A DNA stretch of 64,000 nucleotides, taken from contig NC_079239.1 in the NCBI RefSeq assembly GCF_027921745.1, positions 2,569,501 to 2,633,500 on the forward strand, read 5' to 3'. The notes beneath the pieces were generated by a model that searched no databases, was not told the DNA's origin, and was given only the letters and a program-made list of their open reading frames with translations. Every line of letters starts with the position of its first letter. Position 1 is the stretch's first letter. Positions 1-64,000 of this stretch are shown piece by piece. This DNA comes from Schizosaccharomyces osmophilus. Its lineage: Eukaryota; Ascomycota; Schizosaccharomycetes; Schizosaccharomycetales; Schizosaccharomycetaceae. The position numbers and the translations under genes were made by a program.

Positions 1-81
1 GAATGTTCATAATTAATCAATTCCAAATCCCTTGTAAACCCATATTAACAAAATAAAAAGAATTTTCCAAACGTCAACTTC

Positions 82-970
82 CTAAGAGCTGGAAGATGGA
101 GCCGAACGTGCACGAGGTAGTCGCTTTTTTTCCTTTTGAGCGCGTCTTCGCATTTTGTTTTCCAAGTAACGATCCAGTTTCTTCGTTCCTTCCATAGATT
201 TATACTTATCCAATTGAACCAACTTCTTCTGGTCACTCTTCTTCATATAAAATGGCTTCTTTCCTTCCTTAACTTGCTCTCTTTCGTTAGCACGTTGTTC
301 GCGCAAAACTCGGCCTGTTCTTTCTTCTTCAATATGTCTCTCCATCTTTGATAAAAGAGATTTTAGTGTTGTCTTTATAGTTTCTGCGCGTTCGGGATCT
401 TTGCATTTTTTCAGCTCTTCGCGAAGAAGCTCAATTTCCTTTTTCCGGTAATCAAAAACAAACGAGTAGTTATTTTTAACCTTCTCTTTATTTAGACTCC
501 CGGAAAGAGAATCGAATCGAGGGTCTCTTGTAAACTTTTTGGGAACATTCACAACCTCTCGAAACCGAGTAACTGGTTTCTTGCTAGATACTTCCATCGG
601 TGCGTGCTTTTTTCTTTCAGCACGTTCATGTGCTTCATGTTCATCTCTTTTTTGTGATTTCTTCCTAATAACCGCAGATTCTTTCTTTTCAGTTTTGTTC
701 TGTTCCGCCATTAATTTCTTTTGAGCGGCCAACAGAGTATCGAATGGAATTTCCGAAATTTCTAGTCTTTAATTAGCAACATTCTACAATCTTTCTGATC
801 TTACGGGTTTTAGCAGACTTCTCATCCACATCTGAGATCGCCTCTGGCTCACTTTCTTCCATTCCATTAAACTCTTCTTCTGACACCAATTCATCTGAAC
901 TACTAACTGGATCATCCTCTTCGACGTTTACGTGTGCCAAGCTTCCTTTTTTCAACGCGTTTTTGCTCAT
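82..970 (-). CDS. rrp36: rRNA-processing protein Rrp36 (90S pre-ribosome)
   Basis: Nucleolar factor for early cleavages of the 35S pre-rRNA and 18S rRNA maturation. Two exons, complement(805..970) and complement(82..761), give 281 residues. The intron starts GTAAGA, has a GCTAAT branch point and ends CTAG. Splicing restores the family segment ISEIPFDTLLAAQKKL at the junction, which neither exon shows alone. The N-terminus is acidic (EEDDPVSSSDE), the middle carries the Rrp36 signature PRFDSLSG, and the tail is Lys/Arg-rich (ENKMRRRAQKEKKR), as in the family. The start is the ATG at 970; further in-frame sequence upstream is 5' leader. It lies next to ppk15, as SPAC823.04 lies next to SPAC823.03 in S. 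pombe. Confidence 0.9.
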
Positions 971-1247
971 TGAGTGAATACTGAAGTTTCGCGCAGATAC
1001 ACAGTTACGGTGAAACTTCCACAGACAGGAAGGAAGCTCATATATAGCACTCAAGAGCTCAACAACAATTCTACACACCGAATGAGGTTTATATGAAATT
1101 TTTATTTCAAAAGTTATATATATTATATATAGATTTCATGAATTGAAGAAAAACTATTCTTAGCATAAACAATGGAATCCGCAAACGTAATCTTTAAAAA
1201 ACATAGTTTTGACTCTAATAAACGTAAGTACTACCAACAAAAAAGCA

Positions 1248-2918
1248 TTAAAAAAATTCATCTGTCTCTTCGTTGTCATTACTGGTATAGGCATCAGCAG
1301 GTGGATAATATTGTGGCAACGGTCTTGTTTGTACAAACTCTTCGGGTTCATTCGTAACATAAGTACTGGCACGCTGTAGCGAAGGAGGAACCATGGCTTG
1401 GTTTCCAATTGTGTGAGAACGGTTTCTTGTGCGAGGTGTAACAAATGGCGGCTTCTGCTTGTTCATGTAGTATTGAGTAAACGAAGCACCAGTTATGAAA
1501 GGATGTAATTTCGCTTGATCAGGACTCCAACGCTTCAAAGGATTAAGCTCTAAAAACTGTTTAACAAAATCAATGAAGCATAGTCGTTCCTCATGCTCTT
1601 CGGGAGTATGCTTGGGTGTGGTTTTGCGACGTGGATAATTCATTATAATAGCATCTAATGCTTTTTCACCGAAATACTGTTTTCCTGGTTGCTCCACCTT
1701 GTTGTTTTCAATAGAAAACTGCTCAATCGATTTGAGCTCGTATATCTTTCGTCCGTTAACGAACGAAATATTGAAATACTTTTTTGCATTCTTCCCCATT
1801 TCAATCATCCAGGCTGGAGGATTACCCAACATGTCTACGATACGACTAATTTGGTTATACTCGGAATTTCCAGGAAACAAAGGGAGGCCTAAAAACAACT
1901 CGGCAAGAATGCAGCCAATTGACCACATGTCAATGCCACAATTGTAATGAAGACCTAAAACGACTTCTGGACTTCGGTAAAAACGAGATTGAATATATGT
2001 ATACACGGTCTGTCGTTCATGACAGGCACTGCCAAAGTCGATTACTTTGACATTTGGAGACGACAAGTCTTGTAAAAGGATATTTTCTGGTTTCATATCA
2101 CAATGAATTATACGTGCCTGTTTTAGTAGAGAAGCGCACGAAAGCAACTGAATAGCAAATGAACGGACAAGACTAAGGTGTAGACCGCGAAATTGATTTT
2201 GCTTAATCAGTTCGTAGAGATTGATGCTCAACAGCTCAAAAACCAAACATAAATGATTTTTGTGCATAAATTGATCGTATAAGCGAATCAAATGACGCTT
2301 ATCATCAGGATCATAGCGATTGTTGAGAAATTCTAATATAGAAACTTCCATGACGCATTGGTTATAGAATGCTGGTTTATTTTTGATTACTTTGATAGCT
2401 ACAATCCTTTGTGTTTTTAAGTCTTGACATTTTGCGACTTGTCCAAATGTACCATGGCCTAAAGTATCGAGAATTAAGTACTTTCGGCCTTCATCTGTAC
2501 CAAGCAAATCGTTGACATATAGTATGTAATCGTGGTTAGCATTATCATAACCATGATTGTGGACACCTTCACTTGGCTTCGTAAGAGGTCTCCGAGGATT
2601 TTGTTCCGTTGAAAACTGAAATTTTGGATTACAAATAGCATACGTATTCGCAAGTTTTACACTGACAGCTTCCAGTGGCTAGATAAACATAAGTTAGCAA
2701 AAGAATTGGCACTCTGTACTTACACTAATAAAACTCCCATTGGGAGAAGCTCTTCGATAACTGTAATTTTTTGCCATAGGTGGCTTTGGAGTTGTAAATG
2801 CGGTATTGGTTCCTGAGGAAGATACATGACGAGCATGGCTACTTGGAGGAAGCCGGGAGTATGTCCTGTTTCCTGAATTGTTGTTTGATAAAGGCAAGAT
2901 GGGAGAGTTGGAGTCCAT
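1248..2918 (-). CDS. ppk15: DYRK/Yak1-family protein kinase Ppk15
   Basis: Ser/Thr kinase of the Yak1 branch of the DYRK family, linked in yeasts to nutrient and stress signalling. Exons complement(2724..2918) and complement(1248..2678) give 541 residues. The 45-nt intron has GTAAGT, a perfect CTAAC branch and CTAG. The pre-kinase segment DYILYVNDLLG precedes a full kinase domain: glycine loop GHGTFGQV (139-146), lysine K161, HCDMKPEN (257-264; the usual Leu is Met), DFG (279-281) and the autophosphorylated activation-loop YTY (291-293). The C-terminal tail is Pro/Gln-rich and ends acidic. Another ATG at 2939 is not in use if MDSNSP at 2918 is the start. GTACGT...CTAAG...CAG motifs just upstream suggest a 5'-UTR intron (inference). 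Confidence 0.92.
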
Positions 2919-4387
2919 GGTGCTGACCGTGAGTTTCAAGCAATTGGCTGCAGTAATTTCTTAGTTGATATACTTACAGCTTGTATGATATGATACAAGG
3001 AATATTATGAGAAAAGAAGGGGAATGAGAAATTACGTACCGAATTCGATAGGTGCAGTCTGAGAGAATACGAAGGTTTCCCAAATTGAACTGTCGTTTCC
3101 AAGTAGAAAACTATATTTTATCAAAATTCGAAAATCCAAAGCTATTAAAGTGGACGAAAGACACGAGAATGAAACTGTTTACGACCTCAAAATGCTAACA
3201 AATGATTGAGCAGTAGAAAGGCACAGCCTCCTAAAGAAAAGAAGAAAGCTCAAAAATACTATAGAAGCAATATCAGACTGTGGGCGAGGTCTAGTGGAAT
3301 TGAATTTCAGAAAACGCGTGAATCAATAGAAATGTATCTCGCAATCCGTTGTCGGTTCGAAAACAAAACAATACGATTCTGAAAATGCAAATTCTTTTCC
3401 TGTGATCTGATCCTGCAGAGAAGCTCTCTAGGAAGAAAAGGAGTCAGTTTATCGAGTGAATCAACTCTCGACAAGTATTTGACTTGAAGAACTGCTACGG
3501 TACTATCAAAGATAGTTTTTTATGACAAAAAGAGCAATTCAATCCAATTCTTTCTAAAAAGGCTGCTAATCCAACAAGCCGCTCCTTGAATATTGTAGTT
3601 GGTAAAAGGTAAATGGATTGAGTAAGCTGACATGACGACACGTTGACACTCTGGGCTGCGGCAGATTCTGCCTCATTACTAAAAATGTAATTGCCTCTTT
3701 AATAGAATACATTGAGATAAAAGTAATAATATTACTGAACATTTTGTAGAGGAAACAATGCGTTGTGTGCAAGGTTTGAACAAGTGATATACTAATTAGA
3801 ACAAATGAAAGGTAGTATGGACCAGTTTACGATTTTCATAAAGGTGTCGGTGATTTTTGTGTGAATGATAGAAACATAATTTTACTTTGATTTGGTTTGG
3901 TTTGGCTTGATTGAGCATAGGAAAAAGGGAAAACGAATCGAAAGGATGCTATACCATAAAGTGCTGTTTCAGCAAGTCCCTTCTATGAAAGAATACGATT
4001 ATGTGTTTGACAGGCGCGTACAACGACTAAAATGATTCCAGTAAAGGAAATACGGTGATCGTTATTGTCGACATTGGGCTAAGTTTCTACTCAAACCCCG
4101 CTACATTTCCATACAAAAAGTAAAAAATACGGTAAGGAACTCAAGTATAACCACCTGCCTTTCCCACGGGTCAAAGGTGGTTAATTTTTCATACATAGAT
4201 ACAGACAAGCCAAAGCACAAAAGCACAATAGAAAAGGTAAAAGCAACAAAATGTTAAGTTTATAAATCAAAAATTTATTTTTCTTCAAATTCAAACGTAT
4301 ATGCCATCAAATTCTTTCCGAAAGACAGATGCCTTCTCAATGGCAAGCTCGAGGTCGTGTTGGTACAACGGGACTCCAGCAAGAATT
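2919..4387. other. 1.5-kb intergenic region upstream of ppk15
   Basis: No convincing protein-coding exon was found on either strand; the short ORFs lack coding character. It should hold the ppk15 promoter and leader, with a possible 5'-UTR intron near 2950-3045. It also holds the 3' flank of the Tom6-like gene. An 8-bp inverted repeat at 4149-4182 encloses a CGTGGGAA motif. Confidence 0.5.
4149..4182. repeat. Hairpin enclosing a CSL-type site
   Basis: AACCACCT (4149-4156) and AGGTGGTT (4175-4182) are exact inverted repeats. Between them TTCCCACG (4161-4168) reads CGTGGGAA on the minus strand, the consensus of CSL-family factors (Cbf11/Cbf12). Pairing and binding are inferred. Confidence 0.45.
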
Positions 4388-4612
4388 TTAAAGCTGAGGA
4401 ACAAGGAAGTTACCAACACGGGACTTGATAATGGCGACGGAAGCGATAAAAACGCCAAGGCTGATGAAGATGGAAGAGTTTTCCTTGTTAACAACTATAA
4501 AGCGTCAGTAAACTACTTTTTTTTTCATAAAAAAAAAAAAGAGAACTCAAAGAGTTAATGAATAGACCGTACCCTTCTTAATCATGTTCTTTTTGTCAGC
4601 GATACGATCCAT
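4388..4612 (-). CDS. tom6: Tom6-like small subunit of the mitochondrial import pore
   Basis: A 48-residue protein from exons complement(4573..4612) and complement(4388..4494). The 78-nt intron has GTACGG, a CTGAC branch and TATAG. Exon 1 encodes MDRIADKKNMIKK and exon 2 continues VVNKENSSIFISLGVF into one transmembrane segment (about residues 21-37), ending FLVPQL. A basic amphipathic N-terminus, a single C-terminal helix and the terminal (A/V)PQL match Tom6, a tail-anchored TOM-complex stabiliser; budding-yeast Tom6 ends LAPQL as I recall it. Splicing switches frame, and unspliced translation is meaningless. Identification rests on size, topology and the C-terminus only. Another small outer-membrane protein is possible. 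Confidence 0.62.
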
Positions 4613-5425
4613 ATTGTGAATAGTGGTAGAGGGTTGGTGAACGGACAGGTCCCATTTACTGCTGGCTATCAGATATTCCCTAGTAAATAATAGTGTAAAT
4701 ATAAACAGTATCTAAATAAATCGTGGAAAATTAATAAAAAGAAAGTATTGAAAAAAAAAACATTCAAAAGAAATTTAATCGTTAAAATGAATTGAAGACT
4801 TATTTCTCGTTTTGGCAGTGATGTGAATTCCGGATCCAAATTAATTTGTCGTTTAAGAACAACTCACAGTGGAGAAATCATATTTTAAATTAGAAGTATT
4901 GAAACAAAGTGAAGTTCGAGAGGATGCTCGTCAGCAGAATCTTGAAATCATTTTGAAGAAGACGAAACATTCCAATGGAACGAAATGAAGATTGGATGAT
5001 TACCATTGAAAGAAAAACGATGAATGCAATGAACATTATTGTTCAATATTAAGGAAGAACTAAAAAACGTACACTTTGAGATTTGGACTACAGATGAATG
5101 ATTATCTATAAGAGTAGAGACTATTGTCATAAATGTATTTAAAATATCCAAGGTGAAAAGCACAAGAAGAACAGGGAGCTTACAACTGTAAAAAAAGAAC
5201 TTTTTTTACTTTCACTTACAAATGTAAAATTAAAGAAAAACAAAAACAAAAAAATTCACCCATCGACATTTGTTTACTAAATAAGAACGCATCGGTTTCC
5301 ATCGGTATCAAAAAGATAACCCACTACGCTCTTTCGTGTTACATTGGACTGAACATATTTTTTCATTGAGCAGGTCCTCACCCTTCCTTTGACTGCTGTA
5401 CCAAAAAAACTTGCCAACCACCAAC
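4613..5425. other. Divergent intergenic region, Tom6-like gene / nip1
   Basis: AT-rich sequence holding the promoters of the two divergent genes. I saw no further coding exon or RNA gene. Several A tracts (around 4750 and 5240-5255) occur. Confidence 0.5.
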
Positions 5426-8266
5426 ATGTCGAGATTCTTCAAGGGAGGCTCAAACGACAGTGATGCAGAATCCGTGGACTCCTCCGAAGGTAACCGTATA
5501 GTTGCTTCGAAGACGAAGGCTGAAGAGTCTTCTTCAGCTGAGGAAGAATCGAGTGAAGAGGAAAGCTCATCAAGCTCCGCATCAGAGTCTTCAGAAAGCG
5601 AATCAGAATCAGAATCCGAGTCTGAATCTTCGGAAAATAAAGATTCAAAGGTACCCGCAAAGAAGCCTAGCGTTTCGAAAAAACCAGTCTCTTCTTCTTC
5701 TGAAGAGTCCGAGTCCGAGTCCGAGTCTGACTCAGACTCTGAAACTTCTGATGAATCCGGGTCAGAAGAATCTGAAAGCGATAGTGAGGATGATAGTGAG
5801 AATTCTGAATCCGTGTCGGGTTCTGAAAACGAATCCGAATCCGATAACCAGTCTGAATCTGAAGGTGAATCGGAGGGCGATTTAGAATCCGAGACATCAG
5901 AAGCAGCTGGTCCCGACTCTTTCTTGAAGAAACCTGAAGAAGCCAAGCCTGCTGCTTCTCGTTTCCTTCGCGGTGAGAGTAGCGAAGAAAGCAGTGATGA
6001 AGAAGAGGGTCGTCGCGTCGTCAAGAGTGCTAAAGATAGGCGCTTGGACGAATTTTTCGCTTGTATCGATAATATGAAGGACGCTATGTCCGGAAACAAA
6101 TGGATGGTAGTATCTAATGAATTTGATCATTTAAATAAGGTTGCTCAAAAGTCATCCGAAGCCGGCCGTCGTCCTCCTGCTTATATTGAGTTTTTGTCAA
6201 ATCTTGACCAAAGAGTCGAGTCTTCCGACAAGGCTTTCATTAAGAGTCTTGATGCTGCTAATGGTCGTGCTCTTAACGCTCTCAAGCAACGTGTTCGTAA
6301 AATCAGCCGTCAATTTACTTCAGAGATCGAACGTTTCCGTAATGATCCTGAAGCTTTCATGAAACCCGCTGCCGAAGTTGCTGATGTACCCAAGGCTGCA
6401 GCAAAAGCTGGTCAAGACGAGGTTATTGTCGGAGGCGTCGCTACACGGGGTATCGTTGCTCCTACCACGGATGAACCTAAGACCGAAGAAATATCTCCTT
6501 CCGACATCTTTAAGCATCTTCGTGCTATTTTTGAGGCTCGTGGTAAGAAGAGCACCGATCGTGCTGAGCAAATTCGATTCCTTGAGAAGTTGTCATCTAT
6601 CGCTGTTACAGATTATCAGCGACTTCGCGTTAAGGTCGCTCTTTTGGCTGCTCGTTTTGATATTAACACTGGATCTGGCCAATATATGCCCATTGAACAG
6701 TGGAATGGCGCTTTGAAGGAACTTCATAATATTTTGGATATTTTGGATGCTAATCGAAAGATTGTTATTGTCGAACAGGTTGAAGATGAATTCGAAGATG
6801 AAGATGAAGCCGTCGCCGCTAGTGGTAACAATAATGGCGTGGTTCAAGTTCAAGGCAGTGTCGTTTCTTTCTTGGAGCGTTTGGACGACGAATTCACTCG
6901 CTCTCTTCAAATGATTGATCCTCATGCACCAGAATACATTGAACGTCTCAAGGACGAAACCGCCTTATATACATTGCTTGTACGAAGCCAGGCTTACTTG
7001 GAGCGTATCGGCCTCGTTGAGAGCACATCTCGTTTAATCATGCGTCGTCTTGAGCGCGTCTACTACAAGCCTGAACAAGTCATTCGTGCTAACGAGGAAG
7101 CAGCCTTGCGCTCTCTTTCTCCTGAGTTTGATCTTGTTGTTACCCCTCGGGCTTCTACTGATACTCCTGATAAACTAATCAACGCTCTTTGTGTCTACCT
7201 TTATAATCACGGTATTAGTTTACTCCGAACTCGCGCTATGCTCTGTCATATTTACCATGAAGCTCTTCAAAACCGCTTTTATAAGTCTCGTGATATGTTG
7301 CTTATGTCTCATTTGCAAGACAGCATTCATGCTGCTGACATTGCTACACAAATTTTGCATAACCGTACCATGGTCCAAATTGGCTTGTGTGCATTCCGTA
7401 ATGGTATGATCCAAGAAGCCCAATATGCTCTCCAGGATATTTCTACCACTGGCCGTATTAAGGAACTTCTCGGTCAAGGTATTCAAGCAGCTAGATTTGG
7501 CCAGTTTAACCCTGATCAAGAACGCTTGGACAAGCAGCTTGTTCTTCCTTTCCATATGCATATTAATTTGGAACTTCTTGAGTGCGTTTACCTCACGTGC
7601 TCTATGTTTATGGAAATCCCTGTAATGGCTGCTGCCTCATCAACTGCTTCTGATGCTCGTAAGCGCGTTATCAGTCGCCCCTTTAGACGTATGTTAGAAT
7701 ATACGGATAGACAACTCTTTATCGGACCACCTGAAAATACCCGTGAATTCATTATGCAAGCTTCGAAGGCTTTAGCAGAAGGTGAGTGGCGCAAGGGTGA
7801 AGAATTAATTCATGCTATTAAAATTTGGAACTTGATGCCAGACACCGAAAAGATTAAATCTATTCTCAGTGATAAGATCCGTGAAGAGGGATTGCGTACT
7901 TACTTGTTATCATATGCTGCATTCTATGACTCAGTATCGCTTGATTCTTTAGCGGAAACATTTGACCTTTCTTTGGAACGTGTTACTGTCGTTGTTTCTC
8001 GTTTGCTTTCTAAGCGGGAGATTCACGCTGCTCTTGACCAAGTGCATCGTGCTGTAATTTTTGAGCGGGTTGAGATTAACAAATTAGAGAATATGGCAAT
8101 CTCGCTTAGTGAAAAGACTTCACAATTACACGAAGCAAACGAAAAGCTCTATGAGCAAAAAACTCAACACACTAATCCTCAAGATAACAGACGTCGCGAA
8201 AAAACTGGATCAGTGAAACGACGCAATGATCGTTCCGACAATCGGGGTCGTCAAGACATGAATTAA
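5426..8266 (+). CDS. nip1: Translation initiation factor eIF3 subunit c (Nip1)
   Basis: Core eIF3 subunit that bridges eIF1, eIF5 and the 40S subunit during pre-initiation complex assembly. Single exon, 946 residues. The start is MSRFFKGGS; only a TTG lies in frame upstream. Residues about 15-190 are an extreme Ser/Glu/Asp tract, followed by the family segment RRLDEFFACIDNMKDAMSGNKW and the eIF3c N-terminal helical region. The C-terminal third carries the PCI domain (for example YAAFYDSVSLDSLAETFDL...VVVSRLLSKREIHA). The tail is basic. Codon bias is strong, as expected for an abundant translation factor. It corresponds to SPAC4A8.16c. Confidence 0.95.
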   Translation: MSRFFKGGSNDSDAESVDSSEGNRIVASKTKAEESSSAEEESSEEESSSSSASESSESESESESESESSENKDSKVPAKKPSVSKKPVSSSSEESESESESDSDSETSDESGSEESESDSEDDSENSESVSGSENESESDNQSESEGESEGDLESETSEAAGPDSFLKKPEEAKPAASRFLRGESSEESSDEEEGRRVVKSAKDRRLDEFFACIDNMKDAMSGNKWMVVSNEFDHLNKVAQKSSEAGRRPPAYIEFLSNLDQRVESSDKAFIKSLDAANGRALNALKQRVRKISRQFTSEIERFRNDPEAFMKPAAEVADVPKAAAKAGQDEVIVGGVATRGIVAPTTDEPKTEEISPSDIFKHLRAIFEARGKKSTDRAEQIRFLEKLSSIAVTDYQRLRVKVALLAARFDINTGSGQYMPIEQWNGALKELHNILDILDANRKIVIVEQVEDEFEDEDEAVAASGNNNGVVQVQGSVVSFLERLDDEFTRSLQMIDPHAPEYIERLKDETALYTLLVRSQAYLERIGLVESTSRLIMRRLERVYYKPEQVIRANEEAALRSLSPEFDLVVTPRASTDTPDKLINALCVYLYNHGISLLRTRAMLCHIYHEALQNRFYKSRDMLLMSHLQDSIHAADIATQILHNRTMVQIGLCAFRNGMIQEAQYALQDISTTGRIKELLGQGIQAARFGQFNPDQERLDKQLVLPFHMHINLELLECVYLTCSMFMEIPVMAAASSTASDARKRVISRPFRRMLEYTDRQLFIGPPENTREFIMQASKALAEGEWRKGEELIHAIKIWNLMPDTEKIKSILSDKIREEGLRTYLLSYAAFYDSVSLDSLAETFDLSLERVTVVVSRLLSKREIHAALDQVHRAVIFERVEINKLENMAISLSEKTSQLHEANEKLYEQKTQHTNPQDNRRREKTGSVKRRNDRSDNRGRQDMN

Positions 8267-8842
8267 GTTGAAGTGCATTGGTGGAATGTTTTCAGGCAAT
8301 ATAATCTCAATAAAATGATCTACGTATTTGTCGTTTCTTATGGATATTATCTAGTTGATTTCTTTTAGATACTTTATAGATGAATGGACATCTGTAACGT
8401 GTTACTGGTACTTTAACGAGCACAACATAGCTTGTGGTTTTGTAGTTGTTTTGTAAATTGTATGTTTGGTTTGTCGTTTCCACCGATGGTACTTTTCATT
8501 GCTGTTTCGATAAATGGTATGCACACTGAAGTAAACAGTGAAGTGTAGCACCAGGAAAAATGGTACTGAACGGACGACAGAAGCCTGGCGTTTAGTAATA
8601 AAGTGTTTAAACGTTCAATCGAAGCAACCAAAACAAAAAAACATGAATTATTTATTTACATTACTTGTTTCTTTGTTTCCTCTTTTATTGATTAACGTAT
8701 AGAACAGTATTGTGTTATGTTCTTTTAGGATACTTTAAGGAGTCGGTAAACGAAATCTCAAGAGATATGACAACTACGGGATACGGACTGTGAAATCTAC
8801 CCTTTTCCTACTACATATCAAGAGTCTATAAACTGCTTCAGG
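8267..8842. other. Intergenic region nip1-cdc3
   Basis: 3' flank of nip1 and promoter of cdc3 in tandem. No RNA gene or coding exon recognised. Confidence 0.45.
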
Positions 8843-9353
8843 ATGTCTTGGCAAGGTACAATCTACAGAATAGAAGAAAAGAGTCACTAACTGACGATAG
8901 CTTACGTTGATACTTCCTTACTTGGTACCGGCAAAATCGACCAAGCAGCCATCGTTTCTAGAGCTGGTGATAGCGTTTGGGCTGCTTCCTCTGGTTTCAA
9001 CCTTTCTGGTTCCGAAACCAAAGGCCTTGCCGCTGGATTCCAGGATCCTCCCAGCATGTTCGGTACCGGAATTCATTTATCTGGTCAAAAGTATATCACC
9101 ATCCGTGCTGAAGGTAGATCCATCTACGGAAAACTTCAAAAATCCGGTATAATCTGCGTTGCTACTAAGCTTTGCATACTAGTAGCTCATTACCCTGAGA
9201 CTACTTTGCCCGGTGAGGCAGCCAAGATTACAGGTAAGTAGTTTTCTGGGTACTTCTCCTAAGAATGGATTACATATATGGGATCTAGACATGTACTAAC
9301 ATTATAATTCTACAGAAGCCCTTGCTGATTACCTTGTCGGTGTTGGCTATTAA
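8843..9353 (+). CDS. cdc3: Profilin Cdc3
   Basis: Actin-monomer-binding protein that feeds the formin Cdc12 and is needed for the cytokinetic ring. Three exons, 8843..8855, 8901..9233 and 9316..9353, give 127 residues, the same length as S. pombe profilin. Exon 1 is only 13 nt (MSWQ plus one base). Intron 1 has GTACAA...CTAAC...ATAG and intron 2 GTAAGT...GTACTAAC...ACAG. The profilin signature MSWQAYVDTSLLG is at the N-terminus, and QKYITIRAEGRSIYGKLQ and the final ALADYLVGVGY are intact. The protein is nearly identical to S. pombe Cdc3, which anchors the genus assignment. Confidence 0.97.
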
Positions 9354-9802
9354 ACTCGCTTTTACAATAACCTCCCGTTTGAGTCGATGTCCTTTTTATC
9401 CACAGTCGTATGATAACGAAATGAGTAGTAGAGTGAAAGATGATGTATTTTGTAAAATGACCTTTGACTGGACTTTTACTTTACCTGTTTCCAGTACTAG
9501 GGCGGTTGAATCAATATAGAGGAAGTCGTAAGGGTTTCTATTCTTTTTTTGCACACACACTAGAACCGAGGTAGCTGTAATTTTAGCATTCGTTTGTATA
9601 CCAATGGCCATTTCATTTTCAACGACTCACTTGCCAGGCTGTTGAAGCGTGTACGATCATTGTATGACAGCTTCAATTGTTCATTCCACAACCAGCGTGT
9701 TTAGAGAAGAAAAAAAAAGGGTAATAAAACAGTTCTGTACATCTTGAAGCACAATATTATACCAAGTTCATAAAATAGTCCCACTTCTAATTATAAAAAA
9801 TC
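9354..9802. other. Intergenic region cdc3 / tRNA-Ile
   Basis: 3' flank of cdc3. An A6 run at 9795-9800 is the T6 Pol III terminator of the minus-strand tRNA. Nothing else recognised. Confidence 0.45.
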
Positions 9803-9901
9803 TGCTCCCGGCGAGGATCGAACTCGCGTTTTTCACGTAACACACCTCCATGGAGGAGTATCATATAAGCATGAGGCCTTAACCAGCTTGGCCACGGGAG
9901 C
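9803..9901 (-). tRNA. tRNA-Ile (anticodon UAU) with a 25-nt intron
   Basis: A complete cloverleaf can be drawn on the minus strand. The acceptor stem GCTCCCG/CGGGAGC has discriminator A. The D stem is GCC/GGC, the anticodon stem TCATG/CGTGA (one G-T pair), the variable loop is 5 nt, and the T arm is GCGAG-TTCGATC-CTCGC. The anticodon TAT is at 9867-9865. The intron lies at the canonical 37/38 site (9863-9839) and contains the palindrome CCTCCATGGAGG. A T6 terminator follows directly, and TATATA stands about 31-36 nt upstream, typical of fission yeast tRNA genes. Confidence 0.93.
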
Positions 9902-10388
9902 ACTCGTTGATTGATACATTTGGAAAGACACTATATAGCTAACTGCAGCTTTTACAAGCAAGAAATTGAAAGTCTAGGGACTATGAATGCAGCCTGCTAT
10001 GAGAAGTGTTAAATTTGCTGTTTATAATTTTTCTTGAATGGCTGTTTTCCTCTCAGTTGCGAAAATGAACAGACTAGTCAAATGATATGGATCTTTTGCG
10101 GTTCATAATTCTGACTTCCTGTATGCTCATTTTGAGTATGTGGGTAAATCGTGAGGTCTTCGGTTTACATTTTGAGAAATGTGGGATTACTACAGTGTAG
10201 TGTCGCGTATCCTTGGCTTGAGTTTACTGCTATTCAGATGCTATGTATATATAATTTTTAGACAAGTCATATTTATAATATCAAAAAAAATCTTCATTGC
10301 GTACATTAGAAACCTTTTCAATATTGGCACATGTGCAAAAAAAAAGAGCAACTGTTCATATAGCTTTAGCTATAGAAGGGGAGCTATT
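9902..10388. other. Intergenic region tRNA-Ile / prs1 3' end
   Basis: Holds the tRNA upstream TATA element at 9932-9937 and the 3' flank of prs1. No other feature seen. Confidence 0.45.
9932..9937 (-). promoter_or_regulatory. TATA element of tRNA-Ile
   Basis: TATATA 31-36 nt upstream of the tRNA 5' end. Fission yeast tRNA genes generally need an upstream TATA box in addition to the internal A and B boxes. Confidence 0.6.
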
Positions 10389-11594
10389 TTAGTGGGCTTT
10401 CTTAAACAAAAAGCTTATACTCTCACCGTTGTGAGTACGGCGAATGGCTTCAGCCAAAACACCACTGATGTCAATCAAAGCAAGCTTTGTGCTTTGTGCT
10501 AATGATTGTGGCTTGATGGGATAAGTGTTTGTCACTACGATTTGCTCGATATAGTTACAATTTTCTAAATCTCTGAGACAGTTATTTTGGAAAATACCAT
10601 GCGAGCCCATGACGATAACACGTTTCGCGCCGCAGCGTTTTACCAAATGTTCGGCAGCTATGATAAAAGTGGTAGGGTTCTCAATCATATCGTCCATCAA
10701 TAAGGTGGTTTTGCCCCGAACATCACCAACCAAGGTGATCATACGCTCGGTAAAGATAGAAGCAGACATTATTTTTTCCTCTTCTTCATCATCGCTGGGA
10801 CATCCACCCTGAGAATAGGTGTTTTCCAATTGGCAATCCTCGGAAACATTACTAGCAGGAGTACCGACAACCTCCTCATCATCCACGATGTGTCCCAATA
10901 AGTATTTGGATGTGTGAATACGTGGATGATCGGGGTGCCTATTGGTAACTCGTTGTTCTTCCATGATAGATTCATCCATAGTACGGGGGAAATGAGAGCG
11001 TCTGCTTCTATCCGTATTACACAAAGCAAATTCCAAACCTAGCGTATCTGCCATGCTGGTTACCCGCTTGGCGCCACCAGGGCTTTTCGATACCACAACT
11101 GCTTCTTGCCAGTCCTCGACATTTCTGCGGATCCATTCGGCAATGTTGGGCTCGGCATATAGGTTATCGACTGGACGAGTGAAAAACCCTTGCATTTGGG
11201 ATGCGTGCAAGTCTAAAGTGATGATATGATCAACTCCAGCTACGGTTAATAAATTCGCAACCATTCTGGCAGTGATTGCATCACGGTACTTTCTCATTTT
11301 TGACTGCTTGGAGTAAGGAAAATAAGGCATTACAGCCGTGATCCTCCTAGCAGAACCACCTTTGCAAGCGTTAATTATAATGAGCAACTCCATTAAACTG
11401 TCGTTCACAGTAGAGCTACCGCTTTGGAGGACAAAAACATCTTTGTCACGTACAGAATCATGAATCTCTACACTTGTTTCCCCATTCGAAAATCGCTTCA
11501 AGGACACCTCACAAGGCTTAATCCCTAACCGTTGTGAAATCAAGCGCAACAGTTCCGGATGCGAAGTCCCCCCAATAATTGCTGCACTCTTCAT
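10389..11594 (-). CDS. prs1: Ribose-phosphate pyrophosphokinase subunit Prs1
   Basis: Transfers pyrophosphate from ATP to ribose-5-phosphate to make PRPP for purine, pyrimidine, His and Trp synthesis. 401 residues from MKSAAIIGG; upstream in-frame sequence has only a GTG. The ATP-loop region FSNGETSVEIHDSVRDKDVFVLQS, the metal motif DLHASQMQGFF and VVSKSPGGAKR are clear. Two features mark it as the Prs1 type. First, an acidic insertion at about residues 195-275 (ends DDEEEEEK) corresponds to the non-homologous region of budding-yeast Prs1. Second, the ribose-5-phosphate/PRPP loop is degenerate, LLMDDMIENPTTF, instead of DD(M/V)xDTxGT. This subunit probably needs a second Prs partner for full activity (inference). 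Corresponds to SPAC4A8.14. Confidence 0.9.
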   Translation of the reverse strand: MKSAAIIGGTSHPELLRLISQRLGIKPCEVSLKRFSNGETSVEIHDSVRDKDVFVLQSGSSTVNDSLMELLIIINACKGGSARRITAVMPYFPYSKQSKMRKYRDAITARMVANLLTVAGVDHIITLDLHASQMQGFFTRPVDNLYAEPNIAEWIRRNVEDWQEAVVVSKSPGGAKRVTSMADTLGLEFALCNTDRSRRSHFPRTMDESIMEEQRVTNRHPDHPRIHTSKYLLGHIVDDEEVVGTPASNVSEDCQLENTYSQGGCPSDDEEEEKIMSASIFTERMITLVGDVRGKTTLLMDDMIENPTTFIIAAEHLVKRCGAKRVIVMGSHGIFQNNCLRDLENCNYIEQIVVTNTYPIKPQSLAQSTKLALIDISGVLAEAIRRTHNGESISFLFKKAH

Positions 11595-12005
11595 CCTCTC
11601 AACCTCGTTTTCGTTGTGTTCAGTCACTTTTCCGACTAATATCTCTCCTTTTTACGATTCGGGAATCGTATTCAGCAATTTCTTTCGTCTCAACTCAAGC
11701 AAACTTTTCTTCAAATTTTACCGGCCTCTTATCAGGAACGTAGAACTTTTTACGCAACTTGTTTCCGTATAATCATAAGTTGGAAGTTGGATTTAATTTA
11801 TCTTACTTTTCGGTTGCCCAAGTCTCAATAAGAGAATAATTTAGGAAACTGCAACGATCTACTTACGGTCTTATAAGGTAACATAACACAACTCTTTATT
11901 CCGATAGGTATTGGAAGTGTTTGGTGTACATTCCATACCAGAGCCTATACTATACTTGTTTAAGTTACAACAGAGTGTACGGTAAACGGCTGACTTGTCG
12001 ACGAA
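11595..12005. other. Divergent promoter region prs1 / pts1
   Basis: 411 nt shared by two divergent genes. No motif strong enough to name. Confidence 0.4.
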
Positions 12006-12821
12006 ATGAATTCAATTTTAACAAAATATACGGAAAAAGCTTCTAATGACGGAGAGGAATGTGTAGAGGATGAAAGATTTCAAAACAATTTCAACATCGT
12101 TCCAGTTCCTGAAGCTTCTCTGTTCTTGCGAAGTCTGACAGATGAAACTCAGAATCGAAGCTGCTTAATCAAAATGAACCACGGTACAACTACTCTTGCG
12201 TTTCGTTATCAACATGGTATTGTGGTATGTGTCGATTCCCGTGCCTCAGCAGGTCCTTTGGTCGCTTCACAAACTGTAAAGAAAGTCATTGAAATCAACC
12301 CATATCTTTTAGGTACATTGGCTGGTGGTGCTGCTGATTGTCAGTTTTGGCAAACCGTTTTGGGTATGGAGTGCCGTCTGCACCAACTTCGTAATAAGGA
12401 ATTGATTTCCGTCTCCGCGGCTAGCAAAATTTTAGCAAACATCATGTATTCGTACAAGGGTTACGGTCTCAGTATGGGTACAATGCTTGCAGGAACCGGA
12501 AAGGGCGGTACAGCTTTATACTATATTGACAGTGACGGTACTCGTCTTAAGGGAGACGTGCTATCTGTCGGTTCTGGTTCCACCTTTGCTTATGGTGTTC
12601 TTGACTCTGGCTACAACTGGAATTTATCAAAAGAAGATGCTTTGAACCTTGGCCGTCGATCCATTGTTGCAGCCACTCATAGAGACGCCTATTCTGGTGG
12701 TAGTTTAAATCTATACCATATTGACGAAAACGGTTGGCAATTCCATGGCAACTTTGATGTTGATAAACTCATATGGGAAGCAAAGGATACAGAAGGCTCT
12801 TTTGCTCATATTCCTCGATAA
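12006..12821 (+). CDS. pts1: 20S proteasome subunit beta5 (Pts1)
   Basis: Chymotrypsin-like catalytic subunit of the 20S core. Single exon, 271 residues. A 60-residue propeptide ends in HG and is removed to expose catalytic T61 (HG|TTTLAF). The catalytic partners are present: D77 (D17 of the mature chain, in VDSRAS) and K93 (K33). [21 protein letters not shown] and RDAYSGG fit the beta5 type. It is therefore an active subunit, not a structural beta chain. Matches SPAC4A8.13c in position. Confidence 0.95.
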
Positions 12822-13453
12822 ATGAATATTTTTTTCATATTGAAAAGCCATAGACAGGTAAAGTCTTGAAGGTTCAGATATATCCAAACTTTTTATTGGT
12901 CTTTAGTCAATGTTGATGTGAAACTTTGCGCACGGAAACAAATATCAAGCTTCAGACAGATATATTTGAACCTTGTAAAACCTCGCGAGTTCTTGATGAA
13001 CCGAAGCGATTTCGTTGTCGTTTCCTTTGATGTCCTATTTCAAGTCTATCATTTCTTTTGCTACGATTATAGATTTTCCTTATTTTTTTATTTCAATGAG
13101 ATAATGGCCATCCCATTACCCTTTAAATACTATACTATATATTTTCTCAGTGTTGAGTTATTCATTTCGACAGCAGTGACCGGAAGCAACTGCAGCCTTT
13201 TCCGTTTCACGAGACTTATAGAATAAAAAGTAGATTTTCTTTTCCCATCTGTTTCAAACAACTGTCCACTACAATAAAAAAAGTAACAGAAGAATATTGT
13301 TCATGAGAGATGGATAATGAGGTACTTTCAATATCGTTAAACAGCAATATCCAAATGGATACGTTTATTCCTCAAGGAACCTAGCTTTTATTCATACAGT
13401 ACATTCTGCCAAATTCAGGTATTACTTTTCTTTTATATTGTATTTGGTAAAGG
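12822..13453. other. Intergenic region pts1-sds22
   Basis: Tandem spacer. TATA-like CTATATATTTT sits near 13133-13143. Open frames here look random in composition. Confidence 0.4.
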
Positions 13454-14487
13454 ATGGATGTCAATTCGTACTCAGGAAGCGATCAACTCATTCATGATGA
13501 TCTCAACGTTCAACAAATAGATGCTGACGAAGATTTGCTGGAAGAATTTCCTGATGACACAGAGGTATGCGCATTTTACTAATGTCTTTTTAGTAGTATT
13601 TTGAGTGGGTAACTAACAATGGGACTGAGTAGGTGATCGACTTGGTGCAATCGCGAATCACCAGTATTAAAGCCTTGGGACTTGAAAGATTCCATCGGCT
13701 TGATAGCTTATGTCTTCGACAAAACCAAATAAGGAAAATTGAATGTTTACCGAAGAATCTCACAGAGCTAGATTTATACGACAACCTGCTTCGTCAGATC
13801 GAGAACCTAGACGAGCAAGTTCACCTAAAAAACTTGGATTTATCATTTAACAATATAAAAGTAATCGAAAATGTAAGCCACTTGAAAGAGCTAGAAAATC
13901 TGTATTTCGTTCAGAACCGAATTCGCAAAATCGAAAACTTGGAGGGATTAACAAAGCTCGAGAATTTGGAGTTAGGCGGAAACAAAATTCGCGCGATTGA
14001 AAACTTAGACACTTTGACAAACATCGACAAGCTTTGGCTTGGTAAAAATAAGATTACCAAGTTGGAAAACCTGGAAAAACTTCAGCGACTTTCTCTTTTA
14101 TCTATTCAAGCCAATAGAATCACTAGATTCGAGAATTTGAATTGCTTGTCTCATTGTCTTCGTGAATTGTACATTTCACATAATGGCCTTACTTCTTTTG
14201 AAGGCATCGAAGTCCTGGAAAACTTACAAGTTCTTGACGTCTCCAATAACTATATTAAGCATCTTTCTCACTTGAAAGGATTAAAAAATTTACAAGAGTT
14301 CTGGGCGAGTAGCAATGAATTTGATTCATTCCAGGAAATTGAGGACGAACTCAGTGGATTGGAGAAACTTGAGACCGTTTATTTTGAGGGTAATCCACTT
14401 CAAAAATCTAATCCTGCCCTATATAGAAACAAAGTTCGGCTTTGTCTACCTAACCTTCTTCAAATTGATGCTACACCTACGCGGTAA
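13454..14487 (+). CDS. sds22: Sds22, leucine-rich regulatory subunit of PP1
   Basis: Nuclear regulator of type 1 phosphatase (Dis2/Sds21), needed for mitotic exit. Exons 13454..13564 and 13633..14487 give 321 residues. The 68-nt intron has GTATGC, an ACTAAC branch and GTAG. The N-terminal 40 residues are acidic (ADEDLLEEFPDDTE), followed by about 11 consecutive 22-residue SDS22-type repeats (pattern LENLxxLExLxLxxNKIRxIENL) and a C-terminal LRR cap (FEGNPLQKSNPALYRNKVRLCLPNLLQID). Corresponds to SPAC4A8.12c. Confidence 0.95.
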
Positions 14488-15075
14488 TATACTACTTCCT
14501 TTGTTATTTTCTAAGTCTTCGTTTTCATTCCTTTCTCTGCAACAATCGCTGCCACTACAACAAAAGATTAGCTTTTCCTTTTGTTCATCGTTTAAATTCC
14601 ATATATTATGATCATATAAAAACCATTGTCTTGATGTTTCTATGAAGTTATACCAATACACAGTGGAATCTTGATACAATAAAACATGTTATTGATCAAC
14701 TTTTTTGTAACCAATTATTGGCTAAACTAAATGATTTGGCCACCAGGTTCATAGAAAAAAATTGAATTAAAGTCTACACCAGCAGATTTTCTTTTGAGAT
14801 GCCGATGTAAAATAAAAGCAAATAAACAACTTTTAAAGATTCTGTACAATTTAAAAAATATTAAACAATGATCAATCTTTTTGTAAATTTTTATATTTAC
14901 GGGTTTCATAAAATATCGTGTTAAATAATTCTTATCATGATATCTCGTTACTTGAGATGTTACTTGATGCCTTTTAATTCCCACGCGGACGCGTGTTGAA
15001 CTTGGATTTCTCCAGTACCAACAACCAATACTCGGTTGCCCCTTCTCCTTCCTAGAACCATACATTTAATTTAGA
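14488..15075. other. Intergenic region sds22-fas2 (fas2 promoter)
   Basis: 3' flank of sds22 and promoter of fas2. It contains a CSL-type site (14978-14985), an ACGCGT box (14989-14994) and a CCAAT box (15025-15029) within 100 bp of the ATG. Confidence 0.5.
14978..14994 (-). promoter_or_regulatory. CSL-type site and ACGCGT box upstream of fas2
   Basis: TTCCCACG is CGTGGGAA on the minus strand, the Cbf11/CSL response element. ACGCGT, an MBF core, follows five bases later. They stand about 80-100 nt upstream of the fas2 ATG. Cbf11 is known to activate lipid-synthesis genes in S. pombe; use at this site is inferred. Confidence 0.5.
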
Positions 15076-18000
15076 ATGAGACCTGAAGTTGAGCAAGAGC
15101 TTGCTCATACCCTATTGCTCGAGCTTCTGGCTTACCAGTTTGCATCTCCTGTAAGATGGATTGAAACTCAAGATGTTATCCTCTCCCCTCCCGTATCAGC
15201 AGAGCGTCTAGTCGAAATTGGCCCTAGCCCTACTCTTTCTGGTATGGCTAGACGTACTTTGAAGCTGAAGTACGAAAATATGGATGCTGCTTTGAGTATT
15301 AATCGTGAAGTCTTGTGTTATGCAAAGGACGGTCGCGAAATCTACTATAACTTTGAAGATGAGATGCCTGATGAGCCTGCTCCTGCTAAGCCTGCCGAAA
15401 CTGGAGCTGCCCCGGCTGCCGCTTCTGCTCCCGCTCCAGCTGCTGCTCCTGCTCCGGCCGCTGCTCCAGCTGCTGCTTCTGGCCCAGCTGCGGAGTTACC
15501 TGATGAACCTCCTAAAGCTGTCGAAGTTCTTCATTCCCTTGTTGCACAAAAACTCAAGAAGAGCATTGAAGAGATTTCTTTGCAAAAATCTATTAAAGAT
15601 CTTGTTGGTGGTAAGTCTACCCTTCAAAACGAGATCTTGGGTGATTTGCAAAAGGAGTTTGGTGCTACCCCAGAAAAACCAGAAGAAGTTCCTTTGGACG
15701 AGCTTGCTGGCGTCTTACAAATGTCTTTTAGCGGCTCCCTTGGAAAGCAATCAAGCTCTTTGATTTCCCGTATGGTTTCTTCAAAGATGCCCGGTGGTTT
15801 TAATAATTCCGCTGTTCGTGGTTACTTGAGCTCTCGCTTCGGCCTCGGTACTGGGCGTACTGAGTCGGTTCTTTTGCTAGGTTTGACCATGGAACCTGCT
15901 TCTCGTCTACCATCAGAGGCAGACGCCAAAGCCTGGCTTGACTCTGTGTCCCAAAAATACGCCTCTCGTGCTGGTGTTACCCTCTCTGCTCCCAGCACCG
16001 AGGGTTCTTCTTCCGGTGGTTCGTCCGCTGTTATCGATGAAGAAACTTTCAAGAAGCTTACAAAGGGCAATACTATGCTTGTTACCCAACAACTAGAGTT
16101 ATTCGCTCGCTATCTTAACAAAGACTTGCGTGCTGGTGACAAAGCTAATGTTGCCGAGAGAGCTGTTTCTGACGCCTTGCGTGCTCAGTTAGATCTCTGG
16201 AATCTTGAACACGGTGAATTTTATGCTTCTGGTATTGCTCCCATCTTTTCTTCTTTGAAGGCTCGTGTTTATGATTCTGACTGGAACTGGGCTCGTCAGG
16301 ATGCTCTTAAAATGTTCTTCGATATTATTTTTGGTCGTCTTAAACATGTTGATACCGAAATTGTCGCTCGTTGTATTTCTATTATGAACCGTTCTAATCC
16401 TCTTTTACTTGAATTTATGCAATACCATATCGATCATTGCCCCTCTCAAAATGGCGAAACTTATCAACTCGCCAAAACTTTGGGCCAACAACTCATTGAT
16501 AATTGCAAAGGTGTACTTGAGTCTCCACCTGTATATAAGAATGTTAATCACCCTATGGCTCCCTCAACCACTATTTGTGAGCGTGGCTATTTGAACTATG
16601 AAGAAGTACCCAGAGCCGGTGTTCGTAAGCTTACCCATTATGTTACCGAGATGGCCAAGGGTGGAAAATTACCAGCTGAATCTAAGAATACTGCTAAGGT
16701 CCAAAATGACTTGGCTCATATTTACCGCATTATCAAGGATCAAAATAAGATGTCTCGTTCCTCCAAGTTACAAATCAAGCAACTCTATGGTCAGGTTCTT
16801 CATGCACTTAACCTTCCTTTACCTTCTTCTGATGAAGCTACTCCAGTAAAGGAAACTATTCCTTTCTTACATCTTAAGAGAAAGTCTAGTGATGCCTTTG
16901 AATTCAGCAAAAGTTTCACCGGTGTTTATCTGGACGTCTTGGAAAATGGTGCCAGAAATGGTATTACTTACCAAGGAAAGTATGCTCTTGTCACCGGAGC
17001 TGGTGCTGGTTCTATTGGTGCCCAACTCGTTGAAGGTCTTATTGCAGGTGGTGCTAAGGTCGTTGTTACCACTTCTCGTTTCTCTCGTAAGGTCACTGAG
17101 TTTTATCAATCCATGTTTACTCGTCATGGAAGTCGCGGTTCCGCTTTAATTGTTGTTCCATTCAACCAAGCATCGAAGCAAGATGTCGAAGCTCTCGTCG
17201 ATTATATTTTCGACGAAAAGAACGGTCTTGGATGGAATTTAGATTTCATTGTTCCTTTTGCTGCCGTCCCCGAAAATGGTCGCGAAATTGACAACATTGA
17301 CTCTCGTTCTGAATTTTCTCACCGCATCATGCTTACCAATATCCTTAGATTACTAGGTGCCGTTAAGCAACAAAAGGAATCTCGTGGTATGGACACTCGT
17401 CCCGCCCAAGTTATCCTTCCCCTTTCTCCTAATCACGGTACATTTGGCAATGACGGTCTTTATTCCGAGTCTAAGCTTGGTTTGGAGACTCTCTTCAACC
17501 GTTGGTCTTCTGAGTCTTGGGGCAACTACTTGACCATTTGTGGTGCCGTCATAGGCTGGACTCGTGGTACTGGTCTGATGGCTCCTAATAATATTGTCTC
17601 TCAAGGCATTGAGAAATACGGTGTTCGCACCTTCTCTCAAACTGAAATGGCCTTCAATATTTTGGGTTTGATGTCTCAAAAGATTGTCGACCTTTGTCAA
17701 ACCGAGCCTGTTTATGCCAATCTTAACGGTGGTCTTGAACTCCTTCCTGATCTCAAGAATCTTAGTACCCGTCTCCGTGGCGAACTTTTGGAAACTGCTG
17801 AAGTCCGCCGCGCTGTAGCTGCTGAAGCTTCTTTCGATCATAAAATCACCAACGGTCCTGGTTCTGACAGAATATACCAGAAAACCACTGTTCAACCCAG
17901 AGCTAACCTGAAGTTTGAATTCCCCAAGCTCAAGTCATATGAAGCTCTTTCTCATCTCTCTGATCTCCGTAATATGGTTGATTTAGAAAACGTTGCCGTA

Positions 18001-20601
18001 GTAACTGGCTTTTCTGAGGTTGGACCATGGGGTAACTCTCGCACTAGATGGGATATGGAATGTTATGGTGAATTTTCTTTAGAAGGTTGCATAGAAATCG
18101 CATGGATTATGGGTCTCATCAAAAATTTCAACGGTGTTGGTAAGAACGGTAAACCTTATTCTGGCTGGATTGATGCAAAGACTGGCGAGCCTGTCGACGA
18201 TAAAGATGTTAAAGGCAAGTACGAAAAGTACATCTTGGAGCATTGTGGTATTCGTATTATTGAGCCTGAACTCTTTAAAGGATATAACCCTGATAAGAAG
18301 GAATTACTCCAGGAAGTCGTTATTGATCACGACCTCGAACCATTTGAGGCATCCAAGGAAGCTGCCCATGAGTTCAAGCTTCGTCACAATGATAATGTTG
18401 AAATTTTTGAAATTCCTGACTCCAGTGAATGGTCCGTTCGCTTCAAACGTGGTACTACCATGTTGGTTCCTAAAGCCCTTCGTTTTGATAGATTCGTAGC
18501 TGGGCAAATCCCATTGGGTTGGGATCCTAAACGTTTTGGTATTCCTGACGACATCATCTCACAAGTCGACCCCACCACTTTATATGTTTTGGTTTCTACT
18601 GTTGAGGCTCTGATTTCTTCTGGTATCACCGATCCTTATGAATGTTATAAATATATTCATGTCTCTGAACTTGGTAATACTATCGGCTCTGGTATTGGTG
18701 GTATGTCCGCTTTACGTGGAATGTACAAAGATCGTTGGACAGATAAGCCAGTTCAAAAGGACATTTTGCAGGAATCTTTCATTAACACTGCTAATGCTTG
18801 GATTAACATGCTTCTCCTTTCTGCTTCTGGCCCTATTAAAACTCCCGTTGGTGCTTGTGCCACCGCCGTTGAGTCCGTTGATGCAGCTGTTGATTTGATT
18901 TCTTCTGGTAAGGCTCGTATCTGTATTAGCGGTGGTTTCGATGACTTCTCTGAGGAAGGATCGTACGAATTTGCTAATATGGGTGCAACCGTTAATGCTG
19001 CCGAAGAAACTAAGCGTGGACGTACTCCTCAAGAAATGTCTAGACCCGCTACCACTACCCGTAATGGTTTTATGGAATCTCAAGGTGCTGGTGTTCAAAT
19101 TGTCATGCAAGCCAAACTCGCTATTGATATGGGTGTTCCCATTCATGGTATAGTCGGGCTTGTTAATACTGCTATGGACAAGCAAGGTCGCTCAATTCCT
19201 GCTCCTGGTAAGGGTATCTTGACTGGTGCTCGTGAGGTTGCCTCTAAGGTTCCTTTGCCTCTCCTTGACATTAAATTCCGTGCTCGTCAACTTCAACGTC
19301 GTCGTCAACAAATTGGTGACTGGGCTGAACGTGAATATCTTTATCTAGATGAGGAGCTTGAAGCTATGAAAGTTCAAGATCCTGAATTGGAAATCAGCGT
19401 TTATCGCACCGAGCGCATTAACGTTATCGGGGAAGAAGTTGCTCGCCAAGAGAAGGAAGCTCTTAATACTTTCGGTAATGAGTTTTACAAGCGTGATCCT
19501 ACTATTTCTCCTCTTCGCGGTGCTTTGGCTGTTTGGGGTCTTACCATTGATGACTTGGGTGTCGCTTCGTTCCATGGTACATCTACTGTTGCCAACGAAA
19601 AGAATGAATGTGATGTTATAAACAGTCAATTAACACATCTTGGTCGCTCAAAGGGTAACGCAATTTACGGTGTTTTCCAAAAATACCTCACTGGCCACAG
19701 CAAGGGTGGTGCTGGTGCCTGGATGCTTAACGGTGTTTTGCAAATTCTCAACAGTGGTTATGTTCCTGGTAACCATAATGCTGATAACATTGACCAATAC
19801 TTGTCTAAGTTCGACCGTGTTATGTTCCCTAGTGAAGGTATTCAAACGGATGGAATTAAGGCTGCTTCCGTCTGCGCTTTCGGTTTCGGACAAGTTGGTG
19901 GTCAGGTCATTGCTATTCACCCTGATTACCTTTTTGCCACTTTAGACAAGTCAGCTTATGAGAGTTACATTGCTAAAACTTTGGACCGTTATAAGGCTTC
20001 GTATCGCTATACTCACGATGCCTTGGTTTATAACAACCTTGTTCGTGCCAAGACTGCCCCTCCTTATACCGCTGATCAAGAACATGATGTTTATCTTAAC
20101 CCTCTTGCACGCGTTGTCAAGGGTAAGGATGGATTATATTCTTTCCCTACTTCTCTTCCTGCCGAAGCTAAAGTCTCCAAATCCAATGAAACAACCAAGG
20201 CTATTGAAGCTTTGGCTAGTAACATGACGAAACCAAACCAGAATGTTGGTGTCGATGTGGAGCTCATTTCTTCGATAAACGTGGAAAATGAAACCTTCCT
20301 TGAAAGAAATTTCACCGATGCTGAGCGTTCTTATTGTGAAGCTGCTGCCAACCCTCAATCTAGCTTCGCTGGCCGTTGGTCGGCTAAAGAGGCTATCTTC
20401 AAGTCTCTTGGTGTCGCTAGCAAGGGTGCAGGATGTGCATTGAACGAGATTGAAATTGTTGTCTCCTCAACTGGAGCTCCTGAGGTTGTTTTACACGGAG
20501 AAGCTGCCTCTGCTGCTTCCACTGCTGGTGTCAAGAGTGTTTCTGTTAGTATTTCTCATGATGATGTCCAAAGCGTCAGTGTCGCTATTGCTCAAAAGTA
20601 A
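15076..20601 (+). CDS. fas2: Fatty acid synthase alpha subunit
   Basis: Alpha chain of the cytosolic alpha6-beta6 fungal FAS. Single exon, 1841 residues, full length for the family. Domains in order: the short C-terminal piece of malonyl/palmitoyl transferase (1-95); an Ala/Pro-rich linker (about 105-140); acyl carrier protein with phosphopantetheine Ser181 (GGKS); ketoreductase (NADPH loop [10 protein letters not shown] at 639-648, Tyr796 in YSESK); ketosynthase (C1261 in GACATA, H1500 in FHGTST, H1541 in GHSKGG); and C-terminal phosphopantetheine transferase ([21 protein letters not shown]). All catalytic residues are present. Codon usage is strongly biased, fitting high expression. S. pombe lsd1/fas2 (SPAC4A8.11c) is the orthologue. 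Confidence 0.97.
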
Positions 20602-20805
20602 TTTGCCTACGATAATATACCCGCGCATCATTTAATGCTCTATCTATCTTGAATTTAGGCATGCTCTTTTTGTCATTATATATCTAATTTAGAGCACATA
20701 CTATGTAGTCAATGTAATATAATACCCGTTTACACATTATAAACAAATTAAGTTGGTAAGTACTAAGTAATCTAAACGTAGCGGAATTAACAATAAATAA
20801 TTATC

Positions 20806-23406
20806 TTAAGCTATTTCATGTTCTTCGTAAATTTCTGATAACCAGGCAGCCGTTGTCAGTTCATCAAATTGAACAGGACCACCATAAGTTTCCAGATTGT
20901 TTTTTTGAAATAAAATATCCATTAGGTGCCCAACAGATGTCCAACCGTAAGCATTAGGAAATCGTCTTCTAACGAAAAGACTATTGTGAGCATCACCATC
21001 CAAATGGACAGATACCTTTCTCCATGATTGTCGATGCCAATTGGAAGATATAATATTTTCGTTGAGTAGAAAATCCGTAGCCGTCAATGATGGCTTGTGG
21101 TCGTTTGCTAAAAACGGGTCAATATCGTGGGCCTCAACGCTCATAGCTTCGCACATTTCATCAGAAACTATAGCGTTAAAAGATTTGAACTTTAAAAAGT
21201 AAATAGAAGAAGGAACAGCTGGAATAAGCAAATTCGTAACAGTATTGATCAAACGGTTAGCTAATCCAGATAGAGTACTCGTGGATTTCGATTTTTTCGT
21301 AGGATACGAGTAAGCCCGTGTTGGTTCATTTGCAGCTTCCGCTGCCCTATTTTCGAGCTTTGAGTCTTTTAAGTTTTGAGCGGTTGATAATTCATTAGTG
21401 GCATCATCGGGAAGGGAATGTTGGGATGAAGGAGTACTAAATAGGCCAGCTAATGCTTTAAAGGCATTTGAAAATGATGAGCTCTTTGTTTTCGAAGGAA
21501 TCTCGGAATTGGGGATAGTGTCAGAACAACGATGCCTTTCAGATGTAATATTGGCATAATGCGTACCGTCTGTAGGTTGGCCCGCAGAAGGGATATCCAA
21601 ATGATCATGCGATCCAGCAGGCAAATTTTTCTTTCGATTTTCTATATTACCATCCAACTGACCTAAAGAATTAGGTTTTATAGCACTGGTGCCGTATGGA
21701 ACAATGTAATCATTTGTTGTGTTGGCAAAAAGTGTTCGATGCTCAAAAAGAGACACTGCCTGATGAAAAGGTGAAGCAGGATCAGACATCACGACTAAAA
21801 ATGGTCTTGGCTCTATGGGATGCGCACTAGACGTTAATGCTAGGTCCTGGCCAGTACGACCGATGATACCATAAGATAAGGCCTTTCCAACATAGAACGG
21901 ATGTTCAGCTGCAACCCCAAGCCAAGGAGTGGCTAATGTGACGAAATGAAGAGGATGAACAGCTTGGAAAAAGCGACCGTGAGTTTTTGCATGCACGTAT
22001 CCTGCTGCATACGTTTGAACTAGACCTCCTAAGGAGTGCCCGACAAAAGAAATATGAGAATACCTAGGAAAAGAGCTTGTTCCCCAACCAAGTATTTCGA
22101 GGAGCCATTCAGCAAGTCGTTTCCCAAGCCATCGGACTCCTTTGTCTGTTTGGCAATAATTCCCCCTGTATCCTCGTACAACCACAAGTTCGCCGTTTTC
22201 GTCCGCAGACTTTATAATTTGCTCTTTTAAGTACTCCATATCAGCGCCAACATTGGAGTGCATTCCATGAGTTAAGATTACCAAATGCGACTTATCGGCT
22301 TGAAATGAAGAGGGGGGTATTTTCCATAAAGCAGATGGACTAGTGTGTTCTATATGAAGGGATGGGAACGCATGCAGGGTATCGACTTCAGCAGCCGACA
22401 TGGCACGAATGGATTGCTGCGTGGTCGCAATGGCTATTTCAAAACTAACACGGCAGTCTCTGAAAATAGCTTGGCTAGCAATTTCGATGTGTATTGGCTT
22501 ATTATTTGAGTAGCATGCATAAGGAATGCAGACCCAGAAACTAGACGATGGTTGTACCTGTGGTTCAAAGCTCAAAAGGGAATTTTCTTCAGAGCAAAAA
22601 AAGTCATTCCATACACTTACACATAAAGTAAAAGGACCTTGAAGGTAGGACGCTTTTCGAAACCGAGGTTCTTTGTTTCTGACTCGCACCCAAACAACTG
22701 AAGTTGGGGATCGGGTTAAAGGGACTGTATGATCAGTGGCGGAAGAGCGACGAACGGAATAAGGTAATTCATTCTCCGATGTAGGAGAGCTTTGTTGCAA
22801 GTCTTTGGTATTTATCGCAGTCTTTGATGATGGCATATCACTAGATTGGGATACACGAGGCTTCCCTTCAGGCCTAATAGGGGGTTGATGAACAGTACTT
22901 GGTAAAGCAGAATATCTGTCCGGGGCCAGGGAAAAAGACTTTAAGGAAGAATGAACGGAACTTGAGATGGTAGGCTCATTCTTTGATTCTTCGAAGTCTG
23001 ATGGGCCATTGCGGAGACCCAAAAGAGATGTAGAAGTTGGCTGAAGGGTTGAATTCCTTGTATTTTCTTCTTTATGTGAGGGTTCTACAGTGGCATTGGT
23101 TTCAATACAGACACGAAACCGATGAATTTCACCCAGAGAAGCTAGAACTAGTTAGTAAAACTAAACATAAACAATAAAAAAAGTTTCAAATTCACATTCG
23201 CTTCGCCATCTCTCCACATGCACTCTCCCTTTCTTTATCCTGCAAACATTTCTCTTATTCATCCAAAGGAATAACGAAGTCGGACGAAAAAATGCGTATC
23301 GCAGTGAATCTTGAAAAGAGATATAATGAATAATATAAACGGTTCCAACAGTTCTGAAACTCCTTTTACGAAACTTACCATCATCTCGCTGTACATAAAT
23401 GTTCAT
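20806..23406 (-). CDS. rog1: Rog1-type lipase (DUF676 serine esterase)
   Basis: Putative cytosolic or lipid-droplet acylglycerol lipase. Exons complement(23379..23406) and complement(20806..23141) give 787 residues. The 237-nt intron (GTAAGT...TACTAAC...CTAG) is the longest in the window. Exon 1 encodes only MNIYVQRDD; joining gives ASLGEIHRFRVCIETN. A Ser-rich, probably unstructured stretch (about 40-110) is followed by a domain with beta strands. The lipase core has LTHGMHSNVGADMEYL (oxyanion region) and the nucleophile elbow FVGHSLGGLVQ. A long low-complexity insert separates it from a C-terminal His-containing region (LDGDAHNSLFVRRRF) likely to supply the catalytic His. Position matches SPAC4A8.10. 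Confidence 0.88.
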
Positions 23407-23747
23407 ATTCACCAAGTACCAAGAAGGGCCTCAAAGAAATTCAAGTAGAGCCAGAATAAAAATTAAGAGCGTAAACCAAGAAAAATTTAGTAAACGAAGA
23501 CAAGGATTAACTCGAAAATCATAAAGAACAACTTTGCCAAAGAAAGATCGTTTCTCTGGAATTGTAAAGCACGAAGAGTCTTGTTTCAATCGCAAAAGCT
23601 TGCACTTCAAAATCCTCGCTTTGAAGAAATTGACGTCTTTGTGTTTCAGAATAAAAAGAAATTGCTTGTAATATTCTCTTTTCAGGATTCCCTGGTTAAA
23701 TCAAGGAAGAAAAACACTTGTATCGAACGATTTTAAAAGCAACCAAA
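23407..23747. other. Divergent promoter region rog1 / cwf21
   Basis: 341 nt of AT-rich sequence between two divergent starts. No named motif found. Confidence 0.4.
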
Positions 23748-24687
23748 ATGGTGAGTGACAAGGATGGAGGTTGTTGGGAAAAGACCCAATGCGTAAACAA
23801 GAAGAATGATAACTAATAATTAGTCGTACAACGGAATTGGATTGCAAACTCCTCGTGGGTCAGGGACAAATGGTTATGTGATGCGTAATTTGTCGAACGT
23901 AAAGCGATATAACAATACTGGAACCAAAAAGATGCACGAGTATGATGAAAAGACGCTAACGAAACGAAGAATCGACCCAGAAATAAGCAAACATGAGCGT
24001 CGGCGGCAAATTGAATCGAAAGTGTTGTTGTTTCGAGAGGAATTGCTAGCACATACGGAGCCCCAACAGACTCGGTATCCCGAGGAAGAGGATATAGAGA
24101 GAAAAGAGGTAGAAGAAGAAGAAAGAGGAAAAAGAGATGAAAATATTGAAGCGTTAGTGCAGGAATATCGTGAAAAATTGTGGAAAGAATCCGAAGAAGA
24201 AGATCGGTACCATGAGAAAAACAACTTCGAGTCCCTGATGCACGATGACGATGAGGTTTCAGGTTCCCGCGGTCGGAATGACTACCATGGACACGAAAGG
24301 AAGAATCAAAAATACAAAGGAAGACTAGAAAGTAGAAGAGATATAAGTCCTATGTCAGCCTCAAGAGGATCGCAGAATCGAAGACATGGAGATTCGTATT
24401 ATCGAGGAAGAGATCGATATGTGGACGATGTGGAAAGGGACTACGAACCGGACAGGCGTTCTAGTCGATCGGAACGTCCAAAGAGGGAAGATTACGATAG
24501 CTACTCATCGTATCGACCTCGTCGCCATGCTCGTTCACGTTCCAAATCTCGATCTCCTTCACCAAGGAATCAATTGGACACAAGAGAGGAAAGAAATTAT
24601 CACTTTCGCCGACCTTCCTTTCAAAACCGAGAAAGATCACCACCTGAGCGAGGAGAACTTCAAGAGTCCAACTCTCCTATTGAATGA
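23748..24687 (+). CDS. cwf21: Spliceosomal protein Cwf21 (Cwc21/SRm300-like)
   Basis: Component of the Cdc5/NineTeen-associated spliceosome, near the catalytic RNA core with Prp8. Exon 1 (23748..23750) is the start codon alone. The 73-nt intron (GTGAGT, ACTAATA branch, TTAG) is followed by exon 2 (23824..24687). The 288-residue product begins MSYNGIGLQTPRGSGTNGYV, the conserved Cwc21 N-terminus, which fixes the splice. The cwf21 domain follows (about 55-115: RRIDPEISKHERRRQIESKV onward through LVQEYREKLW). The rest is Arg/Ser/Tyr-rich, with RS dipeptides near the end. It lies 0.3 kb from the U6 gene. Corresponds to SPAC4A8.09c. Confidence 0.93.
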
Positions 24688-25017
24688 AGCAGATAAAACA
24701 ACCATTTTTATTAAATAATATTTCTTTATAGTTGTTGTTTCACCACCATGTTTAATTGACAAAAGTAACTTACATCTTGTAAAGGATTGCTTCTCTATGG
24801 AATCTCGGTATGGTACCCAAGTACATTTTCCTTTACGTTCTTTCACAATCAACTGATTTAGGATCGCCAATTCTTCTTTTTTTTCTATAAGTTTTCGCTT
24901 CTGCTTTGTCATCCCAAAGACTTATTGTTCTTCTACTCCATTTGCAAGAAACTTCATTTTTGTCCTTCTTTACATACATTTTCTTCGCTATAAATACAGT
25001 TATTTATTTAAACAAAT
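24688..25017. other. Intergenic region cwf21-U6 with a doubtful minus-strand ORF
   Basis: Contains the U6 TATA box. On the minus strand an ATG at 24912 opens a K/E-rich frame (MTKQKRKLIEKKEELAILNQ...), with GTAAGT near 24770. If spliced to the AG at about 24723 it would meet a stop at once, giving about 46 residues. It would start about 100 bp from U6 and overlap the cwf21 3' end. I cannot identify it and do not call it a gene. Confidence 0.3.
24989..24996 (+). promoter_or_regulatory. TATA box of the U6 snRNA gene
   Basis: TATAAATA at -29 relative to the U6 5' end, the spacing used for TFIIIB placement at yeast U6 genes. Confidence 0.75.
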
Positions 25018-25168
25018 GATCTTCGGATCACTTTGGTCAAATTGAAACGATACAGAGAAGATTGTAAGTACACCCCATACGACCAAGGTTCGAGTCATAC
25101 TAACTCGTTGTTTAGAGCATGGCCCCTGCACAAGGATGACACTGCGACATTGAGAGAAAACCCATTTT
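25018..25168 (+). ncRNA. snu6: U6 spliceosomal snRNA, interrupted by an mRNA-type intron
   Basis: Exon 1 (25018..25063) starts GATCTTCGGATCACTTTGG and includes the ACAGAG box at 25052-25057. The intron (25064..25115, 52 nt) has GTAAGT, a perfect TACTAAC at 25098-25104 and TTTAG. Exon 2 (25116..about 25168) begins exactly with the catalytic AGC triad and runs through GGATGACACTGCGACATTG to CCCATTTT. The intron thus separates the two catalytic elements of U6. GGTTCGAGTC inside the intron (25087-25096) is a Pol III B box, so intron DNA doubles as promoter. A run of nine T (25165-25173) terminates Pol III. The same arrangement is known in S. pombe. Confidence 0.97.
25087..25096 (+). promoter_or_regulatory. 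Pol III B box inside the U6 intron
   Basis: GGTTCGAGTC fits the tRNA B-box consensus GGTTCGANTC. It lies between the donor and the branch point. TFIIIC binding is expected from S. pombe work. Confidence 0.85.
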
Positions 25169-25173
25169 TTTTT
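25165..25173 (+). terminator. Pol III terminator of U6
   Basis: Run of nine T at the end of U6; the RNA 3' oligo-U comes from its first residues. Confidence 0.8.
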
Positions 25174-25661
25174 ATTTTTCTACCCAAAAACATCGATTGA
25201 CACTTGCTGTTTATCAAATTGATTCGTAAAAACTTGTTATTTGAACAAGCAATTGCTCATTCGTTTTTTGCTATTTTTGACTACTTTTAACATCTGTTTA
25301 CCTAGATTCCTGTAAACAAACTGGATTGTGCATTTTTGGGATACTATTATTTTCGTTTCTTGAAAATCGTTTTGCAGGTTGGTTCATCTTTTTGAAAGAT
25401 TCGTGCTCGTTCAGTTTCGTCCGTGTTGAAAACGATTGTTTTCGTATTTATAAGTTTCTGTATTTGGATCACTTTTTAAATAGGAATCAAAACTTTTTTT
25501 AGTTATTTTATGGATTTCTTTAGCTAAATTCAATTGTATACTCGTGGAAAGCCCTTTATTATCTAGACATAAACCATTGACATCCATTATTAACTAGTCT
25601 TTTCTTTCTTTCTTCATTGGCTTTTTTTGTTTCCTCATCGTATATCCCCCATTTCTTTTGC
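25174..25661. other. Intergenic region U6-vrs2
   Basis: T-rich spacer and vrs2 promoter. No other feature recognised. Confidence 0.4.
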
Positions 25662-28600
25662 ATGCGTTTCCGTTCCCTGTTCCACGTTCATCATAAAACC
25701 ACTGGTTTATGGAAGCCGTATCCATTTTGTCGCTGCTTCAACCTTCAAGCTTCGTTTCAACCTGTACGTTTCATAAGAACATTTTTAGGATCCTTTGCTA
25801 ATTCAATTCCTTCCTTTAGGTTCACATTGAAACAGCCTGGCATGAGCTACAGCAAAATCTTTCTCTTGTTGAGCATTCGCCTTCCAAGGTGAACATAAAA
25901 AGCGATGGTCCTCTCTACCCCATCCTTCTTCCGCCGCCTAATATCACAGGAAAGTTACACATTGGACACGCGCTCACTATTACCATCCAAGATGCTCTAG
26001 CAAGATATTATTCCATGAATGGCTATCAAGTATCTTTCCGCCCAGGAACCGATCATGCCGGAATTGCAACTCAGTCAGCTGTGGAAAAGTTTTTGAATAA
26101 AAAAGGCATCACAAAATCTAACCTTACTGAATCCGAATTCATGCTTCAAGTTCGAGATTGGGAACATCAGTTTCAGTATCGGATTCGAAAACAGCTTGAA
26201 GCATTTGGTGCTCTATTTGATTGGAAAAACGAATTTTATACACTAGATAAAAAAAGGTCTCGCTCGGTCTCTAAAGCATTTGTTGAATTATTTGATTCCG
26301 GTTACATATATCGAGCTAATCGTTTTGTCAATTGGTGTCCTAAATTGGCAAGTGCTATTTCGGAAATGGAAGTGGATTCGCATATGATTTCAGATCCTGT
26401 CACAAAATCAATTAATGGAGTTGCAGTTGATTTTGGATATATGTATCAAATCGCCTATCCATTAGTCGACTCTTGTGATGAGTCCATCATTGTTTCGACT
26501 ACTCGCCCTGAAACAGTTTTTGGGGACCGTGCCATTGCTGTTAACCCACAAGACCAGAAATATCAACGTTTTATTGGAAATTTTGTACGACATCCACTTC
26601 GTCCTGGCCTTGTTCTTCCTATCGTGGCAGACGACGCTGTTGATCCAAATTTCTACACTGGAGCTTTAAAAATTACTCCAAGTCATAGCTCCGTTGATTT
26701 CGATATCGCTAAAAGACATGGCATACCTTTAGCTACTATCTTGGATCAAAAAGGCCGTTTAGTCAATTGTTCAAATGAACTGGATGGAATGGATCGCTTA
26801 TGTGCGCGTCCCAAAATAATTCAAATGTTGAAAGACGTTGAATCTTTAGTAAAAAAAATTCCTCACTCTTGCGTTTTATCTGTTTGTTCTCGAACCGGGG
26901 ATGTAATTGAACCTATTATGGTCCCTCAGTGGTATTTGTCCGTCGATTTTCTTCGAAAACGACTCTTGAGTATGACTGAGGAACAAAACTTAAAGTTCTT
27001 TCCTTCTTCAACTAAAGATGATTGGTATCGATGGCTGGAAACCATGCAAGATTGGTGTCTTTCTCGTCAAATCGCCTGGGGTCATCGGATTCCTGTTTGG
27101 AAATATGAAACCACTAAGGGAGAGCAATGGGTAGCAGCTGAATCCCAAGAAGAAGCAGTGAAGAAGGCCAATGGAGCTTCTTTGGAGCAAGACTCTGATG
27201 TTTTAGATACTTGGTTCTCTTCTTCTTTACTTCCTTTGTCTTCATTTGGTTGGCCTTGTGAGAAGAATGTACCCGTGCTGCCATTCATAGAAAGTGGTAA
27301 AGACATCATATTTTTTTGGATAGCAAAAATGGCTTTGATGTGTTCTTATTTTACAAATGTTCTTCCCTTCCGAGAAGTTATTTTGCATCCTCTCATTCGG
27401 GACTCGGAAGGGCGAAAGATGTCGAAATCTTTAGGAAATGTCATTGACCCAATGGATATTATACATGGCGTCTCTTTGGAGAAACTGGAAGAGAAGCTTT
27501 TAGAAGGAAGCTTTTCAAAGTCTGAGATGGGTAAATCCTTGGCTCATTTAAAAAAGTCTTTTCCAAATGGTATTCGTGCCCAGGGATTAGACGCTTTGCG
27601 TTTTGGTCTTTGTCTTTCTTTGCATCATAATCAAAGGATTTTATTAGACATGGAAAGCTTCTCCAATTCGTACAGGTTTTTGTCAAAAATCTGGAACTTA
27701 ACGCGATATTTCAATCAGTATAAGTCTACTTTGGTCACTAATGATACGCCGACTGAGGTAGCCGATATTTTCCAAACAATTAAAGTCGCGTTTGATTATC
27801 GACTACAGCATACTGTTAAAAGTTGTCGTGTAAACTTTAAAAATCGATCTCTATTCAAGGTTTCAGAAGCTTTAGAAAAGTTTCTATTAAACGATTTGTC
27901 AGTCGAATTTGTTGATATTACACGTCCTATTTTAAAGAACCATGACAGCCAAGATCTTGTTTTGCAGTATTTCAGTCATCTCATGAACGTGTTTTTGCGG
28001 TTGGCTCATCCGGTTATACCATGCTTAACAGACGTATGTGAAAACAAGCCATTTTCGCTTGCACTTACTAATGATAAATTTAGGTATTGTGGGATCGTTT
28101 GGACTACATGCCAAAGGGACCTTTGCACAATAATATCTATCCCCAGGTAGACGAAGGAAAACTGGACTCCGAAGAGGCAGCCCGTGCTAATGAAGTTGTA
28201 AAAGAAGCTATGAAAATCATTTACTACTTACGAAGCTTAAAGGTAAATAAGCAGTTATCGCAAAACCAAAAATCACCTGTTTATATTATTACACGCACAG
28301 GAAGCTTGGACAAGTTTTGCGAAATAATCAGATCCTTAACAGGATACCAAGTAAAGGTACGTATCAGATTGCCCTATGTACAGTAACTAACTTATAGATG
28401 CAATTGCAAAACGATCTTGGAAGTTCTACGACTACTTTTGTTCAGTTTATGGTTTCCAGAGACACTACGCTAATGGTACCAGACGAATATATGCATCGTA
28501 ATACCCCAAAGTTGGAGAGAAGCGTAGAAGAATTACAAAAGAAGGTGAAGAAACTTGATTTTGTAACTACATCTGCTGGTTATACAAAAGCTCCAATGGC

Positions 28601-28682
28601 AGTCAAAGCAAAGAATAACCAGCATAGAGAGGAGCTACTTGCGATGATCCGTAGTTTAAAGGAAAAAATCAACGGCCTATAG
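25662..28682 (+). CDS. vrs2: Valyl-tRNA synthetase, mitochondrial type (Vrs2)
   Basis: Class I synthetase charging tRNA-Val. Four exons, 25662..25763, 25820..28033, 28084..28356 and 28398..28682, give 957 residues. All junctions are phase 0, and the three introns of 56, 50 and 41 nt each have a CTAAT or CTAAC branch. Exon 1 is basic and lacks acidic residues (MRFRSLFHVHHKTTGLWKPY), a good mitochondrial presequence. The catalytic core has PPPNITGKLHIGHAL (HIGH), GTDHAGIATQ, the editing-domain STTRPETVFGD, DVLDTWFSS and GRKMSKSLGN (KMSKS). The anticodon-binding domain spans the exon 2/3 join (HPVIPCLTD-VLWDRL), and a coiled-coil tail (RSVEELQKKVKKLD) ends it. Corresponds to SPAC4A8.08c. Confidence 0.93.
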
Positions 28683-29032
28683 AATAAAATTTTACTAAGT
28701 TGTAGTATCAATTGATCTTGAGCAAGTCTCAGCCACCCCGACTATTGAAATGAATTATGTCTCATAGATTTAATTATCTAAACGAATGGCTCATGAAAAG
28801 TAGATCTTCAAAAATAACAATAGTAGTATATTAATTTACAAACAAAGACCAAACTAAACTAAATTTACGTGGTTATTTCTTTGTTTATATTCAACATTGT
28901 TTGATGTGGTTGACGGGCACATCTCAATCCGCTTTATTTTTTTTTTGTTTTTATTAACCTTCCGAAAACAAGCTCCCTCCTTTACTCTTTCTTTTCGCCG
29001 CTTTCAATTATAAATCAATCATTTAGGAAAGT
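28683..29032. other. Intergenic region vrs2 / sphingoid base kinase
   Basis: Tandem spacer with a T tract near 28936-28950. Nothing else seen. Confidence 0.4.
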
Positions 29033-30594
29033 ATGCAATTTGGTATAAAGACAAATTCCATCAGATTAGATGAAGACGAACGGACATTATATGTTGATAA
29101 GGCATGCGTGGTACTTCCTAGTGATTTAAGGAGTTGCTGCTCACTGAAAGGTATGAGAGAACTTAGAATTGTGCAAATTGAATTGAATTGAGTATTGATT
29201 TTACGCATAGACGTTATATGAGCTTGACTAACATGAAACATTTTAGAGCTCAAACCGGATTTGCTGCTGTCATTGAAATATCTTTTGAGAGTAGACGTAG
29301 TTGATTCTCAAGCTGTAATCCTTCACTATCTTTCACAATCTAGTAGGAAATGCACTCATTGCACTGTATATTCTTTGAACAACGCATATGGATTTGAGCA
29401 GTATTTGATGAAAAGGGCCTATGCGGGTAAGAGAACTTAAGAGAGAAGTCTGAACGGATTTTGATATTTCACCGAAAATCATTGCGCGGCTAACAATATG
29501 TAGGTACTCATGGCTTAAAACGGTTTTTTGTTCTCATCAATCCATTTGGCGGACAAGGAAAGGCAAATAAAATTTGGCAGCAGATGGCTTCACCTGTATT
29601 TCAAACGGCTCATTTGGAATGTAATATTGTTTTCACGGAGTACAGGAATCATGCTAGAAGCATCGTTGCAAATATTGACCTGAAAAGCTTGGATGCAATT
29701 ATCTGTGTCGGTGGTGATGGACTCTTTCATGAATGCTTGAATGGTCTAGGGGATAGAAAGGATAATGCTGTAGCATTTAACACTCCTCTTTGCATGATTC
29801 CCGGTGGGACGGGGAATGCTTTTAGTTACAATGCCACTCAGGAAACGCACCCAGCCTCAGTAGCCCTTGAAATTATAAAGGGCGTTAAAAAGTCATTTGA
29901 CCTGATGAGTTTTGATCAAAAGGGGGATATATCATATTCATTTCTTTCGGCAAATTACGGTATTATAGCTGATAGTGATGTGGGAACAGACAACCTGAGA
30001 TTTATGGGTGAGAATCGAACAATTCTTGGGTTTCTTATTCGATTGTTTCAAAAGCCTACCTGGAAATGCAAAGTGGAGATGGAAGTCGTCTCGTCCGACC
30101 GAAATGAAATGAGAAAAGCTTACCTCCAGCGCTTACAGCAAGCTACTATTAATAAGAATGGTGGTACCACGGACAGAATAGTAAATATGCCCTGGTATAA
30201 TGAAGGCAACATTTCCCGCGTCACTATTGACATTCAGGACCTTTCGGTTTTCTATGCTGGCCTTTTACCGTATGTCGCTGCTGATATGCGAGTGTTTCCC
30301 GTCTGTGACATTGACGATGGGTTAATCGACGTTGCTATTATTCGCTCGAATCCATTTCGTAGACCTCTCCTGAGCATGTTTATGCATATTGAAACCGGTG
30401 AACACTTTAATTCCGATTTTTTATCATATTACAAAGTTCGTTCGTTCCGTTTTACACCCATAGACACTGGAGCCCATCATTATTTTGTCCTTGATGGGGA
30501 AGAATATCCTTTTGTGCCTTTTGAATGTCGAGCTGCCCCCGGATTGGGGACTACTTTGGCTTCTCAAGCCGGATTTAAACTCTTAAGCTTGTGA
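29033..30594 (+). CDS. lcb4: Sphingoid long-chain base kinase (diacylglycerol kinase-like fold)
   Basis: Phosphorylates dihydrosphingosine and phytosphingosine to signalling long-chain base phosphates. Exons 29033..29150, 29247..29426 and 29504..30594 give 462 residues, with both junctions in phase 1. The first two exons encode a divergent lipid-binding N-terminus (MQFGIKTNSIRLDEDERTLY). Exon 3 holds the DAGK catalytic domain: VLINPFGGQGKA (109-120), VGGDGLFHECLNG (ATP loop GGDG at 169-172), PGGTGNAF (from 199) and the C-terminal VLDGEEYPF strand. The catalytic Asp of GGDG is present. There is no transmembrane helix, so it is probably peripherally membrane-bound. Position matches SPAC4A8.07c; the symbol is by homology with budding-yeast Lcb4/Lcb5. 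Confidence 0.9.
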
Positions 30595-31264
30595 GCTCGG
30601 GTTTTATGATAACTTTGAGGCTTTTCTTATGTCCTACCATTTTATTTTAATTGGGATCAGAGCGGTTATTCATTTTATTTTTGCATTGTTTTATACAACG
30701 GACTAATATACTAAGCTGTGCGTTTACCTTCTTTTTGAATTCAAATCTACAAATCCAACTAATCATGGAGAAATTAACATTCTTTTGTTTTTTTTTATTA
30801 TTCTTTTTTTTTTCATTTTTAGGTTGCTAGGAGTTAAAGCCGATTGCTTGTTATATACAATTAAATAATACAATTTTTAGCCTAAATCATAATCATGAAA
30901 AAAAAATCACAGTAACGGAATTGCTTTTCAGAATTGGAAACAAACAAGCCGATTTTCGTACTGGTTGTTAGGCTTCTCAAATCATTTCATTTCTCATTGT
31001 TTATTACTGACTTCATCAGTATGTTTCTACCAACTTCACCCAAGATCAACCTCCATTCATAATATACTCAAAGTCGAGCTTTGTTGAAGGATTATTTTAG
31101 CCACGTACTGATCTTTAAAGAAAACGAAGTTACTAACGATTCATCGCTTTTCAGCAAGGCTAAGCTATACCTTTTGCTGATTTGATTGCCATTCATGATC
31201 TGAAGGCTTTCTAGCTTGAAGTGACCTTTATATTTTCTTGATCAGCGATTTTCAATGAAAAAGA
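30595..31264. other. Intergenic region between kinase and hydrolase genes
   Basis: 670 nt of AT-rich sequence with T tracts at about 30790-30820. No coding or RNA feature recognised; presumed 3' flank plus promoter. Confidence 0.4.
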
Positions 31265-33016
31265 ATGTTTAAAAGTGAACAGCTTTTTTTAGAATCCCTG
31301 AATGATGGAGTACTGAAGGCTTTTCAATATTGTTTTCGGTTCTTAAGACATGGACAGAAAAAAACTTTTATGCTCGGTTTATCCACTTCTATTATTAAAG
31401 AGTTTCTAGTTGATTCTAGGAATTACCCTGTGGAAACTGTACAAAAGCTTTGCTCCTCGAATATGGCGGACGAGCTAAAATACAAAATTCGACCTGTGCA
31501 TATAGACGTCCAAGCAGAAGACGAGTCGGCAAGCTATATTAGAAGTTATCTAGGAAAAGAAGGATTGAAATCGTTTGGAGGTTCTCACTGGTGGCTATAT
31601 CGTAACAGCCCATTGAAAGCATGGTGGTTTAAAAAAAAACAACCAACGCAACATCTGTCCAGAGATGAGAAAATAATTTTTTACGTACATGGTGGTGCCC
31701 ATTACTTGAGCACGGTACGAACGAATGCTTATCACATTCAAAAGCACACTTCTGCCCTTGGAGTCCGAACATTTGCTCCTGAGATACGTTTGGCACCTCA
31801 ATTTCCAGCTCCCTGCTCATTACATGATATCCTATCTAGCTATTTATATCTAATACGAAAGCATGACCCAAAAAACATTATATTTATTGGAGATTCCTCT
31901 GGTGCCAGCCTTATTCTTTCTCTTTTGATTTTAATGCGAGATTGCAACATCCCTTTACCTGCTGGGACTGTCTTGAATTCTCCATGGGTTGATTTAACCC
32001 ATAGCCTTCCTTCGATAGTTGATGATTATTCCACTGACTACATACCCCCGGAAGGATTCCATCATCGTGCAAGTAGATACTGGCCTGTTGCAAACGTGGA
32101 TACATTATTTGCTAGCACAACATCGTCCATGAAGAACTTATCAAAGGAAGAATTATGTAAAATAATATCTGAAAGAATGCAGCATCAAGTAGAGAAAATA
32201 AAGTCTGTTATTCCTGCATTTCGAAAGCTAGGCAAGGAAAACGGACGGATGTCCTACAGAGATGCACAGGATCGTTTGGATCCAAATTTTTTCTACACAT
32301 TTCCCTTTCAAGTTCAATTTTACGCTCCTAACCATCTATTAACCCATCCTTTGGTTAGTCCTTTGTTTACGGAAAACTTAGGCGGTCTTCCTCCAACGTT
32401 GGTCTTGGGAGGCGCTTCCGAAAGACTTCGAGATGAAATTGTTTATATTGCACATAGGATGGCAAAAGATGTGTATAATGGGGAAAAGACAAAAGTTCAA
32501 TTAGAGCTGTACGACTCTTGCTGTCATGTGGTAACTGCTTTACCCTTTGTCAGTGAAGCCCACATCATGGCTCGACGTATAGCCAATTTTTCTTATTGGT
32601 GTTTAAAGCGAGAAGACAACAGCTTCGTTTCTCGCAATAAACACATTACCGGCGAACTTCCTTCTTCATTAGATGAGATGGTCCGTCTTCGAATTTCGCG
32701 CGACGGAAAGGAGCGGCCAATGGAGTCAGAATCTGAAATGCCAAGCCTTCGAATTTCAAGGGAAGTACTTGGTACAATACAAATAGAAGCTTTATGCAGA
32801 TGGATAGATGTTGATTTTGAAATTTTATCTAAGGATGGTGCGAAAGCTGCGAAGCTTTTTGGTGAATTTAAGCATGCTGAAATTCATGGCTACCTAGAAA
32901 AGCCGGAATATTTTATCCAGGAAGGTGAGAATCCCCCGATATCTGCGGTGGTAGCGAATTCTAAAATACACCCTCAAGACTCTAGCAAAGGAAGTTTCTT
33001 CGAGAGCTGTTTATAG
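31265..33016 (+). CDS. Alpha/beta hydrolase, hormone-sensitive-lipase type esterase
   Basis: Carboxylic-ester hydrolase of the HSL group; substrate unknown. Single exon, 583 residues. The oxyanion motif HGG (142-144, in [10 protein letters not shown]) and the nucleophile elbow GDSSGAS (S211) match the group. [12 protein letters not shown] supplies a likely catalytic His, and an Asp/Glu in the [13 protein letters not shown]...[10 protein letters not shown] region completes the triad. A helical region before the core is typical of fungal members. The last 150 residues, with two copies of the short motif LRISR(D/E), fall outside the catalytic fold and are not recognised. No signal peptide. Orthologue by position is SPAC4A8.06c, unnamed as far as I know. 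Confidence 0.85.
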
Positions 33017-33372
33017 GATTCCTTGTCCTTTGTTTGTAACTAGGACATTGACTATTCTTCGGTCCTTTAATACTCGTTTTGTAACGATATTTATGGGGTT
33101 GGACTTTAGACATTCTTTGCCTTTCCAAGTTTAGTCTTTTTTAGCGTTCATAACATACAGACGATGGAAAATTTCTTTAGTGTGCTTCATACGCTCGTTT
33201 ATTTATATAATGAATTGTTTTGTTTTATTTTTTTTTTTTTGTTCACATCCTTTTTGTTTACAGTACATGCGTGTAAATTGGTTGTCATGGTAACATATAT
33301 AAATATTTACGTTTGAACGCACACCGAAGCTGTGCGGTGTAATCTTGCCAATGTTTGAATCCCTCTAATTTC
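33017..33372. other. myp2 promoter region
   Basis: Holds a forkhead-type site (33251-33262) and a TATA element (33294-33303, ATATATAAAT) about 70 nt before the ATG. Confidence 0.45.
33251..33262 (-). promoter_or_regulatory. Forkhead-type site upstream of myp2
   Basis: On the minus strand TGTAAACAAAAA contains GTAAACAAA, the consensus of Sep1/Fkh2 sites of M/G1 genes. The seven-base core recurs elsewhere in the window, so function is inferred. Confidence 0.4.
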
Positions 33373-36300
33373 ATGTCGTATTTATCAAGAGATGATTCCG
33401 GCTATGCAAAGCACTCTATCGAAAACATTGTGAATGGAAAAACAGTTGAGAACGCCGCAAGAAAGGCGTCCTTTGATGAACGAACCTGGGTTTGGATATC
33501 TGACCCTGAGGATGTCTACTTAAGGGCATGGATCGAAGAAAAACTGAATTCAAACTCCCAATACAAAGTTCGATTAGAGAAAGATGGAAGCGAACGAATT
33601 GTAGATTCAAAGAGTACGGGAGAAGTGAACCCTCCGAAGTTTGACATGGTAAACGATATGGCCGAGTTAACATGTCTCAATGAACCTTCAGTTATTCACA
33701 ACCTAATTCAACGGTACGAACGAGACTTAATTTACACATACTCTGGTCTTTTCTTAGTAGCCGTGAATCCATATCGGTCATTACCCATTTACGGCGATGA
33801 TATAGTTAAGAAGTATCATGCAAAACAATTTCCTGAAGTCAAACCACACATCTTTCGTGTAGCAGATATTGCTTATAGGAATCTGCTGGAGAGGGAGCAA
33901 GATCAATCAATTTTGGTAACTGGTGAATCAGGTGCTGGTAAGACCGAAACCACAAAGAAAGTTATTCAATATCTTACTGCAATTACTGGTACTTCTAGCA
34001 ATGATTCTCAACTTTTAGAAAACAAAATTTTAGATACCAATCCCGTTTTGGAAGCATTTGGTAATGCCCAAACTGTGCGAAACAATAACTCCTCTCGCTT
34101 TGGAAAGTTTATACGAATTGAGTTTTCTATAGATGGTAGCATAGTTGGTGCTAACTTGGACTGGTACTTGCTTGAGAAATCTCGAGTTACTAATCCATCT
34201 CCTAACGAACGAAATTATCACATTTTTTATCAATTATTGCGTGGTAGTGATGATAATTTACTACGAGAATTTTTTCTTGAACGTTCCGTTGACAAGTACA
34301 CCTATTTGAAAAATTGTGCGAAATTTGTTTCAGGAGTGGATGATGCTTCGGAATTCCGTCAAGTCTGTGCCGGACTTACTACACTTGGATTTAGTGCCGA
34401 AGACACAAAGCAGCTTTATACTGCAATCGCTGCTGTCTTACATCTGGGAAATATAGAGGTTGCCTCTGATCGTGCTGGCCAGGCACGGTTCCCATCTTTG
34501 ACACACATTGATCAGCTCTGTCATCTGTTAGGTATACCACCTGAAGCTTTTATAAATGCAGTTTTGCATCCAAAAACAAAGGCAGGGAGAGAATGGATTG
34601 TTAATGCACGTACAAAGGAGCAGGTTCTACATACTCTTCAATCACTCGCAAAGAGTTTGTATGAAAGAAATTTTGCATTCTTAGTTGATAAGCTAAATCG
34701 GACAATGTATCAGACTCAGAATGATAACAAGTACTTTATAGGCGTCTTAGATATTGCGGGATTCGAAATCTTTGCGCACAATAGCTTTGAGCAACTCTGT
34801 ATTAATTACACGAACGAAAAGCTTCAACAGTTTTTTAATCATTACATGTTCATTCTGGAGCAAGAAGAATATTCTCAAGAAAAAATTGAGTGGGATTTCG
34901 TTGATTATGGTAATGACTTGCAGCCAACCATAGATGTAATCGAAAAGTCAGAACCGATTGGCATCCTTTCTTGCTTAGACGAAGATTGTGTTATGCCAAT
35001 GACAACAGACAATACCTTTACGGAGAAGCTACATTTGCTTTTGAAAGGAAAGTCTGACATTTACCATCCTAAAAGGTTCTCGTCAGAAGGATTTGTTTTG
35101 CGACATTATGCCGGTAATGTTGTTTATTCTACCGAAGGATGGTTGGAAAAGAATAAAGATCCTCTTAACTCTAACCTCGCAAATTTAATATCCCAATCTT
35201 CAAATATGCATATATCTTCCCTTTTTTCTGATTACTCTTCTGGGAACACTTTGAATGGTGATCATTATGAAAAGAAGGGTATTTTCCGTACCGTTTCTCA
35301 AAGACACAGACGACATCTTAATACTCTAATGAAGCAACTAGAAGCTACACAACCGCATTTCGTCCGTTGTATTATTCCAAATAGCATAAAGAAGCCTAAA
35401 TTTATTGAGAAAGGACTAGTTTTAAACCAGCTACGATGTAATGGTGTTTTGGAAGGAATTCGAATTGCCCAGACTGGGTTTCCTAACAAGCTGTTGTACA
35501 CAGAGTTTCGATCTAGATACGGGATTCTATCAAATACACTAGAAAGGGGTTATGTAGAAGCAAAAAAGGCTACTGTGGCTATTATAAAGGAGTTGGATTT
35601 ATCTAGAAGCGTCTATAGACTAGGTAAAACCAAAGTTTTTTTCAAGGCTAATGTGCTTGGGTTTCTCGAAGATCGAAGAAATGCGATGCTGCGAAATATT
35701 TTTAAAGCCTTTTCTTCTACAATAAGGGGATTTCTTGTACGACGTCGCCTTTATCGGTTAAACCATCGCCAGGACGCTGCTATTGTTTTACAGCATAACT
35801 TAAGAGAATTGAATGTTTTAGGGAAGCACCCTTGGTGGCATTTATTTTTAAAATTGAAACCTTTATTGGGGACAACTCAAACCGATGAATATCTACGTCG
35901 TAAAGATGCACTCATCAATAACCTTAGAATTCAATTAGAAAAAGCAGAATTGGTTTCTGTTGAACTAGAGGCTAATCGTCAGCAAATTTCAAGCATTTCG
36001 AAGGAGCTGAGTGAGGAACAGGCGGTTTCGAAAGAAAAAGAGATTCTAGTTGAGCGAGCCAATTCTAGAGTTGAAGTTATAAATGAGCGACTTTCCGATT
36101 TGGTAGAACAATTGCACATAAGTCATGATAAATATACTTCATTGTACAATGAAAAGAAGGAGACTGACGAGCAATTTGAGAAATCCAAATCCTTAACGAA
36201 TCATCTTCAAGGATTAATTTCGACTTTGCAAGAAAAGTTGGATTCTTCTGTTGCAGCAAATGAAGAAACGAAAAGAAAATACAAAGAGATGGAATCATCT

Positions 36301-39300
36301 CATATTAATTTACAGGCAGATTATGAGCACTATGCACAGCTGTTAGATTCTCAACGAAGTACTTTAGCGGAAGAGCAAACGAAACTTGACAGGTTAAAAC
36401 AAAGTAAAAACAAGCTAGAGGAAGAAATTCTTTTTAAAGGCAATTTACACAAAGCAGAAGTGGACGAATATAAGTCTGAAAACTCTAGTCTGAAAAACCA
36501 ATGCAATATCTATGAATCTCAAATTGCTAGCCTGGTATCTGATTATTCTAGGACTGAATCCGAGTTGAATAAAAAAGAATCTGAAATCTTAATGTTTCAA
36601 ACGGAACTTGCTGAATACAGAGATCAACTCGCTAGTTCTTTAAAAAAACGTGCTTCAGATGCTCTCGGAGAGGAGGAGGCATTGTCCCTTGACAGTCAAG
36701 AAAGTACATATTCGTCTTCTTCAACTACTCTTTCGATTTTAAAAGATGTTCAAGAATTAAAGACGTTGCATTCTAAAGAAGCAGTACAACTTTCTGGTAG
36801 GATAAAAGATGTTACTCAACTGCTCGAGCAGAGCATGGCTACCGAAGATAAGCTGCGCTTAAAAAATAATGAGCTGTCAGATATTGTTGAAGCTTTGAAA
36901 TATCAAATGCAAGAACAGGACAGGGAGATTCTTGAAGCAAATGCTGCTAATGTGAATCTTCAAAAGACCAATGATGTCTTGGAAAAAAATGCAACAGACT
37001 TTATTGACTTGCAAAGTGTAAAAACGCGCTATGAATGTAAAGTATCGGAATTATTCTCGCAGTTACATAAAGAACGAAAAAGGGCTGAACAACTAAAGAC
37101 GAAGCTTGAATCTTTCGGTAATAATGAAAAGGAAAATTATCATCACGGGATTTCAAAAGAAAACGAACCAATGAAAGGTACAAGAAAGGAAAGTCTTCGA
37201 AGGATTACTGATTTACTTTCTTCAGCAATGAATTCTTCAACTTTTGAAAAGTACCATCTGGAAATGCTTCTTAATGCATTACAGCAACAAATTTCAGAGT
37301 TTGACTTAAGTCTTCCTCAAAAAAGCCTGCTTTCTTCTAATTTAGAATCTTTAAAAAGAAGATCGTCAGTAGGAAGGAACATTGAACCTGCTTTGTCGCC
37401 TTCTAAGACCAACAATGGCGATTCCTCAAACTTGACGAAAATGCTTCAAGGTTCTCCTAGCAAGCGCTCTGGAAAAATGGAGGCCCTTATACGAAACTTT
37501 GATCAGAATAATACTTCCTTTTTATTTGAACCTAATAAAGAAGAGGGAAACCAGAAATCTATGAATCTTCGCTCAGAAATTATGAAACTGAATTTTAATT
37601 TAGAAGAAGCAAAACGAAATGGAATTTTAGATTCTAGCACCGTTGATAGTGGTGTTACTGCCGCAATGCAGTCTTTATTGGAAGAAAATCAAGCGCTGAA
37701 AGCTACGGCGACGACGAATGTAAGCATTGAAAGTTCACCTGGCGAGCAAGAACAATTATTAAATGAAGTTCCCGCTCGATTACAAGGTGATTTAAGGAGG
37801 CACTTTGATCAGCTGCGCCAATCCAAAGAGACATTGTTAAAACTGCACAACATTACTGAGGACAAGCTACATTCGGCTGATCTAGCACTTAAAGAAACAA
37901 CAAAAGAAAGAGACCATTTGCTGCGTAACTTCTCTACACCGACCAAACCTTCCTTTATTGTCAACGATGAAACAGAAGATCTTGGGTTTGACAGCTCAGA
38001 TGGCCTTGATGAACAGAAGCTAGAAGAAGTTAATCTTTTACGGATGAGAAAATTGGAAAGCGCTCTTTCGAAATATAGGAATCGTCTCGGTGAGTTTCAG
38101 TTGCGCCATGAAAACTCTGAGTCATCTATCCACAAACTAGAACGTGCTAAGATGGGTCTCTCGAATAAATTAGCGGAAAGAGAAACCTACATAGCTGAAC
38201 TGCTTGGCACTCGAAAGAAGATGGAGATGGCGCTATTGGAGTCAAATGCCAAGCAAAAAGAGTTTGAAATACTCTATTATGAAAGAAATAATGATTTGTT
38301 GGAAATAAGGCAACACAGAGAAAAGTTGATGAAACAAATTGACGAATTTAACGCAGTACGTGTTCAAGATCTAGAAGAGCGTGAACGGAAAGACGAATTA
38401 TTATTCCAGCGTTACCAAAAGGAGCTCAACGGATTTAAGGTACAGCTAGAAGAAGAACGAGAGAAAAATTTGCGGATACGGCAAAACAACCGACATGTGC
38501 ATTTAGAAGTCGGAGAGTTAAGAACGAAGGTTGATGGACTAATTCTGGAAAAAACAGGTTTAGTGAAAGAAACTTCACGTTTACAATCCGAAATGCAATC
38601 GATGTATAAGGTAAAGAACAATTCTTCGGCGGCACATCGAACAGCGCAATCACAATTGCTTAATCTGACGTCGCAACTGCAAGAAATTCGAGAAGTGAAT
38701 GAGCACCTTCGTTCCGAACAAAACAATTTGCTTAATGAAAAACGTAGTCTTGAACAGAAAGTGCAGGAAGTGACAAGTCAATTGAACAATTCTAAATTCT
38801 CCGAATACTCCCCAGAACTAGCTGATACTGAGAAGGAAATGGCTGATTTGCGGGCAAGCATGGAGCAGAAAGATGAACTGTTAACGTCACTAGTAGACAG
38901 AATGAAGCAAATGGAGTTCTTTGCCTCTGAAACTCAAAAAGATAGCAACCAACACCGTGAAGAAAATTTGAATCTACATCGGCAAACTGGAGTTTTAGAA
39001 AATGAAAAGAAAGAGCTGGAGCTCCGATTATTTGATTTGGATGCTAAGAGCTACCCATTGAGTTCATCGAAAGATGTTCGAATGCTTCAAAAACAAATTG
39101 CAGAATTAGAGAGCTCTGTTGCGGACTCGGACAAGGAACGCATTAAGGGACTCGATGAATGCAGGCTCCGAGATCGTAGTATTCGTCATCTAGAAGCTCG
39201 TGTTCGAAAGTTTGATGAAGAAAAGCAAAATCTGTCGGCATCCATTTCTCATCTGGAAGATCGGAATAGTCTTTTGTATAATCAACTAGAAGATACAAAA

Positions 39301-39489
39301 GCATCTGAAACGCATTACAAATTAGCTTTGCAAAGAGCAGAGCACGAGGTTCAAGAGGAACGAGAAAACCTTGCGAATCTGGAACGAGACCTAGAAAAAT
39401 ATCGACTCATACTTGAAGGTCAACGAGCTAGGCGTTTAGACAGTCGATTGTCAATGCGTTCTAGTACAAAGTCTCCGTCAATGCATTGA
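33373..39489 (+). CDS. myp2: Myosin II heavy chain Myp2 (Myo3)
   Basis: Second conventional type II myosin of fission yeast, working in the contractile ring, mainly under stress and in late constriction. Single exon, 2038 residues from MSYLSRDD. An SH3-like N-terminal region (WVWISDPEDVYLRAWI) precedes the motor: P-loop GESGAGKT (184-191), switch I NNSSRFGKF, switch II DIAGFEIF, the actin-binding loop region RHLNTLMKQLEATQPHFVRCIIPN and the converter. One IQ-like segment (AFSSTIRGFLVRRRLYRL) ends the head at about 800. The tail is mostly coiled coil, but it is broken near 1230-1400 by Ser/Pro/Asn-rich non-helical sequence (SPSKTNNGDSSN). Such breaks fit the single-headed model of S. pombe Myp2. 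Corresponds to SPAC4A8.05c. Confidence 0.95.
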   Translation: MSYLSRDDSGYAKHSIENIVNGKTVENAARKASFDERTWVWISDPEDVYLRAWIEEKLNSNSQYKVRLEKDGSERIVDSKSTGEVNPPKFDMVNDMAELTCLNEPSVIHNLIQRYERDLIYTYSGLFLVAVNPYRSLPIYGDDIVKKYHAKQFPEVKPHIFRVADIAYRNLLEREQDQSILVTGESGAGKTETTKKVIQYLTAITGTSSNDSQLLENKILDTNPVLEAFGNAQTVRNNNSSRFGKFIRIEFSIDGSIVGANLDWYLLEKSRVTNPSPNERNYHIFYQLLRGSDDNLLREFFLERSVDKYTYLKNCAKFVSGVDDASEFRQVCAGLTTLGFSAEDTKQLYTAIAAVLHLGNIEVASDRAGQARFPSLTHIDQLCHLLGIPPEAFINAVLHPKTKAGREWIVNARTKEQVLHTLQSLAKSLYERNFAFLVDKLNRTMYQTQNDNKYFIGVLDIAGFEIFAHNSFEQLCINYTNEKLQQFFNHYMFILEQEEYSQEKIEWDFVDYGNDLQPTIDVIEKSEPIGILSCLDEDCVMPMTTDNTFTEKLHLLLKGKSDIYHPKRFSSEGFVLRHYAGNVVYSTEGWLEKNKDPLNSNLANLISQSSNMHISSLFSDYSSGNTLNGDHYEKKGIFRTVSQRHRRHLNTLMKQLEATQPHFVRCIIPNSIKKPKFIEKGLVLNQLRCNGVLEGIRIAQTGFPNKLLYTEFRSRYGILSNTLERGYVEAKKATVAIIKELDLSRSVYRLGKTKVFFKANVLGFLEDRRNAMLRNIFKAFSSTIRGFLVRRRLYRLNHRQDAAIVLQHNLRELNVLGKHPWWHLFLKLKPLLGTTQTDEYLRRKDALINNLRIQLEKAELVSVELEANRQQISSISKELSEEQAVSKEKEILVERANSRVEVINERLSDLVEQLHISHDKYTSLYNEKKETDEQFEKSKSLTNHLQGLISTLQEKLDSSVAANEETKRKYKEMESSHINLQADYEHYAQLLDSQRSTLAEEQTKLDRLKQSKNKLEEEILFKGNLHKAEVDEYKSENSSLKNQCNIYESQIASLVSDYSRTESELNKKESEILMFQTELAEYRDQLASSLKKRASDALGEEEALSLDSQESTYSSSSTTLSILKDVQELKTLHSKEAVQLSGRIKDVTQLLEQSMATEDKLRLKNNELSDIVEALKYQMQEQDREILEANAANVNLQKTNDVLEKNATDFIDLQSVKTRYECKVSELFSQLHKERKRAEQLKTKLESFGNNEKENYHHGISKENEPMKGTRKESLRRITDLLSSAMNSSTFEKYHLEMLLNALQQQISEFDLSLPQKSLLSSNLESLKRRSSVGRNIEPALSPSKTNNGDSSNLTKMLQGSPSKRSGKMEALIRNFDQNNTSFLFEPNKEEGNQKSMNLRSEIMKLNFNLEEAKRNGILDSSTVDSGVTAAMQSLLEENQALKATATTNVSIESSPGEQEQLLNEVPARLQGDLRRHFDQLRQSKETLLKLHNITEDKLHSADLALKETTKERDHLLRNFSTPTKPSFIVNDETEDLGFDSSDGLDEQKLEEVNLLRMRKLESALSKYRNRLGEFQLRHENSESSIHKLERAKMGLSNKLAERETYIAELLGTRKKMEMALLESNAKQKEFEILYYERNNDLLEIRQHREKLMKQIDEFNAVRVQDLEERERKDELLFQRYQKELNGFKVQLEEEREKNLRIRQNNRHVHLEVGELRTKVDGLILEKTGLVKETSRLQSEMQSMYKVKNNSSAAHRTAQSQLLNLTSQLQEIREVNEHLRSEQNNLLNEKRSLEQKVQEVTSQLNNSKFSEYSPELADTEKEMADLRASMEQKDELLTSLVDRMKQMEFFASETQKDSNQHREENLNLHRQTGVLENEKKELELRLFDLDAKSYPLSSSKDVRMLQKQIAELESSVADSDKERIKGLDECRLRDRSIRHLEARVRKFDEEKQNLSASISHLEDRNSLLYNQLEDTKASETHYKLALQRAEHEVQEERENLANLERDLEKYRLILEGQRARRLDSRLSMRSSTKSPSMH

Positions 39490-40100
39490 TTTCTTGCATG
39501 TTTTAAATTGCTTTGCTTTTCTTGTTTTTATCAATCCTTTTATTTAGTCTTATTTCTTTAATTATCGGTTCCCACAAGTCCTAAATCGCTTATAAATTTG
39601 AATTTACCGACCTCCCATACTTTTTATTGAGAAATGATTCTTGTTTTTAATATGTATATATTTCTATGTTTATCGACCTTTTTACATTTTTACATTCCTG
39701 ATGCACTCTTCTCGTGGAACGAGACCTTGAGTATGAAAATTCTTGAATTATTACTTTCTTCCTCTATTTCCAAACGTTTCCTAATGACATATCTATGTGT
39801 ATGTGAAAGACACTAGCCCAGCATGCTACAATAATGATTATAAAATATTTGTAAACGAATTGAATTGTGTTGTTAGTTTTAAGCATATGTTATGAGCATT
39901 ATCATTATTCACATTATGTCAATAAAAATATTCATAACAATTTATAGATCATAAAAAGGGTGTGTGTAATATAGATACAATAGTTTGTCATCGTCAGTGA
40001 ACGGTTCTTCAAAAGAACAACCGAGACATTCTAACGGGTTCATTTGATTCATAAGCAATAATGTAGTAGTAGTTCATAAAGGAATTTGAGTGCTCATAAT
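39490..40100. other. Convergent intergenic region myp2 / isp6
   Basis: 611 nt between two 3' ends. AT-rich; no gene recognised on either strand. Confidence 0.4.
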
Positions 40101-41525
40101 TTAAGCACCATTGTAACCAAGGAGGTTGGGAGTGTCTTGAACACCAGCGAGGTTAATGGCATTCTTGGTAGCTTGTTTAACAAGAGCATCCTTAACGTCA
40201 GTGGAGCTAGAATCGGGGTGCAATCCAAGGTAGTAAGCAGCCAAACCAGCAACGTGAGGAGTTGCCATGGAAGTACCAGAGATAGTGTTGGTGTTACGGT
40301 TGTTGGAACCAATCCAAGTAGACAAGATGTTGACACCAGGAGCAATAATGTCGACGCACTTACCATAGTTCGAGAAGTAGGCAAGTTGGTCATTGACATT
40401 AGAAGCAGCAACGGTGATGGCCAACTTGGAAGCAGCGGGAGAAGAGTAGCAAGCATCATCGAATTCGTTACCAGCAGCAACGGCATACAAAATACCCTTC
40501 TTGACGGCAGAGTCGACGGCAAAGTCCAAAACAAAGCTGCTGCCACCACCAAGAGACATGTTAGCAACGGCAGTCTTCTTGCTATTCTTGGATTGGTGGT
40601 CCTTGACAGTCCATTCAACACCAGAAATAACGTCAGACATACTACCGGAACCGTTGGAACGGAGAACCTTGACAGCGACAATCTGGGCCTTCTTTGCGAC
40701 ACCATAAGCACGGCTAGCAATGGTACCAGCAACGTGAGTACCGTGACCATTACCATCCTCGTCAGCATCGTTGGTAGGAATGGTCTTACCCCATTTAGCA
40801 CGGCCCTCGAATTCAACGTGGTGAATGTTGACACCAGTGTCGACAACATAAGCAGTAGCACCATCACCAGCAGAGCTGTCGTAGACATACTTACCGTTGG
40901 TCTCGGAAGTCAAGTGGGCGCGGTGGGAGACACGAGAAAGACCCCAGGGAGCACCGGATTGAGTGGACTTGTCCTTGATGGTAACAACTTGGTCGCGTTC
41001 GACAGCAATAACATGAGGATGAAGACGAATTTGTTCAACGACATCAGCGCTGAATTGACCAGCGTAACCCTTGAAAGCACTTTCGCCAAAGTCGTAGATG
41101 TGCTTCAAACCAAACATGTAGTTGCTATCTTCAGGGCCATAAAAGGTGTTGGCTTGCATGATATTCTCTTGGTGAACTTCTCCCACCCAAGAAGTATGCT
41201 CGTACAAGTCTTGTTGGCTGATAGAAGAGTCCAAAATGATGATGTAGTGAGACTCTAAACCAGCAGTGTCGGCGTTGGTTGCAGACAACAGAGGAGCAGA
41301 ATTGGCTCCATTGTACGCGGTAGCAGCATGATGCTTGGGCTTGGACTTGGGCTTTTCGTGAACGATGTTGCTATCGCTCTTGATAAAGTCAGCAACTTCT
41401 GGACGAATACCGGCATGGATGTTCTCCAAATCATTCGAATGGATTACAGGAGCAGCCATGGCGGAAGAAGCCATCAAACTGAGCCCTGCAAGAGCAGAAA
41501 AAAATCCTGAACCAAATACCTTCAT
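40101..41525 (-). CDS. isp6: Vacuolar subtilisin-like serine protease Isp6
   Basis: Proteinase-B-type protease needed for autophagic breakdown and sporulation under nitrogen starvation. Single exon, 474 residues from MKVFGSGFF. Signal peptide 1-24 ends in AMAA. An I9 propeptide (HYIIILDSSISQQDLYEH...) is followed by the S8 catalytic domain: D229 (VVDTG), H261 (GHGTHVAG) and S419 (GTSMATPHVAG), all intact. APWGLSRVSHR marks the mature N-terminus region. Codon usage is extremely biased. The opposite strand is consequently open for 390 codons, a compositional artefact. The start was chosen over an upstream non-ATG extension because the signal peptide begins here. Corresponds to SPAC4A8.04. Confidence 0.94.
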   Translation of the reverse strand: MKVFGSGFFSALAGLSLMASSAMAAPVIHSNDLENIHAGIRPEVADFIKSDSNIVHEKPKSKPKHHAATAYNGANSAPLLSATNADTAGLESHYIIILDSSISQQDLYEHTSWVGEVHQENIMQANTFYGPEDSNYMFGLKHIYDFGESAFKGYAGQFSADVVEQIRLHPHVIAVERDQVVTIKDKSTQSGAPWGLSRVSHRAHLTSETNGKYVYDSSAGDGATAYVVDTGVNIHHVEFEGRAKWGKTIPTNDADEDGNGHGTHVAGTIASRAYGVAKKAQIVAVKVLRSNGSGSMSDVISGVEWTVKDHQSKNSKKTAVANMSLGGGSSFVLDFAVDSAVKKGILYAVAAGNEFDDACYSSPAASKLAITVAASNVNDQLAYFSNYGKCVDIIAPGVNILSTWIGSNNRNTNTISGTSMATPHVAGLAAYYLGLHPDSSSTDVKDALVKQATKNAINLAGVQDTPNLLGYNGA

Positions 41526-43154
41526 ATTAGAAAGAATGTGGAGAAACTTGGAGGGAAAGAAATCTATGAAAAGAGTTTTGCAAGTGGGATATGCGAAAAA
41601 GACGAGAAAAATGAAAGAATCTTTGTCTCGCTGAAAATTGGGATTTGGGTACAAAAGTTATCTAGGGGCGCAAGTTCAAGTGCGAGCACGGTAGATATTA
41701 TAAAATTATAGCAAATGAAAAAGACAATGTTGTGAATTGGAATGTCAAGATCAAAGGCAATACCAGAAGAATTTTTATAAGCAATTCTTCTTCAGTCTTT
41801 GATCTGTGTAAGGAAACGGGCAGCGATGGCTTATGGTATATTTGAAGGCGATTTCATCCATTATATATAGTTGAGTTTATCTTCATACCCTAACCCTCCT
41901 CCATCATGCATGGATTATCTTGTGCATATAGTGCGATAACATACGCTTTCGATACACAATGTATACAAATTACAATTGTACAATTCAATTGGTAAATTTT
42001 ATAAACCGTAAGATTTATTCCGTTTCGTTACCAATTGCTCCTCTTTGCTTGCCATTGTTTATTCCTTTTGCCTGTTTGCCTTTTCGTTAGTGCTTCCCCC
42101 CCCATTGCACTTTCTTTCGAACGCTGATCTATCGGTTATGTCACCTGCACTTTATTTGATTCTGGCAAATCAGAGCTTTGCGTGCCGCTAGTTTGATGTA
42201 ATTATCAAGAGACTATAATAAACAAGCTATTTGTATTAACGAATAATTCCGTTGATAGTATATTATCGAGTCATCGCTTAACTCACAATGTTCTTTGCGG
42301 TGACGAAGACAATTCGCAATTTTATTGCCAATTCGCTAAGATTGCGCTGAGGCTGACGGATCAGCTCAGTGTTTAGAATTGGTTCGTCAACGGAATGGAT
42401 CACTCATACTACTAATAAAAGTTCCTTCTAGTGATCAGGAAGGATAGCTTCGATCCGTCAAGAATCATCTTTGCTATCTCTTTGAATTGGCCATGGACTT
42501 TCATGCATTGCAAAGGCGTAGCTGTTGCGTAAACCTCTACAAGAAAAGCGATAGTTGCCCCTTCATCTCTATTCTTTCTATACCATTTGCTTACTAAATG
42601 TTTCGCTACAAAACGGTGTTTTAAAATTGGGTAGTGTGTTGGAGCTTGTTCAATACTGGCTTCCGCTGCTTAAAAAAGTACAGTAAGCCTTATTGGGTGG
42701 TGCACTAAAACTTGTTGTGCTATTTAATGGACTACAGTAGAGTACCTTCAATTGCTACATCATAACGTAACATGCTGTGTCGTATCTCTCTATCTCGTAC
42801 AATTCCTTTCCTTGGTTCAGTTCTTTTTTTATAAACAAACCTTGTAATTTCAGGTGAATTATTGATTGAGGATTCTTTCTCAATTTGTAAATACAAGAGC
42901 CTCGGAAATTCTTCTTTATCATCGTGGGATCCTTCTGAGAGAAAAGGATCCCTGTTGCTGCTCTCTGTCCTTGGCAGGCACGGTGTGTCGTTTCTTCTAT
43001 TTTCCTACCTATATTTTTTTCTGACTGCATGTCGTAAAAGTTGATTTCATTTTCATTTTCAATTTTTATAATTTATTCTTTACTGATAAACGCATTCTTC
43101 CACTCGTTTTTCACCTTTTCAGTGATCTGATACACAAATTTTACAAACCCTCAC
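41526..43154. other. 1.6-kb divergent intergenic region isp6 / ptc4
   Basis: The largest gap in the window. It contains a TATA-like CTATATATAA (41861-41870) and AGGGTTAGGGT (41887-41897) oriented toward isp6. An eight-C run lies near 42098-42106. No coding exon was found. Its size suggests a long, nutrient-regulated promoter or an unannotated ncRNA. Confidence 0.45.
41861..41897 (-). promoter_or_regulatory. TATA box with a telomere-repeat-like AGGGTTAGGGT upstream (isp6)
   Basis: Read on the minus strand, AGGGTTAGGGT is followed 16 nt later by CTATATATAA, about 340 nt before the isp6 ATG. Tandem TTAGGG-like boxes bind Teb1/Taz1-type factors and resemble HomolE promoter boxes. Function here is inferred. 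Confidence 0.4.
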
Positions 43155-44429
43155 ATGGCGAGCTTTCTAAATGCAAATCGATTCCTGCAACGGTCAGCTT
43201 GTTTGCACCCAAGCTTTCCATTCAAGGCGCCGCGTGGTTTTGGGAAATGCACGACGAGAAATTTAAAACAATACTATACGCCCGCTTCTGGACCATACCT
43301 TCGTGTTTCCATGACAAAGGCCCCTCAAAGTTTGGGTCTGTGTTCTGCTAGAGGCGACTCTCTCGAAAATCAGGATCGTCTCTCGTTTGGCTACCTGGAC
43401 AAGCTCAAAGCTCCCATTTTCTTAAACGACGAAGAGGCTCCTGTACAGTCTTTGAGTTCCAACAATTCCTCAGACGCTAATTTCAGTAAGGGATCTGGAC
43501 TGTTTGGTTCTTTTCCAAATTTCGATAGTCCCTTTGTATATGGAATCTTCGATGGTCACGGCGGTGTCGAATGTAGTGAGTTTTTGAGTAATCACTTGGG
43601 CCATATAATAGAAAGACAAGATTTTTCGCGCGCTGAAGAGTTGCTTCAGGAAGCCAGGTCCTTGGGCGGTTACATGTTCTCCTTGGAACCACCTTTTTCA
43701 CTGGCTTCTGTCCTGAAATCTCGCGATGAGGACATGATTTGGAGGGCTAGACTCTATTATTCCTTTTTAGAAGCAGATTTAATTTATTTGAAGGAATATG
43801 CCAAGCTCTCTCCTGATCGTGCTGTTCCTGGTGCCGTAGGAACGGTGGTCGTTCTTACTTCAAAAAACAACAAATCGTATTGGGAAAGTGACAGCTATAC
43901 GATTCAGCTAGCTCATGTCGGAGACACACGAGCGATTTTATGTGATTCTCGTACTGGACGAGCACATCGTTTAACGTTCCAGCATAATCCTACCGATTTC
44001 GAAGAATCGCGAAGACTTCGTCACTATAATCTTGGGTTTTCTAGTGACTCTTTTGGTGAAAAGCGATATGCCTGGGTTGCAAATACTCGAAGTTTTGGTG
44101 ACGGTCTAAAATTAAAGAGGCTCGGTGTCGTTGCTGAACCACAACTCACATCCATTCATTCTTTAAGAGATGACTGGTCTTTTTTGACTTTGCTTTCGGA
44201 CGGGGTTACCCAGGTGGTATCGGATGATGAAGTGGTCGACATCATTAAATTGTCCGAGTCTCCTCAGGATGCTGCAAATAACATTATTAGATATGCACAA
44301 AATGTCGGCTCTGTAGATGATATTACCTGTTTGGTAATTCGGTTACCTGGTTGGAAAAAGCGTACTATGAATGACTTTACTAAAAATCTGCGATTAGAAA
44401 AGTCTTTTTACGTACCAAGAAAGAGTTAA
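43155..44429 (+). CDS. ptc4: PP2C-family phosphatase Ptc4
   Basis: Metal-dependent Ser/Thr phosphatase. Single exon, 424 residues. The metal-binding motifs are present: GIFDGHGGVECSEF (D133), HVGDTRAILCDSRTGRA, SDGVTQVVSDDEVV (D349) and GSVDDITCLVIRLPGW. The first 50 residues are basic with no acidic residues (MASFLNANRFLQRSACLHPS), which looks like a mitochondrial presequence. S. pombe Ptc4 has been linked to vacuole and membrane functions, so location is open. A low-complexity insertion (SLSSNNSSDANFSKGSGL) sits before the first metal motif. Corresponds to SPAC4A8.03c. Confidence 0.9.
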   Translation: MASFLNANRFLQRSACLHPSFPFKAPRGFGKCTTRNLKQYYTPASGPYLRVSMTKAPQSLGLCSARGDSLENQDRLSFGYLDKLKAPIFLNDEEAPVQSLSSNNSSDANFSKGSGLFGSFPNFDSPFVYGIFDGHGGVECSEFLSNHLGHIIERQDFSRAEELLQEARSLGGYMFSLEPPFSLASVLKSRDEDMIWRARLYYSFLEADLIYLKEYAKLSPDRAVPGAVGTVVVLTSKNNKSYWESDSYTIQLAHVGDTRAILCDSRTGRAHRLTFQHNPTDFEESRRLRHYNLGFSSDSFGEKRYAWVANTRSFGDGLKLKRLGVVAEPQLTSIHSLRDDWSFLTLLSDGVTQVVSDDEVVDIIKLSESPQDAANNIIRYAQNVGSVDDITCLVIRLPGWKKRTMNDFTKNLRLEKSFYVPRKS

Positions 44430-44794
44430 TCTATGGCTATTTATGTGAAACTATTCAATAATTTTTCCCTTTCTCTCGTTTTTAATATATCTTTGATTTC
44501 CATCCTTCTCTCCTATTTCGTTCAAGAACTTCTTGAGTAAGTATATGCCATATTGGTTTTCTAGTTCTTTTCCTTTTCTTTTTGGTTGCTGCTTCCTAAT
44601 ATCAGTTAGAATTTAATTTCCTTTGTAATACATACTATACACTTCGATCTATATAGTCTATCTAATGGAGTAAATGTTTTCTATTTTTCATTCTTTTTTT
44701 ATCACCATCTCTTGATTTTATAAATGAATTTTTAAGACAGTTTAGCATGCTTCCATCAATACTACTTTTATCTTTTGAACTTGATGAAGACAAA
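44430..44794. other. Intergenic region ptc4 / tRNA-Glu
   Basis: 3' flank of ptc4 and upstream region of the tRNA. Pyrimidine-rich, nothing further seen. Confidence 0.4.
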
Positions 44795-44866
44795 TCCGTC
44801 ATGGTCCAGTGGCTAGGATTCATCGCTCTCACCGATGCGGCGGGGGTTCGATTCCCCCTGACGGAA
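44795..44866 (+). tRNA. tRNA-Glu (anticodon CUC)
   Basis: Full cloverleaf with acceptor stem TCCGTCA/TGACGGA and discriminator A. The D arm contains GGTCCAGTGGCTAGGAT. The anticodon stem CATCG/CGATG carries loop CTCTCAC, giving anticodon CTC at 44828-44830. The T arm is GGGGGTTCGATTCCCCC. No intron. A T5 terminator lies at 44870-44874. Confidence 0.96.
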
Positions 44867-45295
44867 ATCTTTTTACTGTGTTATTTTCCAGTGGACAGCA
44901 GAGCGCGTTCCCATACAATTATTTAAAATAAACAAAAATTAAATAAATATAGCTGTAACTATACATCGCCTTCTACCGTAAAAACAACGATTTTTTATTT
45001 ACACTTCAGACTTTTACTACGGAATATGTTGCGGTCAGGTCGCTGTGGCTGCATGAATAAACGAACAAAAATGAATGAACATTTTCATGACTATAAAGTA
45101 AAGTGCTAAAAACTTCAATTTACCATTCAAAACCAGTTTTCTACCTTAGTAATAATTCTTTCATTATCAAAGAGAATGTAAATAAACAAGAATCGTATAA
45201 ACATCATAGTAAAGAGGAACCATGACATCAGTTTTTTTTCTCGATTGAATTCATTGCAAAACCTGCGTGCACTTAGCCAGAAAAGTACAGACAAA
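44867..45295. other. Intergenic region tRNA-Glu / UPF0047 gene
   Basis: Pol III terminator at 44870-44874, then AT-rich sequence with the promoter of the next gene. Confidence 0.4.
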
Positions 45296-45770
45296 ATGAC
45301 TAAAATGGATATTGTTCAGCGCTCTATTACCCTAAACGTAAGTGTGATTTTTTTGTTCTGCTCTTACGAGCTTTTAGAGACGTACAAAGGGCTTTTACAT
45401 AGTCACGAGTGAACTCACCAGCAAGTTGCCCGAGATCAAGAATTTCTCTATGGGAACTTTAAACTTGTTTATTCAACATACATCCGCTGCCCTTACTATC
45501 AATGAAAATTGGGACTCAGATACTCGTGATGATTTGAGAGACATCATGGACAAGGTTGTTCCTGAATCCTCTAGCTACCGTCACAATGCTGAGGGTTTAG
45601 ATGACATGCCTGCCCATGCCAAGTCTAGTTTGATCGGACCTAGCCTTACCATCCCTATCTCAAATGGACAGCTAAACTTGGGCACTTGGCAAGATGTCCA
45701 ACTTGCGGAATTTCGCAGATCTCCTCACTCTCGTACAATCGTTTGTACGGTTCAAGGCTTAAGATCATAA
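45296..45770 (+). CDS. UPF0047/YjbQ-family protein
   Basis: Small trimeric fold conserved from bacteria to fungi; a weak thiamin-phosphate-synthase activity has been reported for bacterial members, and the biological role is unsettled. Exons 45296..45337 and 45378..45770 give 144 residues. The 40-nt intron starts GTAAGT and ends TTTTAG. The family signatures are complete: [33 protein letters not shown] and [20 protein letters not shown], holding the conserved His, Glu and Asp of the putative active site. Exon 1 encodes [14 protein letters not shown]. Corresponds to SPAC4A8.02c. Confidence 0.9.
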
Positions 45771-45993
45771 AACTGATTTGTATGAAATGATGTGCTAGTA
45801 AATTTGACAATGAGATGAATTTTTGCCTCTAGTCAACGTTTATTTACCTACTTAAAACTTAGGAAAAAAAAAAGAAAAATACATTAGCAGTATACGTAAT
45901 AATAACTAATCCATGAGATGTCGAAACTTTGGAGATTTTGTCGCTTACTTTTTATAAGCATACGAAGAAGGAAAAAAAACGTCCATGCGTAGC

Positions 45994-47538
45994 CTATTTT
46001 TTGTCTGGCCCATTTATTTCATTATGGCCCATAAAAACGCCTGGAATTTCGTCTTGTAACGACAGTTTATCCGCACAGAAGCCGTCGCGCATGGTTAATT
46101 TATAAGGATACAAAATTTTGGGTTCACCCAAATGAATGGTCGTTTTGAGAATTTCATTCTCAACTTCAATCAGAGTACATGTCAGCAAATCAACCATGGG
46201 TTCGGATGCAGGCATTTTGATAATATACTCCTTATTAACAGATCCATAATTCGTAATGAAGGTAATGACTGGTCCTTTATACATTAGCATCACATTATCG
46301 CCCACAGGAATAGCATGTGTACGAGTACGAATCCATTCCTCGCCATCTTGAGAATTGATTAAATCCCTACGAATTTGATTCACTTTAGCTGTGTACTTGT
46401 ACAGAGGGCCTTCGGTATGGTACCCAGTAATCCACATCGCTGGACGATTGATGGGATCGTGAGATCCATCCAGCATTTGTTCTTGTCCGTAAAAAACTAT
46501 AGGAATGCCGTCTGACATGAGATTTAGTGTCATGGCATTTTTTAGTACATTAAAGTCATTGTTGAGAGCCGCCAGTCTGGGTGCATCTTGAGATTCCAGG
46601 AAAAGACCTAAAAGAGTGCTATCAATGCAATGGTGCGCAACCAGATTCATCGCTATTGCCGTTTTTCTTAGAGCTCTATCATTGACTGGAATTACAGCTT
46701 CTGAAGCGACACCTTGTACAGGAAAGTTGTGCAGACCGTCCATAAAACCTTGCCATTCACAAAAAGCGGCTGCTTCCCCAGTCCACTCTTCTCCTTGGCA
46801 ATACACGCCTGCTGCTTCGCAAAAGCCGGGCCAAAATGTTTGACGAACGTGCTTTGCAGCATCGATACGCAATCCATCGATTTTGAACTTTTTGACATGA
46901 TCGTGAATGAAGTTGTACAAGGTTTCAATAATGAAGGGATTCTCCGTATCCACGTCAGGTAAGGTCACATCTTCTGTGCCAATCCAGCATTGTTCCAAAG
47001 ATAAAGGATCACTTTGGATAATTGGACACATAGGATGATAGTGCTCTTCTTTATTGAAAGGACTATATATTGAGAAATCGATATTTCGTGTATCCGGAGC
47101 GGCCATATGGTTTACCACTGTATCTACCATCAAATACATTCCTCGTTCATGCAAAGCATCTGATAAATCGATCAAATCCTCTTCAGTGCCAAAGTGAGGA
47201 TTCAAAGAAAGGAGATCCTGCGGCCAATATCCGTGATAAGCCTCACCATATTTGGTTGCGCCTTCAATATTCTTAATAACCGGGGAAATCCAAATGGCTG
47301 TAAATCCCATATTCTGAATGTAATCCAGCTTATTGATGATTCCCTTCCAATTTCCACCACAGTAGGCACGATCCTCAGGATTGCAATTCACAGACTCGGT
47401 GGTAGCAAACCTGTCTGTTAGCAATGAGTAAATTGACTGCTTTCTCCATCCGTGTTTGTCTAAAGCTTCGATGGGGATTACCCCTAAAAGCAATGAAAGC
47501 ACTTTGAAAGTCTTTAGCAACATTTTATGGTGCTTCAT
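45994..47538 (-). CDS. mde5: GH13 alpha-amylase homologue, Mde5-like
   Basis: Secreted glycoside hydrolase family 13 protein. 514 residues from MKHHKMLLKTFKV; signal peptide about 1-25 (VLSLLLGVIPIEA). The barrel motifs are region I DTVVNHMA, region II GLRIDAAKH (nucleophile D226), region III with E280 (VASEAV) and region IV FLESQDAPRL. Region IV normally reads xxNHDNxR; here the transition-state His is Gln317, while D318 remains. Activity may be altered or lost. Neighbour sqt1 (SPAC25H1.08c) and the length point to mde5 (SPAC25H1.09), a Mei4-dependent meiotic gene, rather than other aah paralogues. A GTAAACAAACC forkhead site stands 58-68 nt upstream. No GPI signal seen. Confidence 0.85.
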   Translation of the reverse strand: MKHHKMLLKTFKVLSLLLGVIPIEALDKHGWRKQSIYSLLTDRFATTESVNCNPEDRAYCGGNWKGIINKLDYIQNMGFTAIWISPVIKNIEGATKYGEAYHGYWPQDLLSLNPHFGTEEDLIDLSDALHERGMYLMVDTVVNHMAAPDTRNIDFSIYSPFNKEEHYHPMCPIIQSDPLSLEQCWIGTEDVTLPDVDTENPFIIETLYNFIHDHVKKFKIDGLRIDAAKHVRQTFWPGFCEAAGVYCQGEEWTGEAAAFCEWQGFMDGLHNFPVQGVASEAVIPVNDRALRKTAIAMNLVAHHCIDSTLLGLFLESQDAPRLAALNNDFNVLKNAMTLNLMSDGIPIVFYGQEQMLDGSHDPINRPAMWITGYHTEGPLYKYTAKVNQIRRDLINSQDGEEWIRTRTHAIPVGDNVMLMYKGPVITFITNYGSVNKEYIIKMPASEPMVDLLTCTLIEVENEILKTTIHLGEPKILYPYKLTMRDGFCADKLSLQDEIPGVFMGHNEINGPDKK

Positions 47539-48066
47539 TCTTAAAGGTGGTTGCTCCTGAGAAAAGTGCTTATTGCCATGCCTGTATAAATAGTTGGTTT
47601 GTTTACATATACTTGATTCACAACTATGGGATAAACACAGTAAAAACAAACAACAACTGAAAATTGAATTTCAATAATAACCACTAGTTATAATAACTCA
47701 TGCTTATTTGACTATTATTGGTATTAAAAGCCTAATAAAAGACACTGCTCACAAGAAGTCAGAATTTCAGCTAATACTACTTTATAGGAAGAAACATAAA
47801 CAAACAATAGGTTCAAGAAAAAGAAAAAATAGTGATTGTTTCATATTCATGTGAATTCGTTTTCTGCGACTAACATTATTGATAATGTCCATAACAATAA
47901 TAACATTTTGAGAATAAAAAAAAGTTAGATTCTGTTAATTCAGTGAGAAGCAGAATTTTAATTTATTGTTATATGTCTTTGTAAGCAGAGTCTTGTAAAA
48001 TCAAGCTATTTTACTGAACGACCTGAATTTAGCAAACGTTTCCCTATACTCAAAAAGTTTTCAATT
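47539..48066. other. Divergent promoter region mde5 / sqt1
   Basis: Contains the FLEX-type site of mde5 and AT-rich sequence upstream of sqt1. No further gene. Confidence 0.45.
47596..47606 (-). promoter_or_regulatory. FLEX-type (Mei4 forkhead) site upstream of mde5
   Basis: GTAAACAAACC on the minus strand matches the FLEX core GTAAACAAAC bound by the meiotic forkhead factor Mei4. It is oriented toward mde5, within 70 nt of its ATG. Confidence 0.6.
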
Positions 48067-49266
48067 ATGGCGGAAGAAGAAAATCAAGATGTCTTTCTAC
48101 AAGAAAATGAAGTAGAAGAAGTTGTAAACCAAGATGAGAATGAAATGGAACAAGATTTCGAGGAAAATGAAGAATTGGATCAAGATCAAGGTGCTGGTGG
48201 TTATCACTCAGTAATGGATCATTCCGTTCAAGGATTCTTTGAACATAAAGATTCAGTATTCTGTGTTTCTATGAATCCCGTGAAAACCAATATCTGTGCC
48301 TCTGGTGGCGGTGATGATTTGGCATACATTTGGGACATCACCAACGGCGAGCAAGTTTGCCAGTTGACAGGCCATAAGGATTCTGTAGTTTCTGTGGGTT
48401 GGAGTTTTGATGGTAATTACGTTGCTACCGGCGGTATGGATAATCAAATTCGAGTATGGAAAAGTGAGTCAGGCGTTGAATTCATCACCGCTACTGAAAC
48501 GACTGATGAAGTAGTTTGGTTAAGTTGGCATCCTAAAGGCTTGTTCCTCGCTGCTGGATGCAACGACGGTAGCGTCTGGATGTTGAGTATGCCTTCTGGT
48601 AAGGTTGTCCAAGTTTTCTATGGCCATACTGCTCCCACAAATGCTGGCAAATTTATCCCTCCTGGTGTTGGCAAGCGTTTGGCTACAGTTGATGACATGG
48701 GTACTTTAATCGTTTGGAATCCAGCTACTGGTGACTCCGAATGCCGAATGACAGGTGATGACCACCGATTTGATCCCGGCAACGAAGAAACCTCTGCAGG
48801 ATGGACAAGCTTCGATAGTAACGGTGATGGTAATGTTTTATTCCTCGGCGGCTCTTCCGGTAAAGTTAAAGTCGTAAATATTAACAATAATTACATCTTG
48901 GCTTCGTTAGAAACACAGCGTGAAAGTGTAGAGGCTATTACTTTATGCCCTGTTTTACCTATATGTGCTTGTGCTAGCGTTGACGGTACAGTTGCTCTCT
49001 ACGATTCTTCATCACTGAAATTTAGACGAAGTCTATATCATGGCCAACCTGTTATTGATTGCGTTTTCCTTCCAAAATCTCCGTATTTGCTTACTGCCTG
49101 TGCTGACTGTACCATTCGTAAATGGGATGTCCGTTCTGGTCAACTTTTAGGCGAATACACTGGGCATCAGGAACCTATACTCTGTATGTCAATCACTGCG
49201 GACGGGAAAAGGGTTATTAGTGGCTCTGACGATACAGAACTATTAGTATTTGACTGTGAAAACTAG
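48067..49266 (+). CDS. sqt1: Sqt1, WD40 chaperone of ribosomal protein Rpl10
   Basis: Dedicated co-translational chaperone that protects uL16 (Rpl10) until it joins the 60S subunit. Single exon, 399 residues. The N-terminal 45 residues are highly acidic (EEENQDVFLQENEVEEVVNQ). An eight-bladed-type WD40 propeller follows, with repeats ending in WD, VW or similar (AYIWDITNGE, IRVWKSESG, IRKWDVRSG). The acidic surface fits binding of a basic ribosomal protein. Corresponds to SPAC25H1.08c. Confidence 0.9.
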   Translation: MAEEENQDVFLQENEVEEVVNQDENEMEQDFEENEELDQDQGAGGYHSVMDHSVQGFFEHKDSVFCVSMNPVKTNICASGGGDDLAYIWDITNGEQVCQLTGHKDSVVSVGWSFDGNYVATGGMDNQIRVWKSESGVEFITATETTDEVVWLSWHPKGLFLAAGCNDGSVWMLSMPSGKVVQVFYGHTAPTNAGKFIPPGVGKRLATVDDMGTLIVWNPATGDSECRMTGDDHRFDPGNEETSAGWTSFDSNGDGNVLFLGGSSGKVKVVNINNNYILASLETQRESVEAITLCPVLPICACASVDGTVALYDSSSLKFRRSLYHGQPVIDCVFLPKSPYLLTACADCTIRKWDVRSGQLLGEYTGHQEPILCMSITADGKRVISGSDDTELLVFDCEN

Positions 49267-49445
49267 AAAGGTCACATAGTTAAAAATTGTTTTGGTTGGA
49301 TTTTGGATTTAGACAGTTCAATAACATTATTTTGGGTTAAAACAAATATTAGATTTAGATTATACAACTCTATCATAAAGCTCTATTTATTGATGTAGGC
49401 TTCCCTAATTATATAAGGTATGTGTCATGACTAGTGCTGCTAGTT

Positions 49446-52103
49446 TTAATTATACCATTTCGCATTTAACTGCTTTCTCTTGACCATAGGTCTAGTTATT
49501 AGAACGGTAAACAAAATTCCGAGAGCGGTCAGTACCAATTGTTTCTTATCAAAATAAGAACTGAGCATGTCGAATGGCATACTTGGTGCTGTTCTCGTAA
49601 AAAATATGTCTAATCCCAAAGCTAAAACAAGAGTTGTGCTTTCAAAAGTAGAAGGCTCAGAAATCATTTTTTTGATACCATATAGTCGTTGGTCATACGA
49701 GAGAATCCGATCGTCAAAGATTGTCATTACTGGTTCATATGGTACGAAAGAAGATGGTTGTGGCTTTTCGTTTGGCTTATGAATCGGTCTCAGTGGAGAC
49801 ATAATACTCTGAGGAATCATTCCTAGTTGATTCGAAGATAAAGACACCAAAATATCTCTAGAGGTTATACCTTGATTTGTCGTCGTCACTGCCATTGCAT
49901 TTATCAAACGATCAATATTGAAGGACTTTGTGAAAGCGGAAGGAATATAATTATTGTTTCCACTCTCAACAACGTCGATATTGTGCTTAACGTTTGGCTG
50001 ACCTCCCTCAAACAGTTCCACTGCCACAATTTTGGTAGATATAGAAGGAACCGCATTCCAGTAAGAATATACAAGCCAGTTTTCGGAAAGTACTGCACTT
50101 ACATTTTCAAAATCGAATACCTCGGAATGTTCGTTACGATGAAGGATAGCCCCACTGAATGTATCAATAATATAGACGATTAGCATATCCCGTTTACATG
50201 TCAAGACTGCCATCAAATTTGGGTTCAAATATTTATACATAACTTTTCGATCTGCCAAAACACGCCCGATGGAAGCAAGAGTCTCATGTGGATTTCGCTG
50301 AACTGTGTTAAGCAACGTTTCATCATCCTTAAAAGAAAATTCCCATTCTACAGTGATTTTATAATCCTCAAGAATGCGGAATCCTTGCAAGGAGTTATCC
50401 TTAACTCTAGTAAACATAACAGAAGATTTCATTTGAAGGAAATGGTCAAAGGCCATTTCGTCTCCTAGAGGAGAAACAGTGTCTCCATGCAGAGCAAATA
50501 TTAAATTTTTGTAATGCTCCTTTGAATTATCAAGGAAGAAAAATTCATCTGGAACTCCAGTCTCGGTTTTCTCGTATACGACCGAGGCATCGTTTGACCT
50601 TAGGATTCTGAAAGTATAGCCATCATCAAATATATAGACCAATGCGATTAGGGAGGCCTCTTGGTGATTGGATGCAGGCTTCAGCAACCAAGATTTTACA
50701 TCTTTAGCTTCTTGAGAGTAATCCTTTTTCCATACTATGCGGTCCTTCCTGCTGACATCTGAAGAAAGACAGTACAAACTACCGGTATATGTGGGTATTA
50801 GAAAGTTCGTCATAAAAGCAGCGTCTAAAGAGTGATGTCGAGGAAGCAACTGCCGAATATTAAACAGTTGCTTAAAGTTTTTCAGATAGTGCAAGAAGGG
50901 TATTACACTCTCCTTTTCTTGGTCTTCTGGAGTAGAATCCGAAGACTCAAGGATGACAGGCAAGGATATAGCATCGGCAGCGTAAGCTAATGCTTCCTCA
51001 CGTTTCCACAAAAGAACGTTGTTAGAATAACAAAAGATTGTCCCATCCTCTAACACGACAATGAGGTAAATATTTGCTTGAGACTGAAGCAACTTAAACA
51101 AGTGTACAGGGCGAGAAAATGAATTTTGAATTTCAAGAATTTGCTGGGAGTCAAAAACTATCGTTTGGGAAGAAGCCGTTGTGCGCAGAAAACGACCATC
51201 ATCAACATGGAAACCGTGAGAAACGGAAACTCCGCTTTCATCCAAAAATTCATCTACCAAAGCAAATTCTTCCCCTTGAAAGGTGAAGACACATGTAACA
51301 AAAGAAGAATCGGAACCGATGGTAAATGAGTATCCAGGAACGTCTTGCGAAATGCGTTCCCAGTTTATCAGGGAATAATCTGTGAATAATAAATGGTACC
51401 GCTCGGGATGGGACAGACGAATTGCATGTACGGCGTTCTGGTAACTAAACAAAACGAGATCGTCTTTTGCGTCTAAAATTTCGGATTTAGCTGGAACAGA
51501 AATAATTTTCTCTTCTACAGGCTGCCAATCTTCGTTTAATTGAACCACCTTGTGACCGGACTGGTCTTTGGTCAAGACATAATTTTTTTCGGAATATATG
51601 AGCATTGCCATAAGAGGAAAATCAAAGGAAACCTCAACTACTGTAGCATTATTTTCTTGAAATAGTACCTTTTCGAGAGTAGATGATCCAGGAACGAGGT
51701 AAACATAACCTTCATTCGTTTCATATAGACTACCACCTTTAGCAGTGGAAATGTCCAACTTAGTTTCCAGTACTCCAGTGTCTTTATTCCACACAAATAA
51801 GTCTTCATTTCCAATGGTAAGGGCATAACGGCCTTTTGACTTGTGGACAACCGATTCTGTTTGCTCGTCAACGGCTTGGCGCCAGATAATATCACCTTTG
51901 TTGGCATCAATGCGTGACAATAATCCACGTTCACTTAATACTAGAAAGGAATCACTATCCTCGTCAAGCTTAACATCCTTTAAACGGCCTAAAAGAGAAA
52001 TACGATAATCATGGACACCTGCTTCATCTCTGAGGACTGCAAGGTAGCAAGGAAGAAAAATTGAGAAAAGAACAAAATACAAAGGCCAGTAAGGCCGAGT
52101 CAT
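49446..52103 (-). CDS. emc1: ER membrane protein complex subunit 1 (Emc1)
   Basis: Largest lumenal subunit of the EMC transmembrane-protein insertase. Single exon, 885 residues from MTRPYWPLYF. Cleavable signal peptide about 1-22. A PQQ-type beta-propeller begins LGRLKDVKLDEDSDSFLVLSERGLLSRIDANKGDIIWRQ. The C-terminal DUF1620 region includes LSSNQLGMIPQSIMSPLRP and ALGLDIFFTRTAPSMPFDML. One transmembrane helix (about 855-875, LTALGILFTVLITRP) precedes a short basic cytosolic tail. Convergent with sqt1. Corresponds to SPAC25H1.07. Confidence 0.94.
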   Translation of the reverse strand: MTRPYWPLYFVLFSIFLPCYLAVLRDEAGVHDYRISLLGRLKDVKLDEDSDSFLVLSERGLLSRIDANKGDIIWRQAVDEQTESVVHKSKGRYALTIGNEDLFVWNKDTGVLETKLDISTAKGGSLYETNEGYVYLVPGSSTLEKVLFQENNATVVEVSFDFPLMAMLIYSEKNYVLTKDQSGHKVVQLNEDWQPVEEKIISVPAKSEILDAKDDLVLFSYQNAVHAIRLSHPERYHLLFTDYSLINWERISQDVPGYSFTIGSDSSFVTCVFTFQGEEFALVDEFLDESGVSVSHGFHVDDGRFLRTTASSQTIVFDSQQILEIQNSFSRPVHLFKLLQSQANIYLIVVLEDGTIFCYSNNVLLWKREEALAYAADAISLPVILESSDSTPEDQEKESVIPFLHYLKNFKQLFNIRQLLPRHHSLDAAFMTNFLIPTYTGSLYCLSSDVSRKDRIVWKKDYSQEAKDVKSWLLKPASNHQEASLIALVYIFDDGYTFRILRSNDASVVYEKTETGVPDEFFFLDNSKEHYKNLIFALHGDTVSPLGDEMAFDHFLQMKSSVMFTRVKDNSLQGFRILEDYKITVEWEFSFKDDETLLNTVQRNPHETLASIGRVLADRKVMYKYLNPNLMAVLTCKRDMLIVYIIDTFSGAILHRNEHSEVFDFENVSAVLSENWLVYSYWNAVPSISTKIVAVELFEGGQPNVKHNIDVVESGNNNYIPSAFTKSFNIDRLINAMAVTTTNQGITSRDILVSLSSNQLGMIPQSIMSPLRPIHKPNEKPQPSSFVPYEPVMTIFDDRILSYDQRLYGIKKMISEPSTFESTTLVLALGLDIFFTRTAPSMPFDMLSSYFDKKQLVLTALGILFTVLITRPMVKRKQLNAKWYN

Positions 52104-52796
52104 CTTGAACAAATGAAAACAACCCTGTTTTCAAAAAGTTTGTTCTGTTTAAGAGATTGCGATGGAAGAGGAATACAGAGCTGGAAGGAGTACAAAACCT
52201 GCAAGTTCAATTTGAAGTCGTATAGGTAGCTTTTTTACTAATATCCTAAACTCATAAAAATGAAGGATTGAATTGTTGCTTTCAACAGCAACCGTTTCAA
52301 TAGTTTTTACTGTTTTCTTTCTGTTGTTTTTGACATCTCTTCATCGCTAAAAAATTAGCTTATAGTAAGCGAAATTACTGCAATAAGAGGAATTCAAGAA
52401 AAAGCATCTCAATCAGAATATAAATAGCTTACTCAATATCTTTACCATATAAAGAATAAAGGAATGAATTTAAATGCTGTTTTTTGCGCATTACTGTCTT
52501 ACAAATGAATTCATATCATATTAACATTATAGTAAAGAGAACAAAGGCCAGAAGTAAGTATAGAAAACAGACAAGAAACTTGGCGTTTCCACAATTTTCG
52601 AGCTTACTCTTTTTAAATCATTGTTCCATTAAACTACCTCTTCACCGAGAGCCGCCTCTTGAAACCGTATACAAATTCAACCTGAAAGTACCGCGCAGAA
52701 TTAAAAACACGGAATCATACGCGAGTAAAAGGATTCACTAACATTTGCAGTAGAAATAAAGATCACTTAAAGACGCTATAGCACAAGTTAGCAAAA
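52104..52796. other. Intergenic region upstream of emc1
   Basis: Promoter of emc1 (minus) and presumed leader of the small plus-strand gene at 52797. A plus-strand open frame starting at an ATG at 52505 contains GTAAGT at 52553 and could be a 5' exon, but I could not build a convincing splice. Confidence 0.35.
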
Positions 52797-53105
52797 ATGC
52801 ATCCAAGTCAATCCAACTCTTTCAAACGCTTACACCAAGAATCGAAAAAGCACCAACTTAAAATCAAAAAGGTACGACACCCTGAAGAGAAGAAAAAGCT
52901 TTGTAAACTTCTTGTGTTTTACGGCTCAAAAAAGAAATCTGCAAAGGTATCGCGACGGATCCCTAAAACTCAATTTCAATACCTTCCTCGTCGCACCATT
53001 CTAAAAATGGAAGAAAAATTGTTTGTTGAAACCATCAAAGCCCGTGCACTGACTGTCATGATCTTTTGCCTTATATCAGGACAGGTCTTGACGAATCTTT
53101 TTTAA
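52797..53105 (+). CDS. Unidentified small basic protein
   Basis: 102-residue open frame from ATG at 52797, very rich in Lys, Arg and His: MHPSQSNSFKRLHQESKKHQ, then EEKKKLCKLLVFYGSKKK and SRRIPKTQFQYLPRRTILKM. The N-terminal HP...KRL...K pattern and the RRxP...R segment faintly recall Tma16, a 60S-associated factor, but the C-terminal hydrophobic stretch (ALTVMIFCLISGQVL) does not fit it and may be read-through into an intron. The frame shifted by one near 53045 also looks protein-like (CHDLLPYIRTGLDESFLN), so an unrecognised intron or sequence error is possible. Gene reality is moderate; function unknown. Confidence 0.4.
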   Translation: MHPSQSNSFKRLHQESKKHQLKIKKVRHPEEKKKLCKLLVFYGSKKKSAKVSRRIPKTQFQYLPRRTILKMEEKLFVETIKARALTVMIFCLISGQVLTNLF

Positions 53106-53489
53106 ATTCCAGCGTTTTAGACCGTTCTATTAAACTGAATCTTGAGTCACATACAACGTGTATTTTATATGAAACAAAGACTTACCTTTTCTTATTTTAC
53201 TCACATAAACAAAAGAAGCAAACACACATTTCTTTCTCTACGCTTCAGTAGCAATGTACGAATTTTATTCCTTTTCTATATATTTATTATTCGTGATTGT
53301 TTATTAATACATTCTCATTGCTCTCGTTAAATACTTTTACCAAATCAAGACCAACTTCGGTATATAAATTTAACAGACTGCTTCAGCGCTCTATGCCATC
53401 AACAAAGGCTTCCTCTGGTCCTTCTGAAAGGTGTCTTTCTCCTCTCCCCTCAATTCCCAGATTTTGAATTTTTAGCTAGTAAAATCGTC
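53106..53489. other. atp19 promoter region
   Basis: Holds TATATAAAT at 53361-53369, 120-130 nt before the atp19 ATG. No other feature. Confidence 0.45.
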
Positions 53490-53792
53490 ATGTCTGTCTA
53501 TACTATCGCCGGTCGTCAATTCCAAAGCCACCAGGTTCGTTTTCTTTACCGTTCGTAGCAGCTAACGGGATTGTTATAGCTTAGTCTTGCTGTCTTGGGA
53601 TCTGTCTTTGTGGGACCCTGGGTTTATAGCAAGATCTTTAAGAGACAAAAGACTTTAAAGGAAGGTGAAATGCCTCCGTTGAATCCCTCCAACAAGGAAG
53701 AAGAAGCTTTTATTTTGTATGTGAAAAGAGCTGAAATAGTACCAGTATACTAATTCAACTTTGTTAGGAAATACATCAAAGATCACAAGTAA
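53490..53792 (+). CDS. atp19: Mitochondrial F1Fo-ATP synthase subunit K (Atp19)
   Basis: Dimer-associated inner-membrane subunit of ATP synthase. Three exons, 53490..53534, 53580..53716 and 53768..53792, give 68 residues, the length of budding-yeast Atp19. Intron 1 (45 nt) has GTTCGT, CTAACG and TATAG. Intron 2 (51 nt) has GTATGT, ACTAATT and TTAG. The product reads MSVYTIAGRQFQSHQ-LSLAV, then one transmembrane helix (LAVLGSVFVGPWVY), a basic stretch, and the conserved tail NKEEEAFILKYIKDHK (NKDEEKFIxNYLKxH in yeast). A gene this fragmented is missed by single-frame reading. Confidence 0.88.
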
Positions 53793-54116
53793 ATTACAAG
53801 ACGAAAAAGTGTGAAGAATTCTTTTCCGCTATTTGGATGCTTGTCTTTCTTTTTCTTTAACAGTAACCCGCTTTCTTTGCCGTAATTCTTTCCGTTTCAA
53901 TAACAAACCTATTTTTTCTCATTTGCTTGAATTTTAATCATATTGAATGCATTGCAGTCAACTGTTTTACTGTAAGATTGCCAGTACAACGTTTCCATTA
54001 GTTTTATTTCTTTTATGTATCAACCTTCATTAAAAAATTGGTAATCGTTCTCATAGATGAACTAGCTTTGAACAAGAGGAAAAAACCAAAGTTCAGAAAA
54101 TGTAGAGTGTATCTTG
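53793..54116. other. Convergent intergenic region atp19 / pcf3
   Basis: 324 nt between two 3' ends; T-rich, nothing recognised. Confidence 0.4.
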
Positions 54117-55337
54117 TTAAATTGGAACGCTGGGTTTCCAAATATGTAGCTCATTATCATCGGCGACAGAGGCAACACATTTAGGATCAAAGGGACTAAA
54201 ATCCACCTCATTAACAAGGCCCCGATGTCCTCCATGAACAAACGTCAATGGATTCTCGGATTCGAAATTCCATAGATAACAAAGGTTCTCACATGCGCTC
54301 ACCAAGACGCTAGGAGACGACCAGCTCCATGACATACTAGTAGCGCCAATTGCAGTTACTTGCGAAGGAGCAGCTTTTTTCGCAAACATGGACTCGGTGT
54401 CCATTAAAGGAACGTTAAGTTTTCTGTAATCGCGCAACTGCAAGGTACTCTCCGTACCAAGTGCAAAGAGTGATGCTATGTGCGGATTATGTCGAACGGA
54501 ATAAACCGAGGATGGTACTTGAGCCGATTGAAAAACAATTGAGGGAGTTCGATTATCACATACAAGAACACTTCCATCGTCACTCGCGGCAATGTAAAGG
54601 TTCTCATGAAAGGGATTGTATTCTGCATCATTCAAAGCGATAGAATTGTTATGATAAGAGGATACAGGGAATAATACATTGGAACTTTGGGAAAACGCTT
54701 GCAAATCCCACTCTAGAATTTTGGAATCATTTGCAGCCGTTAACAGCTTACCATTGCGCTGGCGATTCCAGGATAAGCCGAATCCCTCTGCTTCATGCCC
54801 CTGCAAGTGAACGTTTGGAAAAAACTCCTCAGCTGGAACGGATGTGTATTTTGTACGATCAAACACATATACCTCACCACACGAGCTGAAAGTTGCAATG
54901 ATATTGGGGTTCTGCGGCATGTGCCTTGCTCGGTTGATATCACCATTGTGCATAACCCTTTGTATTAATTGAAACCGACATGGGTGTTGCGGGCTGTATC
55001 CGCCTAGTTCTCCCAGATCTTCATTGTAGTATTTTACAGGATCCAAACTCGTCTGTTCTGCGTCTGGTAAATCAATGTCTGCCAACTGCAAGTAATTTGG
55101 AAATCCTTCTGCCGCATGTGTACCTAGCAGCAAACGGTATTTATCGATGGGTTTCTCATTCGATTTCTCTACCACCGAAAGCCATTCAATGCTCAAAGAA
55201 GGCCATAATAGCCTTCTCGTGACCAGGAGATCATACAGAAATCGCGAATTTTTCTTCCAATGAAAGTACTTTTCATCAACTTGGCTTTCCAAGAATGAAA
55301 CTCCTCCTAAATGAGTTGTATCTGACTCGGTTTGCAT
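54117..55337 (-). CDS. pcf3: CAF-1 small subunit Pcf3 (RbAp48/MSI1-type WD40 protein)
   Basis: Histone H3-H4-binding subunit of chromatin assembly factor 1. Single exon, 406 residues from MQTESDTTH. The N-terminal helix and H4-binding signature are present ([25 protein letters not shown]), followed by seven WD repeats and the negatively charged PP loop region before the last blades ([23 protein letters not shown]). The RbAp48 family has other fission yeast members (Mis16, Prw1). The choice of Pcf3 rests on its place between emc1 and meu29, as SPAC25H1.06 lies in S. pombe. Confidence 0.85.
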
Positions 55338-56074
55338 TTGCGACACTTGTATGCTATTCTCAAAAAACGATAAGCGACCTCCTTAGGTGTTTCTATTGAT
55401 CATACAATTATTTTTTGACCATTCAAAAGCTAGCCTTCTTTTCTGTTCCCTTTCCCAAAACGCGTCTTCAGCTGTAAACAAACATTTGTTCGTTCTTCAA
55501 TTCCTTTCTCAATGTAAATATATTGCGTATTGCATTATCTGGTTTAGCGAGACAGAAGGTGTGTCACTTTTTGCTTGGCTGGCAGGAATATAAAAATACT
55601 ATGCTTGCTCGGGAAAGTTGTTTTATGAATCTAGGAACATTGTAAAAATGCTTGTGTATTTATTTATATACGGAACGTAAGAACTCATGATATGCGATAC
55701 TTTGAAATGAAGGATTGTCCGACCCTTCTCATTGACAGTTGTGTCAGAGAATTCTCGATTGAGCTATTTTATTTATGCAGTACAAATATGCATGGGAGCT
55801 GCCTTCTATATGAGGCGTGAAGAGAAAATAGTTGTAGTACCATAGAAAACCAAATTGACCGACAAGGATGTAAGCGAGTGAATTTAGAATGCAACCAGCA
55901 ATGAGGATAACGGAAAGGGGACGATGAAATATGCAAGCTGGTAAATAATATTAAAGGGGAAAGTTTGTTGTTGGACCCTTTTCCAATACAAGTAGGAAGA
56001 TATTAACGGTGGAAGTAATATGCTGAAAAGCTAAGGATGCAATACAAGATAAAAGGTGGAGGAAGATACCATCA
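55338..56074. other. Intergenic region pcf3 promoter / meu29 3' flank
   Basis: 737 nt. Plus-strand open frames here lack coding composition. No RNA gene recognised. Confidence 0.4.
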
Positions 56075-56746
56075 TTATGCAAGGTCTTCAAGAATTGCCA
56101 TAGGAACCCTTTGCTTTATGCTGTTACTGAATAAGCCGCGACCAGAAAAGTTATCGTCTGCAGCAGCAATTGCTTGTTCCAGGTATTTTTGTTCGTTCCA
56201 CCGAGCAGAGTCATGAAAACGAGTTCTTGGAGCACCCAAATAACCAAGGATGCGCATACAAGCACTCATTAAATACACGCCTGCACAAAAGAGGATCAAT
56301 CCTGCTGAAAAGGGTCTCCAGGCAAAGAGTTTCCATGGTTGATGAAGTAGCAATCCAGAGGTTGAATACTCTAAGCGATAGTCCAGGGTACAGCTCTGAA
56401 CGATTGGTTCTAATGCATGAGCATAGTAGACTTTACAGTGTACATCATAATCGGCGACATGCACACGGTCCGACATGTGAGGCCATGAGCAAGACCATTT
56501 TAAATCCAACGGAGAAATGTTTAGTTGGTTATGCTGGCAAATGGCAATTTTGGTTTCATAATCTTCACAAGCCGATCCCGAGCATTTCAGCTGTGGATTA
56601 TTGCTGCTTTTCGACTTTGAGTCTTCAAGATTGGGCGTCGAAAACGTTAAAACCTGAATACGATCTAAAGAATGAGAATATGCAAGTGTATCTCCACTAT
56701 AAAATACTAGGAATAATAAAAATACAAACGATGAAAAGAGGGACAT
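56075..56746 (-). CDS. meu29: SARAF/TMEM66-family ER membrane protein (Meu29)
   Basis: Homologue of SARAF, the ER protein that damps store-operated calcium entry in animals. 223 residues if it starts at MSLFSSFVFLLFL (56746), which gives a clear signal peptide. An in-frame ATG at 56872 would add 42 polar residues before the signal and is less likely. The lumenal DUF1183 domain shows the family pattern and cysteines: VLTFSTPN, PQLKCSGSACEDYETKIAICQ, LKWSCSW, DYDVHCKVYYAHALEPIVQSC and LDYRLEY. One transmembrane helix follows (AGLILFCAGVYLMSA), then a cytosolic tail. Corresponds to SPAC25H1.05, named for meiotic up-regulation. Confidence 0.85.
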   Translation of the reverse strand: MSLFSSFVFLLFLVFYSGDTLAYSHSLDRIQVLTFSTPNLEDSKSKSSNNPQLKCSGSACEDYETKIAICQHNQLNISPLDLKWSCSWPHMSDRVHVADYDVHCKVYYAHALEPIVQSCTLDYRLEYSTSGLLLHQPWKLFAWRPFSAGLILFCAGVYLMSACMRILGYLGAPRTRFHDSARWNEQKYLEQAIAAADDNFSGRGLFSNSIKQRVPMAILEDLA

Positions 56747-57186
56747 GGCAAAGAGCTGGTTGTTTACTATTGCATGGCTGGACTTATTGTTAACATTTCT
56801 CGGTGAACTCGGAGTGCTGCGACACCAAGACACCGAATTGTCCGCTAGAAATTTTGTTGAAACGAAATTCATATATTGATTCGTAAGTTATTTAAATAAT
56901 AATAAAGAAATAAAAGTATAAAAAGAAATAGTAGGGTGCAAAATTAACCTTTTACGGGAAGTTTTTATTTTCAACTCATAAGGCTTCATATGGTATGCAT
57001 TGTTTACTTGTGCATAAACAATGCACGAGACTACGCAGGGAAGACACCTTTATTATTGAAGAAGGGTTTGAGGAGTGCGGATAACAATTCTTATCAACAA
57101 ACAAAGGACACGAAAAGCACTTCGAAGTTTCTCTATTGAGCCTGTCTGCTTTACTTAAGAGAGTATCTCGAAAACTCGTTCGATTA
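56747..57186. other. meu29 upstream region / mug105 3' flank
   Basis: Contains forkhead cores reading toward meu29: GTAAACAAT at 57007-56999 and GTAAACAACC at 56767-56758. The second lies within the possible N-terminal extension. Confidence 0.4.
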
Positions 57187-57921
57187 TTAGTAGTCGGAAA
57201 TCCTTGCCGATCGAATTTGCTTTCGTTCTTGAATATTTTCCAAAAACAAGTCTTCCTTCACGTAAAGGACTTGATACTGACGATCACGAAAAAACCTTTT
57301 ATTCACCAACATTCGTTTTATGATATCTTGTTGGAATCCAGAAGGATTTTTTTTGTTGGACTGATGAGCATCGGGATCAAAGATAATCAAACTCTTTAGT
57401 GAATCGCAATAGCCAACGACCGTGACAGAGTGGCCCTGAAATTGGAGATAGCATGGCGATATATGGCGTTTATCTTGTAAAGAATCATTAAAATGGTCTT
57501 TAAAGAATAAGAAAAGTCCCTCCACGGCTGAGGATCGATTAAGAAAGTCAAAGTCTACGAGTCCAACATTCAGCATAAGACCCGTCATCAGTGTGTAAGC
57601 TTCAGTGGCGCCAATCCAAGCTCCTTCCAACTGAGACCCAACTTGCTGATATCCATCAACATCAATTCCCTGTTTCCAAGCATTTAGTAGGTGCTCTCTC
57701 AAATCCGGGAGATCATATTTATAATGATGGCTTTCAAACCAATCATTATATGAGGTTTGTAACCAAGAAAACAACATTTGGATATTTCGCCAACCACATC
57801 CCCAACCATAGTCAGTATGTTTTATTGTAGAAAAATAATATACATCACCGGAAGCCAGGAAAACATCTGGAATATTTATGCTCGTGAATTGTTGTTGAAT
57901 ATCACATAAAGAATAGCCCAT
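57187..57921 (-). CDS. mug105: Peptidase C78 (UfSP-like) protein Mug105
   Basis: Papain-fold cysteine peptidase related to the UFM1-specific and ZUFSP deubiquitinase-like proteases. 244 residues from MGYSLCDIQQQF. Nucleophile C42 lies in DYGWGCGWRNIQ; the His is in FQGHSVTVVGY and the Asp/His in IIFDPDAHQS, so the active site looks complete. Fungi generally lack UFM1, so the substrate is unclear, possibly ubiquitin chains. The frame stays open upstream to about 57963, before an AG, and an exon reading ...CTKDTSAC could splice on (GTAATT...AATAG), but it has an upstream stop and no ATG, so I kept the internal start. Corresponds to SPAC25H1.04. Confidence 0.82.
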   Translation of the reverse strand: MGYSLCDIQQQFTSINIPDVFLASGDVYYFSTIKHTDYGWGCGWRNIQMLFSWLQTSYNDWFESHHYKYDLPDLREHLLNAWKQGIDVDGYQQVGSQLEGAWIGATEAYTLMTGLMLNVGLVDFDFLNRSSAVEGLFLFFKDHFNDSLQDKRHISPCYLQFQGHSVTVVGYCDSLKSLIIFDPDAHQSNKKNPSGFQQDIIKRMLVNKRFFRDRQYQVLYVKEDLFLENIQERKQIRSARISDY

Positions 57922-58369
57922 CTTACAAAATTTATCCCACTTTTCTTTTTTCAAATTAGCATCTATTTAGGGAATAAATAAAAGATATTAAGAGTTTTCT
58001 AATTACCGCATGCACTGGTGTCCTTAGTGCAGTAAAGGTTTTTCAGAAAGAGTAAAATTGTTTAGTACAAAGCTTGTCAAAAAGTGAATGCTCAATATAA
58101 AAAGAAGAAAAAAAGGAAAAAAGGAAAAGAGAAGAAAATTAAAAGCAAATCAATATCATAAAGAACATGATTGAAAAATTATGTTTTATCTGAATACCGG
58201 GATTCGTTCCAAAACATTAGGGGGAAAATGTAGTAGGTCGTTGAAATAGAAGAATTAAAAAAAAATTAAAGAAACTGAAATTAAAATCATCAATAGGAAA
58301 AAAAGAGCAATGTGAGGTGTGGACGTTTATGGTATATATAAAGAGAATGTATGGGCGATTTCGAGGGTT
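57922..58369. other. mug105 upstream region / atg101 3' flank
   Basis: A-rich tracts around 58100-58140 and 58258-58270. A possible upstream exon of mug105 is discussed with that gene. Nothing else seen. Confidence 0.35.
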
Positions 58370-58989
58370 TTAGTCACCTCCACTGATATTTTCAACAATC
58401 ATTCGTTTCAATAGAGATCCCCATCCTTCAGTGGATGTTGGGATGACAATATCGTATGGATAGTTTCCAGAGTCTGCAGCGACTGGAGGAAGGTACGAAA
58501 GACTGCGTAAATTGACAGCCTGAACAATTTGTTCAAGTGCACATTCTAAAGATGTAGAGGATGCATGATAAGAGTCTTTCGATTCGGTAATGACAACATT
58601 GACGAGCCATTGCTCCCATGGATTTACTGTGCCCGTTCCAAACCACGACTTCTTCGGTAACCTTTCATAAAGAAGAACCATCATCTGTGAAGAGGCTCCA
58701 TGCTGATTTGGAAGTCCGTCCACAAATTCTGCAGCCTTGCTGGTAAGAGTCTCGTCCAACTGGGTATTTCCTAAAGTAGGGACTGTAACTTCTAGGATGT
58801 CTACAGTTTTTGAAATAACTGTATGAAATTGTCTATGGAAAAGAATAGTACCTAAAACTCCTAAGACATCAAGCGTTAGCTTGTATTCCTCTGAATATAG
58901 AGTATATTCGTTTCGAATATATTACCTTTGACAGCTTCTGCGGCGTATTTATGACCTACTGTCAAATCTAGTGTAAAAGAGTTGGCCAT
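58370..58989 (-). CDS. atg101: Autophagy protein Atg101 (Mug66)
   Basis: HORMA-domain subunit of the Atg1/ULK complex that stabilises Atg13. Exons complement(58926..58989) and complement(58370..58860) give 184 residues. The 65-nt intron has GTAATA, a GCTAACG branch and CTTAG. The N-terminus MANSFTLDLTVGHKYAAEAVK joins GVLGTILFHRQFHTV, the conserved ATG101 opening. The WF-finger region is visible (KKSWFGTGTVNPWEQWLVNV). Budding yeast lacks Atg101 and uses Atg29/Atg31, whereas fission yeast has it. Orthologue SPAC25H1.03 was first named mug66 for meiotic up-regulation. Confidence 0.9.
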
Positions 58990-59410
58990 TGTATGTGAAT
59001 TTCTATGTTTTGAATCCAATTAAGTATCAAGAAGTGGTGAACAGAGTCAGGTTCATTATGGAGATTATCTGAAGTCATACATCACAAACGCACACAATGA
59101 AAGAAATGGAACCAAAGGTAAATGAAGAACGGTAATTAATTTTGTCAACTTGTAAAGATCCTTGAAAATGAATGAAGATGAATTGAATTAATCTAATTTC
59201 GCTTTATTTGAGCGAAATGAAGAGAGAAGTCTCTACAATATACGAAACTTATAAAACCAGCCGTCATTTATTTTTTATGAATAATGTTAAACATAAAGAA
59301 AGATTAAGTCTAAAAGTTGTCAGAAATGGGACTTATCAAAACTTGCTTCTTATGCAACTCTCGAAGGGATGCATACATGCAAGCAGAGTGATCCGAAGAA
59401 ATTGAAGACA
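58990..59410. other. Intergenic region atg101 promoter / jmj1 3' flank
   Basis: 421 nt; one plus-strand open frame here has random composition. No feature recognised. Confidence 0.4.
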
Positions 59411-60793
59411 TTATTGTATCTCTTCCAAAACTGCAAGAAGGTTGGCTGGAATTGACTGAGTTGTTTCTCCATTGGGGCATTCAGCCTTTTTCACCAATTG
59501 TATCAAGATGCTTTTTTCCCAAGACCAAGGAGGAACGCATTTTGGAAGCGGAGGAATTGATGTTGAGGAATTTAGGGTGATTGCACGAGAAGAGTCCATA
59601 GCTAATCTTCGCTGTAATTGAAAGGAAACCATCAACCAAAATCGTTCCCAACTCCATCCATAGTTGGCTTCCACGACCTCTGTTACAAGTTCTGAGAATC
59701 TTTCTTTTGAAACGATGCCGTCGTCCAGCAAATCTTGGAGGGACTCGGACGTTGCTTCGTACTGTTGCTGGAGAGCGAAATGCATCGGTAAAATACAGGA
59801 AGAATTGCACCAATTATGATTGATGGATAAAGTTGTACCGATGTTCAACACTTGATGGTACCATCCACTAGGGACAAAAACCGTTTGGCCCGGAAACTGA
59901 AACAAAATCCGTACATTCCCTTGTATTTTTCTAAAATTCTCCTCTTCAAAGAGACACTTTTGAGAAATCCAGGACGGCAGGCCTTCATCCTCAAACTGTT
60001 TTTGGAGAAACTCTGCTTCGGATGGGGGAATGAAAATCCAGCATTTCACACCACACAAATTAACAGACACAGAATGGCTTTCATACACGTCTTTATGCAA
60101 TGGTGTCGTCGATAAATGGCTCCCGATGTAGGAAAACCGAAAGTCATCATTCTCTTGGTTCATCGTGTACGCATTGAGCCAATCATCCACGAACAAATCG
60201 GGCGTTTCGTAAGGTATAGTGACAGGGGAATTCCGAAATAAATGCATATCTTTAGGATACATTCGTATTAAATTGCAAAAACCATTGGATTCTAGTAAGC
60301 ACATGGATCGCAACATCTCGTCTTCTTTTTCAAGTTTCTGCAACGCTGTTCCAAGTTGAACATTTTCGCGTTTTTGACTTCCGTACTTGTCTTTCTGGGA
60401 ACAATACGCCAAGGGTACCTCGACGTTCCCGTACACTTGCTTTAGGTATTCATAATTCGGAGAAAGCAACAAATCCTTAAAAGCTTCTTCTTCATTGTCA
60501 TAATACTGTTTGCTAGCTTCGATCAAATCGTCCCATAAATTATCTGACAAAAGATCGCTCTGCGAAGCAGCTTTAGATTGGAGAAACTCAAGCCCCTTTG
60601 GGACCTGCCTCTCTTTACAGACGTTACTCAACTCGTCGTTCTCTTCAAACCGACGAACCCACGTTTTTCGAGATTCCCAATTTTCAGTTAATTTTTTCCC
60701 AATTAACACAGGAATACACGGTTTTAAGTAATTCTCTAAAAACCTCGAATATGTACAGTCTTCAAGATAATCAACAGAACTCAACTTGTGCAT
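59411..60793 (-). CDS. jmj1: JmjC-domain dioxygenase Jmj1 (JMJD4-like)
   Basis: 2-oxoglutarate/Fe(II) dioxygenase. 460 residues from MHKLSSVDYLED. The cupin-like domain supplies the iron facial triad H233, D235 (PLHKDVYESHS) and H313 (FVPSGWYHQVLN). The 2-oxoglutarate region VNLCGVKCWIFIPPSE and LSINHNWCN match the JMJD4 group, whose human member hydroxylates a lysine of release factor eRF1, better than histone demethylases. It has no chromatin-reader domain. Orthologue SPAC25H1.02. eRF1 hydroxylation by this protein is inferred from the family. Confidence 0.88.
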   Translation of the reverse strand: MHKLSSVDYLEDCTYSRFLENYLKPCIPVLIGKKLTENWESRKTWVRRFEENDELSNVCKERQVPKGLEFLQSKAASQSDLLSDNLWDDLIEASKQYYDNEEEAFKDLLLSPNYEYLKQVYGNVEVPLAYCSQKDKYGSQKRENVQLGTALQKLEKEDEMLRSMCLLESNGFCNLIRMYPKDMHLFRNSPVTIPYETPDLFVDDWLNAYTMNQENDDFRFSYIGSHLSTTPLHKDVYESHSVSVNLCGVKCWIFIPPSEAEFLQKQFEDEGLPSWISQKCLFEEENFRKIQGNVRILFQFPGQTVFVPSGWYHQVLNIGTTLSINHNWCNSSCILPMHFALQQQYEATSESLQDLLDDGIVSKERFSELVTEVVEANYGWSWERFWLMVSFQLQRRLAMDSSRAITLNSSTSIPPLPKCVPPWSWEKSILIQLVKKAECPNGETTQSIPANLLAVLEEIQ

Positions 60794-61477
60794 CGTAACT
60801 GGAACGATTTCAGCAAACAAGATGAACAGCGAGCGACTTTTGTCGATTGCTTAAGTGAGTTGGAAACCAAAATTTACAAAAGTGAACCGCTCCTTTTGTT
60901 GATGATCAACAAGGTCGTAAAATACTACAGCAATGTACAAGGGAAAAGCTCAATTTTTTATTATTCTATTTACCCTTCTTCTTGCTCCGACCAGATTCTC
61001 CGATTTTAAATTTTTCTTTTACAAATCAACCGTAAACCAAAAAAAGAAAACAAATTATGAAAGAAAGTACTCACTTTCTTTCCTAGGTTTACTGATTATA
61101 TACATTGACTCCTCTACTACAAAATTTTCGTAGCGTTCGACTATGTTCGCTACATCCGAGCTTATTCCTCGAATGATGTACTCAAAATCCGGGGCGGATT
61201 TGCCAAGCGTTCGCAAAAGTGACGTACACATGAATTGAGAATATCATACTTTGTTACAGCCGAAGCGTTTGAGAAGCAAACAGAGAAAGAAGTGCCTCAA
61301 AGAGACGGACGTAAGAAGGGACGTATTCATACCACTGCCTCAGAGTGGCGGCTAAAATTATACATAATTAAGCAGTGGTCGTTGATGGAATAGGTTCGTC
61401 ATTGTTGGCATGCAAAATTATATATGGGCTAGCTCTGTCTTGGTATTACCAACTACAAAGATTAAGAATTTTATAAT
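60794..61477. other. Divergent promoter region jmj1 / Gly-Ser-Tyr-rich protein
   Basis: Contains TGACGTAC (61220-61227), a CRE half-site, two further ACGT cores (near 61310 and 61322), and TATATAT at 61419-61425 about 53 nt before the plus-strand ATG. Confidence 0.5.
61220..61227 (+). promoter_or_regulatory. CRE-like Atf1 site upstream of the disordered protein gene
   Basis: TGACGTAC matches the TGACGT core bound by the stress-MAPK factor Atf1-Pcr1. It lies 250 nt upstream of the ATG and about 190 nt upstream of the TATA box. Use is inferred. Confidence 0.4.
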
Positions 61478-62671
61478 ATGAGTTCTTTCGCAGGAAAATC
61501 AACAGATTTAGCCTCTAAGGCTAAGAAGTACATGTCAAGTCCAGGCTCTGTTCACAACGCAGATCAAAACTTTAGTAATGATGAACAAACCAGAGCTGGT
61601 GGAAACTTTGATAGCCGCTATGGAAATGAAGAACGCGGTTACAGCAATGCCGATCATAGTGCTGCTCCCGAATACTCTCATCCTTCTCAAGGTGATCCTT
61701 ACAGTGGGCAAACAGCAGACACCGGCCGTGGATACTCTTCACAGAGGGGTAACACCGGTTCAGGTCAGAAGTATGGCAGCGATCAAAAATACGATTCTTC
61801 TGACTTAGGTGGTGGTAACGGCAATTATCGTAAACCTAGTCAAACTGAAGGTTACACCCAAAACACCGAGTACGGTTCTAGCCAAGGAACCGAGGATTAT
61901 GGTGAAAGCTACGGACGTCGTGGCGGTGGTGGTTCTTATGGATCCTCTGGTGCTACGGGAGGTGCCTACACCACTGCTGGAGACTATGGTGCTGGTGATG
62001 ATTCTTATGGATCCACTGGCGGTTCCAAAGGTGGTAACTACAGCACCGCTGGAGACTACGGTGGTGGTAGAGGAACAAGCACCTACAATGCCTCCGACCA
62101 AGATACTTACAACACGGGAAGCAATGTAAATAAAGGCAATCAATATGACTCTGGCCAATATGACAAATACAGTACCGGCCGTAATCAACCCACTACTGGA
62201 GCCAGCCAAGGAAACTACAACACCACTGGAGGTGATGAAGGCTACCTAGGATCTGGAAGAGAAGGCTATCAGAGCAATTCCGGCAGCTTAGGTGAAGAAG
62301 GTCAATACGGATCTAAAGCCGGTCAAACCGCTAGCGGCTCCAAGGATGAAGGCTATAACGCTGGCAAGTACACAACTGACCCTACAGCCACCTCTAGCAG
62401 AGCAGGAGGATCTGATCAAGCCGGTCAAAACTTGAGCCAAAGTGGTGGTCAAAAATTAGATCAGGCTGGCAACGCTGCCCAACGTGGTAAGAGTGGCACT
62501 CAAGGTGTTAAATCTGAAGCTCAAGATTTGGGCAACGATGCCCAACACCATGCTTCATTGGCCTCGAGGATGAAGGGAGGCATGGAAAAGATGTTTGGCA
62601 AAATGACTCACGATGATGATCTCGTCCAAAAAGGAGAAACCATGAAATCCGGTGGTGGAAACCGCTTGTAA
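61478..62671 (+). CDS. Hydrophilic Gly/Ser/Tyr-rich disordered protein, probably stress-induced
   Basis: 397 residues, single exon, almost entirely low complexity. Gly, Ser, Tyr, Gln, Asp and Thr dominate, with no hydrophobic core, signal peptide or membrane segment. Imperfect repeats of about 35 residues occur (GGAYTTAGDYGAGDDSYGST / GGNYSTAGDYGGGRGTSTYN). The N-terminus (STDLASKAKKYMSSPG) and the last 45 residues (HHASLASRMKGGMEKMFGKM...DDLVQKGETMKSGGGN) look helical. The tail weakly recalls the CsbD/hydrophilin pattern G(K)xxxDxxLxxxGExxxxxG. Codons are biased, suggesting high expression. I do not recognise a named orthologue; the disordered hydrophilin-like character and the CRE/TATA promoter suggest a stress-protective role. 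Confidence 0.75.
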   Translation: MSSFAGKSTDLASKAKKYMSSPGSVHNADQNFSNDEQTRAGGNFDSRYGNEERGYSNADHSAAPEYSHPSQGDPYSGQTADTGRGYSSQRGNTGSGQKYGSDQKYDSSDLGGGNGNYRKPSQTEGYTQNTEYGSSQGTEDYGESYGRRGGGGSYGSSGATGGAYTTAGDYGAGDDSYGSTGGSKGGNYSTAGDYGGGRGTSTYNASDQDTYNTGSNVNKGNQYDSGQYDKYSTGRNQPTTGASQGNYNTTGGDEGYLGSGREGYQSNSGSLGEEGQYGSKAGQTASGSKDEGYNAGKYTTDPTATSSRAGGSDQAGQNLSQSGGQKLDQAGNAAQRGKSGTQGVKSEAQDLGNDAQHHASLASRMKGGMEKMFGKMTHDDDLVQKGETMKSGGGNRL

Positions 62672-63006
62672 GTTTTATTATAATGATTGATACCAAACGA
62701 TGCCGCTAAATATGTTACGATAACGATGGATAATATTCTGCATGATATTTATATATATATATAATATAAAAATCGAAGTGTTTTGATTTTTAAAAAACAA
62801 TAGCTTTTTATCTAGGCTAACCAAAAATAATATTGTTTTGAACGAGAATAACAATTAGACGCTGGTCGTAAAAAAAAAAGTATTAGTATTCTATTTCAAA
62901 AATAGGAAAACATTTCGATTCAAAGAGCCGGTCTAACAAAAAACATTTAAACAATAGTAGTAGTCGTAGCGGTAGTATACAAATAGAAGGCGGGACATTA
63001 TTATAG
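62672..63006. other. Convergent intergenic region with an AT microsatellite
   Basis: 335 nt between two 3' ends. A (TA)n run occupies about 62749-62762. Nothing else. Confidence 0.45.
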
Positions 63007-64000
63007 TTAATGATGGTGGGAAGAGGTAGATGATGAAGTATCGGGAGTTTCTATAGTAGAACTCTTATTTATTTGAGAGTTGCGAATAGATGACAAAAAT
63101 CCAGAAAGTCTCGTCGAAAGTTTCTGTGGACGAGTTTGACAGTACGGATGCTGTGCCAATACGACATCAAACATATCGTCATCGGCAATAGGGTTCCACG
63201 CACTATATGTTGCCGTTTTCATCCATTCATCCAAAAAGGGTTGCCCATAGTCGGATATACAGTCAGTGGAAGGTAGAGAATTATATTTCTGCAGCTCACC
63301 TTCATCTCTAGAATGGAGAAAAGAGTAGTATTTAACGGTAGATAAAAATCCAAATATGTATGCTTCAAATCGGGCCCGTAGCCATTCATTGCTTCCTTCG
63401 TATTCCGGTAAGGATTTCTCTTCATGAGTAGAAATTACTGATAGGATATCATCCGTCCATCTTTTATCGGCTCTTGTGAGATTGACGATAGACTTGATCG
63501 AATTATCTTTGTAACAAATTTCTCCTGTATCTGCCCGAACCACAACGTCAGCCATCCTGTTTTGATTCAGCATAATGAGAGTGTTTGTAGATCCAGCAAG
63601 CCAGCTTTTCGTAGAACTCGATTCCAAAACGTGAACTTGTTGTAGAGGTGTATAAGGAGAAAACATACTCTTCTCTCCAAAAAGTAGTAACGGAAAACCA
63701 AGGTAAGCCATCAAGGAATCTTTGTCACTTGTTTTTAAAGAAGACGGCTTAGACAAAGTCGATTTGAGATAGTTTGATGACGGATCAGCAGAGTCATGTA
63801 GACTCAAAAGCATATTTGGAATCAATGATAAGAGAGAGTATTGTAAATTACCCAACCGTTCAGCAACTCGATCATAGACAAGGACTTTTTTACCTAAAAG
63901 AACAAGTTTCAACAACACTAGGGTATTTTGCTTCCAACATAAAAAAACATCTTTACTATTAACTCCTAGCGATACTTGTAATTGAGGACCTTTGTTGACT
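63007..64000 (-). CDS. avl9: Avl9-family DENN-like protein (C-terminal part; continues past the window edge)
   Basis: Late secretory pathway protein of the Avl9 group of DENN-domain proteins, linked to post-Golgi export and Rab exchange. About 330 residues are visible and the frame is open to the right edge, so the 5' end is missing. NTLVLLKLVLLGKKVLVYDR...YSLLSLIPNML is the dDENN-like core. FGEKSMFSPYTPLQQVHVL and WLAGSTNTLIML are Avl9 signatures. The helical region ARFEAYIFGFLSTVKYY follows, and then a short Ser/Thr/His-rich tail (SSSTSSHHH). No ATG within the visible piece is a plausible start. Confidence 0.8.
   Translation of the reverse strand, partial: VNKGPQLQVSLGVNSKDVFLCWKQNTLVLLKLVLLGKKVLVYDRVAERLGNLQYSLLSLIPNMLLSLHDSADPSSNYLKSTLSKPSSLKTSDKDSLMAYLGFPLLLFGEKSMFSPYTPLQQVHVLESSSTKSWLAGSTNTLIMLNQNRMADVVVRADTGEICYKDNSIKSIVNLTRADKRWTDDILSVISTHEEKSLPEYEGSNEWLRARFEAYIFGFLSTVKYYSFLHSRDEGELQKYNSLPSTDCISDYGQPFLDEWMKTATYSAWNPIADDDMFDVVLAQHPYCQTRPQKLSTRLSGFLSSIRNSQINKSSTIETPDTSSSTSSHHH

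Follow-up and report, generated by a model that had tools for sequence, protein, structure and literature searches.

A U6 snRNA gene of Schizosaccharomyces osmophilus with a B-box match inside its intron

The U6 snRNA gene (snu6) of the fission yeast Schizosaccharomyces osmophilus was found at 25018-25173 (+) of the window, by which we mean the whole 64,000-nucleotide stretch analysed here. It is very likely that the gene is a Pol III unit with a TATA box at -29, that TFIIIC binds an A box in the first exon together with a B box in the intron, that the intron is removed by the spliceosome, and that transcription stops at nine T. Transcription, TFIIIC binding, splicing and a role of the B box in retention of the intron are what we infer from the sequence.

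The promoter-bearing U6 intron of fission yeasts has been in print since 1990, and the present gene confirms it, without a claim of discovery. What it adds is one more fission-yeast species in which the spliceosomal RNA would itself be spliced, from a precursor whose intron holds a putative promoter element. By its title, Frendewey et al. 1990 (Nucleic Acids Res.; reference [17] of PMC10484740) reports a B-box match in Schizosaccharomyces U6 introns. An earlier sequence-only reading of this DNA had itself described the layout as familiar from S. pombe. The S. pombe U6 gene and its intron are the subject of Tani and Ohshima 1989, as listed among the references of the same paper, and an excerpt of PMC10484740 places a B-box match inside the S. 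pombe intron, as in the present gene. Intron insertion into U6 occurred several times in fungi according to the title of Canzler et al. 2016 (reference in PMC5832005), and the U6 genes concerned are likewise interrupted by an intron. The authors of the S. osmophilus genome predicted snRNA genes using Infernal with S. pombe queries, as stated in an extract of PMC10085805, and the present gene has therefore very probably been annotated already. The same paper also describes how RNA-seq reads of the species were produced.

The sequence-only reading had called for U6 introns to be compared across species, and it seems that this comparison was at least partly made in 1990. The abstract of Frendewey et al. 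reportedly describes introns of about 50 bp at the same position in the U6 genes of five Schizosaccharomyces strains. It is said to place the B-box match immediately before the branch consensus, where the match also lies in the present gene.

The interrupted U6 gene

The Rfam model RF00026 matched 25017-25171 (+) with 75.1 bits, where the gathering score is 44. All of the model (positions 1-105 of 105) was covered, and the sole interruption was an insertion of 52 nt. The locus is thus a U6 gene by covariance model, as the sequence-only reading had proposed, and it also contains the two sequence elements expected of U6, the ACAGAG box (25052-25057, +) and the AGC triad (25116-25118, +). It was the only Rfam match in 23500-26500 up to E = 1 under permissive filters. 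Motif positions at the locus were placed by direct motif search, which together with RF00026 puts the U6 5′ end at 25018, the 46-nt exon 1, which contains the 5′ stem-loop and ACAGAG box, at 25018-25063, and exon 2, opening with the AGC triad, at 25116-25164 (all +). Nine T follow at 25165-25173 (+) as the Pol III terminator, and the mature 3′ end of U6 probably lies a few bases into this run. Coordinates of 25018-25168 had been given earlier; these were correct as far as they went, with the last five T left out.

The intron occupies 25064-25115 (+). It has the form GTAAGT...TACTAAC...TTTAG, beginning 6 nt past the ACAGAG box and ending directly at the AGC triad. The donor GTAAGT is at 25064-25069, the branch motif TACTAAC at 25098-25104, adjoining the B box, and the acceptor AG at 25114-25115 (all +); the presumed branch A is at 25103 (+), 12 nt before the final base of the intron. 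The earlier proposals that U6 is split between the ACAGAG box and the AGC triad, and that the intron has a donor, a TACTAAC branch and an acceptor of the pre-mRNA type, were therefore both upheld. Read from the sequence, the U6 consensus is continuous once the 52 nt are omitted, and only one exon junction, ...GATT joined to AGC..., restores it. The gene thus has what is expected of an intron-containing fission-yeast U6, a single mRNA-type intron near the catalytic nucleotides (52 nt, GATT/AGC).

The site of interruption was fixed by the U6 alignment, independently of the splice motifs. Assuming independent base composition, the joint chance that a donor falls exactly at the start and an AG exactly at the end, with a TACTAAC 4-20 nt ahead of that AG, is about 3e-8. 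As stand-alone evidence the donor plus branch pattern was dropped. Donor and CTAAC spacing alone gave 1,068 matches in the genome and 893 for the reversed control, hardly an enrichment, and a pattern of donor, GGTTCGA and CTAAC gave one match, the U6 locus, with one for its reversed control as well. Since such patterns are weak by themselves, the case depends on the motifs sitting at the exact gap in U6.

Promoter elements and the intronic B box

Upstream of the gene is a TATA box, TATAAATA, at 24989-24996 (+), beginning at -29 relative to the U6 5′ end. The A box, TGGTCAAATTG, starts at +17 (25034-25044, +) and matches exactly the A-box consensus TRGYNNANNNG. As is characteristic of fission-yeast U6 genes, a B box, GGTTCGAGTCA, is present within the intron (25087-25097, +). 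The A box, B box and T-run terminator succeed one another as in a Pol III gene, and the four elements TATA, A box, B box and T9 stand in the order found in tRNA genes.

We compared these elements with tRNA genes of the same genome. The genome contains at least 63 of these, the matches listed from 858 first-look candidates, and 60 of the 63 were used (C3:1140010, C3:1152465 and C3:1162198 were omitted). The distance from A box to B box is 53 in U6, whereas the 60 tRNA loci have distances of 43, 44 or 46. The U6 spacing thus exceeds that of the measured tRNA genes by 7-10 bp, which counts against the TFIIIC-assisted reading. A TATA[AT][AT] sequence starting between -40 and -24 of the mature tRNA 5′ end was present at 26 of the 60 loci, the U6 box being at -29, and all 60 had at least five T within 60 bases downstream.

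A B-box matrix was built from the 20 distinct sequences among the 60 tRNA loci, with the free eighth position weighted. On this matrix the U6 B box scores 18.46. Over all eleven positions 13 of the 20 tRNA sequences score no higher than the U6 box; over the first ten positions none of the 20 scores higher, and 10 of the 20 score no higher when the free eighth position is ignored. These rankings make the intronic B box a typical tRNA-type site for this genome, in agreement with the claim that a B-box match lies inside the intron. No other site in the window reaches the U6 score under the 20-sequence matrix. When the eighth position is ignored, the B box of a tRNA-Glu gene at 44845 scores 19.1 against 17.0 for U6; its lower rank on the full matrix is due to the weight given to that position.

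In the proposed mechanism, Pol III with TFIIIB would transcribe the U6 precursor from the TATA box at -29, assisted by TFIIIC bound to the A box in exon 1 and the B box in the intron, and would terminate at the nine T. The spliceosome would then remove the 52-nt intron, in which case the splicing of U6 would depend on particles with U6 already in them. The B box would lie in the intron because spliced U6 has no B-box-like sequence (the top score in the joined exons was 1.1, and no B box was found there). In Saccharomyces cerevisiae SNR6, as described in extracts of PMC11346459 and PMC1796607, a TATA box lies upstream, an A box within the gene and a B box past the terminator. Like SNR6 as it appears in those extracts, the present gene has an upstream TATA box, an internal A box and a B box. 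It differs in the position of the last element, which in SNR6 lies about 120 nt past the terminator, whereas here it is intronic and no comparable B box occurs within about 1 kb. Beyond the U6 terminator no downstream B box of the SNR6 type was found as far as 26173, the best score being 5.0, at 25800, against 18.5 for the intronic site.

Intron loss, retention and the use of the B box

Apart from the intronic site, the best B-box score in 24701-25699 was 4.9, against 18.5. In 24018-26173, about 1 kb around the gene, the next best score was 9.7, at 24224 within the coding gene that precedes U6, followed by a site scoring 5.1, also upstream of U6. With no comparable B box within about 1 kb or in spliced U6, a precise intron loss would take away the single good one near the gene. 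The sequence-only reading had held that the gene would lose promoter sequence along with the intron; the loss of the sole good B box in this neighbourhood stands, and the promoter function that the claim presupposes is plausible. It is likewise plausible that the need for a promoter has driven retention of the intron. The reading also took conservation here as a sign of selection on the intron as a promoter; for this the window, which represents one genome, gave no support.

We suggest, tentatively and as something short of an even bet, that the fission-yeast U6 intron is barred from loss through simple precise deletion, being the sole place of a required TFIIIC site, and that the B box and the adjoining branch motif form one 18-nt promoter and splicing unit at 25087-25104 (+). 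If so, transcription, and not splicing, would explain the keeping of a spliceosomal intron. The intron may persist because a promoter is needed or through plain inertia. A somewhat doubtful yet serious alternative is that the B box aids transcription and the intron has been kept by a low rate of loss or by splicing feedback. One gene in one genome gives no measure of the loss rate and does not separate promoter-driven retention from inertia, which leaves room for this explanation. Against it, a gene stripped of the intron would be without a good B box for about 1 kb around, and a cost of loss would be expected if TFIIIC is needed.

It is unlikely that the gene and its intron are real and the B-box match goes unused, TATA and TFIIIB sufficing and the motif being a chance or inherited match. 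Such a gene would have what it needs in the TATA box at -29. In extracts of PMC11346459, a TATA-like element lets SNR6 be transcribed in vitro without TFIIIC, so that the B box might not be needed, and fission yeast is implied to depend more than budding yeast on TBP-TATA contacts. The pattern GGTTCGANTC has a real background in the genome, with 180 sites on both strands of the 11.4 Mb, tRNA genes included, and 80 for the reversed pattern. From the genome rate, however, a start of GGTTCGANTC in the U6 intron on the same strand would arise by chance with a probability of only about 3e-4, and 53 bp before the site stands an exact A box. The 1990 title cited in PMC10484740 also speaks against this alternative, in that it places the match in the U6 introns of Schizosaccharomyces. 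That the interrupted U6 is a pseudogene with a working copy elsewhere can practically be dismissed. Nothing was found in its favour, the genome (11,412,266 bases in three contigs) gave one U6 match with E <= 0.001 in a search that scored 47 out of the 1,117 first-look candidates, and the U6 elements examined, the promoter elements and the terminator are all intact.

Further searches and neighbouring genes

Returning to the TFIIIC-assisted, spliced gene that we favour, we looked for folding of its RNA and for related arrangements elsewhere. No excess structure was seen in the intron alone (z = 0.88, 162 of 200 shuffles folding at least as well) or in the precursor 25018-25165 (z = 0.33, 124 of 200). 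A possible 9-bp helix, with G-U pairs allowed, joins ACUUUGGUC in exon 1 to GACCAAGGU in the intron (25030-25038 with 25081-25089, +), reaching into both the A box and the beginning of the B box. This helix was equalled in 70 of 1000 base-shuffled introns, and the longest Watson-Crick run, of 6 bp, in 337 of 1000; neither is significant, and the helix was rejected as a meaningful feature. A pattern scan of genome_contigs for the ACAGAG box followed by a B box gave 0 matches. A 16-mer scan of viral_contigs gave 36 loci, four of which were flagged by a loose filter; these were nearly identical pieces of phage DNA with no other U6 sequence and were discarded. A text search of the paper library with guessed intron letters gave no match, and none of the three scans turned up a related gene.

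The next long open reading frame upstream of U6, at 23881-24687 (+), contains a cwf21 domain (Pfam PF08312, 37.2 bits), whose family is that of a spliceosome subunit. The adjacency of a splicing-protein gene and the U6 gene may be a coincidence. Downstream, the product of the next long open reading frame (26015-28150, +) is a class I tRNA synthetase that weakly matches a leucyl-type editing domain. The match to the profile starts at its position 58, and the beginning of the gene may therefore precede the listed start at 26015. Further along, 33373-39489 (+) encodes a protein of 2,038 aa that matched class II myosin heavy chains strongly in a PDB search.

Two tRNA genes were also noted in the window. 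The tRNA-Glu gene, with anticodon ctc and without an intron, is at 44795-44866 (+), and its B box at 44845 reads GGTTCGATTCC. The other, at 9803-9901 (-), was missed by ARAGORN under bacterial settings and scored 49.6 bits with Rfam; it carries an insertion after the anticodon region, and to judge by its letters it probably has the anticodon TAT and a short intron.
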